Origin: Sphingomonadales bacterium
GTDB taxonomy: Bacteria; Pseudomonadota; Alphaproteobacteria; Sphingomonadales; Sphingomonadaceae
Reading direction: 5' to 3'
Length of the DNA stretch: 64,000 nt
Assembly (NCBI GenBank): GCA_013297725.1
Contig: JAAFIB010000004.1
Coordinates: 1-64,000, forward strand
Shown: piece by piece, positions 1 through 64,000 of the stretch
Numbering within the stretch: position 1 is the stretch's first letter
Layout: each line of letters opens with the position of its first letter
Program-made: the position numbers and the translations under genes
Notes under the pieces: generated by a model
The model's input: only the letters and a program-made list of their open reading frames with translations
Databases searched by the model: none
What the model was told of the DNA's origin: nothing

Positions 1-2
1 GA

Positions 3-1157
3 ATACAATTACCGGCAGCATTAGCCGCCGGACCATTGGTTCTTGGCGGCGCAGAAGGCGGCATAATCAACCTGCCTGCCGTTATCATCGCTCTGTTGAT
101 GACGTGGTTGCTGATGATTGGCACTAATGAATCGGCAAAGGTTAATGCGATTCTGGTGGCGATTAAAGTTTCTGCTTTGACGGCCTTCATCGTTTTGACT
201 TTGCCAAAAGCGGAAATGGCGAACTTTAATCCATTCCTTCCTGCCGGCGTATTTGGCGGCTTTGGTTCGGGCGTTGGTGCAGTTGGCGCGGCCGCTACGA
301 TCTTCTTTGCGTATGTTGGTTTCGACGCGGTTTCAACGGCGGCCGAGGAAACGAAAGATCCGCAACGCAACGTGCCGATTGGTCTGATCGGTTCACTTGG
401 TTTCTGCACAGTGTTCTATATCCTTGTTGCTGCGGGCGCAGTTGGCACGATTGGCGGACAGCCCATCATGGGGCCAAATGGCGTTCCTTTCCCTGCTGGT
501 TCAGAGGCGTTGGCAGTGCAATGCGCATTGCCGCAATATAGCGAAATGCTCGTTTGCTCTAATGAAGCTCTCGCTCATGTGCTGCGCCAGATAGGCTTTA
601 GCCCAATCGGCAACATGCTCGGTATTGCGGCGTTCGTCGCACTGCCGTCTGTCATCTTGATTTTGTTGTTCGGTCAAACGCGCATCTTCTTTGTGATGTC
701 GCGTGACGGATTGCTGCCAGAGGGTCTGTCGAAAATCCATCCAAAGTGGAAAACGCCTTATGTCGTAACCGCAATCACCGGCGCAGTTGTGGCTTTCGCC
801 GCAGCATTCCTGCCCGTTGGTCAGCTAGCTGACATTGCCAATGCCGGAACGCTCTATGCGTTTATGATGGTGGCGATTGCAGTTATGATGTTGCGCAAAT
901 CCGAACCCAATCGCGCACGGTCGTTCAAAACGCCAATGCTTTGGTTGGTCGGACCATTGACGATTGCTGGCTGCATCTTCTTGTTCCTTAACCTACCGTT
1001 TGAGGCGATGATTGTTCTTCCAATCTGGGGCGGCGTAGGCATTCTGATCTATTACCTCTATGGCTATCGCAAAAGCCATGTTGGTCAAGGCATCGTGGAT
1101 GTTCATGAAGATGATGCAGATGCTCCTAAGCCTCCGGTGGATCAGCATCTTGCTTGA
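3..1157 (+). CDS. APC-superfamily amino acid permease (5'-truncated)
   Basis: The reading frame is open to the left edge, so the N-terminus lies outside the window. The visible ~384 residues are hydrophobic with about eight to nine membrane segments. A segment near nucleotides 310-380 reads FFAYVGFDAVSTAAEETKDP, the hallmark of the cationic amino acid transporter (CAT/YfnA-like) branch of the APC superfamily, which moves amino acids across the inner membrane with protons. The substrate cannot be told from the sequence. The hydrophilic C-terminal tail is rich in Asp and Pro. A clear intrinsic terminator follows. The family call is firm; basic-amino-acid specificity is only a guess from relatives. 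Confidence 0.88.
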   Translation: MQLPAALAAGPLVLGGAEGGIINLPAVIIALLMTWLLMIGTNESAKVNAILVAIKVSALTAFIVLTLPKAEMANFNPFLPAGVFGGFGSGVGAVGAAATIFFAYVGFDAVSTAAEETKDPQRNVPIGLIGSLGFCTVFYILVAAGAVGTIGGQPIMGPNGVPFPAGSEALAVQCALPQYSEMLVCSNEALAHVLRQIGFSPIGNMLGIAAFVALPSVILILLFGQTRIFFVMSRDGLLPEGLSKIHPKWKTPYVVTAITGAVVAFAAAFLPVGQLADIANAGTLYAFMMVAIAVMMLRKSEPNRARSFKTPMLWLVGPLTIAGCIFLFLNLPFEAMIVLPIWGGVGILIYYLYGYRKSHVGQGIVDVHEDDADAPKPPVDQHLA

Positions 1158-1183
1158 TTAAGCGGGTGTCAAAACCAAAAGAG

Positions 1184-1212
1184 AAAAGGGGGGCTGCGGC
1201 CTCCCTTTTTTT
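1184..1212 (+). terminator. Rho-independent terminator after the permease
   Basis: AAAAGGGGGGC pairs with GCCTCCCTTTT (one G-T wobble) around a four-base loop and is followed by a run of seven T. It lies 27 bases after the permease stop and before the convergent MFS gene. Confidence 0.85.
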
Positions 1213-1222
1213 GTGCTGTCGC

Positions 1223-2506
1223 TCAGCTACGCGGTGCGTGGGGGACTCTGATCGTTGTGCCTGGGCGGGTGAACAGCTGTCCTTTTTCGCCCCATAGAAC
1301 CAGCGCCAACGCGACTAATCCGCATAGCACAAAGCCGCTGGCAATCGGCACCACGCTGCCGTCAAACTGTTGTCCAATTAACGCGCCGATCAATGCGCCA
1401 AGGACGGTTTTGGTAAAGGTTTGAAACGACGATGCAGCCCCTGCTACAGCGCCGAACGGGCTCATCGCAATGGACGAAAAGTTTGATCCGATAAATCCGA
1501 TCATCGCCATGTTGGCGGTAAGGAACAGCAGGAATAATGGCATTGACGTTGGTGCAAAGAATGCCGCTGCCAGCTGCATCAAGCCGAGCGCAATGAACAT
1601 TAACAATGCCGCCTGCGATACCCGCCGCGCGCCAAACCGTTCAACAATGCGCGCATTGGTAAAGTTTGAAACGGCAATGCCCATGGCAACAATGGCAAAG
1701 CCCGTGGTGAAAAACTCGGCGGCTCCAAATACTTTGTCAAACGCCTGCTGTGAGCTGTTAAGAAAGCCAAACAGCGCCCCCTGCACAATGCCCGCGCCAA
1801 GCATATAGCCGGCAGCGCCGCGGTGCACGATCACCGTCCGCCAAGCCTTAGTCAGCGGTTTGATCTGAATAGGAATGACATTTTCAGGCTTCAACGTTTC
1901 TGGCAGCCGCCGGATCGTCCACAACGCAGCGGCGATACACATAAAGGCCATGACATCAAAAATTGTCCGCCATCCTGCAAACAACAATACGAACTCGCCA
2001 AGGGTTGGCGCGATGATCGGCACGATCATGAATACAAGAAAGATGGTCGACATCCGCTTTGCCATGGCGTCGCCTTCAAACTTATCCCGGATGATTGACG
2101 CCACCAATACACTGGCCGCCGCTGCGGCAAGCCCGTGCAGAAAACGCATCGTCAACAGCATTTCAAAGCTGGTCGACAAACTGCATGCAAAGGAGAATAA
2201 CGCCGATGCCAAAACCGCCCAGACCAAAACCGGCTTTCGTCCGAAACGGTCAGACAATGGCCCGTGGAACAGTGCGCCAATACCAGTGCCAGCCAGAAAT
2301 ACAGAGATTACATATTGGATATGGTTAGCATCAATAAGCGCCAATCCCTTTACCATGCGCGGGAAGGCGGGCAGCATCGCATCGATTGCAAGCGCGTTAA
2401 GCGCCATGAGTGATGCCATCATCACAACAAGCTCTCGTTCGCCGATATCGGCTTTCGGAGTGGCTGGAGGCTGCGGCAGAGTGGAGGCAGGGGAGAGAGA
2501 GTCCAT
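1223..2506 (-). CDS. Bcr/CflA-type MFS drug exporter
   Basis: A 427-residue protein with about 12 predicted membrane helices. Near its N-terminus is the MFS motif GPLSDRFGRKPVL in the loop between helices 2 and 3, preceded by IQYVISVFLAGTGIGALFHG, the pattern of the Bcr/CflA (drug:H+ antiporter 1) group. Family members export drugs such as bicyclomycin or sulfonamides; the substrate here is unknown. The frame stays open up to 2626, but the ATG at 2506 is chosen because longer forms would run into the divergently transcribed dinB and add residues that do not look like a membrane N-terminus. The 88-base gap to dinB must hold both promoters. No strong ribosome binding site is seen. Confidence 0.85.
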   Translation of the reverse strand: MDSLSPASTLPQPPATPKADIGERELVVMMASLMALNALAIDAMLPAFPRMVKGLALIDANHIQYVISVFLAGTGIGALFHGPLSDRFGRKPVLVWAVLASALFSFACSLSTSFEMLLTMRFLHGLAAAAASVLVASIIRDKFEGDAMAKRMSTIFLVFMIVPIIAPTLGEFVLLFAGWRTIFDVMAFMCIAAALWTIRRLPETLKPENVIPIQIKPLTKAWRTVIVHRGAAGYMLGAGIVQGALFGFLNSSQQAFDKVFGAAEFFTTGFAIVAMGIAVSNFTNARIVERFGARRVSQAALLMFIALGLMQLAAAFFAPTSMPLFLLFLTANMAMIGFIGSNFSSIAMSPFGAVAGAASSFQTFTKTVLGALIGALIGQQFDGSVVPIASGFVLCGLVALALVLWGEKGQLFTRPGTTIRVPHAPRS

Positions 2507-2594
2507 TAGGCACTTATGCGGAGCAGGGCGAAATTTAGCTAGCACCTTTTCAATCGAATGTGTCGGGTTGCAGTGATATGACGATGGCTGAATC

Positions 2595-3722
2595 ATGGAA
2601 GAACCAGCGCCTTTAAGAAAAATCATCCATGTCGATATGGATGCCTTTTTCGCCAGTGTCGAACAGCGCGATCATCCGGAATTGCGAGGAAAGCCAGTGG
2701 CTGTCGGCGGTTCTTCCAAACGCGGTGTTGTTGCAGCGGCTAGCTATGAAGCGCGAACATTTGGTGTGCGTTCGGCAATGCCATCTGTAGTTGCACTGCG
2801 GCGCTGCCCCGATCTGATATTCACTAAGCCCCGTTTTGAAGTCTATCGCGCAGTGTCGCGGCATATCCGCGAAATTTTTGCGCGGCATACGGATTTGATC
2901 GAACCGCTGTCACTTGATGAAGCGTATCTGGATGTGACCGAAGACAAACAGGGCATTGGCTCGGCCGTCAAAATTGCCAAAGCGATCCGCGCCGCGATCC
3001 GCGAGGAAACCGGCCTGACTGCAAGCGCCGGGGTTAGCTATAACAAGTTTATCGCAAAGCTGGCGAGTGACCAGAACAAGCCCGATGGGCTGTGCGTAAT
3101 CCTGCCCGATCAAGGGGCGGCGTTTGTCGCAACGTTGCCCGTCCGCCGCTTTCATGGTGTTGGCCCGCGTTCGGCGGAGAAGATGGCAAAGCTTGGCATT
3201 GAAACCGGCGCAGACCTTGCGGCGCGCAGCGAGGAATGGCTGTGCCAGCATTTCGGCAGTGCCGGGCGCTATTTGTTTAAGGCTGCGCGGGGGATCGACG
3301 ACCGCATCGTTAATCCGTCGCAAGAACGCAAATCGCTTGGCGGAGAGCTGACCTATTTTGAGGATAAACGCAGCGACGAAGACTTACGCGCGGCGCTCGA
3401 CGAGATTGTCGAGATCGTTTGGGAACGGATAGAGCGATACGAGACACGCGGGCGGACAATTGTGCTAAAGGCGCGCTATTCGGATTTCCGCACAATTACC
3501 CGGTCACGTTCGCCGGGTCATATTATCGGCAGCAAGGCCGAGTTCGCAGAGCTTGGGCATCAGCTGCTAGACGCCATCCTGCCAGCCGAAATGGGAATAC
3601 GCCTGTTGGGGTTAACGCTGACAAATATTGTGAAAGAGGGCGATACGCCCCAATCTACCTCTATTTCAGGGCAGCTTATCGCGAAGCAACAGGAGCTGCC
3701 ATTTGTTGTTATTGAAAATTGA
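2595..3722 (+). CDS. dinB: DNA polymerase IV (Y-family)
   Basis: 375 residues, the usual Pol IV length. The Y-family signature HVDMDAFFASVEQRDHPEL (metal-binding Asp in DMD) is at residues 12-30, and SLDEAYLDV carries the other catalytic acids near residue 104. A little-finger domain follows. Residues 365-370 (QQELPF) fit the consensus of a sliding-clamp binding peptide, typical of Pol IV C-termini. The enzyme does error-prone and translesion synthesis. No alphaproteobacterial LexA box (GTTC-N7-GTTC) was noticed in the short divergent region with the MFS gene, so SOS control is not supported here. Confidence 0.96.
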   Translation: MEEPAPLRKIIHVDMDAFFASVEQRDHPELRGKPVAVGGSSKRGVVAAASYEARTFGVRSAMPSVVALRRCPDLIFTKPRFEVYRAVSRHIREIFARHTDLIEPLSLDEAYLDVTEDKQGIGSAVKIAKAIRAAIREETGLTASAGVSYNKFIAKLASDQNKPDGLCVILPDQGAAFVATLPVRRFHGVGPRSAEKMAKLGIETGADLAARSEEWLCQHFGSAGRYLFKAARGIDDRIVNPSQERKSLGGELTYFEDKRSDEDLRAALDEIVEIVWERIERYETRGRTIVLKARYSDFRTITRSRSPGHIIGSKAEFAELGHQLLDAILPAEMGIRLLGLTLTNIVKEGDTPQSTSISGQLIAKQQELPFVVIEN

Positions 3723-3778
3723 AGAATATCGTCATATATCATAAAACTGTAATGCTGGCATAAAGCAGGGAGTTGAAA

Positions 3779-4417
3779 ATGGCTCGTCCGCAAACCGATA
3801 TCGACGCAGGTCGGGAGTTGTTGCTTAATCAAGTCGAAGAACTCGTTCGCAAACGAGGGTCTGCGGATATTGCGATGAACGAACTCGCGGCTGCTGCGGG
3901 AATGTCACCATCAAACCTTTACCGTTTCTTTGAAAGCAAAGAAGCACTGCTTGAGGCCGTTGCCGAGAAATGGTTCGCTGATAAAATTGCGATCATGGAG
4001 GAAGTGACAGCTTCTGACCTGCCAGTGCGTGACAAGCTATTCGCATTTTTCGCCCGCCGTTTTGTCGTCTTGAACGCCAGATTTAACGCGGATCCGGAAC
4101 TGTTCAAAAGCTATTGCGAGCTTGGCGAACAATATATCGAAGTGATCCGTGGCTATGTAGATTTGGGTGATCATTATCTGGCCATGATTATCGCCGAGGC
4201 AATGGATGAGGGCTATTTTGGCGAGCTATCCATTGACGAGGCGTTGTCTCTCATCAACCAGATGGTTAGCCCCTATTGCATGCCCGACGCGCTGATCCAT
4301 ATCGGCCCCAAATTGTCCGAGGCGAAGCTGTCACAGATCATCGACACAATTTTTATCGGCCTTGGCCATGGCTATGAAGCAAAGGCACAAACGCCGCATA
4401 TCAAGATTGTCTCCTGA
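3779..4417 (+). CDS. TetR/AcrR-family transcriptional regulator
   Basis: 212 residues with an N-terminal helix-turn-helix of TetR type: ADIAMNELAAAAGMSPSNLY followed by RFFESKEALLEAVAEKWF, at about residues 30-65. The C-terminal helical domain should bind a ligand and dimerise. The start is the ATG at 3779 because AGGGAG lies six bases upstream; an in-frame TTG six bases earlier is less likely. It sits between dinB and an exported amidohydrolase, both on the same strand, but gaps of 56 and 118 bases make operon structure uncertain. Its target is unknown; it could control the amidohydrolase or a distant efflux system. Confidence 0.9.
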   Translation: MARPQTDIDAGRELLLNQVEELVRKRGSADIAMNELAAAAGMSPSNLYRFFESKEALLEAVAEKWFADKIAIMEEVTASDLPVRDKLFAFFARRFVVLNARFNADPELFKSYCELGEQYIEVIRGYVDLGDHYLAMIIAEAMDEGYFGELSIDEALSLINQMVSPYCMPDALIHIGPKLSEAKLSQIIDTIFIGLGHGYEAKAQTPHIKIVS

Positions 4418-4535
4418 TTTAGCGACAGCGTAAGTCCGCTGTAGCAAGCGGCGCATTGTGCCAGTTTCACAGTATATATTGCGTATCCTATCCCGTCCGC
4501 TAGCATTGCGGATATTGCTTTCGGGGAGGACAGAA

Positions 4536-5834
4536 ATGAAGCTGCGATATTTAGCATTAGCGGCCGCCACAGTAACCGCAGTTGCCGTGCATGCCGAGGA
4601 CACTGTGCTTGTCATCCATGCTGGCCAGTTGCTTGATAAACCTGGCAGTGCGCCCAAAGGTTCCTCAACAATTATCGTCAGGAATGGCAAGATCGCCGAA
4701 ATCCAGACCGGATTTAACGATGGCCCGGCGGGCGCAACCAAAGTCGATCTTAAAGACAAATTTGTTTTGCCCGGCCTGATTGATAGCCATGTCCATCTGG
4801 ATAGCGACGCGGGAGGCAATGCAGGATTAGTAGAATCGATCACCAGCAGCGACGCACAAACTGCTTACCGCGCAGCAGGCAATGCGAAGAAAACGTTGAT
4901 GGCGGGCTTTACCACCGTGCGCAATTTGGGTGATAGCACGGGGGCTACACTTGCTTTGCGCGATGCCATTGCGGCGGGTGAGCTGCCGGGACCACGTATC
5001 ATTGATGCGGGCCGCTCCATTTCCACAACAAGCGGCCATATGGATGGCAAAAATGGCATATCAGAGGATCTGCACGGCAGCATAAGCGACGATAATCTGT
5101 GCGATGGCACCGAAAGTTGCCGTCAAGCCGTGCGCAAACAAATCCGTCGCGGTGTCGATGTTATCAAAATCGCGACCACGGGCGGCGTAAACAGCCGCAT
5201 AGGTGTGGGCGTGGGGCGGCAGATTTTTGACGATGAGGTTAAGGCCTTGGTCGATACGGCGCACCTTTATGGCAAGAAAGTTGCGGTACACGCGCATGGC
5301 AATGACGGTGTGAACGCAGCACTTGCCGCTGGTGCAGATTCTATTGAACATGGCACGATGCTGGATGATGCCAGCGTCAAATTGTTCAAACAGGCTGGCG
5401 CTTATTATGTGCCGACGTTGTCCACGGTAAACGGGTATTTGGAACGGCTTGCCGCCAACCCCAACGCCTATTCGCCCGATGTGTTGGCAAAGGTAAAATG
5501 GCGGATAGAGGTGACAGGCAAAAGCTTGGCAATCGCCTATCCTGCTGGCGTCAAAATCGCTTTTGGAACCGATGCCGGCGTTTCAAAGCATGGCCGCAAT
5601 GCGGATGAATTTGAACTGATGGTCAAACACGGAATGCCTGCGGCCGCCACCATCGAGGCGGCCACAATGAATGCGGCGACGCTGCTGGGCGTTGAAAAGG
5701 AAGTCGGTTCGCTGGAGACTGGTAAAGCAGCCGACATCATCGCAGTGTCGGGGGATCCGACCAAGGACGTAACGGTGCTGAAAAATGTGCAGTTCGTAAT
5801 GAAGGCGGGCGTGATCCATAAAGATCAACGCTGA
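4536..5834 (+). CDS. Exported amidohydrolase (imidazolonepropionase-like)
   Basis: 432 residues starting with a signal peptide (MKLRYLALAAATVTAVAVHA). The metal-dependent hydrolase pattern is complete: GLIDSHVHLD near residue 90, a Lys in VDVIKIATTGG, VAVHAHGN, DSIEHGTMLDD and FGTDAGV, followed by the family C-terminus LETGKAADIIAVSGDP. Related exported proteins hydrolyse Xaa-Pro or Xaa-Arg dipeptides or organophosphates; the true substrate here is open. The ATG at 4536 is preceded by GGGGAGGA at a good distance. The frame remains open upstream to 4458, but the added residues do not resemble a signal peptide. Located in the periplasm by inference. Confidence 0.9.
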   Translation: MKLRYLALAAATVTAVAVHAEDTVLVIHAGQLLDKPGSAPKGSSTIIVRNGKIAEIQTGFNDGPAGATKVDLKDKFVLPGLIDSHVHLDSDAGGNAGLVESITSSDAQTAYRAAGNAKKTLMAGFTTVRNLGDSTGATLALRDAIAAGELPGPRIIDAGRSISTTSGHMDGKNGISEDLHGSISDDNLCDGTESCRQAVRKQIRRGVDVIKIATTGGVNSRIGVGVGRQIFDDEVKALVDTAHLYGKKVAVHAHGNDGVNAALAAGADSIEHGTMLDDASVKLFKQAGAYYVPTLSTVNGYLERLAANPNAYSPDVLAKVKWRIEVTGKSLAIAYPAGVKIAFGTDAGVSKHGRNADEFELMVKHGMPAAATIEAATMNAATLLGVEKEVGSLETGKAADIIAVSGDPTKDVTVLKNVQFVMKAGVIHKDQR

Positions 5835-5844
5835 CAAAGCGGCG

Positions 5845-6225
5845 GTGAGTAATCCTTTTCTTGATGATGGCCCCGACAATACAGGCGCACTTGCCGATGT
5901 GCCGTATATCGCGGCATTGTTGCAGGCAGCCGCGCGGGAGGGGCGGGCGGTTAGCTATTCCGAAATGCTGATGACATTGGGCTTTCGTTTTACCCGGCCA
6001 AAGATGCGGGCGCTGTGTAAGACGCTGGATGCTATTGATCGTGAGGCCGCATTGCGGGGTGAACCGCCGCTGGCTGCGTTGGTCGTGCGCGAAAGTGACC
6101 GGTTGCCAGGGCAGGGCTGGTGGGTGTCGCGAAGTGACTATGCGGGCGCGTGGGAAGGGGCCGAGGCGCGAGCCTATGTCGCGCAACAGCAACAGCGGGC
6201 TTTTGATTACTGGCAGCAATCATGA
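5845..6225 (+). CDS. Small conserved-type protein coupled to APH kinase
   Basis: 126 residues with a GTG start. No signal peptide or membrane helix is seen. It has a helix-rich N-terminus (DVPYIAALLQAAAREGRAVS) and a Trp-rich C-terminal half (GQGWWVSRSDYAGAWEG). I do not recognise the family. The stop overlaps the start of the next gene in an ATGA, so the two are probably translationally coupled. It begins only 10 bases after the amidohydrolase stop, which suggests a three-gene transcript. Function unknown. Confidence 0.65.
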   Translation: MSNPFLDDGPDNTGALADVPYIAALLQAAAREGRAVSYSEMLMTLGFRFTRPKMRALCKTLDAIDREAALRGEPPLAALVVRESDRLPGQGWWVSRSDYAGAWEGAEARAYVAQQQQRAFDYWQQS

Positions 6226-7553
6226 CCGATATCGGGGCCATATTACAACAGGTCATGTCACGCGCGACAGGGGTCGATACGCCGGTCGAGAATGTTACAC
6301 GCCTTTCAGGCGGGGCGAATATGGAGAGTTCGGCTTTCGATTATGCAGGGGCCGGTTATGTCCTTCGCCGCGCGCCATCGGCGGAATTTATGGCAGAGCG
6401 AGTTTATGGCCATGACGTCGAGGCTGCTGTCGTTCGCGCCGCATTTCTGGTGGGCGTTAAAGCACCGGAGGTCGTCGCAGAACTGATGCCTGATGACAAT
6501 TTCGGCACCGGCTATGTGATGCGCCGGGTTGAGGCTGAGGTGAATCCGGTAAAGATATTAAGCGCGCCGCCGCCATCCTTGCTGAAAGATTTGGCGCGAG
6601 AGATGGCGCGCATTCATGCAATCCCGCTGGATTGCATTCCGGCCTTGCCGCTGTCCACACCCGCCGAACTACTCACAGAAATGCAGGCGCGCTTTGCCAT
6701 TTATGGCGGCGATAGGCCAGTGTTTGCCTTGGCGTTTCGCTGGTTAGACGATCATCTGCCCGCGCCGGTTGAGCCGGTTTTGCTCCACGGAGATTTTCGC
6801 ATGGGCAATATCATGGCGGATGCAAATGGCCTTGCCGCTGTACTCGACTGGGAACTCGCGCATTTGGGAGACAGGCATCAGGACTTAGCCTTTGGTTGCA
6901 TTAACAGCTGGCGTTTTGGCCATATTGATCGACCGGCTTTTGGTGTCGGGCAGTTTGATGATCTGTGGCTAGCCTATGAGCGCGAAAGCGGTGTGGCGGT
7001 TGATCCGGCACGTTTTCGCTGGTGGCTGGTGTATTCGACCTTGTGGTGGGGGCTATGCTGTCTGCAAATGGCGGAAATCTGGCGTAGCGGGGCCGATGCT
7101 AGCCTAGAGCGTGCGGTGATCGGACGGCGGGCATCGGAAACCGAGGTCGATTTGCTAATGCTGTTGGAGGACGATGCGCCGGATCGTGAGCGGGGACCCA
7201 TTGCTTTACCTGAGCCGCCACCGGTGCGCCGCATGGGTGAGCCGTCGTCAACCGAAATGCTGGAGGCGCTGGCGAAGTGGATTGAGGACGACATCAAGCC
7301 GACTGCCGAGGGGCGTAATCGCTTTATGACGGCGGTTGCGATGAATGCGCTTGGGATGCTGAAGCGCGAGGTGCAACATCCGATCGAGGTTCACGATAAG
7401 GAGCTGTCGGATGCTTTGTTGGCCGGGGCCGTTGGCCTTACGACGCCGGGGTTGCTGGCCAAATTGAAAGCAGCGGCGTTGTCAAAACTTGCGGCGGATC
7501 AACCAAAATACTCGGCCTTGGCAAAGGTGCGGGCGATGTGGGTGAAGGACTAA
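6222..7553 (+). CDS. APH/ACAD10-like phosphotransferase with extra C-terminal domain
   Basis: 443 residues. The first ~310 residues are an aminoglycoside phosphotransferase-type kinase fold: a Gly-rich LSGGANMES loop, catalytic loop VLLHGDFRMGNIM and metal-binding AVLDWELAHLGDRHQDLAF. This variant resembles the kinase domain of ACAD10 and mycobacterial FadE36, which act on hydroxyacyl groups rather than on antibiotics. From about residue 330 a separate helical domain (TEMLEALAKWIEDDIKPTAE, then LKREVQHP) is fused; it resembles small partner proteins (DUF6285-like) usually encoded next to such kinases. It overlaps the upstream gene by four bases and its stop overlaps the convergent DUF445 gene. 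Antibiotic resistance is not implied. Confidence 0.85.
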   Translation: MTDIGAILQQVMSRATGVDTPVENVTRLSGGANMESSAFDYAGAGYVLRRAPSAEFMAERVYGHDVEAAVVRAAFLVGVKAPEVVAELMPDDNFGTGYVMRRVEAEVNPVKILSAPPPSLLKDLAREMARIHAIPLDCIPALPLSTPAELLTEMQARFAIYGGDRPVFALAFRWLDDHLPAPVEPVLLHGDFRMGNIMADANGLAAVLDWELAHLGDRHQDLAFGCINSWRFGHIDRPAFGVGQFDDLWLAYERESGVAVDPARFRWWLVYSTLWWGLCCLQMAEIWRSGADASLERAVIGRRASETEVDLLMLLEDDAPDRERGPIALPEPPPVRRMGEPSSTEMLEALAKWIEDDIKPTAEGRNRFMTAVAMNALGMLKREVQHPIEVHDKELSDALLAGAVGLTTPGLLAKLKAAALSKLAADQPKYSALAKVRAMWVKD

Positions 7554-8830
7554 ATCCAGATCGCGACTGTGTGGATCACCAACCCTGCTAAACCACCCAC
7601 TAATGTTCCGTTGATGCGGATGAATTGCAGGTCGCTGCCGACAGCATTTTCGACGCGATCAGTGATCGTGCTCGCGTCCCAGCCGCCGATGGTGTCGGAC
7701 ACAAGGCTGACAATATTTTCGCCATAATTTTCGGTCGTGCCAACGATTGCGCGGCGGGCAAAGCGGTTGATTTGGCGTTTTAGGCTCGCATCGTCTTGCA
7801 GAGTCGAACCCAATTTGGTCAGCGCCGCACCAAAACTACCCGAAAGCGCCGCGTCGGGATTGCGCGCTGCCTTTAGCAATGCAGTGCGCCCCTGATCCCA
7901 TAGCCCCTCAATCCATTTATTCATCGCCGGATTGGCGAGCAGCTCGGCTTTCCAATTGGCAACGCGGGCTTGCAGTTCTTTGTCGGATTTCAAGTCGCGG
8001 ACAAGCTTTTGCAGGCCTTCTTCGCCTTTGGCGCGCAGCGGATGGTCAGGGTCCGCCGCCATATCCGCCAGCATTTTTTCCAACCCCGTGACAATGGCAT
8101 TAGCCAAGCGGTCATCAAGTCCGGTCCAGCGCATAATCGTGCCAGCGCGTTCCTCGACCATTTGCCGGATCATCGGTTCATTGGCTTCCAGCGTTTTTGC
8201 AGCCCAGCTGATCAGCCCGTCCATCAACGGCAAATGCCGCCGTTCTTTAATCATCGCGCCCAGCAATTGCCCAAGTAATGGCGCTACATCGAGCTTTTCC
8301 AGCTGTGTACGGACCGCCGATTTGGCAATTCCGCCCAGCCGTTCATCATCCAGCGCAGCGATGATATCGCCCATAAGCCGCGATGCGCCCATCCGCATAC
8401 GTCCCTCGCCGCCCGATGGCTGCGAAAGAAAGCGCCCCATTGCGCCCGCAACATCCATGGTCCGCACTTTTCGCGCAACGATGCCGGTACGCAGGAAATT
8501 GCTGCGCAGAAAACTGGCAAGCGTGCGGCCAAGCCGTTCTTTGTTGGTCGGGATGATTGCGGTGTGCGGGATGGGGATGCCCAAAGGATGCCGGAACAAC
8601 GCGGTTACGGCGAACCAATCCGCCAGCCCGCCGACCATGCCAGCCTCGGCAAAGGCAACCAAAAATGCCCAGTGATGATGGACATTACGTTCCAGCTGAA
8701 TGCCGATAATGAACAGCACCGCCATCAAACCGAGCAGAGCGGTTGCAATGCGCCGCATCTTGCGCAGCTCATCATCGCGCCAGATATAGCGCTCGCGCTC
8801 AGCTGTCCCCAGTTGGTTTATCGTTTTCAC
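7550..8830 (-). CDS. DUF445 family membrane protein (YjiN-like)
   Basis: 426 residues. A first membrane segment follows the N-terminal charged stretch (RRIATALLGLMAVLFIIGIQ), then the DUF445 signature AGMVGGLADWFAVTALFRHP and IPIPHTAIIPTNKERLG. A long helical middle part and a last hydrophobic segment (LVGGLAGLVIHTVAIWI) complete the family layout: a membrane-anchored helical protein of unknown function. Its stop overlaps that of the phosphotransferase tail to tail. An RND adaptor gene lies 72 bases upstream on the same strand, so co-transcription is possible. Confidence 0.88.
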   Translation of the reverse strand: MKTINQLGTAERERYIWRDDELRKMRRIATALLGLMAVLFIIGIQLERNVHHHWAFLVAFAEAGMVGGLADWFAVTALFRHPLGIPIPHTAIIPTNKERLGRTLASFLRSNFLRTGIVARKVRTMDVAGAMGRFLSQPSGGEGRMRMGASRLMGDIIAALDDERLGGIAKSAVRTQLEKLDVAPLLGQLLGAMIKERRHLPLMDGLISWAAKTLEANEPMIRQMVEERAGTIMRWTGLDDRLANAIVTGLEKMLADMAADPDHPLRAKGEEGLQKLVRDLKSDKELQARVANWKAELLANPAMNKWIEGLWDQGRTALLKAARNPDAALSGSFGAALTKLGSTLQDDASLKRQINRFARRAIVGTTENYGENIVSLVSDTIGGWDASTITDRVENAVGSDLQFIRINGTLVGGLAGLVIHTVAIWI

Positions 8831-8902
8831 AACGGGTGCTTTAGCCGAGCATCATATGTGCTGCCAAGACAACGTAAACCGATTTCCTGTTGCCCGAAAA
8901 TC

Positions 8903-10087
8903 CTACTTGGCCGCTTTGTACAGCTTTGGCGAAATTGTCTCGCCCGGGTTCAGGAAGCCGCCTGCATACATGACAACGCGTTCGGTGCCATCAAGGCCTG
9001 CGATAATAGCAATACCGTCTGGCGTGACGATGCCAGTCGTCACTTTACGCCGCGATACTTTGTTTGTTTTATCAACGACATAAACATAGCTGCCGTCCTT
9101 ATCACTTTGGATCGCGGATTCAGGAAGTAATGGCGCGGACATAGAGCCTGCTTTGATCTCCACACTCGCGAAACCGCCGGGTTTCAGCGCCTCGTTAAAT
9201 GGCAAAGAGATGCGGGCAATGCCCTGCCGCGATTCTTTGTTAATCATCGGCGCGATCTGCCATATTTGGCCGCTAAAGGACTGTTCAGAGCCAACCGGCG
9301 TTACCGTTGCAGTGACACCGACCGAAACCTGCGCCAACGCCGCTTCGCCAAGCTGTGCTTGCAATTCCATCTCGCCGCCCTGTGCCATACGGAACAGGAT
9401 GCCGCTGCCTGCGCTGACGGTCTGCCCGGGTTCAACAGTGCGTTCCAATATGTAACCACCCACAGGCGCGCGGATATCGAGCCGCGAGTTGCGAGCGCGC
9501 GCTTCGTTCAATTGCGCCTCAGCCACGCGGACACGCGCTCGCGCACTGTCACGCGCAGCCGTTTTACGATCGACATCAGCCTTTGAAATAAAACCGCGAT
9601 CGACAAGCTTTAGCGCACGTTCCAGTTCGTTCTGCGCCAGCTGCATATCTGCGCGGGCAACGCCAATTTGGGCGTCAAGGCTGACAACCTGCTGATTTTG
9701 CACTGATCGCTCGATGCTGACCAGCACCTGGCCTTGTTTCACCCAGTCACCTGCATCGACAAATACGCGGGATACTTGCCCGCCTTCGCCAACGACGCCA
9801 ACGGGAATTTCGCGGCGTGCGGCCAGCGTGCCAGTGGCGGTAATCGCGCTGACTACTGTGCCGCTGCCGGGGGCGATCACGGTTACGGTTTGGGCCTGCG
9901 AATCTTTGCCGGCCCCGGCCGCTGCTGTTTTGCCGGCACCGGGGCCAGCCATGAAATAATAGGCGGCGCCTGCGATTGCCAATATGATGATGACAGCTGC
10001 AATGATCCACACCGTTTTGTTGCGGTTCCGGGCTGGATCAGTGTCCAGATCGTCGCGGGCCGACATTACTGAGGTTTCGTAGTTCAT
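8903..10087 (-). CDS. RND efflux periplasmic adaptor (MFP/HlyD family)
   Basis: 394 residues. The N-terminus is cytoplasmic, then comes one membrane anchor (VWIIAAVIIILAIAGAAYYF), a lipoyl half-motif (GTLAARREIPVGVVGEGGQV...AGDWVKQGQVL), a coiled-coil hairpin around residues 150-225, the second lipoyl half (IRAPVGGYILERTVEPGQTV) and a beta-barrel plus membrane-proximal domain. Such proteins link an inner-membrane pump to an outer-membrane channel. No RND pump or TolC-like gene is adjacent; downstream is DUF445. The start is uncertain: the ATG at 10087 is used, the ATG at 10066 is also possible, and the frame is open further upstream. Confidence 0.9.
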   Translation of the reverse strand: MNYETSVMSARDDLDTDPARNRNKTVWIIAAVIIILAIAGAAYYFMAGPGAGKTAAAGAGKDSQAQTVTVIAPGSGTVVSAITATGTLAARREIPVGVVGEGGQVSRVFVDAGDWVKQGQVLVSIERSVQNQQVVSLDAQIGVARADMQLAQNELERALKLVDRGFISKADVDRKTAARDSARARVRVAEAQLNEARARNSRLDIRAPVGGYILERTVEPGQTVSAGSGILFRMAQGGEMELQAQLGEAALAQVSVGVTATVTPVGSEQSFSGQIWQIAPMINKESRQGIARISLPFNEALKPGGFASVEIKAGSMSAPLLPESAIQSDKDGSYVYVVDKTNKVSRRKVTTGIVTPDGIAIIAGLDGTERVVMYAGGFLNPGETISPKLYKAAK

Positions 10088-10153
10088 ATTTCGATCCAGG
10101 ACTGCAAAGCATGGGAGCAAGACCGTTTTCGGTCTGATGTTTGTTACTGTATT

Positions 10154-10196
10154 ACTTCGATATGGCACTTGATGCAAGCCGCGCAGGGATCGAAGT
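10154..10196. promoter_or_regulatory. 8-bp inverted repeat upstream of the adaptor gene
   Basis: ACTTCGAT and its exact complement ATCGAAGT are separated by 27 bases, 67-109 bases upstream of the adaptor start. Paired half-sites of this size can be a repressor operator. There is no direct evidence for a bound protein. Confidence 0.25.
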
Positions 10197-10295
10197 GTTT
10201 ATTGTACGATGTCTAAGCGATAAATTGCCGGGACGCACGGCAAAACGACAGCGTGCTTTATGTTTCGACTAACGACATGAATTGTCATTGGTCAT

Positions 10296-10324
10296 AGAAA
10301 AGGCCGCGCCATGACAGCGCGGCC
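10296..10324 (-). terminator. Rho-independent terminator after the GlsB/YeaQ-like gene
   Basis: On the minus strand GGCCGCGC pairs perfectly with GCGCGGCC around a seven-base loop and is followed by TTTTCT. It is 21 bases after the stop of the membrane protein gene. Confidence 0.85.
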
Positions 10325-10345
10325 CTGCATTAGATATATGTTTGT

Positions 10346-10609
10346 TTAGCGGACACGTCCGCGCTGAACCAGGTTCATAATCCCCAGAACAATAACCGCG
10401 CCAACAAAGGCAACGATAAGTCCGGTCAGCGAAAACTTTTGCACGCTGCCAACAATGCCGAACTGGTTTGCGATTAAATTGCCGACGACAGAGCCGACGC
10501 ATCCGGCAATGACATTCCACATAATGCCCATTGAAGCGTCACGGTTCATGACCTTGCTGGCTAACCAACCTGCAATTCCGCCTACTATGATAGCGATAAT
10601 CCAACCCAT
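10346..10609 (-). CDS. GlsB/YeaQ/YmgE family membrane protein
   Basis: 87 residues, all hydrophobic, with about three membrane segments and the family pattern GWIIAIIVGGIAGWLASKVM ... NVIAGCVGSVVGN. These small inner-membrane proteins were once called transglycosylase-associated proteins and are often stress-induced; their biochemical role is not settled. The ATG at 10609 is chosen because GAGGAGGAAG lies just upstream; the frame is open to 10684. A strong terminator follows, so it is probably a single-gene transcript. Confidence 0.9.
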   Translation of the reverse strand: MGWIIAIIVGGIAGWLASKVMNRDASMGIMWNVIAGCVGSVVGNLIANQFGIVGSVQKFSLTGLIVAFVGAVIVLGIMNLVQRGRVR

Positions 10610-10726
10610 ATCTTCCTCCTCTTCAGCGCCCCATGTGTGTTGGACGACTAAGGCACTAACTACCCCGATTGTTGCAGAAACCAAACTGCAAATTCGGCAA
10701 GACCGGATAATTGCGCCCCAAAACCG

Positions 10727-10758
10727 AAAAACCCCCGCAGCGTTAGCTACAGGGGTTT
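10727..10758 (-). terminator. Rho-independent terminator after sciP
   Basis: On the minus strand AAACCCCTG pairs with CGGGGGTTT, followed by further T residues (TTTTTCGG). It lies 26 bases after the sciP stop. Confidence 0.75.
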
Positions 10759-10783
10759 GTCGTTATTTGCGAAAGCTACGCGT

Positions 10784-11083
10784 TTAGTATTTCTGCTGAC
10801 GCTCGTACAAATCGCGATAATGCTGGATGCGTGTCACCCGCAAACCGGGCATACCTGACCGGTCAATTGCGCGTTGCCATGAAGCAAATTCTTCAAGCGT
10901 CAGGCCATAACGTTCGCAGACATCGTTCACCGATAATAGCCCACCATTGACGGCAGCTACAACCTCGGCTTTGCGGCGTACAACCCAACGGGTTGTCTCT
11001 GGTGGCGGCAAGCTATCGATCGTCAGTGATTCCCCAAGAGGACCGATGACTCGTGCCGGACGGATTTTCTGATTTTCTAACAT
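10784..11083 (-). CDS. sciP: SciP-type CtrA inhibitor (DUF1153)
   Basis: 99 residues matching the DUF1153 layout throughout: an N-terminal part with GPLGESLTIDSLPPPETTRW, then VVRRKAEVVAAVNGG and a helix-turn-helix LLSVNDVCERYGLTLEEFASW, ending with GLRVTRIQHYR. In Caulobacter SciP binds CtrA and blocks its activation of promoters, restricting CtrA output to part of the cell cycle. It is found across Alphaproteobacteria. The 99-residue length is normal. A GANTC site and a possible half-degenerate CtrA box lie 96-108 bases upstream. A terminator follows, so it appears monocistronic. Confidence 0.93.
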   Translation of the reverse strand: MLENQKIRPARVIGPLGESLTIDSLPPPETTRWVVRRKAEVVAAVNGGLLSVNDVCERYGLTLEEFASWQRAIDRSGMPGLRVTRIQHYRDLYERQQKY

Positions 11084-11632
11084 GATAATTTCAAAGCTCC
11101 GTGCCCCGCTCTGCTACCTGAAATTCAGGCTTTATGGTGTATGATTGAAGAGAATTGCTATTCGTTGAACCAGCAAGGTTAACAGGCGATTCAAACTTAT
11201 TTGGCAGCACCGGATACTGGTCTGATCCGGCGATCCAGAACGCCCCACGCGTAGTTGCAGCACGATTGCTGCTTCTTTGCGCGAAATAGGCGATCCGGCT
11301 ACCAAGGACATCTGCATTATCCCTATGCAAGCGCGGCGAAGCCATCAGCGCGCTGACTGTCCTGCTCATCGCCTGACGCGAGGCGGCAGACGCGACGAGT
11401 GCAGAGTAATCTGCACTTCGCGTTCTAACACCATCAGCGTGGCGGGGATGAGGAAAGTCCATGTCCATGAACACCGTTTTACAGGCGTGTGTATAACGTC
11501 TGGTAAAAGCGCCGTTCACAGGGCATTAGGAGGCGTTAATGCGGGTTATCAAATACGCCGCATTCCTGTTCCATTTTGAGAAGGCTTGATGCGAAACCGC
11601 AGTTTTACGTGGTATCGCTATGATAGAATGTG
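11084..11632. other. 549-base intergenic stretch between sciP and mnmA with RNA-like structure
   Basis: No convincing protein gene is seen. A minus-strand open frame of 142 codons (11091-11519) lacks a ribosome binding site, and its product looks like no known family. The stretch holds two strong stem-loops: 11390-11423 (ACGCG, 2-base bulge, GAGTGCAGA, loop GTAA, then the complement) and 11468-11518 (about 20 pairs with small bulges, TGAAC to GTTCA). Between them at 11450-11460 is GAGGAAAGTCC, identical to the CR-I core of RNase P RNA, but no matching 3' RNase P half follows. It could hold an unknown RNA and the promoters of both flanking genes. Confidence 0.4.
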
Positions 11633-12760
11633 ATGTCAGAAATTAATTATTCGCCCGATATTTTTCAGCTTGGGGCCGATTTAAGCGGAAAAAGAATCGT
11701 TGTGGCCATGTCAGGCGGGGTGGATTCGTCAGTTGTGGCCGCATTGGCGGCACGAACCGGGGCTGAAACCATCGGCGTGACGCTGCAGCTTTACGACCAT
11801 GGCAGTGCGGTTAAACGTGCAGGGTCTTGCTGTGCAGGACAAGATATTCGCGATGCGCGCGCAGTCGCTGACCGTTTGGGAATCGCGCATTATGTCTTCG
11901 ACCATGAAAGCCGCTTTCGCGACTCGGTGATCGACCATTTTGCCGACGAATATATGCGCGGGCGTACGCCGATCCCCTGTGTGCGCTGTAACATGGGGGT
12001 GAAGTTTACCGATTTATTCCGTCTGGCGCGTGATTTGGGTGCTGATTGCCTCGCTACCGGCCATTATGTTCGCCGAGTCGAGGGGGCAGCTGGCGCCGAA
12101 TTGCACCGCGCACTCGATCCTGCCCGCGACCAAAGCTATTTCCTGTTTGCCACGACAAACGATCAGCTTGATTATCTGCGCTTCCCATTGGGCGGCATGC
12201 CAAAACCCGAAGTGCGCGCGATTGCTCAAGAAATGGGGCTGATCGTGGCTAACAAACCCGATAGCCAAGACATCTGTTTCGTTCCCGAGGGGGACTATGC
12301 CAGCGTCGTCCGCAAAATTCGACCCGAGGCGGAAAGCGACGGCGCGATTGTCGATATGGAGGGCCGCGAACTCGGCCGTCATCGCGGGTTGATCCATTAC
12401 ACAGTTGGACAAAGGCGCGGGTTGGAACTCGGCGGGCTGGTCGAGCCGTTATACGTCATCCGCTTGGAACCAGAGGCACAGCGCGTTGTTGTCGGGCCGA
12501 AACGGGCACTTGCAGTCAGTGCCGCGCGGCTGATCGAGCCAAACTGGCTGACGCAGGTTGAAGGTCGCCCGGTTTTGGCAAAGGTGCGGTCATTGGCTAA
12601 ACCCGTTCCTGCGCGGATCGAGGGTGAATGGCTACGTTTTGACAGCGACGAATATGGTGTCGCACCGGGGCAGGCGGCTGTGCTGTATGATGGCGACCGC
12701 GTGCTTGGCGGTGCGTGGATTGAGGAAACACGGGCTGCGATTGCAACTCTCGCCGCTTAA
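11633..12760 (+). CDS. mnmA: tRNA-specific 2-thiouridylase MnmA
   Basis: 375 residues. The PP-loop that binds ATP ([16 protein letters not shown]) is at residues 21-36. The catalytic cysteines are in [11 protein letters not shown] and [13 protein letters not shown], with ATGHYVRR between them. The C-terminal beta domain is complete. The enzyme thiolates uridine 34 of Glu, Gln and Lys tRNAs using sulfur passed from cysteine desulfurase. The ATG at 11633 follows an in-frame GTG by one codon; no strong ribosome binding site is visible for either. The stop overlaps a convergent small gene by four bases. Confidence 0.96.
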
Positions 12761-13146
12761 TTCAGCGCCTCAATCTCTTTTTCGTTTAATTGCAAACAGC
12801 CAAAATCACCGCGGCGTTCGGCTACCGCACTCGCCAATAAAGGAACCGAGGCGGTCACGCGCTTTTTCTCGGGATTGTCGGTCAACGAGACCATGCCCAT
12901 GCCAGGCTCAAAATCCTTTGTGCAGGAAGCCAAAGGTCGGCCCTGAATATAGCGGCACGAACAGGCGATGTGCGATGCATAGGAAACGCCAAGCTTTGCT
13001 TGCGCTTTGATGTCAGCAAAGCTGAAAACGAACCACAATACTATCAGCGCGAGGACCGCAATCACAGCATATTTGATCTTTTGAGCGAGGGACAGCGATG
13101 CCTTTGGTGCTGCGCCCATTGGCTGCGGTGAAGTTGCGGTTGCCAT
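12757..13146 (-). CDS. Single-pass membrane protein with Cys motif, unknown function
   Basis: 129 residues: a short Ala/Pro-rich N-terminus, one membrane helix at about residues 27-46 ([20 protein letters not shown]), and an outer part with the pattern [22 protein letters not shown] containing three closely spaced Cys, plus a further Cys in [10 protein letters not shown]. The Cys suggest disulfides if the C-terminal part is periplasmic, which the helix orientation favours. I do not recognise a named family. It overlaps mnmA tail to tail and is divergent, by 29 bases, from a serine hydrolase lipoprotein. Confidence 0.75.
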
Positions 13147-13175
13147 TCATTGTCCTTTTGGTGCATCGATACGCC

Positions 13176-14309
13176 ATGCCTAGATATCAATTGCCCCTGT
13201 ACGCAACCCTGTTTTCACTCACGGCCCTTTCTGGCTGCGGTTCAGCGCCTGCGGTCGTCGAGACAACGACGCCGGTTGTTGCGCGCTACGCCGATGATGC
13301 GGCGGTTTCGGAACAGGGCTTGAAGGACGCAATCGCGCCATTTTTTGACGATGAGACACTGTCTGAAACACGCGCGGTTGTTATCATGCATGGCGGGCTG
13401 ATCGTCGCGGAACGCTATGCCCCCGGCTACACCCCGGAAACAAAGCTGATCAGCTGGTCGATGGCAAAATCTGTCACAGCCACGTTGGTTGGCTTTATGG
13501 TCGCTGATGGCTTGCTGGTGCTCGATGATCCAGCGCCGGTTTCGGAATGGGCCAATGCTGGAGATGCGCGCAACCGGATTACGCTGCGCCAATTGCTGCA
13601 TATGTCATCGGGCATCGACCACACCGAAATCCCCGAAGAGGGCAAAACGATCTATGAAGCTGATACGCCGCGAATGCTGTTTCTGGATGGCCGCGAAAAT
13701 GTCGCGCGCTATGCAGAGGGGCGGATGCTGGAGGCAGAGCCGGGCAAGAAATTCGAATATAGCAGTGCAACGAGCCACATCTTGATAGACATCATGACCC
13801 GCGCACTGACCAATAGCCGCAACCCGCAAATCCGCCGCGATGCGATGCTTGAATATGCACGCGGGCGGCTGTTTGAACCGCTGGGTATGAAAAGCGTTGT
13901 CCCTGAATTTGATCGCAATGGCACGATGCTGGGCGGCAGTATGATCCATGCAACCGCGCGGGATTGGGCAAAGTTTGGTGAGTTTCTGCGCAACAATGGC
14001 TCGGTGCGCTCGGCGCAATTGCTGCCGACCAGCTGGGTGCGGTTCATGCGAACATCAAGCGCCAACGATGCGGCCTATGGCGGGCATATCTGGCTGAACA
14101 AACGCAGGCCTGCTGGGCAAGATCAGGTGTTGTTCCCGGATAAAGGGCCGTCTGATATATTTGCCGCAATTGGCCATTTGGGGCAGTTTGTTGTTGTTTC
14201 GCCGCAGCAAAAGCTAACGATTGTGCGGCTTGGTAAAACGCAGGACGATGTGCTTGATCCGGTGAACGATCAACTGGCTAAGGTGATCGCTTTGTTCCCG
14301 AAGAGTTAG
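13176..14309 (+). CDS. Serine hydrolase lipoprotein (beta-lactamase/class C-like fold)
   Basis: 377 residues. The N-terminus is a lipoprotein signal ending in LTALSGC. The penicillin-binding fold motifs are present: SMAK (S-x-x-K nucleophile) in ISWSMAKSVTATLVG and YSS (Tyr-x-Ser) in KFEYSSATSHIL, with GSMIHATARDWAKFGEFL further on. Such proteins may be esterases, amidases or D-aminopeptidases; beta-lactam hydrolysis is not implied. The ATG at 13176 is chosen because it starts the lipoprotein signal; the open frame upstream overlaps the divergent gene. The stop overlaps the convergent DUF3297 gene by four bases. Confidence 0.88.
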   Translation: MPRYQLPLYATLFSLTALSGCGSAPAVVETTTPVVARYADDAAVSEQGLKDAIAPFFDDETLSETRAVVIMHGGLIVAERYAPGYTPETKLISWSMAKSVTATLVGFMVADGLLVLDDPAPVSEWANAGDARNRITLRQLLHMSSGIDHTEIPEEGKTIYEADTPRMLFLDGRENVARYAEGRMLEAEPGKKFEYSSATSHILIDIMTRALTNSRNPQIRRDAMLEYARGRLFEPLGMKSVVPEFDRNGTMLGGSMIHATARDWAKFGEFLRNNGSVRSAQLLPTSWVRFMRTSSANDAAYGGHIWLNKRRPAGQDQVLFPDKGPSDIFAAIGHLGQFVVVSPQQKLTIVRLGKTQDDVLDPVNDQLAKVIALFPKS

Positions 14310-14581
14310 GCTTTCAATACAGGCGCATCATCGCCCAAATCTTCGTACCAAGCCTCAACCGCGCCTTTCAAAGTCAGCTGCATTGGGCGGCCCTTGCGGT
14401 CCAGGCTTTTTCCGGCCTGCACTTTGATCCAGCCTTCGGACACGCAATATTCTTCAACAGTGGTGCGGCGTTCGCCCTTAAAGCGAATGCCGATACCGCG
14501 CATCAATTTGTCAGCGTCATAATGTTCGCTGAATGCGTGGATGGACAGGCGATCGGGCGGAGTATCATTTGTATCAGTCAT
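14306..14581 (-). CDS. DUF3297 family protein
   Basis: 91 residues matching DUF3297 over nearly its whole length: DRLSIHAFSEHYDADKLMRG, then IGIRFKGERRTTVEEYCVSE, GWIKVQAGKSLDRKGRPM and LKGAVEAWY. The family is widespread in Proteobacteria, soluble, and without known function. It follows a 50-residue membrane protein gene on the same strand with a gap of 51 bases, so both could be on one transcript. Confidence 0.9.
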   Translation of the reverse strand: MTDTNDTPPDRLSIHAFSEHYDADKLMRGIGIRFKGERRTTVEEYCVSEGWIKVQAGKSLDRKGRPMQLTLKGAVEAWYEDLGDDAPVLKA

Positions 14582-14632
14582 CGAACGCGCCTTTGCCGCA
14601 AACTGTGGTTTAAGGCAATGGTCGATGCGTTA

Positions 14633-14785
14633 TCAGTTCGATAGAGCGGGAATGATCCACATCAGCGACATTGTAGTGATCGCCAGCAACAATGAAACCA
14701 CCAGCACATAGCGAACGCCGTGATTTTTTACACCGCCGCTGGCTTCGGTTTCCGATAGCTCGTCATGATCTTCAAAACGTTGCAT
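14633..14785 (-). CDS. 50-residue single-helix membrane protein
   Basis: Reading back from the ATG at 14785 gives 50 codons and a TGA. The product has an acidic N-terminus (MQRFEDHDELSETEASGG), a short basic part and one membrane helix (YVLVVSLLLAITTMSLMWII). AAGGAG lies nine bases upstream of the ATG, so translation is well supported. It stands between DUF4424 and DUF3297 genes on the same strand. Function unknown. Confidence 0.7.
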   Translation of the reverse strand: MQRFEDHDELSETEASGGVKNHGVRYVLVVSLLLAITTMSLMWIIPALSN

Positions 14786-14856
14786 TGGATATTCTCCTTA
14801 AAATGCCCCTTTTGTTTAATCAACGTACCTGCATACGCGATGCATGGCGAATTTGG

Positions 14857-15891
14857 TTACTTTCCGTCCTGATTTACAAATTCTGCGATCAGGATCGATA
14901 TGTCTTTTTTCGGTTCAAAATTGGTTTTGCGGACTTCGAATTGCGTTGGGCTGATTTTCTTTACGCCATCCATGCAAAAGCTGATCAGGTTATCGGCCTT
15001 TTCCTTATCCACCACCAGCCGGAAATTCTTGATCGGACCTTTCCAGTTTGCACCGGATTTCAATACATAATCCAACCAGTGTTCGACATAGAACTGGCCA
15101 ACTTCGTTGCCGTCGCTGTCTTTCTTTCCAGAATAGCGGCGCTTGTCGAAACCGGCGATAAAGCTTTTATCGATGCAGAAATTGGCTGCATATTCCTTGA
15201 AAAAGCTTTCTTTCCGGCTTGATCGTTCCATCATGCCGCCAACACTCCCGCCGGCAATGGGCACATAGCTATGCTCCACACTGATTGTTTTGCCAGCAGG
15301 GAAAATCTGTTTGCGGGTCACATGCGTTTGAATCTGCCAGTTGGGCTGCCAATAATCTGATCCCGGCTCCCGTTTAATCAGACCTTCTTTTTCGAACGCT
15401 GCCTTTTTCTCAGGGCTAAGTTTGCTGATCCGTTCATCGAATGTATCTGTCAGCCATGCACGGATTGGCCAGCCCAACTCATTTAACCGGGCACTGATAT
15501 CCTTGCCATCTTTGCTACCGGATAATGTCACCACTTCGCGGTAATCCAAGGAAACCGGTTTTCCATTGACCAAAGTGGAGAATTTCAGATCCTCTTTCCA
15601 TTCCGGATAACCCTGATCCCCCATATGGGCCGTTATGCCATCGGGTATCGCGGGCAGGGGAAATGACACCAGTGTCTCGACATCCTTTGCCGATGTATTG
15701 GTAAAACGATATTTGACCGTCACTTTTTTAAGCGACAGGTAAAGCTCTTCGCTATCCATGCTGATCGCGTTGTTCTGTGTCAGCTCAAGTCCGCCAAGGC
15801 CAAGTGACGCGGAACTGTCGTTTGCGGATGAAGGGACCGCCAGCAATGCGGCCGTAAGAAATGCGGTTGCGATCAGAAATCTGCTTTTCAT
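14857..15891 (-). CDS. Exported DUF4424 protein
   Basis: 344 residues with a cleavable signal peptide (MKSRFLIATAFLTAALLAVP, SSAND). The mature part follows the DUF4424 pattern: NDSSASLGLGGLELTQNN, VTVKYRFTNTSAKDVETLVS FPLP region, and a C-terminal LDYVLKSGANWKGPIKNFRL domain. The family is periplasmic or outer-membrane-facing and uncharacterised. The ATG at 15891 starts the signal peptide; the frame extends to 15939 without gain. It is divergent from the next gene by 67 bases. Confidence 0.88.
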   Translation of the reverse strand: MKSRFLIATAFLTAALLAVPSSANDSSASLGLGGLELTQNNAISMDSEELYLSLKKVTVKYRFTNTSAKDVETLVSFPLPAIPDGITAHMGDQGYPEWKEDLKFSTLVNGKPVSLDYREVVTLSGSKDGKDISARLNELGWPIRAWLTDTFDERISKLSPEKKAAFEKEGLIKREPGSDYWQPNWQIQTHVTRKQIFPAGKTISVEHSYVPIAGGSVGGMMERSSRKESFFKEYAANFCIDKSFIAGFDKRRYSGKKDSDGNEVGQFYVEHWLDYVLKSGANWKGPIKNFRLVVDKEKADNLISFCMDGVKKISPTQFEVRKTNFEPKKDISILIAEFVNQDGK

Positions 15892-15958
15892 CGAAAACTG
15901 TATGCCAAACCATTGTGGCACTGGCAAGCGGTGACACACGCTACGCAGGGGGTGTTAA

Positions 15959-16897
15959 ATGGTGAAAAAATTCGGCTTATCGGCGCTGATACCACTGGCG
16001 GCCGTTCTTGCCGCAAATAGGGACGTGCCGACAGAAATAGTGCTGAACGCGGATGCGCCGGTCGATGCGATAATTGCAGGTCAGCCTGGCCAATTGCAAC
16101 TAGTAACCGGCTTTCTCGACCGGCTGACGCTGAATACCCAATATGTCGCAAAGAACGGCATCAAGCCGGCGGCGATCATGGGCAACGCCGATGTGAATTT
16201 CGGGGGACGGCGCGAGATAAAGGGCAAAAATCGCCCGCTGCGTTACACGATCCGCGGCATTGATGAAGAAGGGCGGGCATTCTGGTTCGCCGACGTGCCG
16301 CAACCGCGCTTTGATGGAAGCGTGGGGCCGTTCGCCATCCCTTTTGATGTGGTGAAAATCCAACTGTCGCCGTCTCTGCCAGCAGAACTTGAGCACAGCA
16401 TGATCTATTTCGGCAATCTCAATAATGGCAGCAATGCTGGACATATCGACCCGACGTTCCGGACAACCGTCAATTTTTCCATCGAAAAACGCATGCGGTA
16501 TCCGCTTGCGTCTGCAGCTACTGGCGCGGCGATTGCTGCGGCCTATGGCGGCACCTTATCGGGTGAATCGTGGGACGAAGAGATCGCGTTTGGCATCAAA
16601 CGCCCGGTGCGTCTGCTTACTCTTGAAAAGCCGTTCATCATCGGTGCGTTCCGCTTCACCCAGATCGCCGTTCGCGTGCGTAATGGCGTCGATGCAGGCG
16701 CGTTGGGTGAGGCGATTGCCGAACAAGCCGTTGATGACGACAGCGACCCGGCGGAGATCATTGTGATGGGAAAGGGCAAAAAGGCCAAACAGCCGATTTT
16801 CACGTTCGATATCGGTCGCGATGTTCTCGATGCCTGTTCCAGCATTACCTTCGACAAAGCCGCCAAACAAATGAGGCTCAGTTGCCATCCGGCATAA
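15959..16897 (+). CDS. Exported protein, probably a degenerate two-lobed retropepsin
   Basis: 312 residues with a short signal-like start (MVKKFGLSALIPLAAVLAAN). Two stretches resemble the two lobes of retropepsin-like aspartic proteases: GQLQLVTGFLDRLTLNTQYV with AKNGIKP in lobe one (where active enzymes read hydrophobic-D-T-G-x-S), and FDIGRDVLDACSSITFDKAA with KQMRLSC near the end (where others read G-x-D-x-L...V-x-F-D). The catalytic Asp of the first lobe is replaced (LVTGF), so it is likely inactive as a protease. The family match is my own inference from pattern. The next gene follows 19 bases later. Confidence 0.7.
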   Translation: MVKKFGLSALIPLAAVLAANRDVPTEIVLNADAPVDAIIAGQPGQLQLVTGFLDRLTLNTQYVAKNGIKPAAIMGNADVNFGGRREIKGKNRPLRYTIRGIDEEGRAFWFADVPQPRFDGSVGPFAIPFDVVKIQLSPSLPAELEHSMIYFGNLNNGSNAGHIDPTFRTTVNFSIEKRMRYPLASAATGAAIAAAYGGTLSGESWDEEIAFGIKRPVRLLTLEKPFIIGAFRFTQIAVRVRNGVDAGALGEAIAEQAVDDDSDPAEIIVMGKGKKAKQPIFTFDIGRDVLDACSSITFDKAAKQMRLSCHPA

Positions 16898-16916
16898 GCT
16901 CTGCCAAGGCGCACCG

Positions 16917-18125
16917 ATGACGCTTGGACTTTACGATACCGTTATTCTGGGCGCTGGCGGCGCGGGATTGATGTGCGCGCTAACCGCCGGGCAGCGCGGG
17001 CGGCGGGTGCTGGTCATTGATCATGCGTCCGGGCCAGGAAAGAAAATCCTGATTTCCGGCGGCGGGCGGTGCAATTTCACTAATGTGAACGCGACCAGCC
17101 AGAACGCGCAGGAACGCTATCTGTCGGCCAACCCGCATTTCTCCAAATCGGCGCTGGGGCGGTATAGCCCGCAGGACTTTATCGATCTGGTCAGTGCGCA
17201 CAAAATCGCGTTTCACGAAAAAACACTGGGGCAGCTGTTTTGTGATGGCAGCGCGCGGCAGATTGTCGCGATGCTTATGGATGAATGCGACAAATCCGTT
17301 AGCACAGGCGGGCATGTCGATTTCGCCTTTGGTCTGGACGTCCGCGATGTCACGCATGACGGTGGAGTGTTCCGCGTCACTTACGGAAACCTAAACGCAA
17401 CGACCCCGCGCCTGATTATCGCCACTGGCGGACCAAGCATCCCGAAAATGGGAGCGACCGGCTTTGCCTATGATCTTGCCCGCCAATTCGGCCTGAAAGT
17501 TGTCGAGCCACGACCGGCTTTAGTGCCCCTGACGCTTGGCGGCGACGATGTGCTGTTCCGCGAGCTATCGGGCGTATCGGCAGAGGTGGTTGCGCGGCAC
17601 AACAAAACTGCATTTCCAGAGGCAGCCCTGTTCACGCATCGCGGCCTAAGCGGCCCTGCGATTTTGCAAGTCAGCAGCTACTGGCGACCGGGCGAGGCGA
17701 TTAACATAGATTTCCTGCCCGGTAATGACATGACCGAGACGTTGCTGGCAGCGAAAAGGGCCAACCCGCGCGCCACGGTTCGATCCACGCTGGACAAGCA
17801 TCTGCCCGCGCGATTGTCTGAGGCGCTTTCGGGACGGCTTGCGCTAAACGGCAACCTTGCCGACCAAAGCGACCGCAAGCTGGCGGATGCAGGCACGCAA
17901 TTAAGCAAATGGCCCTTTACCCCCAATGGCAGCGAAGGCTATGCCAAGGCCGAAGTGACGCTCGGAGGCATATCAACTGCCGAGCTATCGCAGCAAACAA
18001 TGGAGGCCAAACGCGTCCCCGGCCTGCACGTAATCGGCGAGGCAGTGGACGTAACTGGCTGGCTAGGCGGCTACAACTTTCAATGGGCCTGGGCGAGCGG
18101 GACCGCTGCTGCTTTGGCGGTGTAG
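16917..18125 (+). CDS. HI0933/YhiN-family FAD-dependent oxidoreductase
   Basis: 402 residues. An N-terminal dinucleotide fold VILGAGGAGLMCALTAGQRG is followed by the family motif GKKILISGGGRCNFTN, a second Gly-rich site TPRLIIATGGPSIPKMGATG, and the C-terminal GWLGGYNFQWAWASG. This fits the HI0933-like flavoproteins (TIGR00275), whose physiological substrate is unknown. It starts 19 bases after the retropepsin-like gene on the same strand, so the two may form an operon. An inverted-repeat element follows. Confidence 0.93.
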   Translation: MTLGLYDTVILGAGGAGLMCALTAGQRGRRVLVIDHASGPGKKILISGGGRCNFTNVNATSQNAQERYLSANPHFSKSALGRYSPQDFIDLVSAHKIAFHEKTLGQLFCDGSARQIVAMLMDECDKSVSTGGHVDFAFGLDVRDVTHDGGVFRVTYGNLNATTPRLIIATGGPSIPKMGATGFAYDLARQFGLKVVEPRPALVPLTLGGDDVLFRELSGVSAEVVARHNKTAFPEAALFTHRGLSGPAILQVSSYWRPGEAINIDFLPGNDMTETLLAAKRANPRATVRSTLDKHLPARLSEALSGRLALNGNLADQSDRKLADAGTQLSKWPFTPNGSEGYAKAEVTLGGISTAELSQQTMEAKRVPGLHVIGEAVDVTGWLGGYNFQWAWASGTAAALAV

Positions 18126-18179
18126 CGGCAACAATCTGCCTCGGGCAGGGGAGGCGATCTGATTGTTTCAACCAAGCGA

Positions 18180-18264
18180 ACCGTAGCCCTGAGCTTGTCG
18201 AAGGGCGTTTCCCAGTTGTAGCGCTACCCTGAGAAGCGTGCTTCGACAGGCTCAGCACTACGGT
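18180..18264. repeat. Inverted-repeat element A (24-base arms)
   Basis: Arms 18180-18203 and 18241-18264 match as inverted copies with three mismatches and share the core CTGAGC(C/T)TGTCGAAG with element D at 51632. Such palindromes are REP-like elements common in sphingomonads. It marks the left edge of the accessory patch that ends at typA. Confidence 0.8.
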
Positions 18265-18288
18265 GATGTGTAGCTGCAGCTGTGCTCA

Positions 18289-19260
18289 TTACCGCCCATT
18301 CCCCTTCCTCCGCGTCGGTCGCTTCACTTCGGCAATGTGCGGAATTGCTTTGGCGGCTTCCATGCGTTCAATGGCCTCGGCCCAATCTGCTGGAATTTCC
18401 GCACCTGCTTTGCTCCAATGCGGTTCATGCGCAAACGCTTCGACCGTTTCGACCTCTGATGCGGGTTGTTCTAGCACGCCGAGATAGGGCGATGCATTTT
18501 TGCCCAGTTGCACAAATATTTCTGCAGGATCATGCGCCAGTTGCGCCGCTGCATCATCTCCGCCTTCATCGATTACAGCATCTGCGGCGCGTCGCCTGTC
18601 GGCCAGTGACAGCAGCACCGCATCCATTTCTGCCTGCGCTTGTTGGTCGAATTCAATCCCCTGAAAACTTTCAATGTCCTGTGCCAAGGCTGCGGAGCGT
18701 TCTTCGTGGCTTTGATGATCGCAATCACCTGTGATTACTGTGCGCACCGTGGTTGTGCTTGCCTCCGCCGCCGCTGCACTAACAGCTGTATTCTGCCCAG
18801 CTGACGTTCCTGCTGATGCCCGGCTGCTGAAATAGTTGATCGTTGTGCGTTTGCCGCTGGCGTCTTGGCCATAATGGCGGATGCAAAACATCAGCAGTGC
18901 GTTGTTGTATTTCCGGCGAAACCCGATCAGCTTTCCGTTTTGGAAATAGGGGATCAGTTCGCCCTCAATCGCGCGTTCAAACGCAATGTCTTTCAACCTG
19001 TCGACACCAAAATCGAGTGCCGCATCCCATGCCCGGCGAAACCCCTCTGCCCCCGGCTGACGCCTCAAATAGTAACAATTGCGCTGCGCCATATTGACCA
19101 TCCCCGCCGCACGCGTGACGCAACCGGTATCGGCCAGCGCCTCGATAAACGCCCGCTGCCGCTCTGGCGTCCAACCATCATGCCGATATTTGCGCGGCAC
19201 AGGGGTGAAGTCCGGCAGAGCGGGACGCACCTCGCGTTTTTTAGGAACCCGGTTTTGCAT
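18289..19260 (-). CDS. Terminase-small-subunit-like/HTH protein, unknown function
   Basis: 323 residues. The conserved-looking N-terminal half has YRHDGWTPERQRAFIEALAD, then TGCVTRAAGMVNMAQRNCYY and LRRQPGAEGFRRAWDAAL, a helix-turn-helix layout like phage terminase small subunits. The middle has ERAIEGELIPYFQNGKLIGF and ALLMFCIRHYGQD. The C-terminal half is Ala/Glu-rich and probably disordered. No terminase large subunit or capsid gene is near, so a phage role is not supported; a DNA-binding role is inferred. The start is uncertain: the ATG at 19260 leaves room for a divergent promoter, while the ATG at 19281 and upstream codons are in frame. Confidence 0.7.
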   Translation of the reverse strand: MQNRVPKKREVRPALPDFTPVPRKYRHDGWTPERQRAFIEALADTGCVTRAAGMVNMAQRNCYYLRRQPGAEGFRRAWDAALDFGVDRLKDIAFERAIEGELIPYFQNGKLIGFRRKYNNALLMFCIRHYGQDASGKRTTINYFSSRASAGTSAGQNTAVSAAAAEASTTTVRTVITGDCDHQSHEERSAALAQDIESFQGIEFDQQAQAEMDAVLLSLADRRRAADAVIDEGGDDAAAQLAHDPAEIFVQLGKNASPYLGVLEQPASEVETVEAFAHEPHWSKAGAEIPADWAEAIERMEAAKAIPHIAEVKRPTRRKGNGR

Positions 19261-19389
19261 AAAGGGAACTGTCCTTTCCATTGCGCCGCAACTGTTGAGG
19301 CCAACCGCACAGCTTATGATGCAAAGGGTGGGTTGTAGGACAGCGAAAAGTTTTTGTTTTGTTCTTTTTAACTTTGATGTGGGCATCGA

Positions 19390-20256
19390 ATGAAAGTGTT
19401 GTTACTCTCAGACAATGTCAGGGACAAACTGGAGCGACGAAGAAACGACCTTACCGTCGCCGATTATTTCGACATGCTTCATAAAGAACTTAGCGGTGTG
19501 GAGTTTAGTAAAGCAGCGCATCGTCGCGCGTTGCTGACCAAAGTTGACCGAGCAGAAGGATCAATTGAGTTCAAACATCAAAACATAAGCGCGATACTTC
19601 TTGGCTTAGGACATCCTTGGATAAACGGCTACAAGCCAGCGTCCAATTATCAATTTGCTCTTTTAGAGAGCGTTATCCGTTATCTAAATGCGCAACCACT
19701 TCAGTTCGACATAAGACCAACAATTTCTCTACCGACGCAAGGGTTTGCAGATGTGCAAACGCACAGTTTGTGGATTGGTCCACCGCCGACCCATTCCAAT
19801 GCACCGCCCAAAGTCGATTTGGCAAAAGCTAAAGCGGTTGCTGAAAAATTCGATGTGGCAGAGAGAGATGCACGCAATCGCAAACTTGGTTATGCTGGAG
19901 AGGAGCTTGTACTTGCTCACGAACGGGCAAACTTGACAGCAAATGGCAGAAACGATCTGGCGCAAAAAGTGAGATGGGTGTCGCAATTGGATGGCGATGG
20001 CGCAGGGTATGATATTTTGAGTTTTGAACGGGATGGTGCGCCGCGTTTGGTCGAAGTGAAGACAACAAATGGCTGGGAACGGACACCGTTTTACCTTTCA
20101 CGCAATGAAATCAACGTTGCGAACGACAACCGGGATTCTTGGCATTTGGTACGTCTTTGGAATTTCGTTCGACAACCAAAAGCTTACGCGCTTCGTCCAC
20201 CCCTCGAAAACTATGTAGAGCTTACTCCAACAAGTTTTCTGGCATCCCTGCATTGA
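19390..20256 (+). CDS. DUF3883 nuclease-like protein
   Basis: 288 residues. The C-terminal ~120 residues match DUF3883: LGYAGEELVLAHERANL, VRWVSQLDGDGAGYDILSFE, RLVEVKTTNGWERTPFYLSR and ENYVELTP. The residues E171/E172, D208 and E222-x-K224 fit the PD-(D/E)xK nuclease pattern, which is my structural inference. The N-terminal half is helical and unassigned. Relatives often occur with restriction and other anti-phage genes. The base composition is visibly more A/T-rich than its neighbours, suggesting transfer. It is divergent from the HTH-like gene and convergent with the toxin gene. Confidence 0.82.
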   Translation: MKVLLLSDNVRDKLERRRNDLTVADYFDMLHKELSGVEFSKAAHRRALLTKVDRAEGSIEFKHQNISAILLGLGHPWINGYKPASNYQFALLESVIRYLNAQPLQFDIRPTISLPTQGFADVQTHSLWIGPPPTHSNAPPKVDLAKAKAVAEKFDVAERDARNRKLGYAGEELVLAHERANLTANGRNDLAQKVRWVSQLDGDGAGYDILSFERDGAPRLVEVKTTNGWERTPFYLSRNEINVANDNRDSWHLVRLWNFVRQPKAYALRPPLENYVELTPTSFLASLH

Positions 20257-20271
20257 GCAGTAAATGCAGCG

Positions 20272-20658
20272 TTACCAAATTCGCTGAATGTCGAATTCGT
20301 CAAATATCTTTTCATTTGATATCAGAGGTATGTTTCCGATTTTTGCTTGAGCAATGAGCAGTCGGTCAAATGGATCTTTATGATCGATCGTTAGTTTCCC
20401 GGCGAGTTCGGCATGCGCGATCGTGATCGATAACTCGACGAAGTTGTCGAAAGCAATTTCAACAGCGAAACGGTTCGCCAAAATTTCGGCATGCGGTAAT
20501 TTACCCAAACGAAACTTGGTTGTGATTTCCATCGCTGAAACAGCACTAACAAGGATTGTGTTGTTATTGTCTTCAATAATGTCATGGGCGGCCTTACCGA
20601 GCTTGTCCGGATCAGTAGACCACCAAAGCAGAGCATGCGTGTCGAGAAGGTATGTCAA
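20272..20658 (-). CDS. PIN-domain toxin of a type II TA pair (VapC-like)
   Basis: 128 residues of PIN fold: D6 in YLLDTHALLWW, E44 in SAVSAMEITTK, and D95/D98 in HKDPFDRLLIAQA are the expected acidic metal ligands; the fourth position reads ISNE instead of the more usual Asp. PIN toxins cleave RNA. The start codon is TTG, overlapping the antitoxin stop in TTGA, which fits translational coupling that keeps toxin output below antitoxin output. Confidence 0.9.
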   Translation of the reverse strand: MTYLLDTHALLWWSTDPDKLGKAAHDIIEDNNNTILVSAVSAMEITTKFRLGKLPHAEILANRFAVEIAFDNFVELSITIAHAELAGKLTIDHKDPFDRLLIAQAKIGNIPLISNEKIFDEFDIQRIW

Positions 20659-20903
20659 TCCTTTTCGCCGTTCCAGCGATCAAGCTCTTCGGGTGGTAGG
20701 GGTTCAAAAAAGCGCTCGTCTATCGCAACAAGGCCTTTCAAGCGGCCGGGAACACGACGCGCATGTTTATTGACCTCGGCAATGGGAACGAGCCGCGCCA
20801 CTGGCTCTTTCCCACGCGCAATAACGACATCGCCCCCCGCCAAAACCTCGGCGATAAGCTTCGACAAATTCGTTTTGGCTTCGTGGACAGTAACTGTAGT
20901 CAT
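20655..20903 (-). CDS. Phd/YefM-family antitoxin
   Basis: 82 residues. The N-terminal part MTTVTVHEAKTNLSKLIAEV followed by AGGDVVIARGKEPVARLVPI is the Phd/YefM DNA-binding fold; the C-terminal ~30 residues (RFFEPLPPEELDRWNGEKD) should wrap the toxin. It precedes and overlaps the PIN toxin. Two palindromic sites directly upstream are probable operators for autoregulation. Confidence 0.9.
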   Translation of the reverse strand: MTTVTVHEAKTNLSKLIAEVLAGGDVVIARGKEPVARLVPIAEVNKHARRVPGRLKGLVAIDERFFEPLPPEELDRWNGEKD

Positions 20904-20911
20904 AATTTTAT

Positions 20912-20931
20912 TTAGCTAACTACTTAGCTAA
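20912..20931 (-). promoter_or_regulatory. Twin palindromic operator of the TA pair
   Basis: TTAGCTAA occurs twice (20912-20919 and 20924-20931), each a perfect palindrome, 12 bases centre to centre, nine bases upstream of the antitoxin ATG. The arrangement fits cooperative binding of antitoxin dimers or toxin-antitoxin complexes. It lies between the antitoxin and the typA stop. Confidence 0.65.
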
Positions 20932-20933
20932 GG

Positions 20934-22763
20934 TCAAGCCGCCTTCTTACGCGACGCCTTTTTCCGCTCGTTTGGATCAAGCAATGCTTTGCGAATACGG
21001 ATGTTCTTGGGCGTTACCTCGACCATTTCGTCGTCGTCGATATAGGCGATGGCTTGTTCCAGCGTCATGACTTTTGGCGGGGTCAGGCGGATGGCGTCGT
21101 CTTTGCCGGTCGAGCGGAAGTTGGTGAGCTGCTTCGACTTCATCGGGTTAACTTCAAGGTCTTCGGGCTTAGCGTTTTCGCCGATGATCATGCCTTCGTA
21201 CAGCGCCTCACCGGGGGAGACGAACAAGATGCCGCGCTCTTCCAAGGGGCCAAGGGCATAGGCCACTGCTTCGCCATTGCCGTTGGAGATCAGCACGCCG
21301 CATTTGCGACCTTCAATCGGACCGCGATGCGGGCCGTATTTTTCAAACAGGCGGTTCATGATTCCGGTGCCGCGCGTGTCGGACAGGAATTCGCCATGAT
21401 AACCGATCAGGCCGCGTGATGGGGCCGAGAAGGTAATCCGTGTTTTGCCGCCACCCGATGGCCGCATATCGGTCATCTCGCCTTTGCGCAGCGCCATTTT
21501 TTCAACAACAGTGCCCGAATGTTCGTCATCAACGTCGATCACGACCTGCTCATAGGGTTCGGTGCGGTTGCCGTTATCGTCTTCACGATACAGCACGCGG
21601 GGACGCGAAATGCCCAATTCAAAACCTTCGCGGCGCATTGTTTCGATCAATACGCCCAGCTGAAGCTCGCCGCGCCCGGCAACGTCAAAGCTATCGCGGT
21701 CATCGGATTCGGTAACGCGGATGGCAACGTTGCTCTCTGCTTCACGCAGCAAACGGTCGCGGATCATGCGGCTGGTAACTTTGGTGCCTTCGCGGCCTGC
21801 CATTGGCGAATCGTTCACCGAGAAACGCATCGACAATGTTGGTGGATCAATCGGCTGCGCATGCAAAGGCTCGCTGACCGCCGGATCGGCGATGGTATCG
21901 GCGACGGTTGCGGTGGTCAGGCCGGCGATGGAGATGATGTCGCCCGCTTTGGCTTCGTCAACCGGCACGCGTTCAAGGCCGCGGAATGACATGATTTTTG
22001 ATGCACGGCCGGTTTCAACGACTTTGCCATCGGGCGAAAGCGCGTGGATTTGTTGGTTCACCTTAACTGTGCCCGACAGGACAAGGCCGGTCAGGATACG
22101 GCCAAGGAAATTGTCGCGATCAAGCAACGTCACGAGCATCTTAAACTCGCCGTCAACATCGGCTTTTGGTTCTTTCACGTGGCGGACGATGGTTTCGAAC
22201 ATCGGCGTCAAAGTGCCCTCGCGGCGTGCAGGGTCTTCCGATGCATAACCATTACGGCCCGATGCATAAAGCACAGGGAAATCAAGCTGTTCGTCAGTTG
22301 CGTCGAGTGAAACGAAAAGGTCGAACACTTCGTCGAGCACTTCCTGAATACGCTCATCAGGGCGATCGACCTTGTTGACGACAACGATAGGACGCAGGCC
22401 AAGTGCCAACGCTTTGCCGGTCACAAACTTGGTTTGCGGCATCGCGCCTTCGGACGAATCGACCAGCAGGATAACGCCGTCAACCATCGACAAAATACGT
22501 TCAACTTCGCCGCCAAAATCGGCGTGTCCGGGAGTATCAACGATGTTAATCCGTGTGGTTTCGTTTTCTCCAGTCCACTCGACGCTGGTGCATTTCGCCA
22601 GAATCGTAATCCCGCGTTCCTTTTCCAGATCGTTGGAATCCATGGCGCGTTCTTCGATCCGCTGGTTCTCGCGGAACGTGCCAGATTGGCGGAAAAGCTG
22701 GTCAACAAGGGTGGTTTTGCCATGATCGACGTGCGCGATGATGGCGATGTTACGCAGGGACAT
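20934..22763 (-). CDS. typA: Translational GTPase TypA/BipA
   Basis: 609 residues, normal for the family. G-domain motifs are complete: [15 protein letters not shown] (P-loop), [18 protein letters not shown] and [10 protein letters not shown]. Domain II, III and V features and the specific C-terminal domain with [20 protein letters not shown] follow, with a basic tail ([10 protein letters not shown]). It acts on the ribosome under stress and in 50S assembly. It starts 54 bases downstream of the M15 gene on the same strand; a 16-base palindrome (22787-22802) lies in that gap. Confidence 0.97.
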
Positions 22764-22817
22764 TTTTGAGCCTTTTGGGAATGTGAGGCGGAATTTTCCG
22801 CCGTGTTGGCCGCGCCC

Positions 22818-23444
22818 TTAGCGATTTTTTCGCTGCGGCGCAACAAAGGACGCACATGGCGACGTCGAGGCGGTGTGATCATGCCCCCAGCGCCGATAGC
22901 CCGCGGTGTCGATGTGAAAGCGCGTGCCGCTATATATGCCTAGCCCGATATTCAGCGCCCTGCCTTTGCTTGCATGCAGCGCACAGAGTTTTTCGATGAG
23001 TTCAGCGCGTGAGACTTTCTTGACCGGCTTCATATCAATGGCTAGAAATTGCAGATGATAGCTGCGAGTTGCGCCTTTGGTACACTGGTTCATGATCGGG
23101 TTGCGATAGACAGAAAGTGCCTCAACCGGGCCGATGAGTGGCTGCACCTCGTCGCGGATTACTTGCAGTGTTGTGACCATGTTCGACCAAAGCGTTTTGG
23201 GCGGGACGTCATACGGTTCAGCGTCACATTTGCGCCATTGGGTGTCACTTCGTAGAAGTTGGCGGATCGGGATGACTTCTTCTACGCTTTGGCTGCTCAG
23301 ATAGTTCTGCAACGCCGCCGCTTCGGCTTTATTGGCACCTTGTTGTCGCCATTGTTCGAAACGCTCGCTATCCCCGCCCAGGTTTTCGCCGTTACAGGCA
23401 GCCAGCAAAGCTAGTGTTGATAGAATAGCGACATTAAGGCGCAT
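22818..23444 (-). CDS. M15-type peptidase-like lipoprotein
   Basis: 208 residues. The N-terminus is a lipoprotein signal ending in LALLAAC. The C-terminal half carries the zinc pattern of M15/YcbK-like DD-carboxypeptidases: YRNPIMNQCTKGATRSYHLQ with FLAIDMKP (His and Asp ligands) and GTRFHIDTAGYRRWG (second His). It probably acts on peptidoglycan peptides, from the inner or outer membrane. The ATG at 23444 begins the signal; longer forms have no signal. It starts four bases after the cytochrome-like gene stop, so it is the third gene of a tight operon. Confidence 0.82.
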   Translation of the reverse strand: MRLNVAILSTLALLAACNGENLGGDSERFEQWRQQGANKAEAAALQNYLSSQSVEEVIPIRQLLRSDTQWRKCDAEPYDVPPKTLWSNMVTTLQVIRDEVQPLIGPVEALSVYRNPIMNQCTKGATRSYHLQFLAIDMKPVKKVSRAELIEKLCALHASKGRALNIGLGIYSGTRFHIDTAGYRRWGHDHTASTSPCASFVAPQRKNR

Positions 23445-23448
23445 GGTT

Positions 23449-24363
23449 TCAGCGCGTATTTCCCGCAGCAGCGATTTTAAAATTCGCGGGATTATAAAGC
23501 GATTGTTGCTCTGTCTGCCTAAGGATATCAGCGACATCGTCATCAAAGCGCAGTTTCCAATCAGCGACAGCTTTGCCAAAATCTTCAGGAGAACCCCGGT
23601 GCACCATCAGCCGGGCCAAACTGCGAGACTTGTTCAGCAGTAAGGATCGTTGGCGCTTGAAACGCGATCCTGTGTAACGCTCTGATATCAAGGCCAGTTG
23701 ATGTCGCGCCGCTGCCAGTAGCAATTCTGTGCTCACCCAGTCGCCGGTATCCGCCATATTTTCGGCGCCCGTCAACGCGCCTTTAAGCATAAAGAGCTGA
23801 TCGGATAATTTGCGCGGGTTTGTTACCTTGTCCTCATCCACATACGCGCAGCCGTTAATTCCGCGGACATAGGCGGCCAATATCTTTAATGTGGCGGATT
23901 GGGGTTCATTCCCGCCAAACTCATTGACGATCAAGTTGCGGATGAAGGTTTCTAGCGCCTCTGAATCCCTGGGTATTTTGCCCGGCTTTGCAAGATCAGG
24001 GATCACCACCGGATCAAATTTTCCGTTACCACGCGCGGCGCTAAAGAAACTGCTGGTGACGTCTGCGGTTCCCGGCTGGTCCGACACACCCCGCATAAAG
24101 AAATGCGTATTACCTCTGCCATTCACATGACAACTGGCGCAGTTAAGTCCGGCCTTTGCAGCCTGTCCGCCCAGAAGGGCAGGGCTGTTGAACAAGGCTT
24201 GTCCGGCTAGCACGTTAGCTTCCTCTGGCAACGGATAGAACATGCAAACCTGCGGCTGGCTGGATAAAGCCTCCAGCTCTGCTCCGGTTGCGGTCCAGCG
24301 CAATAATTCCAGCTGCTGAAGTGCTGCTGCAGAAACAACGGCACTCCCAAAGAATAGCAGCAA
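23449..24363 (-). CDS. Exported monoheme cytochrome c-like protein
   Basis: 304 residues with one heme-binding motif CASCH (residues 75-79) in KAGLNCASCHVNGRG, preceded by ANVLAGQALFNSPALLGG, which recalls the N-terminal cytochrome domain of di-heme peroxidase-like proteins. No second CxxCH is present, and the C-terminal ~120 residues are helical and unassigned. The only standard start codon in frame is TTG at 24363, giving a hydrophobic leader without the usual basic residues; reading upstream in frame adds AIRKLSAA, a better signal peptide but without a normal start codon. It follows the TPR gene by eight bases. Confidence 0.7.
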   Translation of the reverse strand: MLLFFGSAVVSAAALQQLELLRWTATGAELEALSSQPQVCMFYPLPEEANVLAGQALFNSPALLGGQAAKAGLNCASCHVNGRGNTHFFMRGVSDQPGTADVTSSFFSAARGNGKFDPVVIPDLAKPGKIPRDSEALETFIRNLIVNEFGGNEPQSATLKILAAYVRGINGCAYVDEDKVTNPRKLSDQLFMLKGALTGAENMADTGDWVSTELLLAAARHQLALISERYTGSRFKRQRSLLLNKSRSLARLMVHRGSPEDFGKAVADWKLRFDDDVADILRQTEQQSLYNPANFKIAAAGNTR

Positions 24364-24371
24364 GGCTGCAC

Positions 24372-25322
24372 TCAGCTTGCGGATGGCGCTTTCTCCGTTA
24401 TCCCCGCTTTTGTAATCAAACGCCGCAGCTCATCAGCCTCGTTACAGCCAAAGCCGCAAATCGCCTCAAGTTTTGCCAGATGCGACTTTGCGCCCGACAC
24501 ATCGCCGCGCTCCAGCTTTAACTCGCCATAATATTCCAGCGCACCCCGGTGTTTTGGCGATACTTGCAGCGCCGCTTGGTAATAGCCCTCTGCAATGTCA
24601 AAGCGTTCCAGCTTGCGATTGGCGAAACCCAGATAGGTCAGAATATCAGGATGCGGTCCGGCGGCCCAGCGCGCTTCGTTCAGGAACGTAATCGCGTCTT
24701 CGTACCGCTTTTCATTGATCAGGCTGACGGCGGTAACATAAGTTTCATCTGCCGCTTTGGCCTCGGCGATCTGGATGTCGGGAACAGCGATTGATGCTTG
24801 TTTCCCGCCCGATATCGCCGCCTCTACCTTTGCCACTGCATCGGCAAGCTTTGCTGCATCGGCACATTTGGCGGTATCGCATGTGCCCTTTTGCATTTTT
24901 AGCGCAGAGAGCTGCTCGCCCGCTTTCGCTGTTTGGCCAAGCTTTGCCTGCACAATGCCCAGATCTCGCAGCGCCTCTATCATCTTGCCGTTATATTTTA
25001 CTGCAAGCCCCAGCGACTTTGCCGCCTTTTTATTGTCGCCCATCCCCATATAGGATGCGCCGAGCAAATACTGCGCCGCGGCATCTTTCGGCAACGCACC
25101 GACCACTTTTTTGAAATGGTTGACGGCTGCTTTATAGTCGCCGGCGCGATAGGCCGTTGTGCCCTTTTGATAATCCATTGCTGGATCATAGGCTTTGGCC
25201 GAAGTGCTTGGCGATCCACCGCCGCCACCACCACCGCCGCCTGCCGCAAAAACGGGCGTCAGCATTAATAGGCCAAGCGCTGCAGTAGATGCCAGCAACA
25301 CGCGATTAGTTCTTTGCGTCAT
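24372..25322 (-). CDS. Exported TPR protein with poly-glycine linker
   Basis: 316 residues. A signal peptide (MTQRTNRVLLASTAALGLLM..FAA) is followed directly by nine glycines, then TPR repeats: YQKGTTAYRAGDYKAAVNHF, AAQYLLGASYMGMGDNKKAA, and a C-terminal set with PDILTYLGFANRKLERFDIA and YYGELKLERGDVSGA. Paired Cys occur in GTCDTAKC and ICGFGC. The ATG at 25322 has GAGAGGA upstream; the frame extends to 25382 without gain. TPR proteins usually bind partner proteins, so it may scaffold the cytochrome-like and M15-like products encoded behind it. Confidence 0.85.
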   Translation of the reverse strand: MTQRTNRVLLASTAALGLLMLTPVFAAGGGGGGGGGSPSTSAKAYDPAMDYQKGTTAYRAGDYKAAVNHFKKVVGALPKDAAAQYLLGASYMGMGDNKKAAKSLGLAVKYNGKMIEALRDLGIVQAKLGQTAKAGEQLSALKMQKGTCDTAKCADAAKLADAVAKVEAAISGGKQASIAVPDIQIAEAKAADETYVTAVSLINEKRYEDAITFLNEARWAAGPHPDILTYLGFANRKLERFDIAEGYYQAALQVSPKHRGALEYYGELKLERGDVSGAKSHLAKLEAICGFGCNEADELRRLITKAGITEKAPSAS

Positions 25323-25434
25323 AGTATTTTCCTCTCGCCCCCGAGATTGGCATAACGTAGCATTGTTTTGATACACAGGCAAAGCACCATGATGCTGTTA
25401 TTGCGTCGGCGTCCGCTCTGCGCCATCAGGCGAA

Positions 25435-26346
25435 ATGTTTTTGCGCCTTATCCCAGATCGATTTGTTCTGATGCTTTTGGGCGCAATTCTATTAGGCTGG
25501 CTGCTGCCTGTTCACGGACGAGGGCTAACAGTCGCGCAGAATGTCAGCTTCATAAGCATCTTTGCGCTGTTTTTTCTGCACGGATTGCGGTTGCCTCGCC
25601 AAGAAGTTGTGAAGGCGGCGAAGGCGATGAAGATGCAGAGCGCAATGCTTGGCTTTACCTTTATTGCGATGCCGCTTGCGGGAATTGCTTTGGCTTATGG
25701 GTTTGGTTGGATGTTGCCAGCAGGGTTGCTGACCGGGCTAATCTATTGCGCGATGCTGCCCTCCACTGTGCAGTCGGCAATAAGCTATTCGTCATTGGCT
25801 GGCGGCAATGTCGCGGCTTCGGTCGTCGGGGCTGCGGTGTCCAATCTGGCCGGGATTATCCTGACGCCTTTGCTGGTCGCGCTGGGCATTGGTGCAGCAT
25901 CCGGTGTCGAGATTGGCGGCGATACCATATTGCGCATTGCCACGATGTTGTTGTTGCCGTTCGCTTTGGGGCAGGCGGTGCAAACATGGTTGGGCGAATG
26001 GGCGCTGCGGCAAAAAGCGATGCTCTCTTTCTTTGACCGTCAGGTGATCTTGATTGCAGTCTATGTCGCCTTTGCAGGGGCTGTCAGCTCGGGGAATCTC
26101 TCTGTGTTGGATGGTCGTGACCTGCTGGTTTTAAGCGTAGTTTTGGCTTTGCTGCTGGCGTTCGCATTCGCCGGTGCATGGGGCTTTGGTGAGGTACTAA
26201 GATTGGATCGCGCCGACCGGATCAGTCTGGTCTTTGCTAGCGCGCATAAAAGCATTGCGACCGGGGCACCGATGGCGGCGATCTTGTTTGGCAGTGCTGC
26301 TGGTCTAATCCTGTTGCCCGCATCCTGTATCACATGGCGCAGTTGA
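25435..26346 (+). CDS. SBF-like (YfeH-type) transporter, frameshifted at its 3' end
   Basis: 303 residues with about nine membrane helices and the pattern AMLPSTVQSAISYSSLAGGN and SLVFASAHKSIATGAPMAAI of the bile-acid:sodium symporter-like family (E. coli YfeH group). The frame breaks at about 26320: it continues as LLPASCITWRS and stops, while the frame starting at 26322 encodes ILYHMAQLIISAPIAARLAK and stops at 26390, which is exactly the expected family C-terminus. One missing base explains this. The product lacks the second half of its last helix, or the base is a sequencing error. Restored length would be about 317 residues. The restored gene would overlap the convergent ABC permease by 14 bases. 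Confidence 0.85.
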   Translation: MFLRLIPDRFVLMLLGAILLGWLLPVHGRGLTVAQNVSFISIFALFFLHGLRLPRQEVVKAAKAMKMQSAMLGFTFIAMPLAGIALAYGFGWMLPAGLLTGLIYCAMLPSTVQSAISYSSLAGGNVAASVVGAAVSNLAGIILTPLLVALGIGAASGVEIGGDTILRIATMLLLPFALGQAVQTWLGEWALRQKAMLSFFDRQVILIAVYVAFAGAVSSGNLSVLDGRDLLVLSVVLALLLAFAFAGAWGFGEVLRLDRADRISLVFASAHKSIATGAPMAAILFGSAAGLILLPASCITWRS

Positions 26347-26376
26347 TTATATCCGCACCGATTGCCGCACGGCTTG

Positions 26377-28896
26377 CTAAAGGCTCCTAAGCGCCGCTGC
26401 TGGTCTGGCTGCCAATATCGGCAGCGAGCCGACTATACCGAGGGCAAAGGTCAGACCCGCACCGCCAACCAAAGTAATCGCCAGCACAACCGGATCGGGT
26501 GCGAAGGTGAAGTCGAAAATCTGCACGATAACATACCAAGCTGCCCCCATTCCAAGCAGCAATGCGAGCAGCCCTAGAATAACCGCCAGCACGCCATATT
26601 CCATAGCTTGTGCTGCCAATATCTGGCGGCGGGTTGCACCCAAAAGTTTCATGATCACGCTGTCGTAAATCCGGGACTGCCGCGCGGCGGCTATCGCCCC
26701 GACCAAAACGGCGATACCTGCAAGAATGGCAATCGAGGCCGCCGCTGCAATCGCTTGCGCCATTTGCGTCAGCAATGTTGACACTTGGCCGACGACTTCG
26801 CCAACTTCGATTAGCGAAGAAGACGGAAAAGCAGGCGGGATTTTTTTGGCGAGAACGCGTTCAGCCGTTTTGCTGACTGTCAGCGTTGCAACCATATTAT
26901 GTGGAGCCGCATAAAATGACCCGGGCGAAAATACCAACGCATAATTCAACCCGAAATTCTCCCATTTCACTTCGCGCAGAGCAGCGATTTTTGCCTGCAC
27001 TTCAACGCCCAACACATTGACTGTTATTGTATCGCCAACCTTTATGTTCAGGGATTCTGCAACACGTTGATCTAGCGAAACCAATGGTGGCCCTTTGTAA
27101 TCTGCGGCCCACCATTTGCCGGAAATTACTTCACTGCCTTCTGGCACGATACCGCTATAGGTAAGGCCGCGATCCCCGCGCAGTACCCATGCGCCCTCTG
27201 GCAGTTCGGCCAATTGATCAACGCGTTGGCCGCCAAATTCGGTTATTGTGCCGCGCAGCGCCGGGATCAGATTGACCTGCGCCTTTGGGTCAGCCGCAGT
27301 GACCATGTTGCCAAATTCAGCCGCGCGTTCACGCGGGATGTCGAGCACGAAAAAGCTGGGCGCGCGTTCGGGGACTTGCCGGCTGATTTCATTGTTGATG
27401 CTGGTCTGGATCGCCGCCAGCGTGACGAACAGCGTCAGGCCAAGGCCTAACGCGACCACCAATGCCTGTGTGTGCGATCCGGGTCGGTGCAGGTTGGCTA
27501 GCGCAAGCCGCGGCAGCGGCGCGGTCGGGCGGGGCAGGCGCATCGCAATCCAGCGCATTCCCCACGCTATTCCTGCAAGCAGCAACAGTAACCCGAATGC
27601 CGCGCCGATGAAGATCAGCGAAAACAACGGTTCCCGCGCTGTGGCAACGGCAAGCGCAACGATGGCGCCGATGGCTGCTGTTACCCAGATTATCGTTTGG
27701 CGATCCGCACGGCTGCTGCGTTCGACAACGGCGCGGAATAATCCGGCGGCGGGGACTGTGCGGGCGCGTGCCAATGGCGGCAAAGCAAAGGCGATGGCGA
27801 TGAGCAAGCCGTAAGCAGCACTTGCCACTAGCGGGATCGGGTATAGCGCAAAGCCGGGGGCGACGGGCAGCACATCGCCCGCGATCCAGCCAATAGCTTG
27901 CGGCATTACGCTGCCCACCGCGAGGCCAAGGATAATGGCGAATGCTGCAACGGTCAGGATTTGCATCATATAAATGCGGAAAATAACGCGGCTATCGGCG
28001 CCGTTGACTTTGAGCGTCGCGATGCTGGCGCGCTTACTTTCAAGGTAACTGCCCACGCCATTGCCGACGCCAATGCCGGCGATGACCAGCGAGGCTAGGC
28101 CGACAAGCGTGAGGAATTGCCCCATGCGTTCGATAAAGCGCCGTGTCCCAGGCGCGCCGTTGGACCGGTCAGTGATTTCCCAACCTCCGCTGGGGAAGGC
28201 AGCTTCGAGACGTTTTGCGACGGCAGCGGGGTCTTGGTCTGCGCGCAGTTTGATGCGGTATTTGGACTCGAACATGCTGCCAGGCTGGATGAGGCCGGTC
28301 GACTTTAGCTGTCCAAGCCGGATGATCGCTACAGGGCCAACGGTAAAGCCTTCACCGAGGCGGTCGGGTTCGTTTTTGATGATGCCGGTGGCTGTGAATG
28401 TAGCTTCGCCAAAGCGGATTTGCGGCGCGCGATTGTTGACATCGAGGTTTAGGCGATCTGCCAATGATGATGCGATTAGTATCGTATTTTGTGGAGGTGC
28501 TCTGAACATGACCTTCGTCGGCTCTACGTCCAGTTTGCCGTATAACGGATAAGTACCGTCAACCGCCTTCAGTTCAGCAAGAACGCTGTCATTGTCGGCG
28601 CGACCAATAGCCATCGCCCGCATCCGCACAGTTTCGGATAGCGCGCCTTCCTTGCGAAACGCTGCCTTCTCTGCCTCGGTCGCCTCGCGCTGTGCTATGC
28701 TGATCTGGATATCACCGCCCAAGATAGTCTGCCCGCGCCGCGATAGTTCATCCGCGATCCCGGCGGTCAAACTGCCGATTGCCGCCAGCGTGGCGACGCC
28801 CAGAAACAGGCACACCGCAAGCAAGCGCAAGCCCCTGATCCGTGCCGACAGGTCACGTCTTGATATGCGCCAAATTGCAGCGAGGGAGAGGGTCAA
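26377..28896 (-). CDS. ABC transporter permease, YbbP/FtsX-type
   Basis: 839 residues with a first membrane helix (RGLRLLAVCLFLGVATLAAI), a large periplasmic MacB-like core domain (~residues 40-250), a block of four helices, a second periplasmic domain and three final helices with AAARQSRIYDSVIMKLLGAT, a typical FtsX coupling segment. The layout with two FtsX units fits the YbbP family of putative extracytoplasmic mechanotransmission or lysophospholipid-related transporters. Its start overlaps the ATPase stop by four bases, and tesA is divergent, as in the conserved tesA-ybbA-ybbP group. Confidence 0.93.
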   Translation of the reverse strand: MTLSLAAIWRISRRDLSARIRGLRLLAVCLFLGVATLAAIGSLTAGIADELSRRGQTILGGDIQISIAQREATEAEKAAFRKEGALSETVRMRAMAIGRADNDSVLAELKAVDGTYPLYGKLDVEPTKVMFRAPPQNTILIASSLADRLNLDVNNRAPQIRFGEATFTATGIIKNEPDRLGEGFTVGPVAIIRLGQLKSTGLIQPGSMFESKYRIKLRADQDPAAVAKRLEAAFPSGGWEITDRSNGAPGTRRFIERMGQFLTLVGLASLVIAGIGVGNGVGSYLESKRASIATLKVNGADSRVIFRIYMMQILTVAAFAIILGLAVGSVMPQAIGWIAGDVLPVAPGFALYPIPLVASAAYGLLIAIAFALPPLARARTVPAAGLFRAVVERSSRADRQTIIWVTAAIGAIVALAVATAREPLFSLIFIGAAFGLLLLLAGIAWGMRWIAMRLPRPTAPLPRLALANLHRPGSHTQALVVALGLGLTLFVTLAAIQTSINNEISRQVPERAPSFFVLDIPRERAAEFGNMVTAADPKAQVNLIPALRGTITEFGGQRVDQLAELPEGAWVLRGDRGLTYSGIVPEGSEVISGKWWAADYKGPPLVSLDQRVAESLNIKVGDTITVNVLGVEVQAKIAALREVKWENFGLNYALVFSPGSFYAAPHNMVATLTVSKTAERVLAKKIPPAFPSSSLIEVGEVVGQVSTLLTQMAQAIAAAASIAILAGIAVLVGAIAAARQSRIYDSVIMKLLGATRRQILAAQAMEYGVLAVILGLLALLLGMGAAWYVIVQIFDFTFAPDPVVLAITLVGGAGLTFALGIVGSLPILAARPAAALRSL

Positions 28897-29564
28897 GCTA
28901 CGCTCTCCACCACCAAACCATCTTGCATCGCAATCACCCGGTCACATTTGCGCGCGAGTTCTGGATCGTGCGTGATAATCAATAATGTCGCGCCAAGCGC
29001 GGCGCGGCGTTCAAACAACAGGTCGATGATCGAGCCGCCAGTCGCGCCGTCCAGATTACCCGTTGGTTCATCGGCAAAGATGATTTTGGGTGCCGCCGCC
29101 ATGGCGCGCGCAATCGCCACACGCTGTTGCTCGCCGCCCGATAATTGCGATGGATAATGCGTCAGCCGGTGGCCAAGGCCAACTGCCTCCAATTCCGCCG
29201 CCGCGCAACCAAACGGATCAGCGATCCCCGCCAATTCAATCGGCACAGCAACATTTTCCAGTGCAGTCATCGTTGGCAACAGGTGGAATGCCTGCAACAC
29301 AATGCCGATCCGTCCGCGCCGCGCCCGTGCCAGCGCGTCTTCGTCAAGCTGCGTAAAGTTAAGGCCATCAACCTCAACCGAACCGCCAGTTGCGCGTTCC
29401 AATCCCGCCAGCACCGCCATCAGCGAGCTTTTGCCTGATCCCGATGGCCCCAGCAAAGCGACGCTTTTGCCATAAGGCACATCCAGATCGACGCCGCGCA
29501 GAATTTCGACTGCTGCTTCGCCAGAACCAAGGGTGAGGGTGACATTGGCCGCGCGAATTGCCAT
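28893..29564 (-). CDS. ABC transporter ATP-binding protein, YbbA/LolD-type
   Basis: 223 residues. Walker A is LLGPSGSGKSSLMAVLAGLE, the signature is YPSQLSGGEQQRVAIARAMA, and Walker B is KIIFADEPTGNLD, ending with the H-loop LLIITHDPELARKC. It belongs to the MacB/LolD/YbbA ATPases that partner FtsX-type permeases. The ATG at 29564 is used because the reading from 29594 adds unrelated residues and overlaps the divergent tesA promoter. It is co-transcribed and coupled with the permease. Confidence 0.94.
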   Translation of the reverse strand: MAIRAANVTLTLGSGEAAVEILRGVDLDVPYGKSVALLGPSGSGKSSLMAVLAGLERATGGSVEVDGLNFTQLDEDALARARRGRIGIVLQAFHLLPTMTALENVAVPIELAGIADPFGCAAAELEAVGLGHRLTHYPSQLSGGEQQRVAIARAMAAAPKIIFADEPTGNLDGATGGSIIDLLFERRAALGATLLIITHDPELARKCDRVIAMQDGLVVESVA

Positions 29565-29610
29565 ATCCGCTTTATTGCCTAGGGGAGCGTGCAAGGAAGG
29601 AACCTTATTC

Positions 29611-30297
29611 TTGAGAAATCTGATCGTATATGGGGTAGCAGCGCTGCTAATCCAAGGGCTAAGCGCATGCGGGCAAACACCGGTTGCTGATGCGCCGCCG
29701 AAAGCGGCAAAGGCAGAAGCATCAGCGGATTATGGTAGCTTAGTCGTGGCCTTTGGCGACAGCCTTTACGCAGGCTATCGGCTTGGCCCCAATGAAGGTC
29801 TGGCACCGCAATTACAGGCTGCATTACAGGCCAAAGGCATAAAGGCCCGCGTCCACGGAGCAGGCGTTTCTGGCGATACCAGTGCGGCTGGCAAAGCGCG
29901 GCTGAACTTTGTGCTCGATAATCTGGATCGCAAGCCCGATGTCGTGGTGCTTGGCCTTGGCGGCAATGATATGCTGCGCGGGATAAAGCCCACCGAAACA
30001 AGGGCCAATATCGCGGCGATGGTTGCTGAACTGGATAAGCGCGGCATTGATGTTGTGTTGACGGGCATGCTCGCTGCGCCGAATTTGGGGGCGGATTACG
30101 CAAAAGGCTTCAACCCGATCTTTCCCGCGCTGGCAAAGCAATATGACGCCCCGTTGCTGCCGTTTTTCCTTGAAGGCGTGATGACGGATAAGGCACTGAT
30201 GCTGGACGATGGCATCCACCCCAATGCAAAGGGGATAACGAAGGTCGTGGAAAAGCTTAGCCCCTTGGTCGAACGCGAACTGAAAGACGCGCGCTAG
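29611..30297 (+). CDS. tesA: GDSL-type arylesterase/thioesterase I lipoprotein
   Basis: 228 residues if started at the TTG at 29611, which begins a lipoprotein signal (RNLIVYGVAALLIQGLSAC) and has AAGGAAGG ten bases upstream. The SGNH blocks are all present: VAFGDSLYAGYRLG (Ser), GAGVSGDTSAAGK (Gly), GLGGNDMLRG (Asn) and DDGIHPNAKG (Asp, His). It should hydrolyse esters or acyl-CoA-type thioesters in the periplasm or at a membrane. It is divergent from the ybbA/ybbP-like ABC pair, a neighbourhood conserved in many Proteobacteria. Confidence 0.92.
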   Translation: MRNLIVYGVAALLIQGLSACGQTPVADAPPKAAKAEASADYGSLVVAFGDSLYAGYRLGPNEGLAPQLQAALQAKGIKARVHGAGVSGDTSAAGKARLNFVLDNLDRKPDVVVLGLGGNDMLRGIKPTETRANIAAMVAELDKRGIDVVLTGMLAAPNLGADYAKGFNPIFPALAKQYDAPLLPFFLEGVMTDKALMLDDGIHPNAKGITKVVEKLSPLVERELKDAR

Positions 30298-30399
30298 CAC
30301 TGTATTAAAAAAATAACACACCTTCACCGGATTCGCTTGAATTTGGCGTTCTTGCGCTCCATCTTGCTAATCAATGATTGAACTACAGGAGGATCGCGC

Positions 30400-31608
30400 A
30401 TGTCGACCGAAACGCTGACTGCCACTGAAACCGAGTTGAAATTGACGCCGCCTGATCCGGTGCCGGTGATCGCGGCTGAACGCGCGGCGGGGCTGGTTCC
30501 TGTATCCGACGATGTGCAGACAAAGCTGCAGGAAAAGGTTGAGGGGTATATCAACGATCTGTTGGCGCAGGACGTCAACAGCCCGGAATTTGGCCAGCGT
30601 GTCGATCAATTGACCAGCATGGGCCGCAAGGAAATTATGGAGGCCGCAGGCCAATCCAACCGTTTCCTTGACCGCCCGATCCGCCAGATGGATGACCAAT
30701 CAGGCGTCGGCGCAGACCTTGCCGAATTACGCCGCACCGTTGAGGATTTGGACCCTTCAAAAAAGGGCAATCTGATGACCAAGCAAAAGCTGTTTGGCAT
30801 CATTCCGTTCGGCAACAAACTGCGGAACTATTTCGACAGCTATCAAAGCTCGCAGGGCCATATCAGCGGTATTCTTGGCCGGCTTGCCAATGGCAAAGAC
30901 GAATTGCTGATGGATAATGCTGCGATTGATGTTGAGCGGCAGAACCTTTGGAAAGCCATGGGTAAGCTGGAACAGATGATCGTCATTTCAAAGCAACTCG
31001 ACGGTCGGCTTGAGGAGAAATCTGCGGAGTTGGAGCTATCTGATCCTGCCAAAGCGAAGGCGCTGAAAGAAACTGCGTTGTTCTATGTGCGGCAACGGCA
31101 TCAGGATTTGCTGACGCAAATGGCTGTGACTGTGCAGGGCTATCTGGCGCTTGATCTGGTCAAGAAAAACAATGTCGAACTGGTCAAGGGCGTTGATCGC
31201 GCCTCGACCACTACCGTTGGTGCGCTGCGCACTGCGGTGACAGTGGCGCAGGCGATGTCGAACCAGAAACTGGTGCTTGACCAGATTACCGCGCTGAACA
31301 CGACAACGGCTGGCATCATCGACGGCACCGGCAAAATGCTGCGCGAAAACACTGCGCGTATTCACGAACAGGCAGTGACTGCGGCAATCCCGCTGGAAAC
31401 GCTGCAACGTGCGTTTCAGAACATCTATGACACAATGGACGCTATCGATACGTTTAAGCTGAAGGCGCTGGATAGTATGAAAGCAACCAGCGTCGCGTTG
31501 GAGGCCGAAGTGCATAAGTCAAAAGGCTATATCGCGCGGGCAGAGGGACAGGCACAGGCCTTGAAATCGGCACAAGAGCCCGGTCTTTTGAGCGCGTTGG
31601 AGGGTTGA
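30400..31608 (+). CDS. telA: Toxic anion resistance protein TelA family
   Basis: 402 residues, normal for TelA. The helical family core is seen in IRQMDDQSGVGADLAELRRT, LFGIIPFGNKLRNYFDSYQS, and the long C-terminal helices with LDQITALNTTTAGIIDGTGK. Members give tellurite resistance in some hosts, but many are chromosomal with another, unknown envelope-stress role. CAGGAGG precedes the ATG. It forms a two-gene unit with the XpaC-like gene three bases downstream. Confidence 0.92.
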   Translation: MSTETLTATETELKLTPPDPVPVIAAERAAGLVPVSDDVQTKLQEKVEGYINDLLAQDVNSPEFGQRVDQLTSMGRKEIMEAAGQSNRFLDRPIRQMDDQSGVGADLAELRRTVEDLDPSKKGNLMTKQKLFGIIPFGNKLRNYFDSYQSSQGHISGILGRLANGKDELLMDNAAIDVERQNLWKAMGKLEQMIVISKQLDGRLEEKSAELELSDPAKAKALKETALFYVRQRHQDLLTQMAVTVQGYLALDLVKKNNVELVKGVDRASTTTVGALRTAVTVAQAMSNQKLVLDQITALNTTTAGIIDGTGKMLRENTARIHEQAVTAAIPLETLQRAFQNIYDTMDAIDTFKLKALDSMKATSVALEAEVHKSKGYIARAEGQAQALKSAQEPGLLSALEG

Positions 31609-31611
31609 TTT

Positions 31612-32331
31612 TTGGGTTCTCCTGCCACGCAATCCGACGAAATCCTATCCAGCGCTAGTCGTTCGCTGCGCAACGTCCGCATGGGTCCGCCCATCGGTAC
31701 AAAGTCGCGCGCGCTGCGCCGGGCGCATTTCTATGGCAAAGTCGCACGCGCGGCGGTGGCTGTGGGCGTGTTGCTTGTGGGGGCGGGTATCGTTGGCGCA
31801 ATTATCGATGGCATCGGTTTTTGGGGCGTAATGGTCACAGGCATTTTGGGCACAGCAGCGGCGTATGTGTTGATGCGCTATCCAGAAATGCCGATGCCGA
31901 CGACAGAATCCTTGCGGCAGACCGACCTTGGCACTTTGGCGGGTAAAACCGAAATCTGGTTGGAGGCACAGCGCCCTATGCTGCCAGCGCCTGCGATCAG
32001 CATCGTTCAGGATATCGGTGTCCGGCTGGATCAGCTTGCACCGCAGTTACAGACGTTGAACGAAAATGATCCGGCATCACGCGAAGTGCGCAAGCTGGTT
32101 GGCGAACATCTGCCCGAGCTGATCAACGGTTATAAACGCATTCCGGAATCGCTGCGGCGCCAGGATAATTCTGGCAAGACACCAGAGCAGCAGTTGATCG
32201 ACGGCCTGCAGCGTATCGACCGCGAAATCGAAACGATGACTGGTCAGATATCGCGCGGCGAGCTGGATAAGCTGGCAACGCGCGAACGCTTTTTAGAAAT
32301 CCGCTATGACGGGGCAGGCGATAAGATTTAG
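31612..32331 (+). CDS. XpaC-like membrane protein partner of TelA
   Basis: 239 residues starting with TTG at 31612; GGAGGG inside the end of telA is at good distance. Two membrane helices lie at about residues 48-90 (VAVGVLLVGAGIVGAIIDGI and GVMVTGILGTAAAYVLM), followed by a helical cytoplasmic part. The position directly behind telA and the two-helix layout match XpaC-type (5-bromo-4-chloroindolyl phosphate hydrolysis) proteins. The family assignment leans on context and is moderate. No catalytic motif can be pointed to. Confidence 0.72.
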   Translation: MGSPATQSDEILSSASRSLRNVRMGPPIGTKSRALRRAHFYGKVARAAVAVGVLLVGAGIVGAIIDGIGFWGVMVTGILGTAAAYVLMRYPEMPMPTTESLRQTDLGTLAGKTEIWLEAQRPMLPAPAISIVQDIGVRLDQLAPQLQTLNENDPASREVRKLVGEHLPELINGYKRIPESLRRQDNSGKTPEQQLIDGLQRIDREIETMTGQISRGELDKLATRERFLEIRYDGAGDKI

Positions 32332-32346
32332 GGTAATCCCGATAAG

Positions 32347-33162
32347 TCAGGATTTTTTGCGCGCCTTTGCAACTGCTTGGCTCAGCGTGTCATAGCCCAA
32401 TGCGCCTTCCATAATCTGGTCGCCGATGATGAAGGTTGGTGTGCCGTTGACGCCAAGCTTTTGCATCATGGCAAGGTTGGCTTCGATTTCGGCGGTAACA
32501 GCGTCGCTGTTTGCGTCAGCTTGGGCTTTGGCCATATCCAGCCCGGCTTTTTGTGCTGCGGTCCTTATTGATGCATCGCTGGGCTTATCGCCTGAGAACA
32601 TCGCATCATGAAAAGCTTTATGTTTGCCCTGTTTTGCCGCAGCCAGCGCCCATTTGGCGGCATCCCTGCTGGTGTCGGACAGGATTGGCACTTCGCGGAA
32701 GACAACACGCAGATTTTTGTCCGCGCCAATCATTTTCTGCACATCAGCAACGCTCGATCGGCAGAACCCGCAGTTGTAATCGGTAAACTCGACCAGCGTT
32801 ACGTCGCCGTTAGGATTGCCATCGACCGCACCCGCAAAGGCTGCCTTTAAGGCGCTACCAGCGGAGTCGAGCCGTTTGACTAACGCGCGCTGTTCCAGGA
32901 TTTGCGCTGCTTCGGTAAGGATTTCGGGGTTTTCCAGGATGTATGCGCGCACAACAGCTTCGGTCGCTTTGCGATCTGCGTCTGACATTCCGGCAGCTGC
33001 CCCGGCGCGTTCTGCAGCGATGCGGGCCGCTTGCGAACTGTCGCTGCCATCGGCACTATTGCTTTGCGAATACAGATAGCCACCGCCTGCGCCCAATAAA
33101 GCGAGTGCGCCCATTGCGGCAAAAAGGGGGGTGCGGCTTGTGCTGGCTTCGGTCTTAGTCAT
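32347..33162 (-). CDS. DsbA-family thiol oxidoreductase, ScsC-like
   Basis: 271 residues. One N-terminal membrane anchor (TPLFAAMGALALLGAGGGYL) is followed by a helical stretch VVRAYILENPEILTEAAQIL that matches the N-terminal domain of ScsC-like proteins, and then a thioredoxin fold with active site CGFC in FTDYNCGFCRSSV and the cis-Pro loop GVNGTPTFIIGD. It should form, or by isomerisation correct, disulfides in the periplasm. It starts 19 bases after the M48 protease gene on the same strand, so the two probably share a transcript. Confidence 0.92.
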   Translation of the reverse strand: MTKTEASTSRTPLFAAMGALALLGAGGGYLYSQSNSADGSDSSQAARIAAERAGAAAGMSDADRKATEAVVRAYILENPEILTEAAQILEQRALVKRLDSAGSALKAAFAGAVDGNPNGDVTLVEFTDYNCGFCRSSVADVQKMIGADKNLRVVFREVPILSDTSRDAAKWALAAAKQGKHKAFHDAMFSGDKPSDASIRTAAQKAGLDMAKAQADANSDAVTAEIEANLAMMQKLGVNGTPTFIIGDQIMEGALGYDTLSQAVAKARKKS

Positions 33163-33181
33163 CCCGCGCCTTTACCCGCGA

Positions 33182-34555
33182 TCATCGGCGCTTGTCACGC
33201 AACTTTGTGATTTCGGCTTCGGCGACAAGCTTGATGTCTTGCGCCCTGATCCAGTCTTGCGAATATTCCGGCAGACCGGCCATTGCCTCTGCGGCATTGG
33301 GTAGGGCCAGCTGCGGTGCATTTTCCATCATATAGCGTTCTGCGCTGGCAAGTGCCGCGCGCGAAAGATCGCCTTTCGCTTCATAGACAACGCCCAGTTG
33401 ATACCAAGCAAACGGGTTGCGGTTGTCTTTGACAACGGCAGCCCTCAGCACGCGTTCAGCTTCTTCCAGATTGGCTTTGTCCTCGGTCGCGATCAGGGCG
33501 TGGCCGAATACACCTGCGATCAACGGCTGATTACCGGTGATTTCAACCGCTTTGCGCAGCGATTGCAGTGCCTCAGCAGGGCGACCGGATTCCAGCAATA
33601 TCTGCCCATAGAGCTCCAGGAAATATGGATCATCGGGACTTTTCGCGATCAAAGCATCGGCCTCATCCAGCGCTTTTTGCGGATAGGCGGCTTTGTGCCA
33701 AGCATAGGCGCGGGCATAATGCGCAGGGATGCTCTTGTCGCTTTCGGGATAGTCGCGGAACGTTGCGTTTGGTTCAGCAATAAAGCCGGCAAGCTTTGCC
33801 TTAACACGCTTAAAATCCGCTTCCCATTTGGCGTTAAGCGGTTTGTTCCACGCAGGGTCGGCTTGATATGTGTCTTCCAACACAGTCACGCGCTCACCCG
33901 ATAATGGATGGGTGCGGTCGTAGCTGTCGGTTTGCGCAATGCCGAGGCGGAATTCATAATTCTGCAGCTTTTTGAAAAAGCTGATCGAGCCTTTGCCGGT
34001 AATTCCTGCAGCAGAAAGATACCGCGCGCCCGATGCGTCCGCCACGCTTTCCTGCACACGGCTAAACGCAAGGAACTTGCCAAGAGCGGCTTGTTGCCCC
34101 GCCTGCATGATCGCCATGCCCGCTTCGCCTGCACCTGCGGCAATTGCGGCGGCGGCCAGAACTAGGCTGATGATTGAGATATTGCCCGCCGCGGACGCGC
34201 CTTCGCTATAGCGGATAACGTGGCCGCCCTCGATATGGCCAAGCTCGTGCGCGATTACGCCCTGAACTTCATTGGCTGTGGACGCGGTATTGATCAGGCC
34301 CGAATGGAGATAAACTGTTTGCCCGCCCGCAACAAAGGCGTTGATCGATTTGTCGTTGATCAAAACGATCTCGACATTGGCAGGATCTAATTTGGCGGCA
34401 CGGATCAAAGGCTCCGATATTTCTTTGAAAAATGCCTCAGTCTCTGCGTCGCGCAGGATTGACTGGGCCATTGCGGGCTGCACCATAAGTGTCAGAGCAG
34501 CGATTGTCGCAACGATGCGGCGGATAAACGCGCCGCTGGAAATGAAAAAGGCCAT
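33182..34555 (-). CDS. M48 metalloprotease with TPR domain (BepA/YfgC-like)
   Basis: 457 residues. The signal peptide reads MAFFISSGAFIRRIVATIAA..AMAQS. The M48 domain has the zinc motif in QGVIAHELGHIEGGHVIRYS, with the third ligand region VQESVADASGARYLS, and TPR repeats fill the C-terminal third (LYGQILLESGRPAEALQSLR and following). BepA-like enzymes check folding of BAM substrates and LptD in the periplasm. The ATG at 34555 sits inside a terminator-like hairpin (34547-34573), see findings; the frame is open to 34669 but with no signal peptide. The ScsC-like gene follows. Confidence 0.9.
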   Translation of the reverse strand: MAFFISSGAFIRRIVATIAALTLMVQPAMAQSILRDAETEAFFKEISEPLIRAAKLDPANVEIVLINDKSINAFVAGGQTVYLHSGLINTASTANEVQGVIAHELGHIEGGHVIRYSEGASAAGNISIISLVLAAAAIAAGAGEAGMAIMQAGQQAALGKFLAFSRVQESVADASGARYLSAAGITGKGSISFFKKLQNYEFRLGIAQTDSYDRTHPLSGERVTVLEDTYQADPAWNKPLNAKWEADFKRVKAKLAGFIAEPNATFRDYPESDKSIPAHYARAYAWHKAAYPQKALDEADALIAKSPDDPYFLELYGQILLESGRPAEALQSLRKAVEITGNQPLIAGVFGHALIATEDKANLEEAERVLRAAVVKDNRNPFAWYQLGVVYEAKGDLSRAALASAERYMMENAPQLALPNAAEAMAGLPEYSQDWIRAQDIKLVAEAEITKLRDKRR

Positions 34556-34573
34556 ACACACGGCATGGCCTTT
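34547..34573 (-). terminator. Terminator-like hairpin over the M48 gene start
   Basis: On the minus strand AAAGGCCAT pairs perfectly with ATGGCCTTT around a nine-base loop and is followed by TTTTTC. The second arm begins with the ATG of the protease gene. It could end rne transcripts or control the protease gene. Confidence 0.55.
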
Positions 34574-34613
34574 CACAGATGAACACGCAATGAAGAAATT
34601 GTCGCGTTTTGTA

Positions 34614-34640
34614 TAGCCGGAGCTGAAGTAGCTCCGGCTA
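34614..34640 (-). other. Perfect 11-bp hairpin after rne
   Basis: TAGCCGGAGCT and AGCTCCGGCTA flank a five-base loop, eight bases after the rne stop. There is no T-run on the minus strand, so it may be a 3'-end stabilising structure instead of a terminator. Confidence 0.6.
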
Positions 34641-34647
34641 GATAGGT

Positions 34648-37248
34648 TTACCCAAAGGTCCGCGACCACCAGCCTGCACGTGGCGGGCCATCGGTGGCAG
34701 TGTCTTCTGACGCTGCCGACGTTGCCGCAGCGTTATCGGGCTTTGCAGTAGCCTTTTTGGCACGCGTTTTCGGTTTAGCCACAGCCGGTTCTGGAGCAGC
34801 TTCTGCAACGACTTCAACCTCGACAGGCACTTCTGCCGTTTTGGCTTTGGCACGCGCCCGGCTTTTGGGCTTAGGCGCAGCTGCTTCTTCGGCGGGGGCT
34901 GCGGGAGCTTCTACCTCTACGGCCACATCCGCTGCTTTCGCACGGCTACGACGTTTTGGCTTCGGCGCGTCTTCGACAGGTGCGGCCTCGGCAACTTCGA
35001 CGGGAGCCGCCTCGACGCTTGCTTCCTCGGTTGCACCATCGGCTGGCTTCCTGCCGCCACGACGCGGACGGCGCGGTCTGCGGGCTTTGCCTTCGGTTCC
35101 TTCGCCTTCAGCAGCTGGCTCGGCTGCTTCTGTAGTTTCGGTTGCCTCGGAGGCTTCGCCTTCTTGACCCTCAGCCTGCTCCTCACGGTCCTGATTGCGA
35201 CCGCCGCGACGTCCACGCCGACGACGTTTGCGCTTGCCGCGTTCTTCGCCATCTTCGCGTGGCGCACGGGCTTCGCGGGGCTCGCGTGCTTCTTCGGCTT
35301 CTTCCTCGTCAAAGATGTCGTCTTCGATATCGTCGATATCGTCGTCCATCTCGATGATTGGCGCCATAGGTTCGGGGCGTTCAGGGCGCGGGCCAGCGGC
35401 GGAGACCACCATCTTGGCACCTTCGACTTCGCCATTCGGCAGAACCGCGACCTCAACATGATAGCGCGCCTCGATCTGGGCGAGTTCGGCGCGTTTGTTG
35501 TTCAGGATGTAGATTGTTGCTTCTTGGCTCGCCTGCAGCGTAATCTGGCTGCCATGACCGCGTGCCGCCTCTTCCTCAATCAAACGCAGCGCAGACAGCG
35601 CCGATGACGATGCAGTGCGGACAAGGCCTGTGCCTTCGCAATGCGGGCAAACACGCGTTGATGCCTCCAGCACGCCGGTACGCAAACGCTGACGGCTCAT
35701 TTCCATCAGGCCAAAGCTAGAGATGCGGCCAACCTGAATGCGCGCACGGTCGTGCTTCAACGCTTCTTTCATGGCACGCTCGACTTTGCGGGCGTTTGAA
35801 TGATGGTCCATGTCGATGAAATCGATCACGACCAATCCGGCCATATCGCGCAGACGCAACTGACGGGCAATCTCGCGCGCCGCTTCTAAATTCGTCGACA
35901 GCGCAGTCTGTTCAATGCCGTGCTCTTTGGTTGAACGGCCAGAGTTGATATCGATGGAAACCAACGCCTCGGTCGGGTTGATGACGATATAGCCACCCGA
36001 TTTCAGCTGGACGATCGGCTGATACATCGCGTTCAGCTGATCCTCGACACCGTAACGCTGGAACAGCGAAACGGGGTCGGCATAATGTTGCACCCGCTTT
36101 GAATGGCTGGGCATTAACAGCTTCATAAAGTCCTTGGCGGCTTTATATCCGTCCGGGCCTTCGACGATCACATCCTCAATATCTTTGTTATAAATATCAC
36201 GGATCGCGCGCTTAATCAGATCGCTGTCGGTGTGGATCAGCATCGGTGCTGCACCAGAAAGCGTGCGTTCGCGCACTTCATCCCACAGGCGTGCGAGGTA
36301 ATCAAAGTCGCGCTTAATCTCTGGTTTAGTGCGGGCAAGGCCGGCAGTGCGGATGATGCAGCCCATGGTTGCGGGCAAGTTCATGTCCGATACGATGGTT
36401 TTCAAACGCTTGCGATCGCCTGCGCTATGGATTTTACGGCTGATGCCGCCGCCATGCGATGTGTTAGGCATCAACACACAGTAACGGCCAGCAAGGCTAA
36501 GATAGGTGGTGAGAGCCGCGCCTTTATTACCGCGTTCTTCCTTTACCACTTGCACCAGCAAAACCTGGCGGCGGTGAATTACGTCCTGAATTTTATATCG
36601 GCGGCGCAGGTTCATGCGCTTGGTGCGAGCCTCGTCACTGGCCTTGGGCGCATTGCTGCGTCCACCACCACCTTTGCCGCGACGACGACGATTGCCACCG
36701 CGACGACCGCGACCATCTTCTTCGTTTTCTTCGCGACTGGATTCGTCATCGCCATTTTCGTCATCATGATGGTCGTCGTCACCATTGGCATCAAGGTCGG
36801 GCTCTTGGCCTTCGCTGATGTCGAACGTGTCGATGCGTTCGTCGCTTTCAACTTCGATGATATCGCTATCTTCATCGTCGACCGCTTCCGACCGCATCAG
36901 GCCAGAGGGTTCATCCTCTTCGGCTTCTTCTTGCTCGCGCAGAGCAGCTTCTTCGGCCGCAGCCTCTGCTTCTTCGGCAAGTAGCCGTTCACGGTCTTCG
37001 CGTGGGATCTGGTAATAATCGGGGTGGATTTCGCTAAACGCCAAAAACCCGTGGCGGTTGCCACCATAATCGATGAAGGCCGCTTGCAGCGACGGTTCAA
37101 CGCGGGTTACTTTGGCGAGATAGATGTTGCCTTTGAGCTGCTTGTGCTCGGCAGATTCGAAATCAAACTCCTCAATCCGGTTTCCTGTGACGACTGCGAC
37201 CCGGGTTTCCTCCCGGTGCCGCGCATCGATTAGCATACGCGTGGTCAT
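34648..37248 (-). CDS. rne: Ribonuclease E
   Basis: 866 residues. The N-terminal MTTRMLIDARHREETRVAVV starts the RNase E/G catalytic half; the S1 domain is split by an acidic, low-complexity insertion at about residues 85-205, as in other alphaproteobacterial enzymes. Further blocks are the 5'-sensor/DNase I-like part with VVIDFIDMDHHSNARKVERA and the zinc-link VCPHCEGTG. The last ~270 residues are Glu/Ala/Lys/Arg-rich and disordered, with basic RNA-binding patches (RKRRRRGRRGGR). The C-terminus PPRAGWWSRTFG holds the GWW motif that in Caulobacter binds PNPase, so a degradosome is likely. A 500-base gap upstream allows a long leader. Confidence 0.96.
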   Translation of the reverse strand: MTTRMLIDARHREETRVAVVTGNRIEEFDFESAEHKQLKGNIYLAKVTRVEPSLQAAFIDYGGNRHGFLAFSEIHPDYYQIPREDRERLLAEEAEAAAEEAALREQEEAEEDEPSGLMRSEAVDDEDSDIIEVESDERIDTFDISEGQEPDLDANGDDDHHDDENGDDESSREENEEDGRGRRGGNRRRRGKGGGGRSNAPKASDEARTKRMNLRRRYKIQDVIHRRQVLLVQVVKEERGNKGAALTTYLSLAGRYCVLMPNTSHGGGISRKIHSAGDRKRLKTIVSDMNLPATMGCIIRTAGLARTKPEIKRDFDYLARLWDEVRERTLSGAAPMLIHTDSDLIKRAIRDIYNKDIEDVIVEGPDGYKAAKDFMKLLMPSHSKRVQHYADPVSLFQRYGVEDQLNAMYQPIVQLKSGGYIVINPTEALVSIDINSGRSTKEHGIEQTALSTNLEAAREIARQLRLRDMAGLVVIDFIDMDHHSNARKVERAMKEALKHDRARIQVGRISSFGLMEMSRQRLRTGVLEASTRVCPHCEGTGLVRTASSSALSALRLIEEEAARGHGSQITLQASQEATIYILNNKRAELAQIEARYHVEVAVLPNGEVEGAKMVVSAAGPRPERPEPMAPIIEMDDDIDDIEDDIFDEEEAEEAREPREARAPREDGEERGKRKRRRRGRRGGRNQDREEQAEGQEGEASEATETTEAAEPAAEGEGTEGKARRPRRPRRGGRKPADGATEEASVEAAPVEVAEAAPVEDAPKPKRRSRAKAADVAVEVEAPAAPAEEAAAPKPKSRARAKAKTAEVPVEVEVVAEAAPEPAVAKPKTRAKKATAKPDNAAATSAASEDTATDGPPRAGWWSRTFG

Positions 37249-37750
37249 TATATATACTCCGCGCGGCGGAGTGCGCTACCTGCGGCAGCGCTGCGCCGCG
37301 ATTTTCTGTTGAATAAAAGTGAAGGCCAGACGCGCCCCGGCGCAAAGCGCCCGACGTCTGACCAGTGGATAAAAATGCGAATGTGTCTGCTACGCGAGCA
37401 TCGCGGGCGCAATTGGCGCGGGCGTAATTCACCGCCAACACACCTGACCCAGTCGGGACGGTGGAGGAGGGAATTTTATGCAACATGCAGCATCAACCTG
37501 TAATAATGCCGGAAAAATTAGGTTCCGGCCAAAAAGACGCGCCGCTAAATACGTGGCTATCGTCCTGCAAACTGCTAGCACCCTATAATAAGGACGGCAA
37601 GGGCGGCGCGTCATTAATTCGTCACCTGTCAGTTCTCTGTCATCCTAACTGTCAAAATTATGACTAATGCGCCGTTAACCGCATCTCGATACCGGGCTTT
37701 ACGACTGTATCCTTAATGACAGCTTCATCATCGCGATGGAGTGAATTCTA
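37249..37750. other. 502-base divergent rne/amiC intergenic region with leader hairpins
   Basis: It holds the rne leader on the minus strand. A perfect 7-bp hairpin (37256-37272) ends with GGAG, the only ribosome-binding-like sequence before the rne ATG. A longer hairpin (37324-37363) has GGYCAGACG and GGCGC arms. On the plus strand GGAGGAGGG precedes a 36-codon open frame at 37478. RNase E commonly controls its own mRNA through its leader, so these structures may serve that role. Confidence 0.5.
37478..37588 (+). CDS. Possible 36-residue leader ORF before amiC
   Basis: ATG at 37478 follows GGAGGAGGG by six bases, the strongest ribosome binding site in this region, and reads 36 codons to TAA. 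The product is basic in the middle (KIRFRPKRRAAKYVAIVL). It has no recognised family, and the DNA also encodes the rne leader on the other strand. It may be translated or may be chance. Confidence 0.25.
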   Translation: MQHAASTCNNAGKIRFRPKRRAAKYVAIVLQTASTL

Positions 37751-39010
37751 GTGACAGCGAAAAAATTCTGGACCGCAGGCGGGCAACAGCTACATAAACC
37801 GGTAATGTTTGCTCCGGCTTTCTTTCTCGCGTCGCTGTTTATGGGCGGACCTGCTGATGCAGGGACGATAAAGTCGGTAACGACCGATCACGATAAAGTT
37901 GTAATCACTTTTGACGATGTGGTGAACAAAGCATCGGTTTTTGGCCTTGCCGGTCCGAATCGGATTGCGATTGATCTGGTCGGTGCGACCGTTGGGGGTG
38001 CTTCACCTGCAGGCGGTGCGTTTAAGAATGTGCGTCAGGGGCAGTTCGATCCCAATACTGCGCGGCTGGTGCTTGACCTAGATTATCCGGCCAAGGTTGG
38101 CGGCGGCAGTTTTTCTGCTGATGGCAAAACGTTGACCCTTTCGGTTATTCCAACCACTGCGGCTGGTTTCCTCGATTGGCTGGGCCTTGGGCGTAAAGAT
38201 TTTGACCCGCCTGAATCGTTCCGGTCAAAAAAAGTCAGCCAGTATGAAGTTACAGCGCCGATTGCCAAAGCAGGCAGCATGCGCGGGCTGCCGAAAATCT
38301 ATGGCCCCGCCGATGCGCGGCTGCCTTTGGTTGTTATTGATGCAGGTCATGGCGGGCACGATCCCGGCGCAATTAGCCCGCATGGCGGTGCGCGCGAAAA
38401 GGATGTGACGCTAGCGATTGCGCGGGCGACGCGCGATGAATTGTTGAAAACAGGCCGTGTCCGTGTGGCCCTGACCCGTGACGGCGATAGCTTTATTGTC
38501 TTGCAAGACCGGTTTGGCATAGCGCGCAAGATGAAGGCAGACCTGTTCATGTCGATCCACGCCGACAGCGCAGAGAATCAGACCGCGCGCGGCGGCAGTG
38601 TTTATACGCTGTCGGAGGTCGCATCTGATCGCGAAGCACAACGATTTGCGGCGCGCGAAAACAAATCGGATATCATCAATGGCGTCAATCTAGGCGGGGC
38701 GGACGTAAACGTGTCCTCGATTTTGATCGATCTGACGCAGCGTGAAACTATGAATGTATCGGCAGGCTTTGCCAAGTTGCTGTTGCGCGAAGCTGAACCG
38801 AATATGGTTCTGCGCGGTACTGCGCACAAATTTGCATCGTTTATTGTGCTAAAGGCACCTGATACGCCTTCGGTGCTGTTTGAAACTGGCTTTTTAAGCA
38901 ACGCAGATGATGCAGCGTTTTTGACGACTGGGGCAGGACGGCAAAGCGTAGCCAGGTCTATATCGAGTGCGGTTCAAGCGCATTTCGCGCGCCGTGTTGC
39001 AATCGACTAA
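37751..39010 (+). CDS. amiC: N-acetylmuramoyl-L-alanine amidase with AMIN domain
   Basis: 419 residues with a GTG start. A hydrophobic export segment (VMFAPAFFLASLFMGGPADA) is followed by an AMIN domain at about residues 40-130, which targets septal peptidoglycan. The Amidase_3 catalytic domain starts near residue 195: VVIDAGHGGHDPGA (zinc His), GGAREKDVTL (zinc Glu), LFMSIHADS (zinc His) and SVLFETGFLSN (catalytic Glu). It cleaves the glycan-peptide bond during cell separation. It stands alone between the rne leader and dnaX. Confidence 0.93.
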   Translation: MTAKKFWTAGGQQLHKPVMFAPAFFLASLFMGGPADAGTIKSVTTDHDKVVITFDDVVNKASVFGLAGPNRIAIDLVGATVGGASPAGGAFKNVRQGQFDPNTARLVLDLDYPAKVGGGSFSADGKTLTLSVIPTTAAGFLDWLGLGRKDFDPPESFRSKKVSQYEVTAPIAKAGSMRGLPKIYGPADARLPLVVIDAGHGGHDPGAISPHGGAREKDVTLAIARATRDELLKTGRVRVALTRDGDSFIVLQDRFGIARKMKADLFMSIHADSAENQTARGGSVYTLSEVASDREAQRFAARENKSDIINGVNLGGADVNVSSILIDLTQRETMNVSAGFAKLLLREAEPNMVLRGTAHKFASFIVLKAPDTPSVLFETGFLSNADDAAFLTTGAGRQSVARSISSAVQAHFARRVAID

Positions 39011-39067
39011 AACGAAAACGCGAAACAGCCTTCGACAAAATTTGCGGATGGTTCTAATGCCGCATTG

Positions 39068-40786
39068 ATGGATGATTCACTGCCAATGGATGATATGGGT
39101 CGCGACCCGGATATGCCCGATGATGCGTTGGGGCTGGGCCTTACCCCCGCACCTTCTGTGACTACCGCCCCATCGACACCATACCGTGTGCTGGCGCGCA
39201 AATACCGGCCGCAGAATTTTTCGCAGTTAATCGGCCAAGATGCGATGGTGCAGACATTGGGCAACGCGATTAAGCGTGACCGGCTGGCGCATGCATTTTT
39301 GATGACCGGCGTGCGCGGTGTTGGCAAAACATCGACCGCGCGACTGATTGCAAAGGCGATGAACTGCATCGGTCCAGACGGGCAGGGCGGGCCGACGATT
39401 GATCCGTGCGGCGTTTGCGAACCGTGCGTTGCGATTGCCGAGGGACGCCATATCGATGTGATCGAAATGGATGCTGCCAGCCATACCGGCGTTGACGATG
39501 TGCGCGAAATTATTGAGGCGGTGCGCTATGCTGCGGTATCGGCGCGCTATAAAATCTATATCATCGACGAAGTTCACATGCTGTCGAAGAACGCGTTTAA
39601 CGCGTTGCTAAAAACGCTGGAAGAACCGCCGCCGCATGTAAAGTTCCTGTTCGCGACGACCGAGGTAAACAAAGTGCCGATTACGGTGCTATCGCGGTGT
39701 CAGCGATTTGACCTGAAACGGATTTCGGTTGAGGCTTTGGCTGATAACTTTCGGATGATCTGCACTGCAGAGGGTGTTGAAGCCGAAGACGAAGCGTTGA
39801 CCATTATTGCGCAAGCCGCAGAGGGTTCGGCGCGCGATGGCCAGTCTATTCTCGACCAAGCCATCGCCCATGCCGATATGGACGGCGACGGCAAAGTCAC
39901 AGCGAACCAGCTGCGGACAATGTTGGGTCTGTCTGATCGGTCAGCGGTGCGCCGGTTGTTCGGAATGTTGCTATCGGGTGAGGCGCAAAATGTGTTGGCA
40001 GAGGCGCGGGCGCAATATGCACTGGGCGTTGAACCAGCAGCGACATTGGCGGGGTTGCTGCGCGAAGTGCATCTGGTGACTTTGGCTAAGCTGGGCAGTC
40101 CGCATGATCCGGCATTACCCGAAGAGGCGCGGGTGGCGATTGAACGCTGGTCGGATCAATTGTCGTTCCCGATGCTGCACCGTTTGTGGCAGTTGCTGTT
40201 AAAAGGGCATGAGGAAGTCAGCCGTGCTGCATTGCCGCTGGAAAGCTGTGACATGGCGCTTTTGCGTGTGTTGCACGGGGCGAGCATGCCCGATCCGGGC
40301 GAGCTGGCGCGAATGTTAAAAGAGGGTGGCGCTGCTATCTCGCCGCCTGCTCCGGCGCAAAATGCTGCACCTATTGCTGCGCAGCAAAACTCGACTGTGA
40401 ACGTATTGCCGGGTGATTTTGCGGGCTTGCTTAAACTGCTCGGCGAGAACGGGCATGTGATGCTTGAATCCACATTGCACGATGTGATGCGCGTGATTGA
40501 ATATGCGCCGCCGTTGCTGGCGTATCAATTGGCAGGGCCAGTGATGCCAGGCTTTGATGTGCAGCTGCGCGATGCGTTGATGCAGGTGACGGGGCAACGC
40601 TGGGATCTTGAAGAACGCAGCGGCGAAGCACCGCCTACGTTCCTTGAAAACCAGCAAGCAGCAATGCAAGCGGCGAGACAGGAAATTTTAGACTCGCCAT
40701 TGGTGAAGGCTGCACAAGATGCTTTCCCTGAAGCTAAAATCGATTTCGACAATATCGAAGATATCATACGGAGTGCCACGGCATGA
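39068..40786 (+). CDS. dnaX: DNA polymerase III subunits gamma/tau
   Basis: 572 residues. After a short N-terminal extension comes the clamp-loader AAA+ core: RVLARKYRPQNFSQLIGQDA, Walker A in TGVRGVGKTSTARLIAKAMN, zinc-binding Cys in the stretch around DPCGVCEPC, Walker B region KIYIIDEVHMLS, and sensor regions. The C-terminal third corresponds to a tau-like part. No slippery heptamer was noticed, so a separate gamma form is not indicated. The ATG at 39068 is one codon after a TTG; no clear ribosome binding site. Its stop overlaps the ybaB start in ATGA, the usual dnaX-ybaB pairing. Confidence 0.95.
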   Translation: MDDSLPMDDMGRDPDMPDDALGLGLTPAPSVTTAPSTPYRVLARKYRPQNFSQLIGQDAMVQTLGNAIKRDRLAHAFLMTGVRGVGKTSTARLIAKAMNCIGPDGQGGPTIDPCGVCEPCVAIAEGRHIDVIEMDAASHTGVDDVREIIEAVRYAAVSARYKIYIIDEVHMLSKNAFNALLKTLEEPPPHVKFLFATTEVNKVPITVLSRCQRFDLKRISVEALADNFRMICTAEGVEAEDEALTIIAQAAEGSARDGQSILDQAIAHADMDGDGKVTANQLRTMLGLSDRSAVRRLFGMLLSGEAQNVLAEARAQYALGVEPAATLAGLLREVHLVTLAKLGSPHDPALPEEARVAIERWSDQLSFPMLHRLWQLLLKGHEEVSRAALPLESCDMALLRVLHGASMPDPGELARMLKEGGAAISPPAPAQNAAPIAAQQNSTVNVLPGDFAGLLKLLGENGHVMLESTLHDVMRVIEYAPPLLAYQLAGPVMPGFDVQLRDALMQVTGQRWDLEERSGEAPPTFLENQQAAMQAARQEILDSPLVKAAQDAFPEAKIDFDNIEDIIRSATA

Positions 40787-41118
40787 AAAGCATGGAAGAC
40801 ATGATCAAAGCCGCGCAAGAAGCGGCCCAGACCATTCAGAAACAAATGGACGAAGCGCAGATCACGCTCGACAAGATCGAGGTTGAGGGTGTGTCCGGTG
40901 GTGGGCTGGTTAAGGTTCGTGCCAGTGCAAAGGGTCGCATCATCGGCCTTGCCATCGACGACAGCCTGATTGTGCCCGCCGATAAACAAATGTTGGAAGA
41001 CCTAGTCGTTGCCGCATTTAATGACGCCCGCGAAAAGGCCGATGCGGCAAGTAACGCGGAAATGGGCAAAATGTCCACCGGCCTACCGCTGCCCCCGGGG
41101 TTCAAGCTGCCGTTCTAG
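40783..41118 (+). CDS. ybaB: Nucleoid-associated protein YbaB/EbfC
   Basis: 111 residues, normal for the family, with the helical N-terminus MIKAAQEAAQTIQKQMDEAQ and core VSGGGLVKVRASAKGRIIGL, and the C-terminal GLPLPPGFKLPF. It binds DNA as a dimer. It overlaps dnaX by four bases and is translationally coupled. recR, which usually follows, is absent here; lon comes next. Confidence 0.95.
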   Translation: MKSMEDMIKAAQEAAQTIQKQMDEAQITLDKIEVEGVSGGGLVKVRASAKGRIIGLAIDDSLIVPADKQMLEDLVVAAFNDAREKADAASNAEMGKMSTGLPLPPGFKLPF

Positions 41119-41163
41119 CGGCGGTTTTTCCCCAACAAATCCACGCACTTTAGCGCTTTGCCA

Positions 41164-41190
41164 TTGAAAGCCTGCGCAAACGCCTCATAT
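41164..41190 (+). promoter_or_regulatory. Possible RpoH (sigma-32) promoter of lon
   Basis: TTGAAA at 41164 and CCTCATAT at 41183 are 13 bases apart, one base off the heat-shock -10 consensus CCCCATNT, and end 44 bases before the lon ATG. Heat-shock control of lon is usual. Confidence 0.45.
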
Positions 41191-41233
41191 TCGGGTCAAA
41201 GCGGTGATATCTATGGCCCGCGCTGGAGTGAAT

Positions 41234-43633
41234 ATGACGCAAATCCTACCTTTATTGCCGCTGCGCGACATCGTGGTTTTCCCGGGCATGATTGTGCCTT
41301 TGTTCGTCGGGCGCGATAAATCGGTTGTCGCTTTGGAAAAGGCGATGGCGGCGGATAAGGAAATTTTCCTCGTGGCTCAGCTTGATCCGGCGGAGGATGA
41401 TCCCGATACCGATGATCTGTATACTGTCGGTGTGTCCGCAACGATCATGCAACTGTTAAAGCTGCCTGATGGCACCGTCCGCGTTCTTGTCGAGGGTAAG
41501 CAGCGCGCGAATATGATCCGGCTGCGCAGCGATGCCCCCGATTTTGTCGAAGCCGAAATCGAGATGATCGATGTTCAAACATCCCAAGGGCCAGAGACGA
41601 CGGCGTTAATGCGCTCGGTAAATGACCAGTTTGAAAATTATTCTAAGCTCAACAAGAAAATGCCTGCGGAAACTTCGGTGCAACTCGCCGAGATTGATGA
41701 ACCGTCAAAGCTGGCTGATGCGGTTGCGGCAAACCTGACGCTGAAAGTATCTGATAAACAAGCGTTGCTGGTTGAAGCGGATCCGTTGAAGCGATTGGAA
41801 ATGACCTTTGCCTTTATGGAAGGCGAATTGGGTGTCTTGCAGGTCGAAAAGAAAATCCGTGGCCGCGTAAAGCGCCAAATGGAAAAATCGCAGCGCGAAT
41901 ATTATCTGAATGAGCAGATGAAAGCGATCCAGCGTGAGCTTGGCAATGCCGATGAAGACGGCGGCGATGAAATGGCTGAGCTGCAGACCAAGATCGACAC
42001 GCTGAAGCTATCCAAAGAAGCCAAAACCCGCGCCAATGTGGAAATGAAAAAGCTGCGCAGCATGGCGCCGATGTCGGCAGAGGCCACTGTTGTGCGCAAC
42101 TATCTGGACACGTTGCTTGGCATTCCATGGGGCAAAAAATCCAAGCTGAAACGCGATATCGCCAAGGCGCAAGAGGTGCTTGATGAGGATCACTTCGCGC
42201 TGGAAAAGGTCAAGGACCGGATCATCGAATATCTGGCGGTGCAGGCGCGGACCAACAAATTGAAAGGCCCGATCCTGTGTCTCGTTGGCCCTCCGGGTGT
42301 TGGCAAAACCTCGCTTGGCAAATCGATCGCGAAAGCCACTGGCCGCGAGTTTATTCGCCAGTCGCTGGGCGGTGTGCGTGACGAAGCGGAAATTCGTGGA
42401 CACCGGCGCACCTACATCGGATCAATGCCCGGTAAGATTGCCGCGAACCTGAAAAAGACAGGGACGATGAACCCGTTGTTCTTGCTGGACGAGATCGACA
42501 AGCTGGGTCAGGATTTCCGTGGTGATCCGGCGTCTGCGCTGCTTGAGGTGCTGGACCCTGAACAGAACAATAAGTTCAACGACCATTATCTGGAAATCGA
42601 CCTTGATCTGTCGGATGTGATGTTTGTGACCACAGCCAACACGATGAACCTGCCGCAAGCATTGCTTGACCGGATGGAGATCATCCGGCTGGAAGGTTAC
42701 ACCGAGGACGAAAAGCTGGAGATCGCAAAGCGCCATCTGGTCGATAAACAGGTTGAGGCTCATGGGCTAAAGGCCGGTGAGTTCACGCTAACCGAGGCGG
42801 CACTGCGCGACCTGATCCGTTATTACACGCGCGAGGCTGGCGTCCGCACGCTCGAGCGCGAGATCGCAAAGCTGGCACGCAAATCGCTACGCCGGATATT
42901 GGAAGGCAAAGCGACAAGCGTAACGATTACGCCCGAAAACCTTGCCGAATTTTCCGGCGTGCAAAAATACCGTCATGGCATTGGCGAGGAAGAAAATCAG
43001 ATCGGCGCAGTGACCGGCCTTGCGTGGACCGAGGTGGGCGGCGAATTGCTGACCATCGAGGCGGTGACGGTCTCGGGCAAAGGCCTGATCAAGACCACGG
43101 GCAAGTTGGGCGAAGTGATGTCTGAATCGATTCAGGCGGCGCTCAGCTATGTAAAGGCGCGCGCGCCCAGCTATGGCATTAAACCGTCGCTGTTTAACCG
43201 CAAAGATGTGCACATCCATTTGCCCGAAGGCGCAGTGCCAAAGGACGGTCCGTCGGCGGGTGTCGGCATGGTGACGGCAATCGTTTCGACATTGACCGGC
43301 AATGCTGTGCACCGCGATGTGGCGATGACTGGTGAGGTTACGCTGCGTGGCCGGGTGCTGCCCATTGGCGGGCTAAAGGAAAAACTGCTGGCGGCCTTGC
43401 GCGGCGGCATCAAAACGGTGCTGATCCCGCAGGACAATGAAAAAGACTTGGCCGACATCCCTGCGAACATCAAAGAAGGGCTGGAAATCATTCCGGTAAG
43501 CCATGTGGATCAGGTGCTTGCCCGCGCACTGGTTGAGCCATTATCGCCGGTTGAATGGACCGAGGCGGATGAATTGGCCAGCCTGTTACCACCTGTTGCA
43601 AGTGGCGGGCAGGGTGCGCCAGTCACGCATTAA
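41234..43633 (+). CDS. lon: ATP-dependent protease Lon
   Basis: 799 residues. N-terminal substrate domain (LPLLPLRDIVVFPGMIVPLF), coiled-coil region, AAA+ domain with Walker A LVGPPGVGKTSLGKSIAKAT and Walker B LFLLDEIDKLG, and protease domain with the Ser-Lys dyad in PKDGPSAGVGMV and LPIGGLKEKLLAALRGG. It degrades misfolded proteins and short-lived regulators. The ATG at 41234 is preceded by GGAG at five bases; an in-frame ATG at 41213 is possible but has no such site. A heat-shock-like promoter lies just upstream. Confidence 0.97.
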   Translation: MTQILPLLPLRDIVVFPGMIVPLFVGRDKSVVALEKAMAADKEIFLVAQLDPAEDDPDTDDLYTVGVSATIMQLLKLPDGTVRVLVEGKQRANMIRLRSDAPDFVEAEIEMIDVQTSQGPETTALMRSVNDQFENYSKLNKKMPAETSVQLAEIDEPSKLADAVAANLTLKVSDKQALLVEADPLKRLEMTFAFMEGELGVLQVEKKIRGRVKRQMEKSQREYYLNEQMKAIQRELGNADEDGGDEMAELQTKIDTLKLSKEAKTRANVEMKKLRSMAPMSAEATVVRNYLDTLLGIPWGKKSKLKRDIAKAQEVLDEDHFALEKVKDRIIEYLAVQARTNKLKGPILCLVGPPGVGKTSLGKSIAKATGREFIRQSLGGVRDEAEIRGHRRTYIGSMPGKIAANLKKTGTMNPLFLLDEIDKLGQDFRGDPASALLEVLDPEQNNKFNDHYLEIDLDLSDVMFVTTANTMNLPQALLDRMEIIRLEGYTEDEKLEIAKRHLVDKQVEAHGLKAGEFTLTEAALRDLIRYYTREAGVRTLEREIAKLARKSLRRILEGKATSVTITPENLAEFSGVQKYRHGIGEEENQIGAVTGLAWTEVGGELLTIEAVTVSGKGLIKTTGKLGEVMSESIQAALSYVKARAPSYGIKPSLFNRKDVHIHLPEGAVPKDGPSAGVGMVTAIVSTLTGNAVHRDVAMTGEVTLRGRVLPIGGLKEKLLAALRGGIKTVLIPQDNEKDLADIPANIKEGLEIIPVSHVDQVLARALVEPLSPVEWTEADELASLLPPVASGGQGAPVTH

Positions 43634-43708
43634 CGCCATCTTTTTGTCGGTTATCGACAGTTTATCGTAAAAAAGCGTGAAACCCACGGTTTTTTGCCGA
43701 CTTTTTCT

Positions 43709-43737
43709 TTGACAGCGGTTTGGATATCCGCCTTAGT
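43709..43737 (+). promoter_or_regulatory. Putative promoter of hupB
   Basis: A perfect -35 TTGACA at 43709-43714 is followed after 17 bases by CTTAGT (three of six -10 matches) at 43732-43737, 76 bases before the HU start codon. Confidence 0.45.
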
Positions 43738-43812
43738 CGGCCTCCGGACTGACCGTGATTCCTTTACGGAACCAGCCGTTATATATTCACTGTGAGGGGG
43801 GATCCCAATATT

Positions 43813-44085
43813 ATGAACAAAAATGATCTCGTAAGTGCTGTCGCTGAAGCAAGCGGCCTGACCAAGACCGATGCTGGCAAAGCTGTAGAAGCAACTTTTG
43901 ACGCTGTTACCAAGGCGCTGAAAAAGGGTGACGAAGTTCGCCTGGTTGGCTTTGGCACCTTTGCTGTTGCAAAGCGTAAAGCATCGACCGGTCGTAACCC
44001 ACGCACTGGTGAAGAAATGAAAATCCCTGCGTCGAACCAGCCTAAGTTTAAGGCCGGTAAAGCGTTGAAGGATGCCGTGAATTAA
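43813..44085 (+). CDS. hupB: DNA-binding protein HU
   Basis: 90 residues, exact HU length. MNKNDLVSAVAEASGLTKTD begins the helical dimer part; GDEVRLVGFGTFAVAKRKAS and GRNPRTGEEMKIPAS form the beta arms that hold DNA, and KFKAGKALKDAVN ends it. Upstream GAGGGGGGAT supports the ATG at 43813, not the frame opening at 43792. It lies after lon, as in many Proteobacteria, with its own promoter and terminator. Confidence 0.96.
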   Translation: MNKNDLVSAVAEASGLTKTDAGKAVEATFDAVTKALKKGDEVRLVGFGTFAVAKRKASTGRNPRTGEEMKIPASNQPKFKAGKALKDAVN

Positions 44086-44126
44086 TTTTGTGAATGGCGG
44101 GGCTTCGGCTCCGCTATTTCCAAAGC

Positions 44127-44157
44127 AAAAGGGCCGTGCGATTGCGCGGCCCTTTTT
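44127..44157 (+). terminator. Rho-independent terminator of hupB
   Basis: AAAAGGGCCGTGC pairs with GCGCGGCCCTTTTT (one wobble) and is followed by T residues, 41 bases after the HU stop. Confidence 0.88.
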
Positions 44158-44225
44158 GTTTGCCCAGATGGCGGGTGGATGGATTGGCGCTTTTGGGTCT
44201 TAATGTATGGTGGCGTAACTGTGAA

Positions 44226-44316
44226 TCGTCGCCCCGTGCTTGACACGGGGCTTGGCTTTTTGTGCGAACGATTAGGGGTGAAGAAGCCTAACCCCGTGTC
44301 AAGCACGGGGCGACGA
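44226..44316. repeat. Inverted-repeat element B (33-base arms)
   Basis: Arms 44226-44258 and 44284-44316 are inverted copies with two mismatches; each carries the core CCCCGTGCTTGACACGGGG, itself a palindrome. It follows the hupB terminator. Confidence 0.85.
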
Positions 44317-44345
44317 AAGAGGTTCCCTCAAAAGCCATCTAAAGC

Positions 44346-44522
44346 TTAAGCAGCCCGCCATCCAGAGCGCGGCGCACCGACGCGGATGGCGCGAACTACG
44401 GGCTGACCGCGCGATGCGATGACAGCATCAATCCGGGGCAGCGCGCGCAATACCGACGACCCGATAGCAGCAAAGGCAGCAAGCAATGCAGCAAGGAAAA
44501 GGACAGTAGAAAACAAGACCAT
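44346..44522 (-). CDS. 58-residue membrane-anchored basic protein
   Basis: From ATG at 44522, 58 codons to TAA. TAGGAGG lies six bases upstream. The product has one N-terminal membrane helix (MVLFSTVLFLAALLAAFAAI) and a basic C-terminus (RAIRVGAPRSGWRAA), as in small inner-membrane proteins. No family recognised. It is divergent from the M28-like gene. Confidence 0.7.
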   Translation of the reverse strand: MVLFSTVLFLAALLAAFAAIGSSVLRALPRIDAVIASRGQPVVRAIRVGAPRSGWRAA

Positions 44523-44663
44523 GTGAACCTCCTAAAACGACTGAATTTCCGTTAATGTTCACTATTTGTTCTTAACTGTCAATAGGAAATTCTAGGGCGT
44601 TGTTTTTATGATCCATTTGCGCGAAAACTGCGCAGAACCTTAACGATGGGAACGCGATCCGAT

Positions 44664-45956
44664 ATGCCCGATTTTGCAAGGCGTTCATTGCTGGCACTGC
44701 CCCTAGTTGCGCCCTTATTCGCGCCCGGTGGCACTCCCTTTGCGGCGGGGCTTGCCGCGATGCCAATCCGGTCAGAGCAGGAGCCGACGCTTTCCGATGA
44801 CCTTTCGCATTATGTCGATCTGGGCGTCCACCGCGCAGGCACAACGGGGGAGCGCAAGACTGCTGTGTGGCTCAACGCGCGATTGCAGAAACTGGGTTAC
44901 ACCAGCCAGATTGACCGGTTCCCGATTTCAACGATTATCGATCCGTCGGGCCGACTGCAATTTGCCGGACAAGACATATCTGTTTTTCCGCAATGGACGC
45001 CGCCTGCAAATGCATTTGGAAAGATTTCGGCACCGCTGCGCGCATTGTCCGACGATCCCGGCCCTGCCACCATCCGTTTCGTCGCCAGCCCGGTCAGCTT
45101 TACCGCAAGCTGGAACCGCGCGTTGGATCAGCTGGCGATAGAGGCTAAGGCGAAAGGTGCGCTGGCGCTGATCGTGGCAATCGATATCCCATCGGGTGAG
45201 CTGTTCGTCAGCAACCAGCACAGTTCAGCGTTGCTGCCGCTGCCCGTTGCGTTGGTTGCCAAGCGCGATCTGCCGCGCCTGCAATCCGCAAGCGGCGTTC
45301 AGGCCAATCTGCGGCTGAAAGGAAAACCGGCTAAAACCCATTCGCTTAATGTGATTGGCGAAAAGCAAGTTCAGAGTCAGGGCCAGAGTCAGGGCGGGAG
45401 TCAGGGTAAACGTATAGTCATCTCAACGCCGCTGACCGGCTGGTTTGCGTGCGGCGCCGAACGCGGGCCGGGGATTGCGCTGTGGCTGCGCCTTGCCCGC
45501 TATCTTGCCACACAAAATGTGCCGGTCACGATGCTGGGAACGGGCAGTCACGAGATTGGGTATCTGGGCATCGATCACGCGCTGACCAATTATGGGCCAA
45601 AACCGGATGATGTCGCGCTGTGGCTACATCTGGGCGCTTCGCTGGGCGCGACGCGGCTGGACCGGGAATTTGCCTTTACCTCACCGCAATATCTGGTCGG
45701 CTTGCCCGGTAGCGCGCAAGCGGCCAAGCAAGCCTTTGCCGAACATCTGCCGATCTACGTTTCGGGCGATGCAAAAACGCAAGGCGAGGCAGGGCCGATC
45801 ATCGCCGCTGGCCACCGCAATTTCATTGGCATGTCAGGCATGTTCCCCACATTCCACACACCCGTCGATCTGGGCCAAGCAGTCGATTTCGCAAAGCTGG
45901 AACAGATCGCGCAAGCAGCCGAAGGATTGGTGCAGCAGGTTGTGGGTGCAGGATAG
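44664..45956 (+). CDS. Exported M28-like protein lacking metal ligands
   Basis: 430 residues. The N-terminus (MPDFARRSLLALPLVAPLFA) looks like a twin-Arg or ordinary signal peptide. The layout follows M28 aminopeptidases: HRAGTTGERKTAVWLNARLQ, a PA-like insert, then ERGPGIALWLRLARYLA, GTGSHEIGYLGIDHAL and a late FHTPVDLGQAV. The metal-binding His-x-Asp and the Asp of the usual DNASG are missing (WFACGAERGPG), so the peptidase is probably inactive or binds differently. A QSQGQSQGGSQG linker is odd. The frame starts at 44646; the ATG at 44664 begins the signal. Family call is inferred. Confidence 0.7.
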   Translation: MPDFARRSLLALPLVAPLFAPGGTPFAAGLAAMPIRSEQEPTLSDDLSHYVDLGVHRAGTTGERKTAVWLNARLQKLGYTSQIDRFPISTIIDPSGRLQFAGQDISVFPQWTPPANAFGKISAPLRALSDDPGPATIRFVASPVSFTASWNRALDQLAIEAKAKGALALIVAIDIPSGELFVSNQHSSALLPLPVALVAKRDLPRLQSASGVQANLRLKGKPAKTHSLNVIGEKQVQSQGQSQGGSQGKRIVISTPLTGWFACGAERGPGIALWLRLARYLATQNVPVTMLGTGSHEIGYLGIDHALTNYGPKPDDVALWLHLGASLGATRLDREFAFTSPQYLVGLPGSAQAAKQAFAEHLPIYVSGDAKTQGEAGPIIAAGHRNFIGMSGMFPTFHTPVDLGQAVDFAKLEQIAQAAEGLVQQVVGAG

Positions 45957-46026
45957 CGTATTCGGTGTCCCCACTAGACGGCGCACGGCAAAGGCAGAGT
46001 TTTTTGACATAGAGGGTCTTTGGCTA

Positions 46027-46057
46027 ATTTAGGGGTAAAGTAAATTGTCACCGTAAT
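46027..46057 (-). repeat. 30-base repeat, copy 1 (inverted)
   Basis: Read on the minus strand it is ATTACGGTGACAATTTACTT followed by TACCCCTAAAT, nearly identical to the plus-strand copies at 47274 and 47736. Confidence 0.75.
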
Positions 46058-46149
46058 TTCAACATCGGAAAGGCCTTTGACATTTTGTCCATAACCACGA
46101 TTGTAAGAATCCATCGAAAGGATGACTAAAAAGAGATCACGATTCATTG

Positions 46150-46857
46150 TCATTTCACCAATTCAGTAGAAAAAGGTCCCTTGCCTAGTAGTCTTAAATC
46201 AAGGTCACGAGGATCATCCATATAAGCAGGGGGACTTGGCTTAAGAGTTCCTCGGTGGGCTTCCAACCACCCCAATCTCATCCCAATCCCCGTCGTCACC
46301 GCCTCATCGGTCACCGCAACCATAATCCGCTTCAGCTTTACGCCGGGACCAAAGCTGGCAGCGAGGTTTAATGGATCTACCCGGGCCACGCTTGTCGGAT
46401 CGGTAAGGTCAGAAAAGGTCACCAGAAGGGGGTAATATTCAGGCGAAACTTCGGCAGGAGATATTATCCCATCCTTGTTCGCTATGCGTTCAGCACTGAC
46501 CTTTCGATCAAAATTAAAAGCAGGATCGAGTGTTTTCATCGACATGGTTGGCAAATCCTGGTGCCGTGGATTCTCGATCTTTAACAATGCAAACAGCGTC
46601 TTGCCGCCAGGCAAATCTACTACAACCGCCTCGCCTCTTAATTCTGTATCCGAGCTAGAACCGCCTGTGATCAATTCCGTAGTGCGCCACGCACGCACAA
46701 AATAAACGGACGATCCACTGCGCAAACCTTCTGGTGTATCGACCTCAACAGTCATTTTGAATTTATAGTTGTCGCGCCCAAGCAATGCGCCACAGCCCGA
46801 AAGCAAAGCCGCAGCGCCGCCAACCAACATCCCAAGAACCCCTCGCCGCGCCATCAT
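46150..46857 (-). CDS. Lipoprotein of unknown function
   Basis: 235 residues starting with a basic, twin-Arg-like lipoprotein signal (MMARRGVLGMLVGGAAALLSGC). The mature part is beta-rich, with FKMTVEVDTPEGLRSGSSVY near the N-terminus and a C-terminal DPRDLDLRLLGKGPFSTEL. I do not recognise a family. GGGAGAGG is close upstream of 46857; the next ATG (46854) and 46875 are alternatives. It lies inside a 2.1 kb segment flanked by inverted copies of a 14-base sequence and next to one copy of a 30-base repeat. Confidence 0.75.
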   Translation of the reverse strand: MMARRGVLGMLVGGAAALLSGCGALLGRDNYKFKMTVEVDTPEGLRSGSSVYFVRAWRTTELITGGSSSDTELRGEAVVVDLPGGKTLFALLKIENPRHQDLPTMSMKTLDPAFNFDRKVSAERIANKDGIISPAEVSPEYYPLLVTFSDLTDPTSVARVDPLNLAASFGPGVKLKRIMVAVTDEAVTTGIGMRLGWLEAHRGTLKPSPPAYMDDPRDLDLRLLGKGPFSTELVK

Positions 46858-47089
46858 GCCGCCTCTCCCTGACACCGCCCACGCGAATCACCCAACGCCC
46901 GCAGCTCCCCGCCACGCTCGTCACTCCACAAAATCTGGCTGAATTCTGCCCCTGCTTTGCGCACACTGCCCCCACTCCTACAACGCAGAATGCCAAATCT
47001 GCGCAATAACGCAAGTCACGGTTCGGCAATTCTGGAATTCTGGGGGCATAATACTAATTCTAGCTTTTGACTGAGCCATAGTGCCATGG

Positions 47090-47226
47090 TTTGGTTAGAA
47101 GAAATAAGGGAAATAAGAAAGAAGGATAAAGGATAATGCGGGAGCACAGAGTGCCTCTTTTGGGCTGCGTATATGGGGATATCTAACGCCCTTATTTCTT
47201 TTTCCCCCTTTTTTCTTCTAACCAAA
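47090..47226. repeat. Imperfect polypurine inverted repeat
   Basis: TTTGGTTAGAAGAAATAAGG at the left is repeated in inverted form at the right (TTTTTTCTTCTAACCAAA), with about 30-base arms and a few mismatches. Confidence 0.65.
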
Positions 47227-47273
47227 AATCAGCACAGCCCCTCGGTTCAAACGCTGAGCTGACTGCGTCAAGA

Positions 47274-47305
47274 ATTACGGTGACAGTTTACTTAACCCCC
47301 AAATT
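47274..47305 (+). repeat. 30-base repeat, copy 2
   Basis: ATTACGGTGACAGTTTACTT followed by AACCCCCAAATT; directly repeated 462 bases further on. Confidence 0.75.
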
Positions 47306-47735
47306 CAATGATGGTCTGTAGCGTAGCTTGAAAACAGCCAATAGGCTGTCCCCGTTTTGCCGGCGACACAATACTAATTAGAACTACAGTGACTGTGCAT
47401 TAAATTCCGCGATTGTGCAGCAGCAAGGCGTGCAAAAAATGTCAAAGAAACAGGAGAAGGGAAGAGATTTGGGCATGGCTGACATCTCCCTTCCTCCCAT
47501 CTCTTTTGCATATCCTTGATGACTTTAAGGCATTCCGGCCAAGCCGATTTATCCGTTGCAATGTAGGATTGCGTTTGCAATTGTTCTGTATTCGTTCTGC
47601 CTTCAGCAGATCGGCACGCTCTTTCTTATCGTTGGCATCCCATTCCCATTCCCCGCATGGACGAGTGTGACTTAACGCCCAGAAGTTTACACTTTTGGGT
47701 TCGTCATGGTAAACTTTACACAGATTGTGCTGGAG

Positions 47736-47765
47736 TTACGGTGACAGTTTACTTAACCCCTAAAT
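47736..47765 (+). repeat. 30-base repeat, copy 3
   Basis: TTACGGTGACAGTTTACTTA followed by ACCCCTAAAT, differing from copy 2 at one position in the shared core. Confidence 0.75.
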
Positions 47766-47892
47766 AAGCTGCCATTCCAACCTTGACTTCGCCACCATGT
47801 TCGTGTAATGTTCCAATAGTGTTGCTCTTTGATATCATTCGCGTCCCTTCCAATAAACTCGTCGCACAGTCGCGTCCCTTAAATTGACAAAG

Positions 47893-47921
47893 TTGACACT
47901 TCAGCCCTTTTGAAGCGTAAT
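47893..47921 (+). promoter_or_regulatory. Candidate promoter upstream of rpsB
   Basis: TTGACA at 47893-47898, a 17-base spacer and CGTAAT (four of six) at 47916-47921, 361 bases before the rpsB start. It is the best sigma-70-like site seen in this region. Confidence 0.35.
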
Positions 47922-48085
47922 TTTTGTCAAGTTAAGCCTGCTCAAGCACTTCTCGACACCGTTTCAGGTGAGACCTTAGTGTGACTTTCCGGCCTACGCT
48001 AAGGCTTGCTCCTTCGCTGTGCTACGGCGCACAAGTCGGCTGACACGTCTGCGTTATGGCGCTGTGTTAATCCTCCCGCTAAGCC

Positions 48086-48109
48086 GGGGACACCGAATAC
48101 GGTGTCCCC
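48086..48109. repeat. 10-bp perfect hairpin GGGGACACCG
   Basis: GGGGACACCG and CGGTGTCCCC flank AATA and are followed by GTTTTGC. Its left 14 bases are the inverted copy of 45959-45972. Confidence 0.7.
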
Positions 48110-48218
48110 GTTTTGCTGCCGAATAGCGCCACTCCACGCACAACCCTTGACGAATCGCGCGGGCGCGTCTAACCGCCGCCGCACTCCACATGGGAAGCGC
48201 ACATCACCGGTGCCTTTT

Positions 48219-48240
48219 CCGGACAATACCGTCCGGTTTT
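48219..48240 (+). promoter_or_regulatory. Terminator-like hairpin in the rpsB leader
   Basis: CCGGAC pairs with GTCCGG around AATACC and is followed by TTTT, ending 41 bases before the rpsB ATG. It may act as an attenuator or as the S2 autoregulation site. Confidence 0.4.
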
Positions 48241-48281
48241 GGTTCTTGCTTCCCAGAGGTTCAACCGGAAGGAAAAAGACT

Positions 48282-49130
48282 ATGGCGGCACCTGTCGTTA
48301 CCATGCACCATTTGCTCGATGCCGGAGCGCATTTCGGGCACCAGACACATCGCTGGAATCCAAAGATGAAGCCCTATATTTTCGGGGCTCGCAACGGGAT
48401 TCACATTCTTGACTTATCGCAGACCGTTCCCCTGTTTGCCCGCGCGCTCGACTTTGTGTCGGCGACTGTGCAATCGGGCGGCAAAGTGCTGTTCGTTGGC
48501 ACAAAGCGTCAGGCACAAGAGCCGATCGCTGATGCAGCGCGCGCTTCGGGCCAACATTTCGTCAACCATCGCTGGTTGGGTGGCATGTTGACCAACTGGA
48601 AAACAGTGTCGAACTCGATCAAGAAGTTGAAGACGCTGGAAGAACAGCTGTCGGGCGAAACATCGGGTTTCACCAAGAAAGAAATCCTGCAAATGACGCG
48701 TGAGCGTGACAAGCTGGAACTGAGCCTTGGCGGTATCCGCGACATGGGCGGCGTCCCTGATGTTATGTTCGTGATCGATGCGAACAAAGAAGAACTGGCG
48801 ATTAAAGAAGCCAACGTCCTTGGCATTCCCGTGGTTGCGGTTCTCGATTCAAACGTTTCGCCAGATGGCATTGCCTTTCCTGTTCCAGCGAATGACGATG
48901 CTGCCCGCGCGATCCGCCTATATTGCGAAGCGATTGCTGCGGCATCGACCAAAGGCAATGTTAGCGCAGCAGTAGCACGCGGTGACGATCTAGGCGCTGC
49001 GGTTGAGCCAATGGCTGAGCCTGTTCTGGTCGAAGAAGCTGCACCCGTTGCTGAAGAAGCAGCTGTTGTAGAGGTTGCACCGGAAGTTGCAGTCGAAGCT
49101 GCTGCTGCTGAAGCGGCACCAGAAGCTTAA
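48282..49130 (+). CDS. rpsB: 30S ribosomal protein S2
   Basis: 282 residues. [20 protein letters not shown] and [20 protein letters not shown] open the family domain; [20 protein letters not shown] and [20 protein letters not shown] are hallmark blocks. The last ~45 residues are an Ala/Glu/Val extension ([20 protein letters not shown]), longer than in E. coli but common in sphingomonads. GGAAGGA precedes the ATG at 48282. It heads the rpsB-tsf-pyrH-frr operon, with an inverted-repeat element between it and tsf. Confidence 0.97.
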
Positions 49131-49138
49131 ACCGAATT

Positions 49139-49228
49139 TTCGTCATTCCCGCGAAGGCGGGAATCCATCACCTGCCGTATAGGTTTATAGCACCGGTGTT
49201 GGACCCCCGTCTTCACGGGGGTGACGAA
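49139..49228. repeat. Inverted-repeat element C between rpsB and tsf
   Basis: Left arm 49139-49169 has TTCGTCATTCCCGCGAAGGC, right arm 49200-49228 carries its inverted form with several changes. Each arm is a small hairpin (CCCGCGAAGGCGGG; CCCCCGTCTTCACGGGGG). This palindrome type is common in Proteobacteria. Confidence 0.75.
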
Positions 49229-49282
49229 GCTAAAAAATGGGGACTGGAAACGGTCCCCACACCCATTTTGAAAGGACATAGA

Positions 49283-50209
49283 ATGTCTGCAATCACTGCA
49301 TCCGCTGTAAAGGAACTGCGCGAGCTTTCTGGCGCTGGCATGATGGACGCCAAAAAGGCGCTTGAAGAAGTTGGCGGCGATATGAATGCCGCTGTAGATT
49401 TGCTGCGTGCCAAAGGTCTTGCCACTGCGGCAAAGAAATCTAGCCGTACGGCGGCCGAAGGTCTTGTCGGCGTGTCCGTAGACGGCACAAAGGGAACCGC
49501 TGTTGAAGTGAACAGCCAAACCGACTTTGTCGCCAAGAACACACAGTTTCAGGAATTTGTCTCGACCGTAACCGGCGTAGCATTGGGTCTTGGCGCAAAC
49601 GACGCCGATGCCATTCTGGCCGCGCCCTATGGCAATGGCGAAACCGTTCAGGAAGTGCTGACCAACAACATCGCCACCATCGGCGAGAACCAGGTTATCC
49701 GCCGTGCGCGTTCGCTGTCGGTCAATGCTGGCCGTGTTGTATCCTATGTCCATAACGCTGCGGCTCCCGGAATGGGCGGCATTGGTGTTCTGGTTGCGCT
49801 AGAAAGCGAAGCGGGCGCAGATACGCTTGATGCACTTGGCAAACAGCTGGCGATGCACATCGCGGCGGCGTTCCCATTGTCGCTTGATGAAACCGGTCTT
49901 GATGCTGACACGCTTGAGCGTGAACGCGGCATTGCCCGTGAAAAGGCTTCGGAAAGCGGCAAGCCAGCCGACATCGTTGAAAAGATGGTTGAAGGCGCAG
50001 TGAAGAAATTCGCCAAAGAAAACGCGCTTCTCAGCCAATTGTTTGTGATGGACGGCAAAACGCCGATCGCCGATGTTGTTGCCGCCGCTGGTAAAGCCGC
50101 AGGTTCAGCCATCGTGTTGAAAGACTATGTGCGCTTTCAGCTGGGCGAAGGCATTGAGAAAGAAGTTTCCGACTTTGCCGCCGAAGTGGCTGCTGCAGTC
50201 GGCAACTAA
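49283..50209 (+). CDS. tsf: Elongation factor Ts
   Basis: 308 residues. The UBA-like N-terminus [20 protein letters not shown] with [11 protein letters not shown], then [16 protein letters not shown] and the C-terminal [20 protein letters not shown] and [13 protein letters not shown] match EF-Ts throughout. It exchanges GDP for GTP on EF-Tu. AAAGGA lies six bases before the ATG at 49283; the frame is open to 49196 through the repeat, which is not coding. pyrH follows after 115 bases. Confidence 0.97.
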
Positions 50210-50324
50210 ACACCAAAATTCTCTCTCCTGCGGGAGAGGGATTTAGGTTGGCGATATGGCGCGCGGCTCTTATAGCTGGGCGCCATTATCGTATATGGAC
50301 GATATTTGAGGGGATGAGGAACTC

Positions 50325-51050
50325 ATGAGCGCAAATGGCTATCGCCGCATCCTGTTAAAGCTATCGGGCGAAGTACTGATGGGCGATCAATCCTTTGGCA
50401 TTGATCCAGAAACCGTCGCGCGTGTCGCCGAGGAAGTGAAGGCGGCAAAGGACACTGGCCTTGAAATCTGCCTTGTCATCGGCGGCGGCAATATCTTTCG
50501 CGGTGTTGCGGGCGCTTCCAAGGGCATGGACCGCGCGCAGGCCGACTATATGGGCATGCTGGCGACGGTAATGAACGCACTAGCGATGCAGAATGCGCTG
50601 GAACAAATCGGTGTGCAAACGCGGGTGCAATCGGCCATTGAAATGGACAAGGTCTGCGAACCTGTGATCCGCCGCCGGGCCGAGCGCCACCTTGAAAAAG
50701 GCCGCATTGTGATCTTTGCCGCAGGCGTTGGCGCACCCTATTTCACTACAGATTCGGGCGCTGCTTTGCGCGCTGCCGAAATGAAATGCGATGCGTTGTT
50801 AAAGGGTACATCGGTTGATGGCGTCTATGATGCTGATCCCAAAAAGGTACCAACGGCAAAACGTTATGATACATTGACGTATGACCGCGTGCTTGCAGAT
50901 AATCTGAAAGTGATGGACGCAAGCGCCGTCGCTTTGTGCCGCGACAATGAAATCCCCATTGTGGTGTTTTCGATCCGCGAACAGGGCAATATCTTAAAGG
51001 TGCTGGATGGAACCGGCGTCTCTACCGTTGTGAAAAGTGAGGGGAAGTAA
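50325..51050 (+). CDS. pyrH: Uridylate kinase
   Basis: 241 residues, normal. [20 protein letters not shown] begins the amino-acid-kinase fold; [20 protein letters not shown] and [20 protein letters not shown] bind substrates, and [16 protein letters not shown] is a family marker. It makes UDP from UMP. GAGG with a short spacing precedes the ATG. frr follows three bases after the stop. Confidence 0.97.
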
Positions 51051-51053
51051 GCC

Positions 51054-51611
51054 ATGGCGCAATATGACAAAGCCGATGTCGAACGCCGGATGAAGGGCGC
51101 GGTCGAATCGTTGAAGGGCGATTTGTCTGGGCTACGGACGGGGCGTGCCAATGTGACGCTGTTGGATCCTGTGAATGTCGAAGTGTACGGATCGCACATG
51201 CCGCTTAATCAGGTGGCCACAGTCAGCGCACCTGAACCGCGGATGTTGTCGGTTCAGGTATGGGATCGTTCCAACGTGACGCCGGTGGAAAAGGCAATCC
51301 GCTCGGCAGGGCTAGGGTTAAACCCGATTACTGATGGTCAGACTTTGCGCCTGCCGATCCCCGATTTGACTGAGGAGCGGCGTAAGGAACTGGCAAAGCT
51401 TGCTGGGCAGTATTCGGAAAAAGCGAAAATTGCTGTCCGTAATGTGCGCCGCGATGCCAACGATGCGCTGAAAACCGACGAGAATAAAAAAGAGATCAGC
51501 GAGGATGATCGCAAGCGGCTTGAAACCGAAGTTCAGAAGATGACGGACGAAGCGATCAAAGCGATGGATGAAGCGGCTGCTGCCAAAGAAAAGGAAATCA
51601 TGAGCCAGTGA
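51054..51611 (+). CDS. frr: Ribosome recycling factor
   Basis: 185 residues, exact family length. [20 protein letters not shown] and [20 protein letters not shown], then [17 protein letters not shown] form the three-helix and beta domains. It splits post-termination ribosomes together with EF-G. It starts three bases after pyrH. A 98-base inverted-repeat element separates it from uppS. Confidence 0.97.
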
Positions 51612-51631
51612 GGCTAGCGTCCAGCCTTTAC

Positions 51632-51729
51632 CCAAACACCGTTAGTGCTGAGCCTGTCGAAGCACGCCCCGAGGTTTGCGCTGACGCTGCTGGACGCCCT
51701 TCGACAGGCTCAGGGCTAGCGGTGTTTGG
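51632..51729. repeat. Inverted-repeat element D (31-base arms) abutting uppS
   Basis: Arms 51632-51662 and 51699-51729 are inverted copies with three mismatches, core CTGAGCCTGTCGAAG as in element A. The right arm ends three bases before the uppS ATG. Confidence 0.88.
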
Positions 51730-51732
51730 TTG

Positions 51733-52461
51733 ATGTTGGGGTTTGCAAAAAAGGCGTTAGTCTCAGAGGCCGACAGCCCAGCTGAATCTACCGGCCCCCG
51801 CCATGTCGCCATCATCATGGACGGCAACGGACGCTGGGCAAAAAAGCGCCATCTACCCCGCGCTCTGGGTCACAAAAAAGGCGTTGAGGCAGTCCGCGAG
51901 ATTGTGCGTTATGCCGCCACAACAGGCCTAGAGGCGCTCTCGCTGTATGCCTTTTCCAGCGAGAATTGGAAACGGCCAGAGGATGAGGTTAGCGACCTGA
52001 TGGGCTTGCTTCGCGCTTTCATCAAATCTGATATCGACGAATTCGCCGCCAATGATGTGCGGTTAAAGATATTGGGTAATTACAAGGTGCTGGCTCCCGA
52101 TATTATCGAGCTGATTGAAGATGCGATCACGCGCACAGCGCATAATACGCGCACGACTTTGGCAGTGGCGCTGAACTACGGCGCGCAAGATGAACTGGTC
52201 CGCGCCGCGCAAGCAGCGGCCGCAGAAGGTGCGATTACTGAAGAAGCTATCACCCGCCATCTCGACACCGCCGACATGCCACCGCTTGATCTGGTCATCC
52301 GCACATCGGGCGAACAGCGGCTGTCCAACTTCATGCTGTGGCAGGCCGCCTATGCGGAATTATGGTTTACCGACACGCTCTGGCCCGATTTTGGGCCGGA
52401 GGAATTCGGACGGGCGTTGGCCGAATTCACCACGCGCGAAAGGCGCTATGGCGGGCGATGA
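51733..52461 (+). CDS. uppS: Undecaprenyl diphosphate synthase (cis-prenyltransferase)
   Basis: 242 residues. HVAIIMDGNGRWAKKRHLPR holds the catalytic Asp and diphosphate-binding residues; LYAFSSENWKRP and LVIRTSGEQRLSNFMLWQAA follow as expected. It makes the C55 carrier lipid for peptidoglycan and other glycans. The ATG at 51733 directly follows repeat element D and has no ribosome binding site of its own; no later start precedes the conserved region except non-ATG codons. cdsA comes next, after another repeat. Confidence 0.95.
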   Translation: MLGFAKKALVSEADSPAESTGPRHVAIIMDGNGRWAKKRHLPRALGHKKGVEAVREIVRYAATTGLEALSLYAFSSENWKRPEDEVSDLMGLLRAFIKSDIDEFAANDVRLKILGNYKVLAPDIIELIEDAITRTAHNTRTTLAVALNYGAQDELVRAAQAAAAEGAITEEAITRHLDTADMPPLDLVIRTSGEQRLSNFMLWQAAYAELWFTDTLWPDFGPEEFGRALAEFTTRERRYGGR

Positions 52462-52493
52462 GTTTTGGCATGGTTCGCCTAATTCCATCCATT

Positions 52494-52632
52494 CGTCACC
52501 CTGAACTCGTTTCAGGGTCCATTTCACAGTCGTGCCCGACTATGCCTCACAAAACGCTAAGTCGCCGTCGTGCTGTTTCAAAAGTAACGGATGAAACCGC
52601 CCGATGGACCCTGAAACGAGTTCAGGGTGACG
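52494..52632. repeat. Inverted-repeat element E (perfect 29-base arms)
   Basis: Arms 52494-52522 and 52604-52632 are exact inverted copies with the core CCCTGAACTCGTTTCAGGG, each arm a hairpin itself. The spacer is 81 bases. It fills the uppS-cdsA gap. Confidence 0.92.
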
Positions 52633-52651
52633 GTGAGTTGGGGGTGATGTC

Positions 52652-53365
52652 GTGACGGAAGTGCAGGCAAAGCCTAGGTCTGATTTGGGTGTTCGCACCT
52701 TGTCGGGTGTCGTCATGATGGTCATTGCAATTGCTGCCATCTGGTTTGGAGGTTACGCCTTCATGGCATTGGTTGTATTGGTTGGAATCGGTGTGTATTT
52801 CGAATTTGCAAAGCTCGTGCTGGCATTTACCGATAGCTTAGCTGTGATCGCCATCTGGCTGGTAGGTGGGCTAGTGTATGTCACTGTCGCTTGTTTAACA
52901 CTGTTAATACTCAATTCGCCATATTTGGGAATGACGGGTGCAATGGTGTTGATCGGTGGTGTCATCGGCACCGACGTCGGAGCATATTTTGCTGGCCGCA
53001 CCTTTGGTGGGCCGAAAATTGCTCCGAAAATTAGCCCTTCGAAGACATGGTCGGGTTTAATTGGTGGTATGATTGGTGCGTCAGGCGTAGTCGCATTCTT
53101 TTTGGTTCCTGCCATCGACACGAGTGATCCGGATGCCACTATGAGCGGGGCATTGCTAAGTTCCTTTCTATATGGCTCCGTTTTGGCAATAGTCGCCCAA
53201 TCAGGTGATTTCTTTGAAAGCTGGATGAAACGACGTGCCGGAGTAAAAGATTCAGGGAGTCTAATTCCCGGACATGGCGGATTATTCGACCGCACCGATG
53301 GGCTAATTGCCGTAGCTTTCGCATCGGGGCTTTTTATGGTTCCAGCGCTCGGTTTAATCTGGTGA
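52652..53365 (+). CDS. cdsA: Phosphatidate cytidylyltransferase
   Basis: 237 residues with a GTG start. Several membrane helices, then the CDP-diglyceride synthase region ISPSKTWSGLIGGMIGA and KDSGSLIPGHGGLFDRTDGL, which is the family signature. It makes CDP-diacylglycerol for phospholipids at the inner membrane. The N-terminal part is shorter than in E. coli, as usual for this group. The codon use is more A/T-rich (for example GTTAATACTCAATTC) than in dxr next to it. dxr starts four bases after the stop. Confidence 0.94.
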   Translation: MTEVQAKPRSDLGVRTLSGVVMMVIAIAAIWFGGYAFMALVVLVGIGVYFEFAKLVLAFTDSLAVIAIWLVGGLVYVTVACLTLLILNSPYLGMTGAMVLIGGVIGTDVGAYFAGRTFGGPKIAPKISPSKTWSGLIGGMIGASGVVAFFLVPAIDTSDPDATMSGALLSSFLYGSVLAIVAQSGDFFESWMKRRAGVKDSGSLIPGHGGLFDRTDGLIAVAFASGLFMVPALGLIW

Positions 53366-53369
53366 CGAA

Positions 53370-54536
53370 ATGACCCGCTCCATCTCCATCTTCGGCGCTA
53401 CCGGTTCTGTGGGCCTCTCAACGCTCGACCTCGTCCGCCAACACCGCGCGGCTTATCGGGTGGTCGCACTTACCGCCAATGGCAACGCTGCGGATTTGGC
53501 GGCGCTCGCCAAGGAGTTTGACGCTGAGGTTGCAGTGGTCGCTGACGAAGCGGCATATCCGGCGTTGAAGGAAGCGCTGGCGGGAACCAACATCCGTGCT
53601 GCCGCTGGCCCCGCCGCCCTTATCGAGGCCGCCAAAATGGACGTCGACTGGACGATGGCGGCGATTGTTGGTTGCGCAGGCCTGCCTCCGACCATGGCAG
53701 CGATCGAGGCAGGCAAAACCGTTGCTCTCGCTAATAAAGAAGCACTCGTCTCCGCAGGTGAGTTGATGATGGCCGCCGTCGCGCGGTCTGGCGCGACGTT
53801 GTTGCCGGTGGACTCAGAACACAACGCCATCTTCCAATGCCTCGCGGGCGGCAAGATCAGCCAAGTCCGCAAAATCACGCTAACCGCAAGCGGCGGGCCA
53901 TTCCGCACCTTTGCCCTAGACCAAATGCGCGCTGTCACCCCGGCGCAGGCCGTCGCGCATCCCAATTGGGATATGGGCGCAAAGATCAGCGTCGATAGCG
54001 CGACGATGATGAACAAAGGGCTTGAGCTGATCGAGGCGCATCACCTGTTTCCCATCGGCCTGAATAACATAGATATCCTCGTCCACCCACAATCGGTGAT
54101 CCATTCGATGGTCGAATATCACGACCGCTCGACGCTGGCGCAGCTGGGTTCGCCCGATATGCGCATCCCCATTGCCAGCGCGCTGGCTTGGCCAGACCGG
54201 ATCACGACCAATTGCGTGCCGCTTGATCTTGCCAGCATCGGCAGGCTGGATTTCGAAGCCCCAGACCTCATCCGCTTCCCCGCGCTGAAACTCGCCCGCA
54301 CTGCTATTTCAGAGGGCGGCGCAAAGCCAGCCATCCTGAATGCGGCCAACGAAATCGCCGTCGCCGCTTTCCTAGCAGGCCAGATAGGCTTTCTGGATAT
54401 CGCTGATATGGTTTCGTCGACGCTAGATGGCTATTCGCCGAAAGCACCCGCCACACTTGATGAACTGTTCAGCGTAGATGCAGATGCCCGCATCTACGCG
54501 CAGACCCTGATGGAAAAAACTGCCCATGCCGCTTGA
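53370..54536 (+). CDS. dxr: 1-deoxy-D-xylulose 5-phosphate reductoisomerase
   Basis: 388 residues. NADPH loop SISIFGATGSVGLSTLDLVR, LANKEALVSAGELM, the metal and substrate region LLPVDSEHNAIFQCL, and KISVDSATMMNKGLELIEAH identify it. It makes MEP, the second step of the non-mevalonate isoprenoid route, which in turn feeds uppS two genes upstream. It overlaps rseP by 11 bases. Confidence 0.97.
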   Translation: MTRSISIFGATGSVGLSTLDLVRQHRAAYRVVALTANGNAADLAALAKEFDAEVAVVADEAAYPALKEALAGTNIRAAAGPAALIEAAKMDVDWTMAAIVGCAGLPPTMAAIEAGKTVALANKEALVSAGELMMAAVARSGATLLPVDSEHNAIFQCLAGGKISQVRKITLTASGGPFRTFALDQMRAVTPAQAVAHPNWDMGAKISVDSATMMNKGLELIEAHHLFPIGLNNIDILVHPQSVIHSMVEYHDRSTLAQLGSPDMRIPIASALAWPDRITTNCVPLDLASIGRLDFEAPDLIRFPALKLARTAISEGGAKPAILNAANEIAVAAFLAGQIGFLDIADMVSSTLDGYSPKAPATLDELFSVDADARIYAQTLMEKTAHAA

Positions 54537-55647
54537 AACCCCCAATATCCTTGTCACGATTTTGGCGTTCTTGTTACTGCTCAGCACATTGGTGGTGGTG
54601 CATGAACTTGGCCATTATCTTGTCGGCCGCTGGTTTGGCGTAAAGGCAGAGAAATTCTCTGTCGGTTTTGGTCCGCAAATTTATGGACGCGTCGACAGCC
54701 GCGGCACGTTATGGCGCATCGCCGCGTTGCCCTTGGGCGGCTATGTGCAGTTTGCAGGTGATATGAACCCCGCCAGCCAACCCGATGCCACTTGGCAAAG
54801 CCTGCCAGAGCACGAGCGCAATCAAACGTTTCAATCCAAAGCATTGTGGAAGCGGGCGTTGATTATCTTTGCCGGGCCCGCTGTAAATTTCATGCTGGCG
54901 ATTGCGATCTTTATCGGGTTTCTGCTGGTTTACGGTCATAGCACTACGCCGCCGATGGCTGAGGCGATTGTCGTAGGCAGTCCAGCCGAGAAGGCAGGGA
55001 TTAAGGCTGGCGATAGAATCGTGGCAGTGAATGGTCATCGCGTAAACACCTTCAACGCCTTGGCCAACGAAGTGATCATGATTCCAAACGAGGATGCCGA
55101 AATCATCATTGATCGCGGCGGTGAGCAGCTAACTGTCACAGCAAAAGTTGCTGAACGCAAAGAGATTGACCGGTTCGGCAATGTTTACCGGCTGGGACAA
55201 ATCGGCGTCGCACCGCCGCAACCTACGTTTGAAGATGTCGGCTTATTGGCCGCGCCCGGCCTTGCGGTTGCGCAAACCTTTGACGTTGTCCGTCAACAGA
55301 TAAAGGGTCTGGGCCAGATCATCACTGGTCGCCGCCCACTCTCTGAACTGGGCGGTCCATTAAAAATTGCCAAGGTATCTGGCGAGGCGATGGCCGTGGG
55401 CATTGCAGCGTTTATCTGGCTCGCGGCGATGATCTCGATTAACTTGGGGTTCATCAATCTGCTGCCAATTCCGATGCTCGATGGTGGACACCTGATGCTA
55501 TATGGAATTGAGGCGGTTCGCCGTCGTCCGGCGAATGAAGCGGTTCAGGAATGGGCGTTTCGGGCTGGCTTCGCTTTGCTTGCATGCTTTATGTTGATGG
55601 TGACGTTTAACGATCTTGCTTCCTTTGGCCTTTTTGGGCCTGGTTAG
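54526..55647 (+). CDS. rseP: Site-2 protease RseP
   Basis: 373 residues. First helix with zinc motif VVHELGHYLVGRWFG, then GFGPQIYGRVDS, a PDZ domain around residues 120-200 (AIVVGSPAEKAGIKAGDRIV) and the C-terminal INLLPIPMLDGGHLMLYGIE with the third metal ligand. It cleaves anti-sigma factors and remnant signal peptides in the inner membrane. It has one PDZ, fewer than E. coli, and is of normal length for the group. It overlaps dxr, and bamA follows after 111 bases. Confidence 0.95.
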   Translation: MPLETPNILVTILAFLLLLSTLVVVHELGHYLVGRWFGVKAEKFSVGFGPQIYGRVDSRGTLWRIAALPLGGYVQFAGDMNPASQPDATWQSLPEHERNQTFQSKALWKRALIIFAGPAVNFMLAIAIFIGFLLVYGHSTTPPMAEAIVVGSPAEKAGIKAGDRIVAVNGHRVNTFNALANEVIMIPNEDAEIIIDRGGEQLTVTAKVAERKEIDRFGNVYRLGQIGVAPPQPTFEDVGLLAAPGLAVAQTFDVVRQQIKGLGQIITGRRPLSELGGPLKIAKVSGEAMAVGIAAFIWLAAMISINLGFINLLPIPMLDGGHLMLYGIEAVRRRPANEAVQEWAFRAGFALLACFMLMVTFNDLASFGLFGPG

Positions 55648-55758
55648 ATAGGCTGGGGATAAGAGTACCGAACGGGTCGAGATGACTTGATCGTAAGCGC
55701 CCATTCGGGCAAGGGGCGCAACAAATCTATGCGGGACCGCAAGGAAGGTCGAGAGTTT

Positions 55759-58458
55759 ATGAAGATTAATTTGGTCGCAAGGGCCTTTGCATCTGTTTCC
55801 GCGAGTGCCGTTTTGGCAAGCATGCTTGCACCGACTGCTGCCTATGCGCAGCAGGCGCCCGCTGTTCAGGCGGCTACGGCGCAGGCCGAGACCATTCAAT
55901 CGATTGCTGTTGTCGGCACACAGCGTTTGGAGGCCGATACAGTGCGGTCCTACATCCGGTTGCGCTCTGGCCAGCCATGGACACAGTCAGCCGCTGACCA
56001 AGCGTTGAAGGATTTGTACGCGACGGAATTGTTCGCTGATGTCAGCATCCGCAATGCCAATGGCGATGTGACGATTGAAGTGCGGGAAAATCCGGTGATC
56101 AATCGTATCATCCTTGAAGGGAACAAGCGGCTTAAAAATGACAAGATCGAGCCGGAGATCAAGCTGTCTCCGCGCCAAATCTATTCGCGTTCCAAAGTCC
56201 GCGCCGACGTTGCGCGGATTGTAGAGCTTTACAAACGCCAAGGCCGGTTTGCTGCGGCTGTTGAGCCGAAACTGGTTCAGCTGGATCAAAACCGCGTTGA
56301 TATCGTTTTTGAAATCAATGAAGGGCCAAAGTCCAAAGTTCGCCAGATTAACATCATTGGTAACGAACAGTTCTCTGACGGAAAACTGCGCGGTGAAATG
56401 GTCACTAAACAAGCGCGGCTGACCAGCATTTTCAGCTCGGGCACCAGCTATGACCCTGATCGTCTGGCGTTCGACCAACAAAAACTGCGCCAATATTATC
56501 TGACGCAAGGCTATGCCGATTTCCGCGTGGTCAGTGCAGTTGCCGAACTAACCCCTGACAAAAAAGACTTCATCATCACCTATGTGGTCGAGGAAGGTCA
56601 GCGGTATAAATTCGGTGCTGTTGCCGTCGACAGTAAAATTCGCGATTTCAAATCCGAAGCATTGACCAAAAACCTGTCGATGAAAGAGGGCGACTGGTAT
56701 GATGCGAAAAAGGTTGAGGATACTGTTGAGGGCTTGAGCGAAACAGCCGGTCTGTTCGGCTATGCCTTTGCCGATGTGAACCCGCAGTTTAAGCGCGACA
56801 AAGAATCGCTGACCATGGGCATCACTTTTGACGTTGCCGAAACACCGCGCGTGTTTGTTGAACGGATCGACATCAACGGCAACACGCATACGATGGACAA
56901 AGTTGTCCGCCGCGAATTCCGCCTGAACGAAGGCGATGCGTTTAACAGCATTCAAGTGAAGCGCACGACGGAGCGGATCAAGTCGCTTGGTTATTTCCAA
57001 GAAGACCTAGAAGTCGATCAATCGCAGGGCAGCGGCCCTGACCGGATCGTTTTGACCACCAACGTAGAGGAAAAGCCGACAGGCGAATTGTCGCTCTCAG
57101 CTGGTTTCTCTTCGATTGAAAACTTCATTTTCCAAGGATCGATCAAGGAACGCAATTTCCGCGGCAAAGGCCAGGAACTGCGCGCCAATATCTCGTATTC
57201 CAGCTATTCGAAGTCAGCGGAAATCGGCTTTACCGAGCCTTATTTCCTCGACAAATCGATTGCACTGGCGGGCGATATTTTCCGCCGGGATCAGTCGAGC
57301 TTTAACTTCTTCAATAACAGCCGCAACACAACATACCGGCAGTCCACCACAGGATTTCAGGTCCGCACGGGCGTGCCGATCAACGAATTTCTGTTCTTCC
57401 AAGGTCGCTATGGTCTGAACTATGATGACATTACGCTCGATCGCGGACAGTTTTTCACTGACCCTGATGGTTCGGGGCCGCTCGCTGCAACATGTGATCC
57501 GACCTTGGCTGGACGCTTTTTGTGCGAGGCTATCGGCAAACGTTTGACCTCGTCTTTGGGCTATTCGCTAATCTATAATACCAAGGACAGCAACATCCGC
57601 CCGACCCGTGGCCATTCGGTCAGTATTAGTCAGGATTTTGCCGGTTTATGGGGATTGGGCGAAGTCGCCTATATCAAGAACCGCATTAATGCTGACAAAT
57701 ACTGGAAAGTGACTGACAGTGGTTTCATATTCTCGGTGACTTTGGAGGGTGGCTATGTCCATCCTTTGGAAAACCGTGGTTCTGCTGCGGCTGGGATTGA
57801 CGATGTCCGTTTGACTGATCGTTTCTACCTTGGAGAAGGTCAAATCCGCGGGTTCGACATTCGCGGTGTTGGCCCTCGCGTACAGCGTATTTTTCAGGAT
57901 CCCGGTGTAGTAAACGGTGTTCCTGCCAACATACCACGTCTTGCACGAACCGAGATACAGGATGATGCCATTGGTGGCCGTGCATACTATCTTGGGCGTG
58001 CAGAACTGCAAATCCCCTTGGGTAGTGGTGCAAAAGAGCTTGGCCTTCGTCCTTCGATCTTTATCGATGCGGGTGCCGTATTCAAAGTAGCGCGTCCTGT
58101 ATTGCAAACTCTGCAAGCAGAACGAGCAGCCCAAGCGGCTGTTCCGCCATCTACAGCTAACCCGACAGGGACACCGGCGGTTATCGGTGGACCGCTGTAT
58201 TATACGGGCGTGATTACAGCAGGCGTGCCCGCGCAGGATATCATCGCATTTAATCCCGATGGTTCTGCGCGAACACCGGTTTTGACATTCCAAGAACGCT
58301 TCCTCGGCGACAGCTGGAAGCCGCGCGTTTCCATCGGCATCGGCGTGAACTGGAACTCGCCCTTTGGACCTTTCCGCATCGACCTTGCCCGTGCGCTGTT
58401 GAAACAGCCCGGTGACGATACAAAATTATTTACATTCAACGTAGGAACTCAATTCTAA
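55759..58458 (+). CDS. bamA: Outer membrane protein assembly factor BamA
   Basis: 899 residues. Signal peptide MKINLVARAFASVSASAVLA..YAQQ, then an Ala/Gln-rich linker and five POTRA domains (first near IQSIAVVGTQRLEADTVRSY), then the 16-strand barrel with the loop-6 motif EGQIRGFDIRG and a C-terminal Phe (FNVGTQF). A Cys pair occurs in an outer loop (ATCDPT...RFLCE). AAGGAAGG is upstream of the ATG at 55759; earlier in-frame starts lack a signal. It inserts beta-barrel proteins into the outer membrane. Its stop shares one base with the skp start. Confidence 0.97.
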   Translation: MKINLVARAFASVSASAVLASMLAPTAAYAQQAPAVQAATAQAETIQSIAVVGTQRLEADTVRSYIRLRSGQPWTQSAADQALKDLYATELFADVSIRNANGDVTIEVRENPVINRIILEGNKRLKNDKIEPEIKLSPRQIYSRSKVRADVARIVELYKRQGRFAAAVEPKLVQLDQNRVDIVFEINEGPKSKVRQINIIGNEQFSDGKLRGEMVTKQARLTSIFSSGTSYDPDRLAFDQQKLRQYYLTQGYADFRVVSAVAELTPDKKDFIITYVVEEGQRYKFGAVAVDSKIRDFKSEALTKNLSMKEGDWYDAKKVEDTVEGLSETAGLFGYAFADVNPQFKRDKESLTMGITFDVAETPRVFVERIDINGNTHTMDKVVRREFRLNEGDAFNSIQVKRTTERIKSLGYFQEDLEVDQSQGSGPDRIVLTTNVEEKPTGELSLSAGFSSIENFIFQGSIKERNFRGKGQELRANISYSSYSKSAEIGFTEPYFLDKSIALAGDIFRRDQSSFNFFNNSRNTTYRQSTTGFQVRTGVPINEFLFFQGRYGLNYDDITLDRGQFFTDPDGSGPLAATCDPTLAGRFLCEAIGKRLTSSLGYSLIYNTKDSNIRPTRGHSVSISQDFAGLWGLGEVAYIKNRINADKYWKVTDSGFIFSVTLEGGYVHPLENRGSAAAGIDDVRLTDRFYLGEGQIRGFDIRGVGPRVQRIFQDPGVVNGVPANIPRLARTEIQDDAIGGRAYYLGRAELQIPLGSGAKELGLRPSIFIDAGAVFKVARPVLQTLQAERAAQAAVPPSTANPTGTPAVIGGPLYYTGVITAGVPAQDIIAFNPDGSARTPVLTFQERFLGDSWKPRVSIGIGVNWNSPFGPFRIDLARALLKQPGDDTKLFTFNVGTQF

Positions 58459-59219
58459 TGAAGAAATTTGGAAAAACACTTTCGCTGGCGCTGATGGCAG
58501 CGACGGCAACAGCTGTGGTCGCACCGGCTGCAAACGCGCAGGTTGCTGGCATTGGCACGGCGGACGAAATCGCTGTGATCATGGGCTCTAACGCGTTCAA
58601 GAACGGTTTTCAGCAGATCAGCACAGCCAACAGTGTAAACCTGACCACTATCGACAATCGCGCAAATGAAATTCAGGCGTTGCAACAGCAGCTAGCCACT
58701 CAATTTGATGCCAATAAAGACCAGCAGCTTTCGCCTGATGAACAGGCAAAGATGCAGGCATCGAAAAGCCCTATCCTTGATCAGTTAAAGGCCAAGGAAG
58801 AAGAGATGCAGAATCTTGAGCTGCCGATCCGTGCTGCGCAGGTTTTCGTTATTGATACGCTCGATAAAAATTATCAGCAGGCGCTGAAAGACGTTACGGC
58901 AGCAAAGAAAGTTAACGTCATTCTCTCCCCTGATGCGGTTGTTTGGGTTGCTAATCCGGCTTTGCTAAACATGAACAGCGCACTGACAGCGCGTTTGGAT
59001 CAGTTGACTCCAACGGTGAACACAACCCCGCCCGATCCGTTCAACACATCGCGGCGCGTGCTTGCAATCTATGAACAAATTCAACAGATCCAACAACAGC
59101 GTATGGTGGCAGCAATCCGTCAGGCGCAGCAGCAACAGGCCGCGGCTCAGCAACAGCCCGGACAGCCTGCAACGCCGCCGCCAGCAGGCCAACCGCAGAA
59201 TCCGGAAGAAGGCCGCTAA
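58458..59219 (+). CDS. skp: OmpH/Skp-family periplasmic chaperone with EF-hand-like loop
   Basis: 253 residues. Signal peptide MKKFGKTLSLALMAATATAV..ANAQ, then the Skp-type helical tentacle pattern with long Gln-rich helices (NEIQALQQQLATQFDANKD) and MQNLELPIRAAQVFVI. A Gln/Pro-rich tail from ~residue 220 is probably disordered. Residues 84-95 (DANKDQQLSPDE) match an EF-hand calcium loop in spacing. Skp holds unfolded outer membrane proteins on the way to BamA, encoded just upstream with a one-base overlap. fabZ follows. Confidence 0.9.
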   Translation: MKKFGKTLSLALMAATATAVVAPAANAQVAGIGTADEIAVIMGSNAFKNGFQQISTANSVNLTTIDNRANEIQALQQQLATQFDANKDQQLSPDEQAKMQASKSPILDQLKAKEEEMQNLELPIRAAQVFVIDTLDKNYQQALKDVTAAKKVNVILSPDAVVWVANPALLNMNSALTARLDQLTPTVNTTPPDPFNTSRRVLAIYEQIQQIQQQRMVAAIRQAQQQQAAAQQQPGQPATPPPAGQPQNPEEGR

Positions 59220-59225
59220 GCCTTT

Positions 59226-59687
59226 ATGGCGGATTTCGCCAATTATGACGTCCGCCGGGTCATGTCGGTGCTGCCGCATCGATACCCGATGCTGCTGGTT
59301 GACCGGGTTGAGGAACTGGTCCTTGATGAAAGCATTCGTGCGGTGAAAGCCGTTACGATGAACGAAGGCTTTTTTCAGGGGCATTTCCCTGGACGTCCAA
59401 TTATGCCGGGCGTGATGATTATTGAGGCGCTGGCGCAAGCTGCCGGTGTTCTCGCCATGGAAAGCTTTGGCTTGGCTGGATCAGGCAAGCTGGTGTATTT
59501 TATGGCCATTGATAATGCCAAGTTCCGTGTGCCTGTAGAGCCCGGCTGTTTGTTGCATCTGAACGTGCAACTGACCCATAAAAAGCCGCGTGTTTGCAAA
59601 TTTGCAGGGCAGGCAATGGTTGGCGATCAACTGGCTGCTGAATGCACATTCATGGCGATGATCGCTGATCCGCCGCCTACGCTATAG
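59226..59687 (+). CDS. fabZ: 3-hydroxyacyl-ACP dehydratase FabZ
   Basis: 153 residues, hotdog fold. [18 protein letters not shown] near the start, the catalytic His and Glu in [20 protein letters not shown]. It dehydrates 3-hydroxyacyl-ACP in fatty acid synthesis and competes with lipid A formation. It starts six bases after skp; lpxD and lpxA, often between them, are missing here. Confidence 0.97.
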
Positions 59688-59720
59688 GTTGTTACCCAAA
59701 GACTTGCATTTGCCAAAAGT

Positions 59721-59771
59721 CGCCGCTAATGGCGGCGCTTCCAATTTTCCTGGACCCGGTCGGAAACCGGG
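59721..59771 (+). promoter_or_regulatory. Two hairpins in the rpmE leader
   Basis: CGCCGC-TAAT-GGCGGCG (59721-59737) and CCCGGT-CGGAA-ACCGGG (59755-59771); the second ends six bases before the AAGGAG of rpmE. They could end fabZ transcripts or control rpmE translation. Confidence 0.4.
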
Positions 59772-59792
59772 CCCTTTAAGGAGCATACCGAC

Positions 59793-60020
59793 GTGAAAAA
59801 AGATATCCATCCCGATTACCACATGATCAAGGTTCAGATGACCGATGGCACCGTGTTCGAAACCCGCTCCACCTGGGGCAAGGAAGGCGACACAATGACA
59901 TTGGAAATCGACCCGACTTCGCACCCCGCATGGACTGGTGGCCGTGGATCGATGCTTGATGCCGGTGGCCGCGTTGCGCAGTTTAACAAGCGTTTCGGCG
60001 GGCTTAGCCTAAAGAAATAA
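59793..60020 (+). CDS. rpmE: 50S ribosomal protein L31
   Basis: 75 residues with a GTG start; AAGGAG is nine bases upstream. [20 protein letters not shown], then [11 protein letters not shown] and a C-terminal [17 protein letters not shown] fit L31. The zinc-binding Cys found in C+ forms are absent, so this is a C-minus type, usual in Alphaproteobacteria. Two leader hairpins lie close upstream. tRNA-His follows. Confidence 0.95.
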
Positions 60021-60084
60021 GGATATCGGGGAGCGATCCCCGATAGACATCGGAAAATGCGCCTGCCGTAAAAGAGGTGCTATG

Positions 60085-60161
60085 GCGACCGTAGCTCAGT
60101 TGGTTAGAGCGCTGGTTTGTGGTACCAGAGGTCGGGGGTTCAAGACCCCTCGGTCGCCCCA
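60085..60161 (+). tRNA. tRNA-His (GTG)
   Basis: A full cloverleaf: acceptor GCGACCG/CGGTCGC, D arm GCTCAGTTGGTTAGAGC, anticodon arm CTGGTTTGTGGTACCAG with GTG, T arm GGGGGTTCAAGACCCC and encoded CCA at 60159-60161. The base before (60084) is G and pairs with C73, the special G-1 identity base of His tRNA. Confidence 0.97.
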
Positions 60162-60250
60162 TTTTTGTAAGGCATTTTTAGGCTGACAAAGCGGCTGCGT
60201 AATATTATTGCGCACTTGCGAAATATCACGCGACTCGTCAGGAGCCTGTC

Positions 60251-61282
60251 ATGCCCGCACTTTGGGATCTTCCCGATTTTGATCATCACGAATCGGTGCA
60301 TTTGTTTGATGATGCAAAGACCGGGCTACAGGCAATTATCGCCATCCATTCAACTTATGTTGGTCCCGCTGCTGGCGGCACGCGCTTTTGGCATTATGCT
60401 GATAAAGCCGCCGCAGTTACCGATGCTCTGCGCCTATCGCGCGGGATGAGTTACAAAAACGCGATGGCCGGTCTGCCCGCTGGTGGCGGCAAAGCGGTAA
60501 TCTTGGCAGATGCCGCACGCACGAAAACGCAGGACATGCTGGATTGTTTTGCCCGCGCTGTGGATTCGCTTGGCGGTCGCTACATTACCGCACAAGACGT
60601 CGGCATGTCAGAGGCGGATATGGTTTCGCTGTCGAACAATACTGCCCATGTTGCGGGCCTGCCGGGGCAGGGTGGTGATCCTGGTCCCTATACCGCGCGC
60701 GGCGTCTATCTGGGCGTAAAAGCTGCCGCACAAAGAGCCTTAGGGGTTGAAAACATGTCCGGCGTCCATGTCGCTGTTCAGGGTGTCGGCAGCGTAGGTG
60801 GCGGTCTTGCCCGCTATCTGGCCGCTGATGGTGCAAAGCTGACTATCGCTGATGTCGATAACGACCGCGCGGTCGCATTGGCGCAAGAACTTGGCGCAAC
60901 GTGCGTAGCCGTTGGCGATATCATGACGGTCAAGGCTGATGTATTCAGCCCCAATGCTTTGGGTGCCATCCTGACCGAAGCAAGCGTGCCTGCATTGCGC
61001 GTTAAGGCCGTTGCGGGCGGGGCGAACAACCAGCTTGCTTTGGGGCCAGAGGGCCGATTGCTGGCTGAACGCGGAATTTTGTATGCGCCAGATTACGTTA
61101 TCAACGCAGGTGGGATCATCAATGTCTTGCGCCACATCGACAAAGCCGGTGACGATGCAATCAATATGCGGATTGATGCTATTCCGGCTAGGCTGCACGC
61201 GATCTGGGATGAAAGCGAAGGCACTGGCACAACGCCCGCTGAAGTTGCCGACCAAATGGCAAAAAAGCTAATTGGTCGTTGA
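60251..61282 (+). CDS. Glu/Leu/Phe/Val-type amino acid dehydrogenase
   Basis: 343 residues, short as in leucine/valine/phenylalanine dehydrogenases. Catalytic Lys69 and Lys81 are in GMSYKNAMAGLPAGGGKAVI; the NAD loop is VHVAVQGVGSVGGGLARYL, and AGGANNQLALGPEGRLLAER follows. It would deaminate a branched-chain or aromatic amino acid with NAD+; which one cannot be read with certainty. AGGAG precedes the ATG at seven bases. It stands alone between tRNA-His and the ccm genes. Confidence 0.93.
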   Translation: MPALWDLPDFDHHESVHLFDDAKTGLQAIIAIHSTYVGPAAGGTRFWHYADKAAAVTDALRLSRGMSYKNAMAGLPAGGGKAVILADAARTKTQDMLDCFARAVDSLGGRYITAQDVGMSEADMVSLSNNTAHVAGLPGQGGDPGPYTARGVYLGVKAAAQRALGVENMSGVHVAVQGVGSVGGGLARYLAADGAKLTIADVDNDRAVALAQELGATCVAVGDIMTVKADVFSPNALGAILTEASVPALRVKAVAGGANNQLALGPEGRLLAERGILYAPDYVINAGGIINVLRHIDKAGDDAINMRIDAIPARLHAIWDESEGTGTTPAEVADQMAKKLIGR

Positions 61283-61334
61283 TGTGAATCAATTGGCGTA
61301 ATTCATCAGCGATGCTAGAGGCTCACGCAGAGTC

Positions 61335-62054
61335 ATGATGCATCGTTTCGCTAATCCCTCCCGCTTTTTGCGCATTGCCAAGCCGCTTACCCCTGCGCTT
61401 TTTTGGCCCGGGCTGCTGCTTGTTCTTGGTGCATGTTTTTGGGGGCTGACACAGGCTCCACCAGAACGCCTGCAAGGCGACACCGTAAAGATCATCTTTG
61501 TTCATGTTCCTGCCGCTTGGTTGGGGATGGCGGGATGGACCGGTATTGCGATTGCCAGCATCGTGCAGCTGGTCTGGCGGCATCCGCTGGCTGGCATTTC
61601 GGCGCGCGCGATTGCGGTTCCCGGGGCATTGTTTGCGGCGATATGCCTGATCACCGGATCGATCTGGGGCAAGCCTGCATGGGGCACCTGGTGGGTATGG
61701 GATGGACGGTTGACGTCGATGCTTGTGCTGTTCTTCCTGTATCTCGGTTATATCGCACTTGCCAATGCATCGAGTGAAAAAGGTAATGTCAGCCGCGTTG
61801 CCGCTGTGTTTGGCATTATCGGCGCAGTGAACATTCCGATTATCAACCGGTCAGTTGTGTGGTGGGAAAGCCAGCATCAAAAAGCGAGCATTACACTTGG
61901 CGGCAGTGCGATTAGCGATGCCTATCTGTGGCCGCTGTTCGCCGCCGCCATTGGCTTTAGCCTGTTGTTTGGCGCCATTGTCCTGATGCGGATGCGCGCG
62001 GCTTTGGCCGAAATCCGCATAGAGGCGCGCATGCGCCGGATCGCGGAGAATTGA
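61335..62054 (+). CDS. ccmC: Heme exporter/handling protein CcmC
   Basis: 239 residues with six membrane helices. The tryptophan-rich heme site is GKPAWGTWWVWDGRLTSMLV; flanking His occur in FVHVPAAWLGMAGW and SQHQKASIT. It attaches heme to CcmE in the periplasm. The ATG at 61335 is followed by a second ATG; either may be used. ccmA and ccmB are not upstream here. ccmD follows after four bases. Confidence 0.95.
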   Translation: MMHRFANPSRFLRIAKPLTPALFWPGLLLVLGACFWGLTQAPPERLQGDTVKIIFVHVPAAWLGMAGWTGIAIASIVQLVWRHPLAGISARAIAVPGALFAAICLITGSIWGKPAWGTWWVWDGRLTSMLVLFFLYLGYIALANASSEKGNVSRVAAVFGIIGAVNIPIINRSVVWWESQHQKASITLGGSAISDAYLWPLFAAAIGFSLLFGAIVLMRMRAALAEIRIEARMRRIAEN

Positions 62055-62058
62055 TGCT

Positions 62059-62190
62059 ATGACACATGCAAGCTTTGTTATTGCCGCCTTTGCCGTGACC
62101 GGCATCGGGACGGTGTGGCTGATTGCCAGCAGCTGGATTGCCATGCGCAAATCCGAGGCGTTGGCCGATGATCTGCGGAAACGCCCGTGA
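62059..62190 (+). CDS. ccmD: CcmD-like small membrane protein
   Basis: 43 residues: MTHASFVIAAFAVTGIGTVW then LIASSWIAMRKSEALADDL. One membrane helix with a basic cytoplasmic tail, correct size and position for CcmD, which helps release holo-CcmE from CcmABC. The stop overlaps the ccmE start in GTGA. Confidence 0.85.
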   Translation: MTHASFVIAAFAVTGIGTVWLIASSWIAMRKSEALADDLRKRP

Positions 62191-62636
62191 AGCAAAAGCA
62201 TCAACGGCTTATCCTTGTCATGGTTGCTTTGGTCGCGTTGATTGGAGCCGCCTTATTGGCCGCGTCTGCGTTGCGCGAAGAGGCGAGCTATTTTTATACA
62301 CCTGCGACTTTGGCCAAAGCGAAAGTTGAACCGGGCAAAGCCATCCGTCTTGGCGGCATGGTGCAAAACGGGTCAATCAAACGTGCGGCTGATGGTGTGA
62401 CGGTCAGCTTCATCGTGCAAGATCGCGATGCGGTGCAAACGGTGTCTTATACCGGGATAACGCCTGACCTGTTTGTCGAGGGATCTGGCGTTGTTGCGGA
62501 CGGCAAATTGGACAAGGGGGGCGTGTTCGTCGCCGAAAGCCTGCTTGCCAAGCATGACGAAAATTACGTTCCGCGGGAATTGAAAGATATCGATATGTCT
62601 GCGGCAGAACACACCAAAGACACCCTCGCCAAATGA
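62187..62636 (+). CDS. ccmE: Heme chaperone CcmE
   Basis: 149 residues, GTG start. One membrane anchor (LILVMVALVALIGAALLAAS), OB-fold (IRLGGMVQNGSIKRAADGVT) and the heme-binding motif LLAKHDENYVP, whose His bonds covalently to heme. It carries heme from CcmC to CcmF. It overlaps ccmD and ccmF by four bases each. Confidence 0.96.
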   Translation: MKQKHQRLILVMVALVALIGAALLAASALREEASYFYTPATLAKAKVEPGKAIRLGGMVQNGSIKRAADGVTVSFIVQDRDAVQTVSYTGITPDLFVEGSGVVADGKLDKGGVFVAESLLAKHDENYVPRELKDIDMSAAEHTKDTLAK

Positions 62637-64000
62637 TTGCCGAACTTGGCCTTGCCGCTTTGTGGCTCGCCGCGACGCTTGCATTGCTGCAGGCTGTTGC
62701 AGGCTTTATGAGCTGGCGCGAAAATGGTGGTGCGTTGACCGCATTGATTAAGCCGGTCGCGGTTGCGCAAGGGGTGCTGTGCCTGATCTCGTTCGGCGCG
62801 TTGTTATACTTGTTTTATGTGACCGATCTATCGGTTCTGCTGGTTGCCTCCAACAGTCATGTCGACAAGCCGATGATCTTCAAAATTGCCGGAACATGGG
62901 GCAATCATGAAGGATCCATGCTGTTATGGCTAACGATCCTGTCACTATCGGGGGCAGCGATTGCCTTGTTTGAAAAGCGGCTGGACCGGCCAACGTTATG
63001 GGCCAGCCTATTTGCGCAAGCATTACTGGCGCTGGGCTTTTTTGCGTTTTTGTTGTTTTCCTCAAACCCGTTTGAACGGTTGAATCCTGCCCCGGAATCT
63101 GGCGCTGGCCTGAATCCATTGCTACAGGACGTCGGTTTAGCGTTCCACCCGCCAACGCTTTACATCGGCTATGTGGGCCTCTCAATCGCGTTCTCCTTTG
63201 CTGTTGGCGCGTTGCTGACTGGCAAAGTCGGCCCCGCATTCGCCCGCGCGATGCGACCTTGGGTATTGCTTGCGTGGATTTTCCTGACCGTTGGAATCGC
63301 GGCGGGCAGCTATTGGGCTTATTACGAACTTGGCTGGGGCGGCTGGTGGTTTTGGGATCCTGTTGAAAACGCCTCTTTGATGCCATGGCTTGCGGCGACT
63401 GCATTGCTGCATTCGGTTGCTGTGCTGGCTGTCCGTGATGCACTGCGTGCATGGACAATCATGCTGGCGCTGGTGGCCTTTGCGATGTCGATGGCGGGCA
63501 CGTTTCTCGTGCGCTCCGGCATATTGACCAGCGTCCATACCTTTGCGGTCGATCCAGAACGCGGGGCGTTTATCCTTGCGCTTTTGCTGTTCTACATTGG
63601 CGGCGCGCTTGCGCTTTTCGGGCTGCGGATTGGTTCAGTACGAGAGGGCAAACAGTTCAATCTGCTAAGCCGTGAAGGCGGCATCGTTGCCAACAATATC
63701 TTCCTGTCGGTAATCCTCGCGGTGGTGCTGGTCGGCACGCTTTGGCCATTGGCAGCGGAGGCGATGGGTGAAAAGATTTCGGTGGGGCCACCCTATTTCA
63801 ATCGCGCGACTGTGCCGATCGGATTGCTGTTGATGCTCGCCCTAATGGTTGGCCCGTTGCTGCGTTGGCGCAGCGATGATGGAGCGCGACTGAAGCGGGT
63901 TATTGTGCCTGCAATGGCGGCGCTGGTGACGGGCATATTGCTATTTGTGCAATGGCCAAGTGCAGGGTTGTTTCCGATCCTGTCGCTCTCTCTTGCAGTG
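62633..64000 (+). CDS. ccmF: Cytochrome c heme lyase CcmF (3'-truncated by window)
   Basis: 456 residues are visible before the window ends; full proteins are about 650. Multiple membrane helices, KIAGTWGNHEGSMLLW near residue 85 and the WWD heme site YELGWGGWWFWDPVENASL are present, with AFHPPTLYIGYVGLSIAF upstream. With CcmH it joins heme to apocytochromes c. It overlaps ccmE in ATGA. Confidence 0.96.
   Translation, partial: MIAELGLAALWLAATLALLQAVAGFMSWRENGGALTALIKPVAVAQGVLCLISFGALLYLFYVTDLSVLLVASNSHVDKPMIFKIAGTWGNHEGSMLLWLTILSLSGAAIALFEKRLDRPTLWASLFAQALLALGFFAFLLFSSNPFERLNPAPESGAGLNPLLQDVGLAFHPPTLYIGYVGLSIAFSFAVGALLTGKVGPAFARAMRPWVLLAWIFLTVGIAAGSYWAYYELGWGGWWFWDPVENASLMPWLAATALLHSVAVLAVRDALRAWTIMLALVAFAMSMAGTFLVRSGILTSVHTFAVDPERGAFILALLLFYIGGALALFGLRIGSVREGKQFNLLSREGGIVANNIFLSVILAVVLVGTLWPLAAEAMGEKISVGPPYFNRATVPIGLLLMLALMVGPLLRWRSDDGARLKRVIVPAMAALVTGILLFVQWPSAGLFPILSLSLAV

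Follow-up and report, generated by a model that had tools for sequence, protein, structure and literature searches.

An overlapping TPR-cytochrome gene pair of sphingomonads suggests replacement of a lost start codon by AUC within the gene overlap

Three open reading frames of exported type occupy positions 22818-25322 of the window (the whole stretch of 64,000 nucleotides analysed), and its ORF list and translations bear out the first-pass annotation as to their presence and shared strand. They encode a TPR protein, a one-haem cytochrome and an M15-like lipoprotein, and the site is bordered by two further genes:

20934..22763, minus strand: gene of a GTPase which we take to be typA/bipA-like, left border of the site holding the pair (from empty sites)
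22818..23444, minus strand: M15_3-like lipoprotein gene, 208 aa, a neighbour placed outside the conserved module (Pfam, relatives)
23449..24384, minus strand: one-haem cytochrome gene as read from ATC, 311 aa (start comparison, model)
24127..24141, minus strand: single CASCH haem-binding motif of the cytochrome (translation, alignment)
24382..24384, minus strand: ATC proposed as start codon for the cytochrome gene (comparison and Shine-Dalgarno site)
24393..24396, minus strand: GGAG Shine-Dalgarno core, 8 bases 5' of the ATC (best hexamer -6.6 kcal)
24372..25322, minus strand: TPR protein gene, 316 aa, ATG start (ORF list, Pfam)
25215..25241, minus strand: nine-glycine run directly after the predicted TPR signal peptide (translation)
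25435..26346, plus strand: SBF-like transporter gene bordering the site on the right (Pfam on the counterpart in locus L068, empty sites)

The TPR protein matches the Pfam family TPR_2 well above its cut-off (E 4.9e-16, 57.9 bits vs 27). Its translation begins with a signal peptide-like segment and a Gly-rich N-terminus, in which the nine glycines already recorded in the first-pass annotation are found at residues 28-36, and ends in a C-terminal CxFGC motif. The pattern C.[FYW]GC lies within the last 60 residues in all 90 distinct rows compared, and glycine runs of four or more in 73/90; the 17/90 rows lacking such a run include interrupted Gly/Ser stretches, cut genes and ORF segments that extend beyond the 140 residues scanned.

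The cytochrome carries exactly one CxxCH (CASCH), as had been noted, and not the two haem sites of the di-haem CCP/MauG family. Both cysteines and the histidine are invariant in the 63/63 aligned rows and the N-terminus is signal peptide-like, as in an exported c-type cytochrome with a predicted haem. A second pair of cysteines, C47 and C179 (within 4 columns), is present together in 49 of the 63 rows, absent together in 12 and discordant in 2, which makes a disulfide between them probable from the alignment. The predicted structure, read from the ATC, has a mean pLDDT of 92.5, and according to this model the protein would be a one-haem domain of CCP/MauG type followed by a C-terminal four-helix bundle. 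The Pfam match to CCP_MauG stays under the cut-off (12.5 vs 25.6 bits, E 0.24), a PDB sequence search returned nothing at E up to 1, and Foldseek gave no significant match for the model (best E 0.06 or worse). Comparison of the whole model is dominated by the bundle (cytochrome b562-like proteins, designed proteins, FliS) and is uninformative on function. With VIA-align, the haem domain was superposed on MauG 3sle_A (residues 6-173, Z 6.7, 3.2 A, 108 residues) and hydrazine synthase 5c2v_C (Z 7.9, 3.6 A, 106 residues), and the 50 rows shown (Z 5.0 to 7.9) were c-type cytochromes or complexes containing one. The protein may resemble MauG, MbnH and bacterial cytochrome c peroxidase in its predicted haem domain, which aligns to 3sle_A, but differs from them in its single CxxCH, the lack of a second haem domain and the C-terminal bundle.

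For the chemistry of the cytochrome, which we infer, two readings have been weighed. The one favoured, though as no more than a guess, makes the complex either a haem enzyme of the periplasm or a sensor that reacts with peroxide or gas and descends from peroxidases; the TPR protein would be its docking partner or its substrate. That the protein is a plain electron carrier seems somewhat unlikely: the single haem would suit a carrier, and the fold matches include solved structures of cytochromes c6 and c549/c550 (Z 5.1-5.4), but no His or Met column besides the CxxCH reaches 50/63 aligned rows, and therefore there is no obvious second iron ligand. Further against a carrier, a second CxxCH occurs in 8/20 distant class-level relatives, and L136, the only two-haem relative scanned, weakly matches MauG and MbnH models.

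The third protein shows a lipobox (LAAC) and the zinc-type motifs SxHx6D and HxD, and passes the Pfam cut-off for Peptidase_M15_3 (24.9 vs 23.2 bits), in agreement with its earlier description as a zinc-peptidase-like lipoprotein; its score against the MepK equivalog is far below the cut-off (19.1 vs 185), and a PDB sequence search with it returned nothing at E up to 1. The first-pass annotation had joined the three genes into one operon and had inferred, from co-transcription only, that it might link periplasmic redox chemistry to peptidoglycan trimming. The 4-base gap between cytochrome and M15 genes which it reported is correct (the cytochrome stop ends at 23449 and the M15 ATG lies at 23444), and this spacing makes their co-transcription in this genome likely. 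The three genes do not, however, travel together. The M15 gene has no strong match in 60 relatives, with two weak ones (E 2.5e-4 and 4e-4), and is found near the pair in 1/80 loci, there behind unrelated genes and not adjacent. Relatives at E <= 1e-20 occur in 33/298 family genomes, and the window's own genome and G091 are the only two of these 33 among the 26 cytochrome-bearing genomes (from a draw of 397 family genomes); in G091 the M15 and cytochrome genes are about 386 kb apart. By sequence comparison with the 60 relatives, the M15-like gene is restricted to this genome and is an unrelated neighbour of the pair; since it stands apart in relatives, the outcome that the first-pass annotation had named as refuting its proposal, and the two genome sets hardly overlap, the proposed redox-peptidoglycan link loses its support, and a three-gene system of this kind is most improbable.

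What stands of the proposed co-occurrence is its TPR and cytochrome part. A TPR sequence lies directly upstream in all 80 kept close cytochrome relatives, one of them fused, and TPR (E <= 1e-20) and cytochrome occur in the same 11/61 related genomes, a twelfth (G048) having, on a contig of 3.4 kb, a weakly matching fragment of the cytochrome (E 9e-10). Distant class relatives of the cytochrome had no TPR neighbour in 19 of 20 loci, fetched from 27 other cytochrome-bearing class genomes; the TPR class survey scored the five best TPR candidates per genome and is therefore no fair test of pairing. At sites without the pair, the typA/bipA-like gene directly adjoins the SBF-like gene (7/7 fetched genus genomes), the Pfam family SBF_like having been found on the L068 counterpart of the latter (4868-5827). 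A search for a third conserved partner, by clustering the neighbours of the 80 loci and of genus relatives, found shared gene order only where the genomes were themselves related. One cluster of 6 loci has a divergently oriented MsrA-type gene next to the pair (PF01625, tested on the L113 copy). These comparisons show the TPR gene and the cytochrome gene to be a single conserved pair, overlapping and co-directional, to which the M15 gene does not belong.

The start of the cytochrome gene deserves closer attention. Between the upstream stop and the TTG at 24363, the cytochrome ORF of the window holds no ATG, GTG or TTG, and this TTG would give an N-terminus devoid of positive charge, with a best Shine-Dalgarno hexamer of -2.2 kcal. 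The in-frame ATC at 24384 is preceded by the GGAG listed above, and reading from it gives MRKLSAALLLFFGSAVVSA and an overlap of 13 bases with the TPR gene; the 8-base gap given in the first-pass annotation had depended on the TTG and falls with it. Neither the overlap nor the ATC start appears in that annotation. The infC gene of the same genome likewise has no ATG, GTG or TTG ahead of the IF3 domain, and its GGAG-N8-ATC is the layout of the cytochrome gene (six of the seven infC loci were read).

The comparison of starts considered 112 loci, reduced to 90 distinct pairs after dropping duplicate loci and the fusion L058; the overlap frame is identical in 88 of them, L036 and L129, with another frame offset, being excluded from the 88-pair statistics. 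ATC is the best cytochrome start in the window and about 30 relatives. At one fixed codon, ATC, ATT or ATA (ATH) is found in 30/33 overlaps lacking a nearby ATG, GTG or TTG, vs 8/57 overlaps with one; in the common-frame pairs the figures are 30/33 vs 7/55 (Fisher 1.3e-13, kinship ignored). A tree-controlled test of start loss against ATH cannot reach significance, since the informative pairs number only about 2 (2 for, 0 against); shared ancestry accounts for much of the count. In the TPR frame the A of the ATC occupies a wobble position; this base is A in 30/33, vs 3.4 expected from the genes' own A3 content, and is kept even though the TPR codon concerned encodes six different amino acids. 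This is the unconditioned figure; the 31/31 of the 31-member ATH set follows from its members having been chosen to have ATH. The canonical group is also A-rich at that base (14/55 vs 6.2 expected).

The ribosome-binding sites are distributed in the same sense. Where a canonical start is in use, the strong Shine-Dalgarno site belongs to the old start (median energy -7.5 kcal, with 9 or 7 as the usual spacing), the median ahead of the fixed codon being only -3.1 kcal, while in the non-canonical group it is -5.9 kcal ahead of the fixed codon, with spacing mostly 6 or 7, so that the conserved near-cognate codon comes with a Shine-Dalgarno site. For the 31 ATH members the median is -6.4 kcal at ATH vs -1.7 kcal at the next canonical codon (present within 40 codons in 29 of the 31), and the net charge over the first eight residues, counted from ATH, is +1 or +2 in 31/31. 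In L030 a TAA stands just 5' of the new Shine-Dalgarno site. Among the exceptions, L101, L108 and L164 have neither a canonical start at the usual place nor ATH at the fixed codon, the ATC of L076 is displaced downstream by one codon, an ATG lies near the stop in L104, six members have a canonical start and ATH together, and the N-terminus of L158 read from ATC is not a clean signal peptide.

It could be argued that translation starts at a CTG in the old position, or at a downstream canonical codon, in which case the conserved ATC would simply encode an isoleucine within the signal peptide. CTG stands at the old position in 28/33 non-canonical overlaps, with a median Shine-Dalgarno energy little weaker than that of the ATC (-5.6 vs -5.9 kcal), and could therefore serve as a start too; it would also yield a signal peptide with a charged n-region. 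Yet CTG is the default product of the Arg codon CGC ahead of the Trp codon, whereas the 55 pairs with the old start in use carry T, G or A at that wobble position (25 TTG, 18 GTG, 9 ATG, as against 2 CTG and 1 without the Trp codon). The best spacing at CTG is poor (14 in 16/28), and the ATC is retained in the window, L030, L056 and L074 despite complete loss of the old start codon, CTG included. Downstream canonical codons have the weak sites given above, and in several Sphingopyxis the next one lies 27 codons on, beyond the signal peptide. Nor is the fixed codon kept as isoleucine where a canonical start is in use (the 7/55 already mentioned). A start at CTG or at a downstream canonical codon is thus considered unlikely.

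Programmed frameshifting at the TPR end, giving a TPR-cytochrome fusion for which a separate start would be unimportant, might explain the common overlap frame of the 88/90 pairs, and one in-frame fusion (L058) does exist. It is nevertheless very improbable: inspection of the sequences by eye found no slippery heptamer before the TPR stop, and a charged n-region, nearly always with a hydrophobic core, follows the site, which would leave the haem domain of a fusion on the wrong side of the membrane. In the L058 fusion exactly that segment, the signal peptide of the cytochrome, has been lost, and so have the C-terminus of the TPR protein and the overlap.

Initiation at the ATC being preferred, we strongly infer from the alignments that the old NTG start has been lost in Sphingopyxis, in high-GC Sphingorhabdus species (including the window genome) and in some other Sphingomonadaceae. 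The lost codon, which lay within an Arg-Trp codon pair conserved in the TPR gene, would have been replaced by AUC (rarely AUU or AUA, as in L053 and L063), usually 21 bases downstream, within the TPR gene end and equipped with a separate, well-spaced Shine-Dalgarno site. The cytochrome would be initiated at AUC by ribosomes that either complete the TPR gene or bind at that site. By analogy with infC and sigR such initiation may be weak and sensitive to IF3, and the cytochrome would therefore be made in small, coupled amounts beside its TPR partner. Both proteins would be exported by their own signal peptides, the cytochrome docking on the TPR scaffold. The most likely arrangement is a periplasmic complex of the two, in which the cytochrome would be translationally coupled and kept low by IF3-discriminated initiation. 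Taken as a whole, the scheme of a conserved pair, an AUC start replacing a lost one, coupled low expression and an exported complex of haem protein and TPR protein is probably right.

According to PMC5472188, few genes are known by experiment to start other than with ATG, GTG or TTG; infC, whose start codon is ATT in E. coli but ATC in Streptomyces, and sigR are both regulated through their start codon. The infC gene shares with the cytochrome gene a rare AUH start and a Shine-Dalgarno site in the same layout, but encodes a translation factor controlling itself, whereas the cytochrome gene overlaps the gene upstream of it and codes for a haem protein that is exported. As described in the same source, sigR of Streptomyces (GTC start) resembles the present case in a non-canonical start within an overlapping pair, in its misannotation in databases and in a start tied to the ratio of two partner proteins; it differs in that the odd codon belongs to the upstream gene and not, as here, to the downstream one, and in that IF3 repression was demonstrated by experiment, the cytochrome start being a prediction from sequence. 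Translationally coupled overlapping pairs coding for subunits of complexes, as described in PMC10666635, share with the present pair the co-directional overlap and the likely partnership; the cytochrome gene differs in its overlap of at least 13 bases and its non-canonical start, and its coupling is predicted. In the open-licence PMC literature, no paper on the cytochrome gene or on AUC starts in sphingomonads was among the matches listed, and a search on TPR, cytochrome and TldD gave no paper on the pair by title and abstract.

The pair would represent an unnamed TPR-cytochrome module related to MauG/peroxidase-like proteins, and the comparisons suggest that its old start is being lost and replaced, inside the gene overlap, by AUC with a new ribosome site. 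Gene callers will, if this is confirmed, misplace the cytochrome start. A further reading, plausible although somewhat short of even, would place a periplasmic haem-protein gene under IF3 fidelity control through an AUC start kept in some 30 genomes, which span no fewer than three named sphingomonad genera. The overlap itself would have driven the move of the start: an NTG would be costly there because the TPR gene would have to carry a codon starting with TG (Cys, Trp or stop), and therefore the Shine-Dalgarno site and the start would have moved to a near-cognate codon which the overlap permits. If this is true, the redox capacity of the envelope would track the translation-initiation state of the cell; confirmation would also provide a natural experiment on start-codon movement and a test of IF3 control beyond translation and sigma factors.

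On comparison with relatives, the conserved unit at this locus is a pair of genes and not the three-gene exported unit proposed in the first-pass annotation. The three genes are as follows:

25322-24372, minus strand: TPR protein gene, TPR repeats by Pfam
ending at 23449, minus strand: cytochrome-like gene, no Pfam match above cut-off
23444-22818, minus strand: M15-like lipoprotein gene, Peptidase_M15_3 by Pfam

Below the cut-off, the cytochrome protein matched CCP_MauG (E 0.24) and Cytochrome_CBB3 (E 0.12). The third protein scores 24.9 bits for Peptidase_M15_3 (cut-off 23.2) and carries SxHx6D and HxD motifs and a lipobox.

In a survey of 61 genomes (the own genome, 36 of Sphingorhabdus and 24 of the order), 12 carry the cytochrome and 11 the TPR protein (E <= 1e-20), these 11 all being among the 12; the twelfth cytochrome match, in G048, is a weak fragment. 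The M15 protein was found in three: the own genome and, at E 2.5e-4 and 4e-4, two others. Named genomes, when scanned, yielded 151 cytochrome relatives, and the loci of the best 80 were retained for reading. A TPR sequence lies directly upstream and in the same direction in all 80, as an overlapping open frame in 79 (running to the contig end in L038, L082 and L104) and fused in one, while an M15 relative occurs in a single kept locus (L066), about 4 kb upstream and beside unrelated genes. Within the family, 26 of 397 genomes have the cytochrome, and 33 genomes of a 298-genome draw have the M15 protein; only the own genome and G091 appear in both lists, and in G091 the two genes lie some 386 kb apart. 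Thus, the conserved co-occurrence by which the annotation proposed to check its operon is found for the TPR and cytochrome genes, and the M15 gene drops out of the unit. As the loci L095 and L110 show, one contig labelled as Pseudanabaena plasmid has a pair closely resembling, in the overlap region, that of Sandarakinorhabdus rubra, and is perhaps a contaminant.

The cytochrome is found in 10 of 45 Sphingorhabdus genomes. The gene for an SBF-like transporter was located in 11 genomes of the genus that lack the pair; in all seven of these that were fetched it is the direct neighbour of the typA-like gene, about 100-160 bases away, with no TPR, cytochrome or M15 match. The pair was thus either acquired at one fixed site or lost from it, and the own genome has the M15 gene alongside. 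Beside typA, at 20272-20903, lies what we take from the sequence to be a toxin-antitoxin-like pair (PIN-like toxin, Phd/RelB-like antitoxin). In three low-GC members of the genus (L033, L034, L035) the pair is followed by a gene for a chemoreceptor-like protein of 585 or 586 residues, judged by eye.

The 8-base gap first assigned between the TPR and cytochrome genes does not hold up well, as it rests on a TTG at 24363 that gives an N-terminus without positive charge. Upstream of this TTG, the frame contains no ATG, GTG or TTG as far as the stop, but GGAG lies eight bases ahead of an in-frame ATC at 24384, and the protein read from there starts MRKLSAALLLFFGSAVVSA. Five genus members (L027-L031) have ATC at the same place, L030 with a TAA immediately ahead of its Shine-Dalgarno site; four low-GC members (L032-L035) retain GTG or TTG further upstream. 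The infC gene, read at six of the seven loci L187-L193 (all but L192), served as positive control for this layout. In the own genome (L191) infC has no ATG, GTG or TTG ahead of the IF3 domain and shows GGAG-N8-ATC, like the cytochrome gene; L187-L190 show it too, plus an ATG further down, and L193 has ATT-ATC. Sphingorhabdus infC appears to start at ATC after a GGAG site. A passage of PMC5472188 gives the infC start of E. coli as ATT and that of Streptomyces as ATC, and describes sigR, with a GTC start, as repressed by IF3.

Across relatives, 112 loci yielded 90 distinct overlaps after removal of duplicates and the fusion, with an identical overlap frame in 88. A canonical start (ATG, GTG or TTG, from 14 codons upstream to 2 downstream of the TPR stop) is present in 57 of the 90 and absent from 33. 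At the fixed codon, the aligned position of ATC, ATT or ATA (ATH), 30 of these 33 have ATH (ATC 28, ATT 1, ATA 1), as do 8 of the 57; L076, also without a canonical start, has ATC one codon later. In the common frame this amounts to 30/33 vs 7/55 (Fisher 1.3e-13, kinship ignored). L104 has an ATG adjoining the TPR stop, and in L101, L108 and L164, among the 88 pairs, neither kind of start was found.

The old start overlaps conserved Arg-Trp codons of the TPR gene (cgN TGG). The canonical 55 have there TTG (25), GTG (18), ATG (9), CTG (2) or none (1), and the other 33 CTG (28) or none (5), CTG being what the Arg codon CGC yields once its wobble base is no longer held. The A of ATC is a wobble base in the TPR frame, found in 30/33 of the non-canonical group, where the A3 content of these genes would predict 3.4, and in 14/55 vs 6.2 in the canonical group. 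In 31 members selected for having ATH, the TPR codon ending in this A encodes Ser, Pro, Ala, Thr, Lys or Gln. When the 88 pairs are placed on a tree, loss of the canonical start accounts for 8 changes and ATH for 5, and independent pairs number about two for and none against the association, too few for significance; ATH may have arisen first, permitting loss of the canonical start.

Shine-Dalgarno sites follow the same division. In the canonical group the median is -7.5 kcal at the old start (spacing mostly 9 or 7) and a weak -3.1 ahead of the fixed codon; in the non-canonical group it is -5.9 ahead of the fixed codon, at a spacing of mostly 6 or 7. Ahead of the old CTG of that group it is -5.6, so that CTG differs by spacing (14 in 16/28) and not by strength. 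The 31 ATH members have a median of -6.4 kcal at ATH vs -1.7 at the next canonical codon, present within 40 codons in 29. All 31 show net positive charge over the first eight residues from ATH, although the N-terminus of L158 does not look like a clean signal peptide.

In 63 aligned cytochromes, W30, C82, C85, H86, D108, E155, R227 and R236 are invariant, and every other His or Met column falls short of 50 rows. C47 and C179 occur together in 49 sequences and are jointly missing from 12, with one present alone in 2, a pattern that a disulfide would produce. In the structural model (pLDDT 92.5) a haem domain, modelled alone at 91.9, is joined to a four-helix bundle at the C-terminus, at about residues 191-293. 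Fold matches of the haem domain are MauG-like, peroxidase, hydrazine synthase and thiosulfate dehydrogenase cytochromes (Foldseek E 0.06 or worse); with VIA-align the best was 5c2v_C (Z 7.9, 3.6 A, 106 residues), and MauG 3sle_A gave Z 6.7, 3.2 A over 108 residues. All 90 distinct TPR partners have C-x-(F/Y/W)-G-C close to the C-terminus.

More distant cytochromes were read in 20 of 27 other cytochrome-bearing genomes of the class. The TPR neighbour is absent in 19 of the 20, a TldD relative lies upstream on the same strand in 11 (L128, L130-L132, L134, L135, L137-L139, L142, L145), a glutamate-cysteine ligase relative is nearby in 8, and 8 have a second CxxCH; some tldD-linked loci have cysE- and gshA-like genes close. 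By gene order, tldD and cytochrome would form a second pairing within the family in other alphaproteobacteria. The TPR-linked cytochrome appears to be a one-haem offshoot of a MauG/MbnH-like lineage.

Co-directional overlapping genes often encode subunits of one complex, as a passage of PMC10666635 states. Since the two genes stand together in every kept locus, the TPR protein is expected to tether the cytochrome in the periplasm. The single in-frame fusion (L058:6281-7858, Novosphingobium metagenome assembly) lacks the C-terminus of the TPR protein, the overlap and the signal peptide of the cytochrome, and has a 9-base repeat close to its junction; given its metagenomic source it could be an assembly artefact, but if real it would mean that both mature parts function in one compartment. 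With the proposed AUC start, the cytochrome should be scarce, coupled to TPR translation and IF3-sensitive. Finally, a haem site without conserved second ligand, together with peroxidase-like kin, suggests that the cytochrome may be an enzyme with the TPR protein or a docked client as its target, or a sensor of peroxide or gas.
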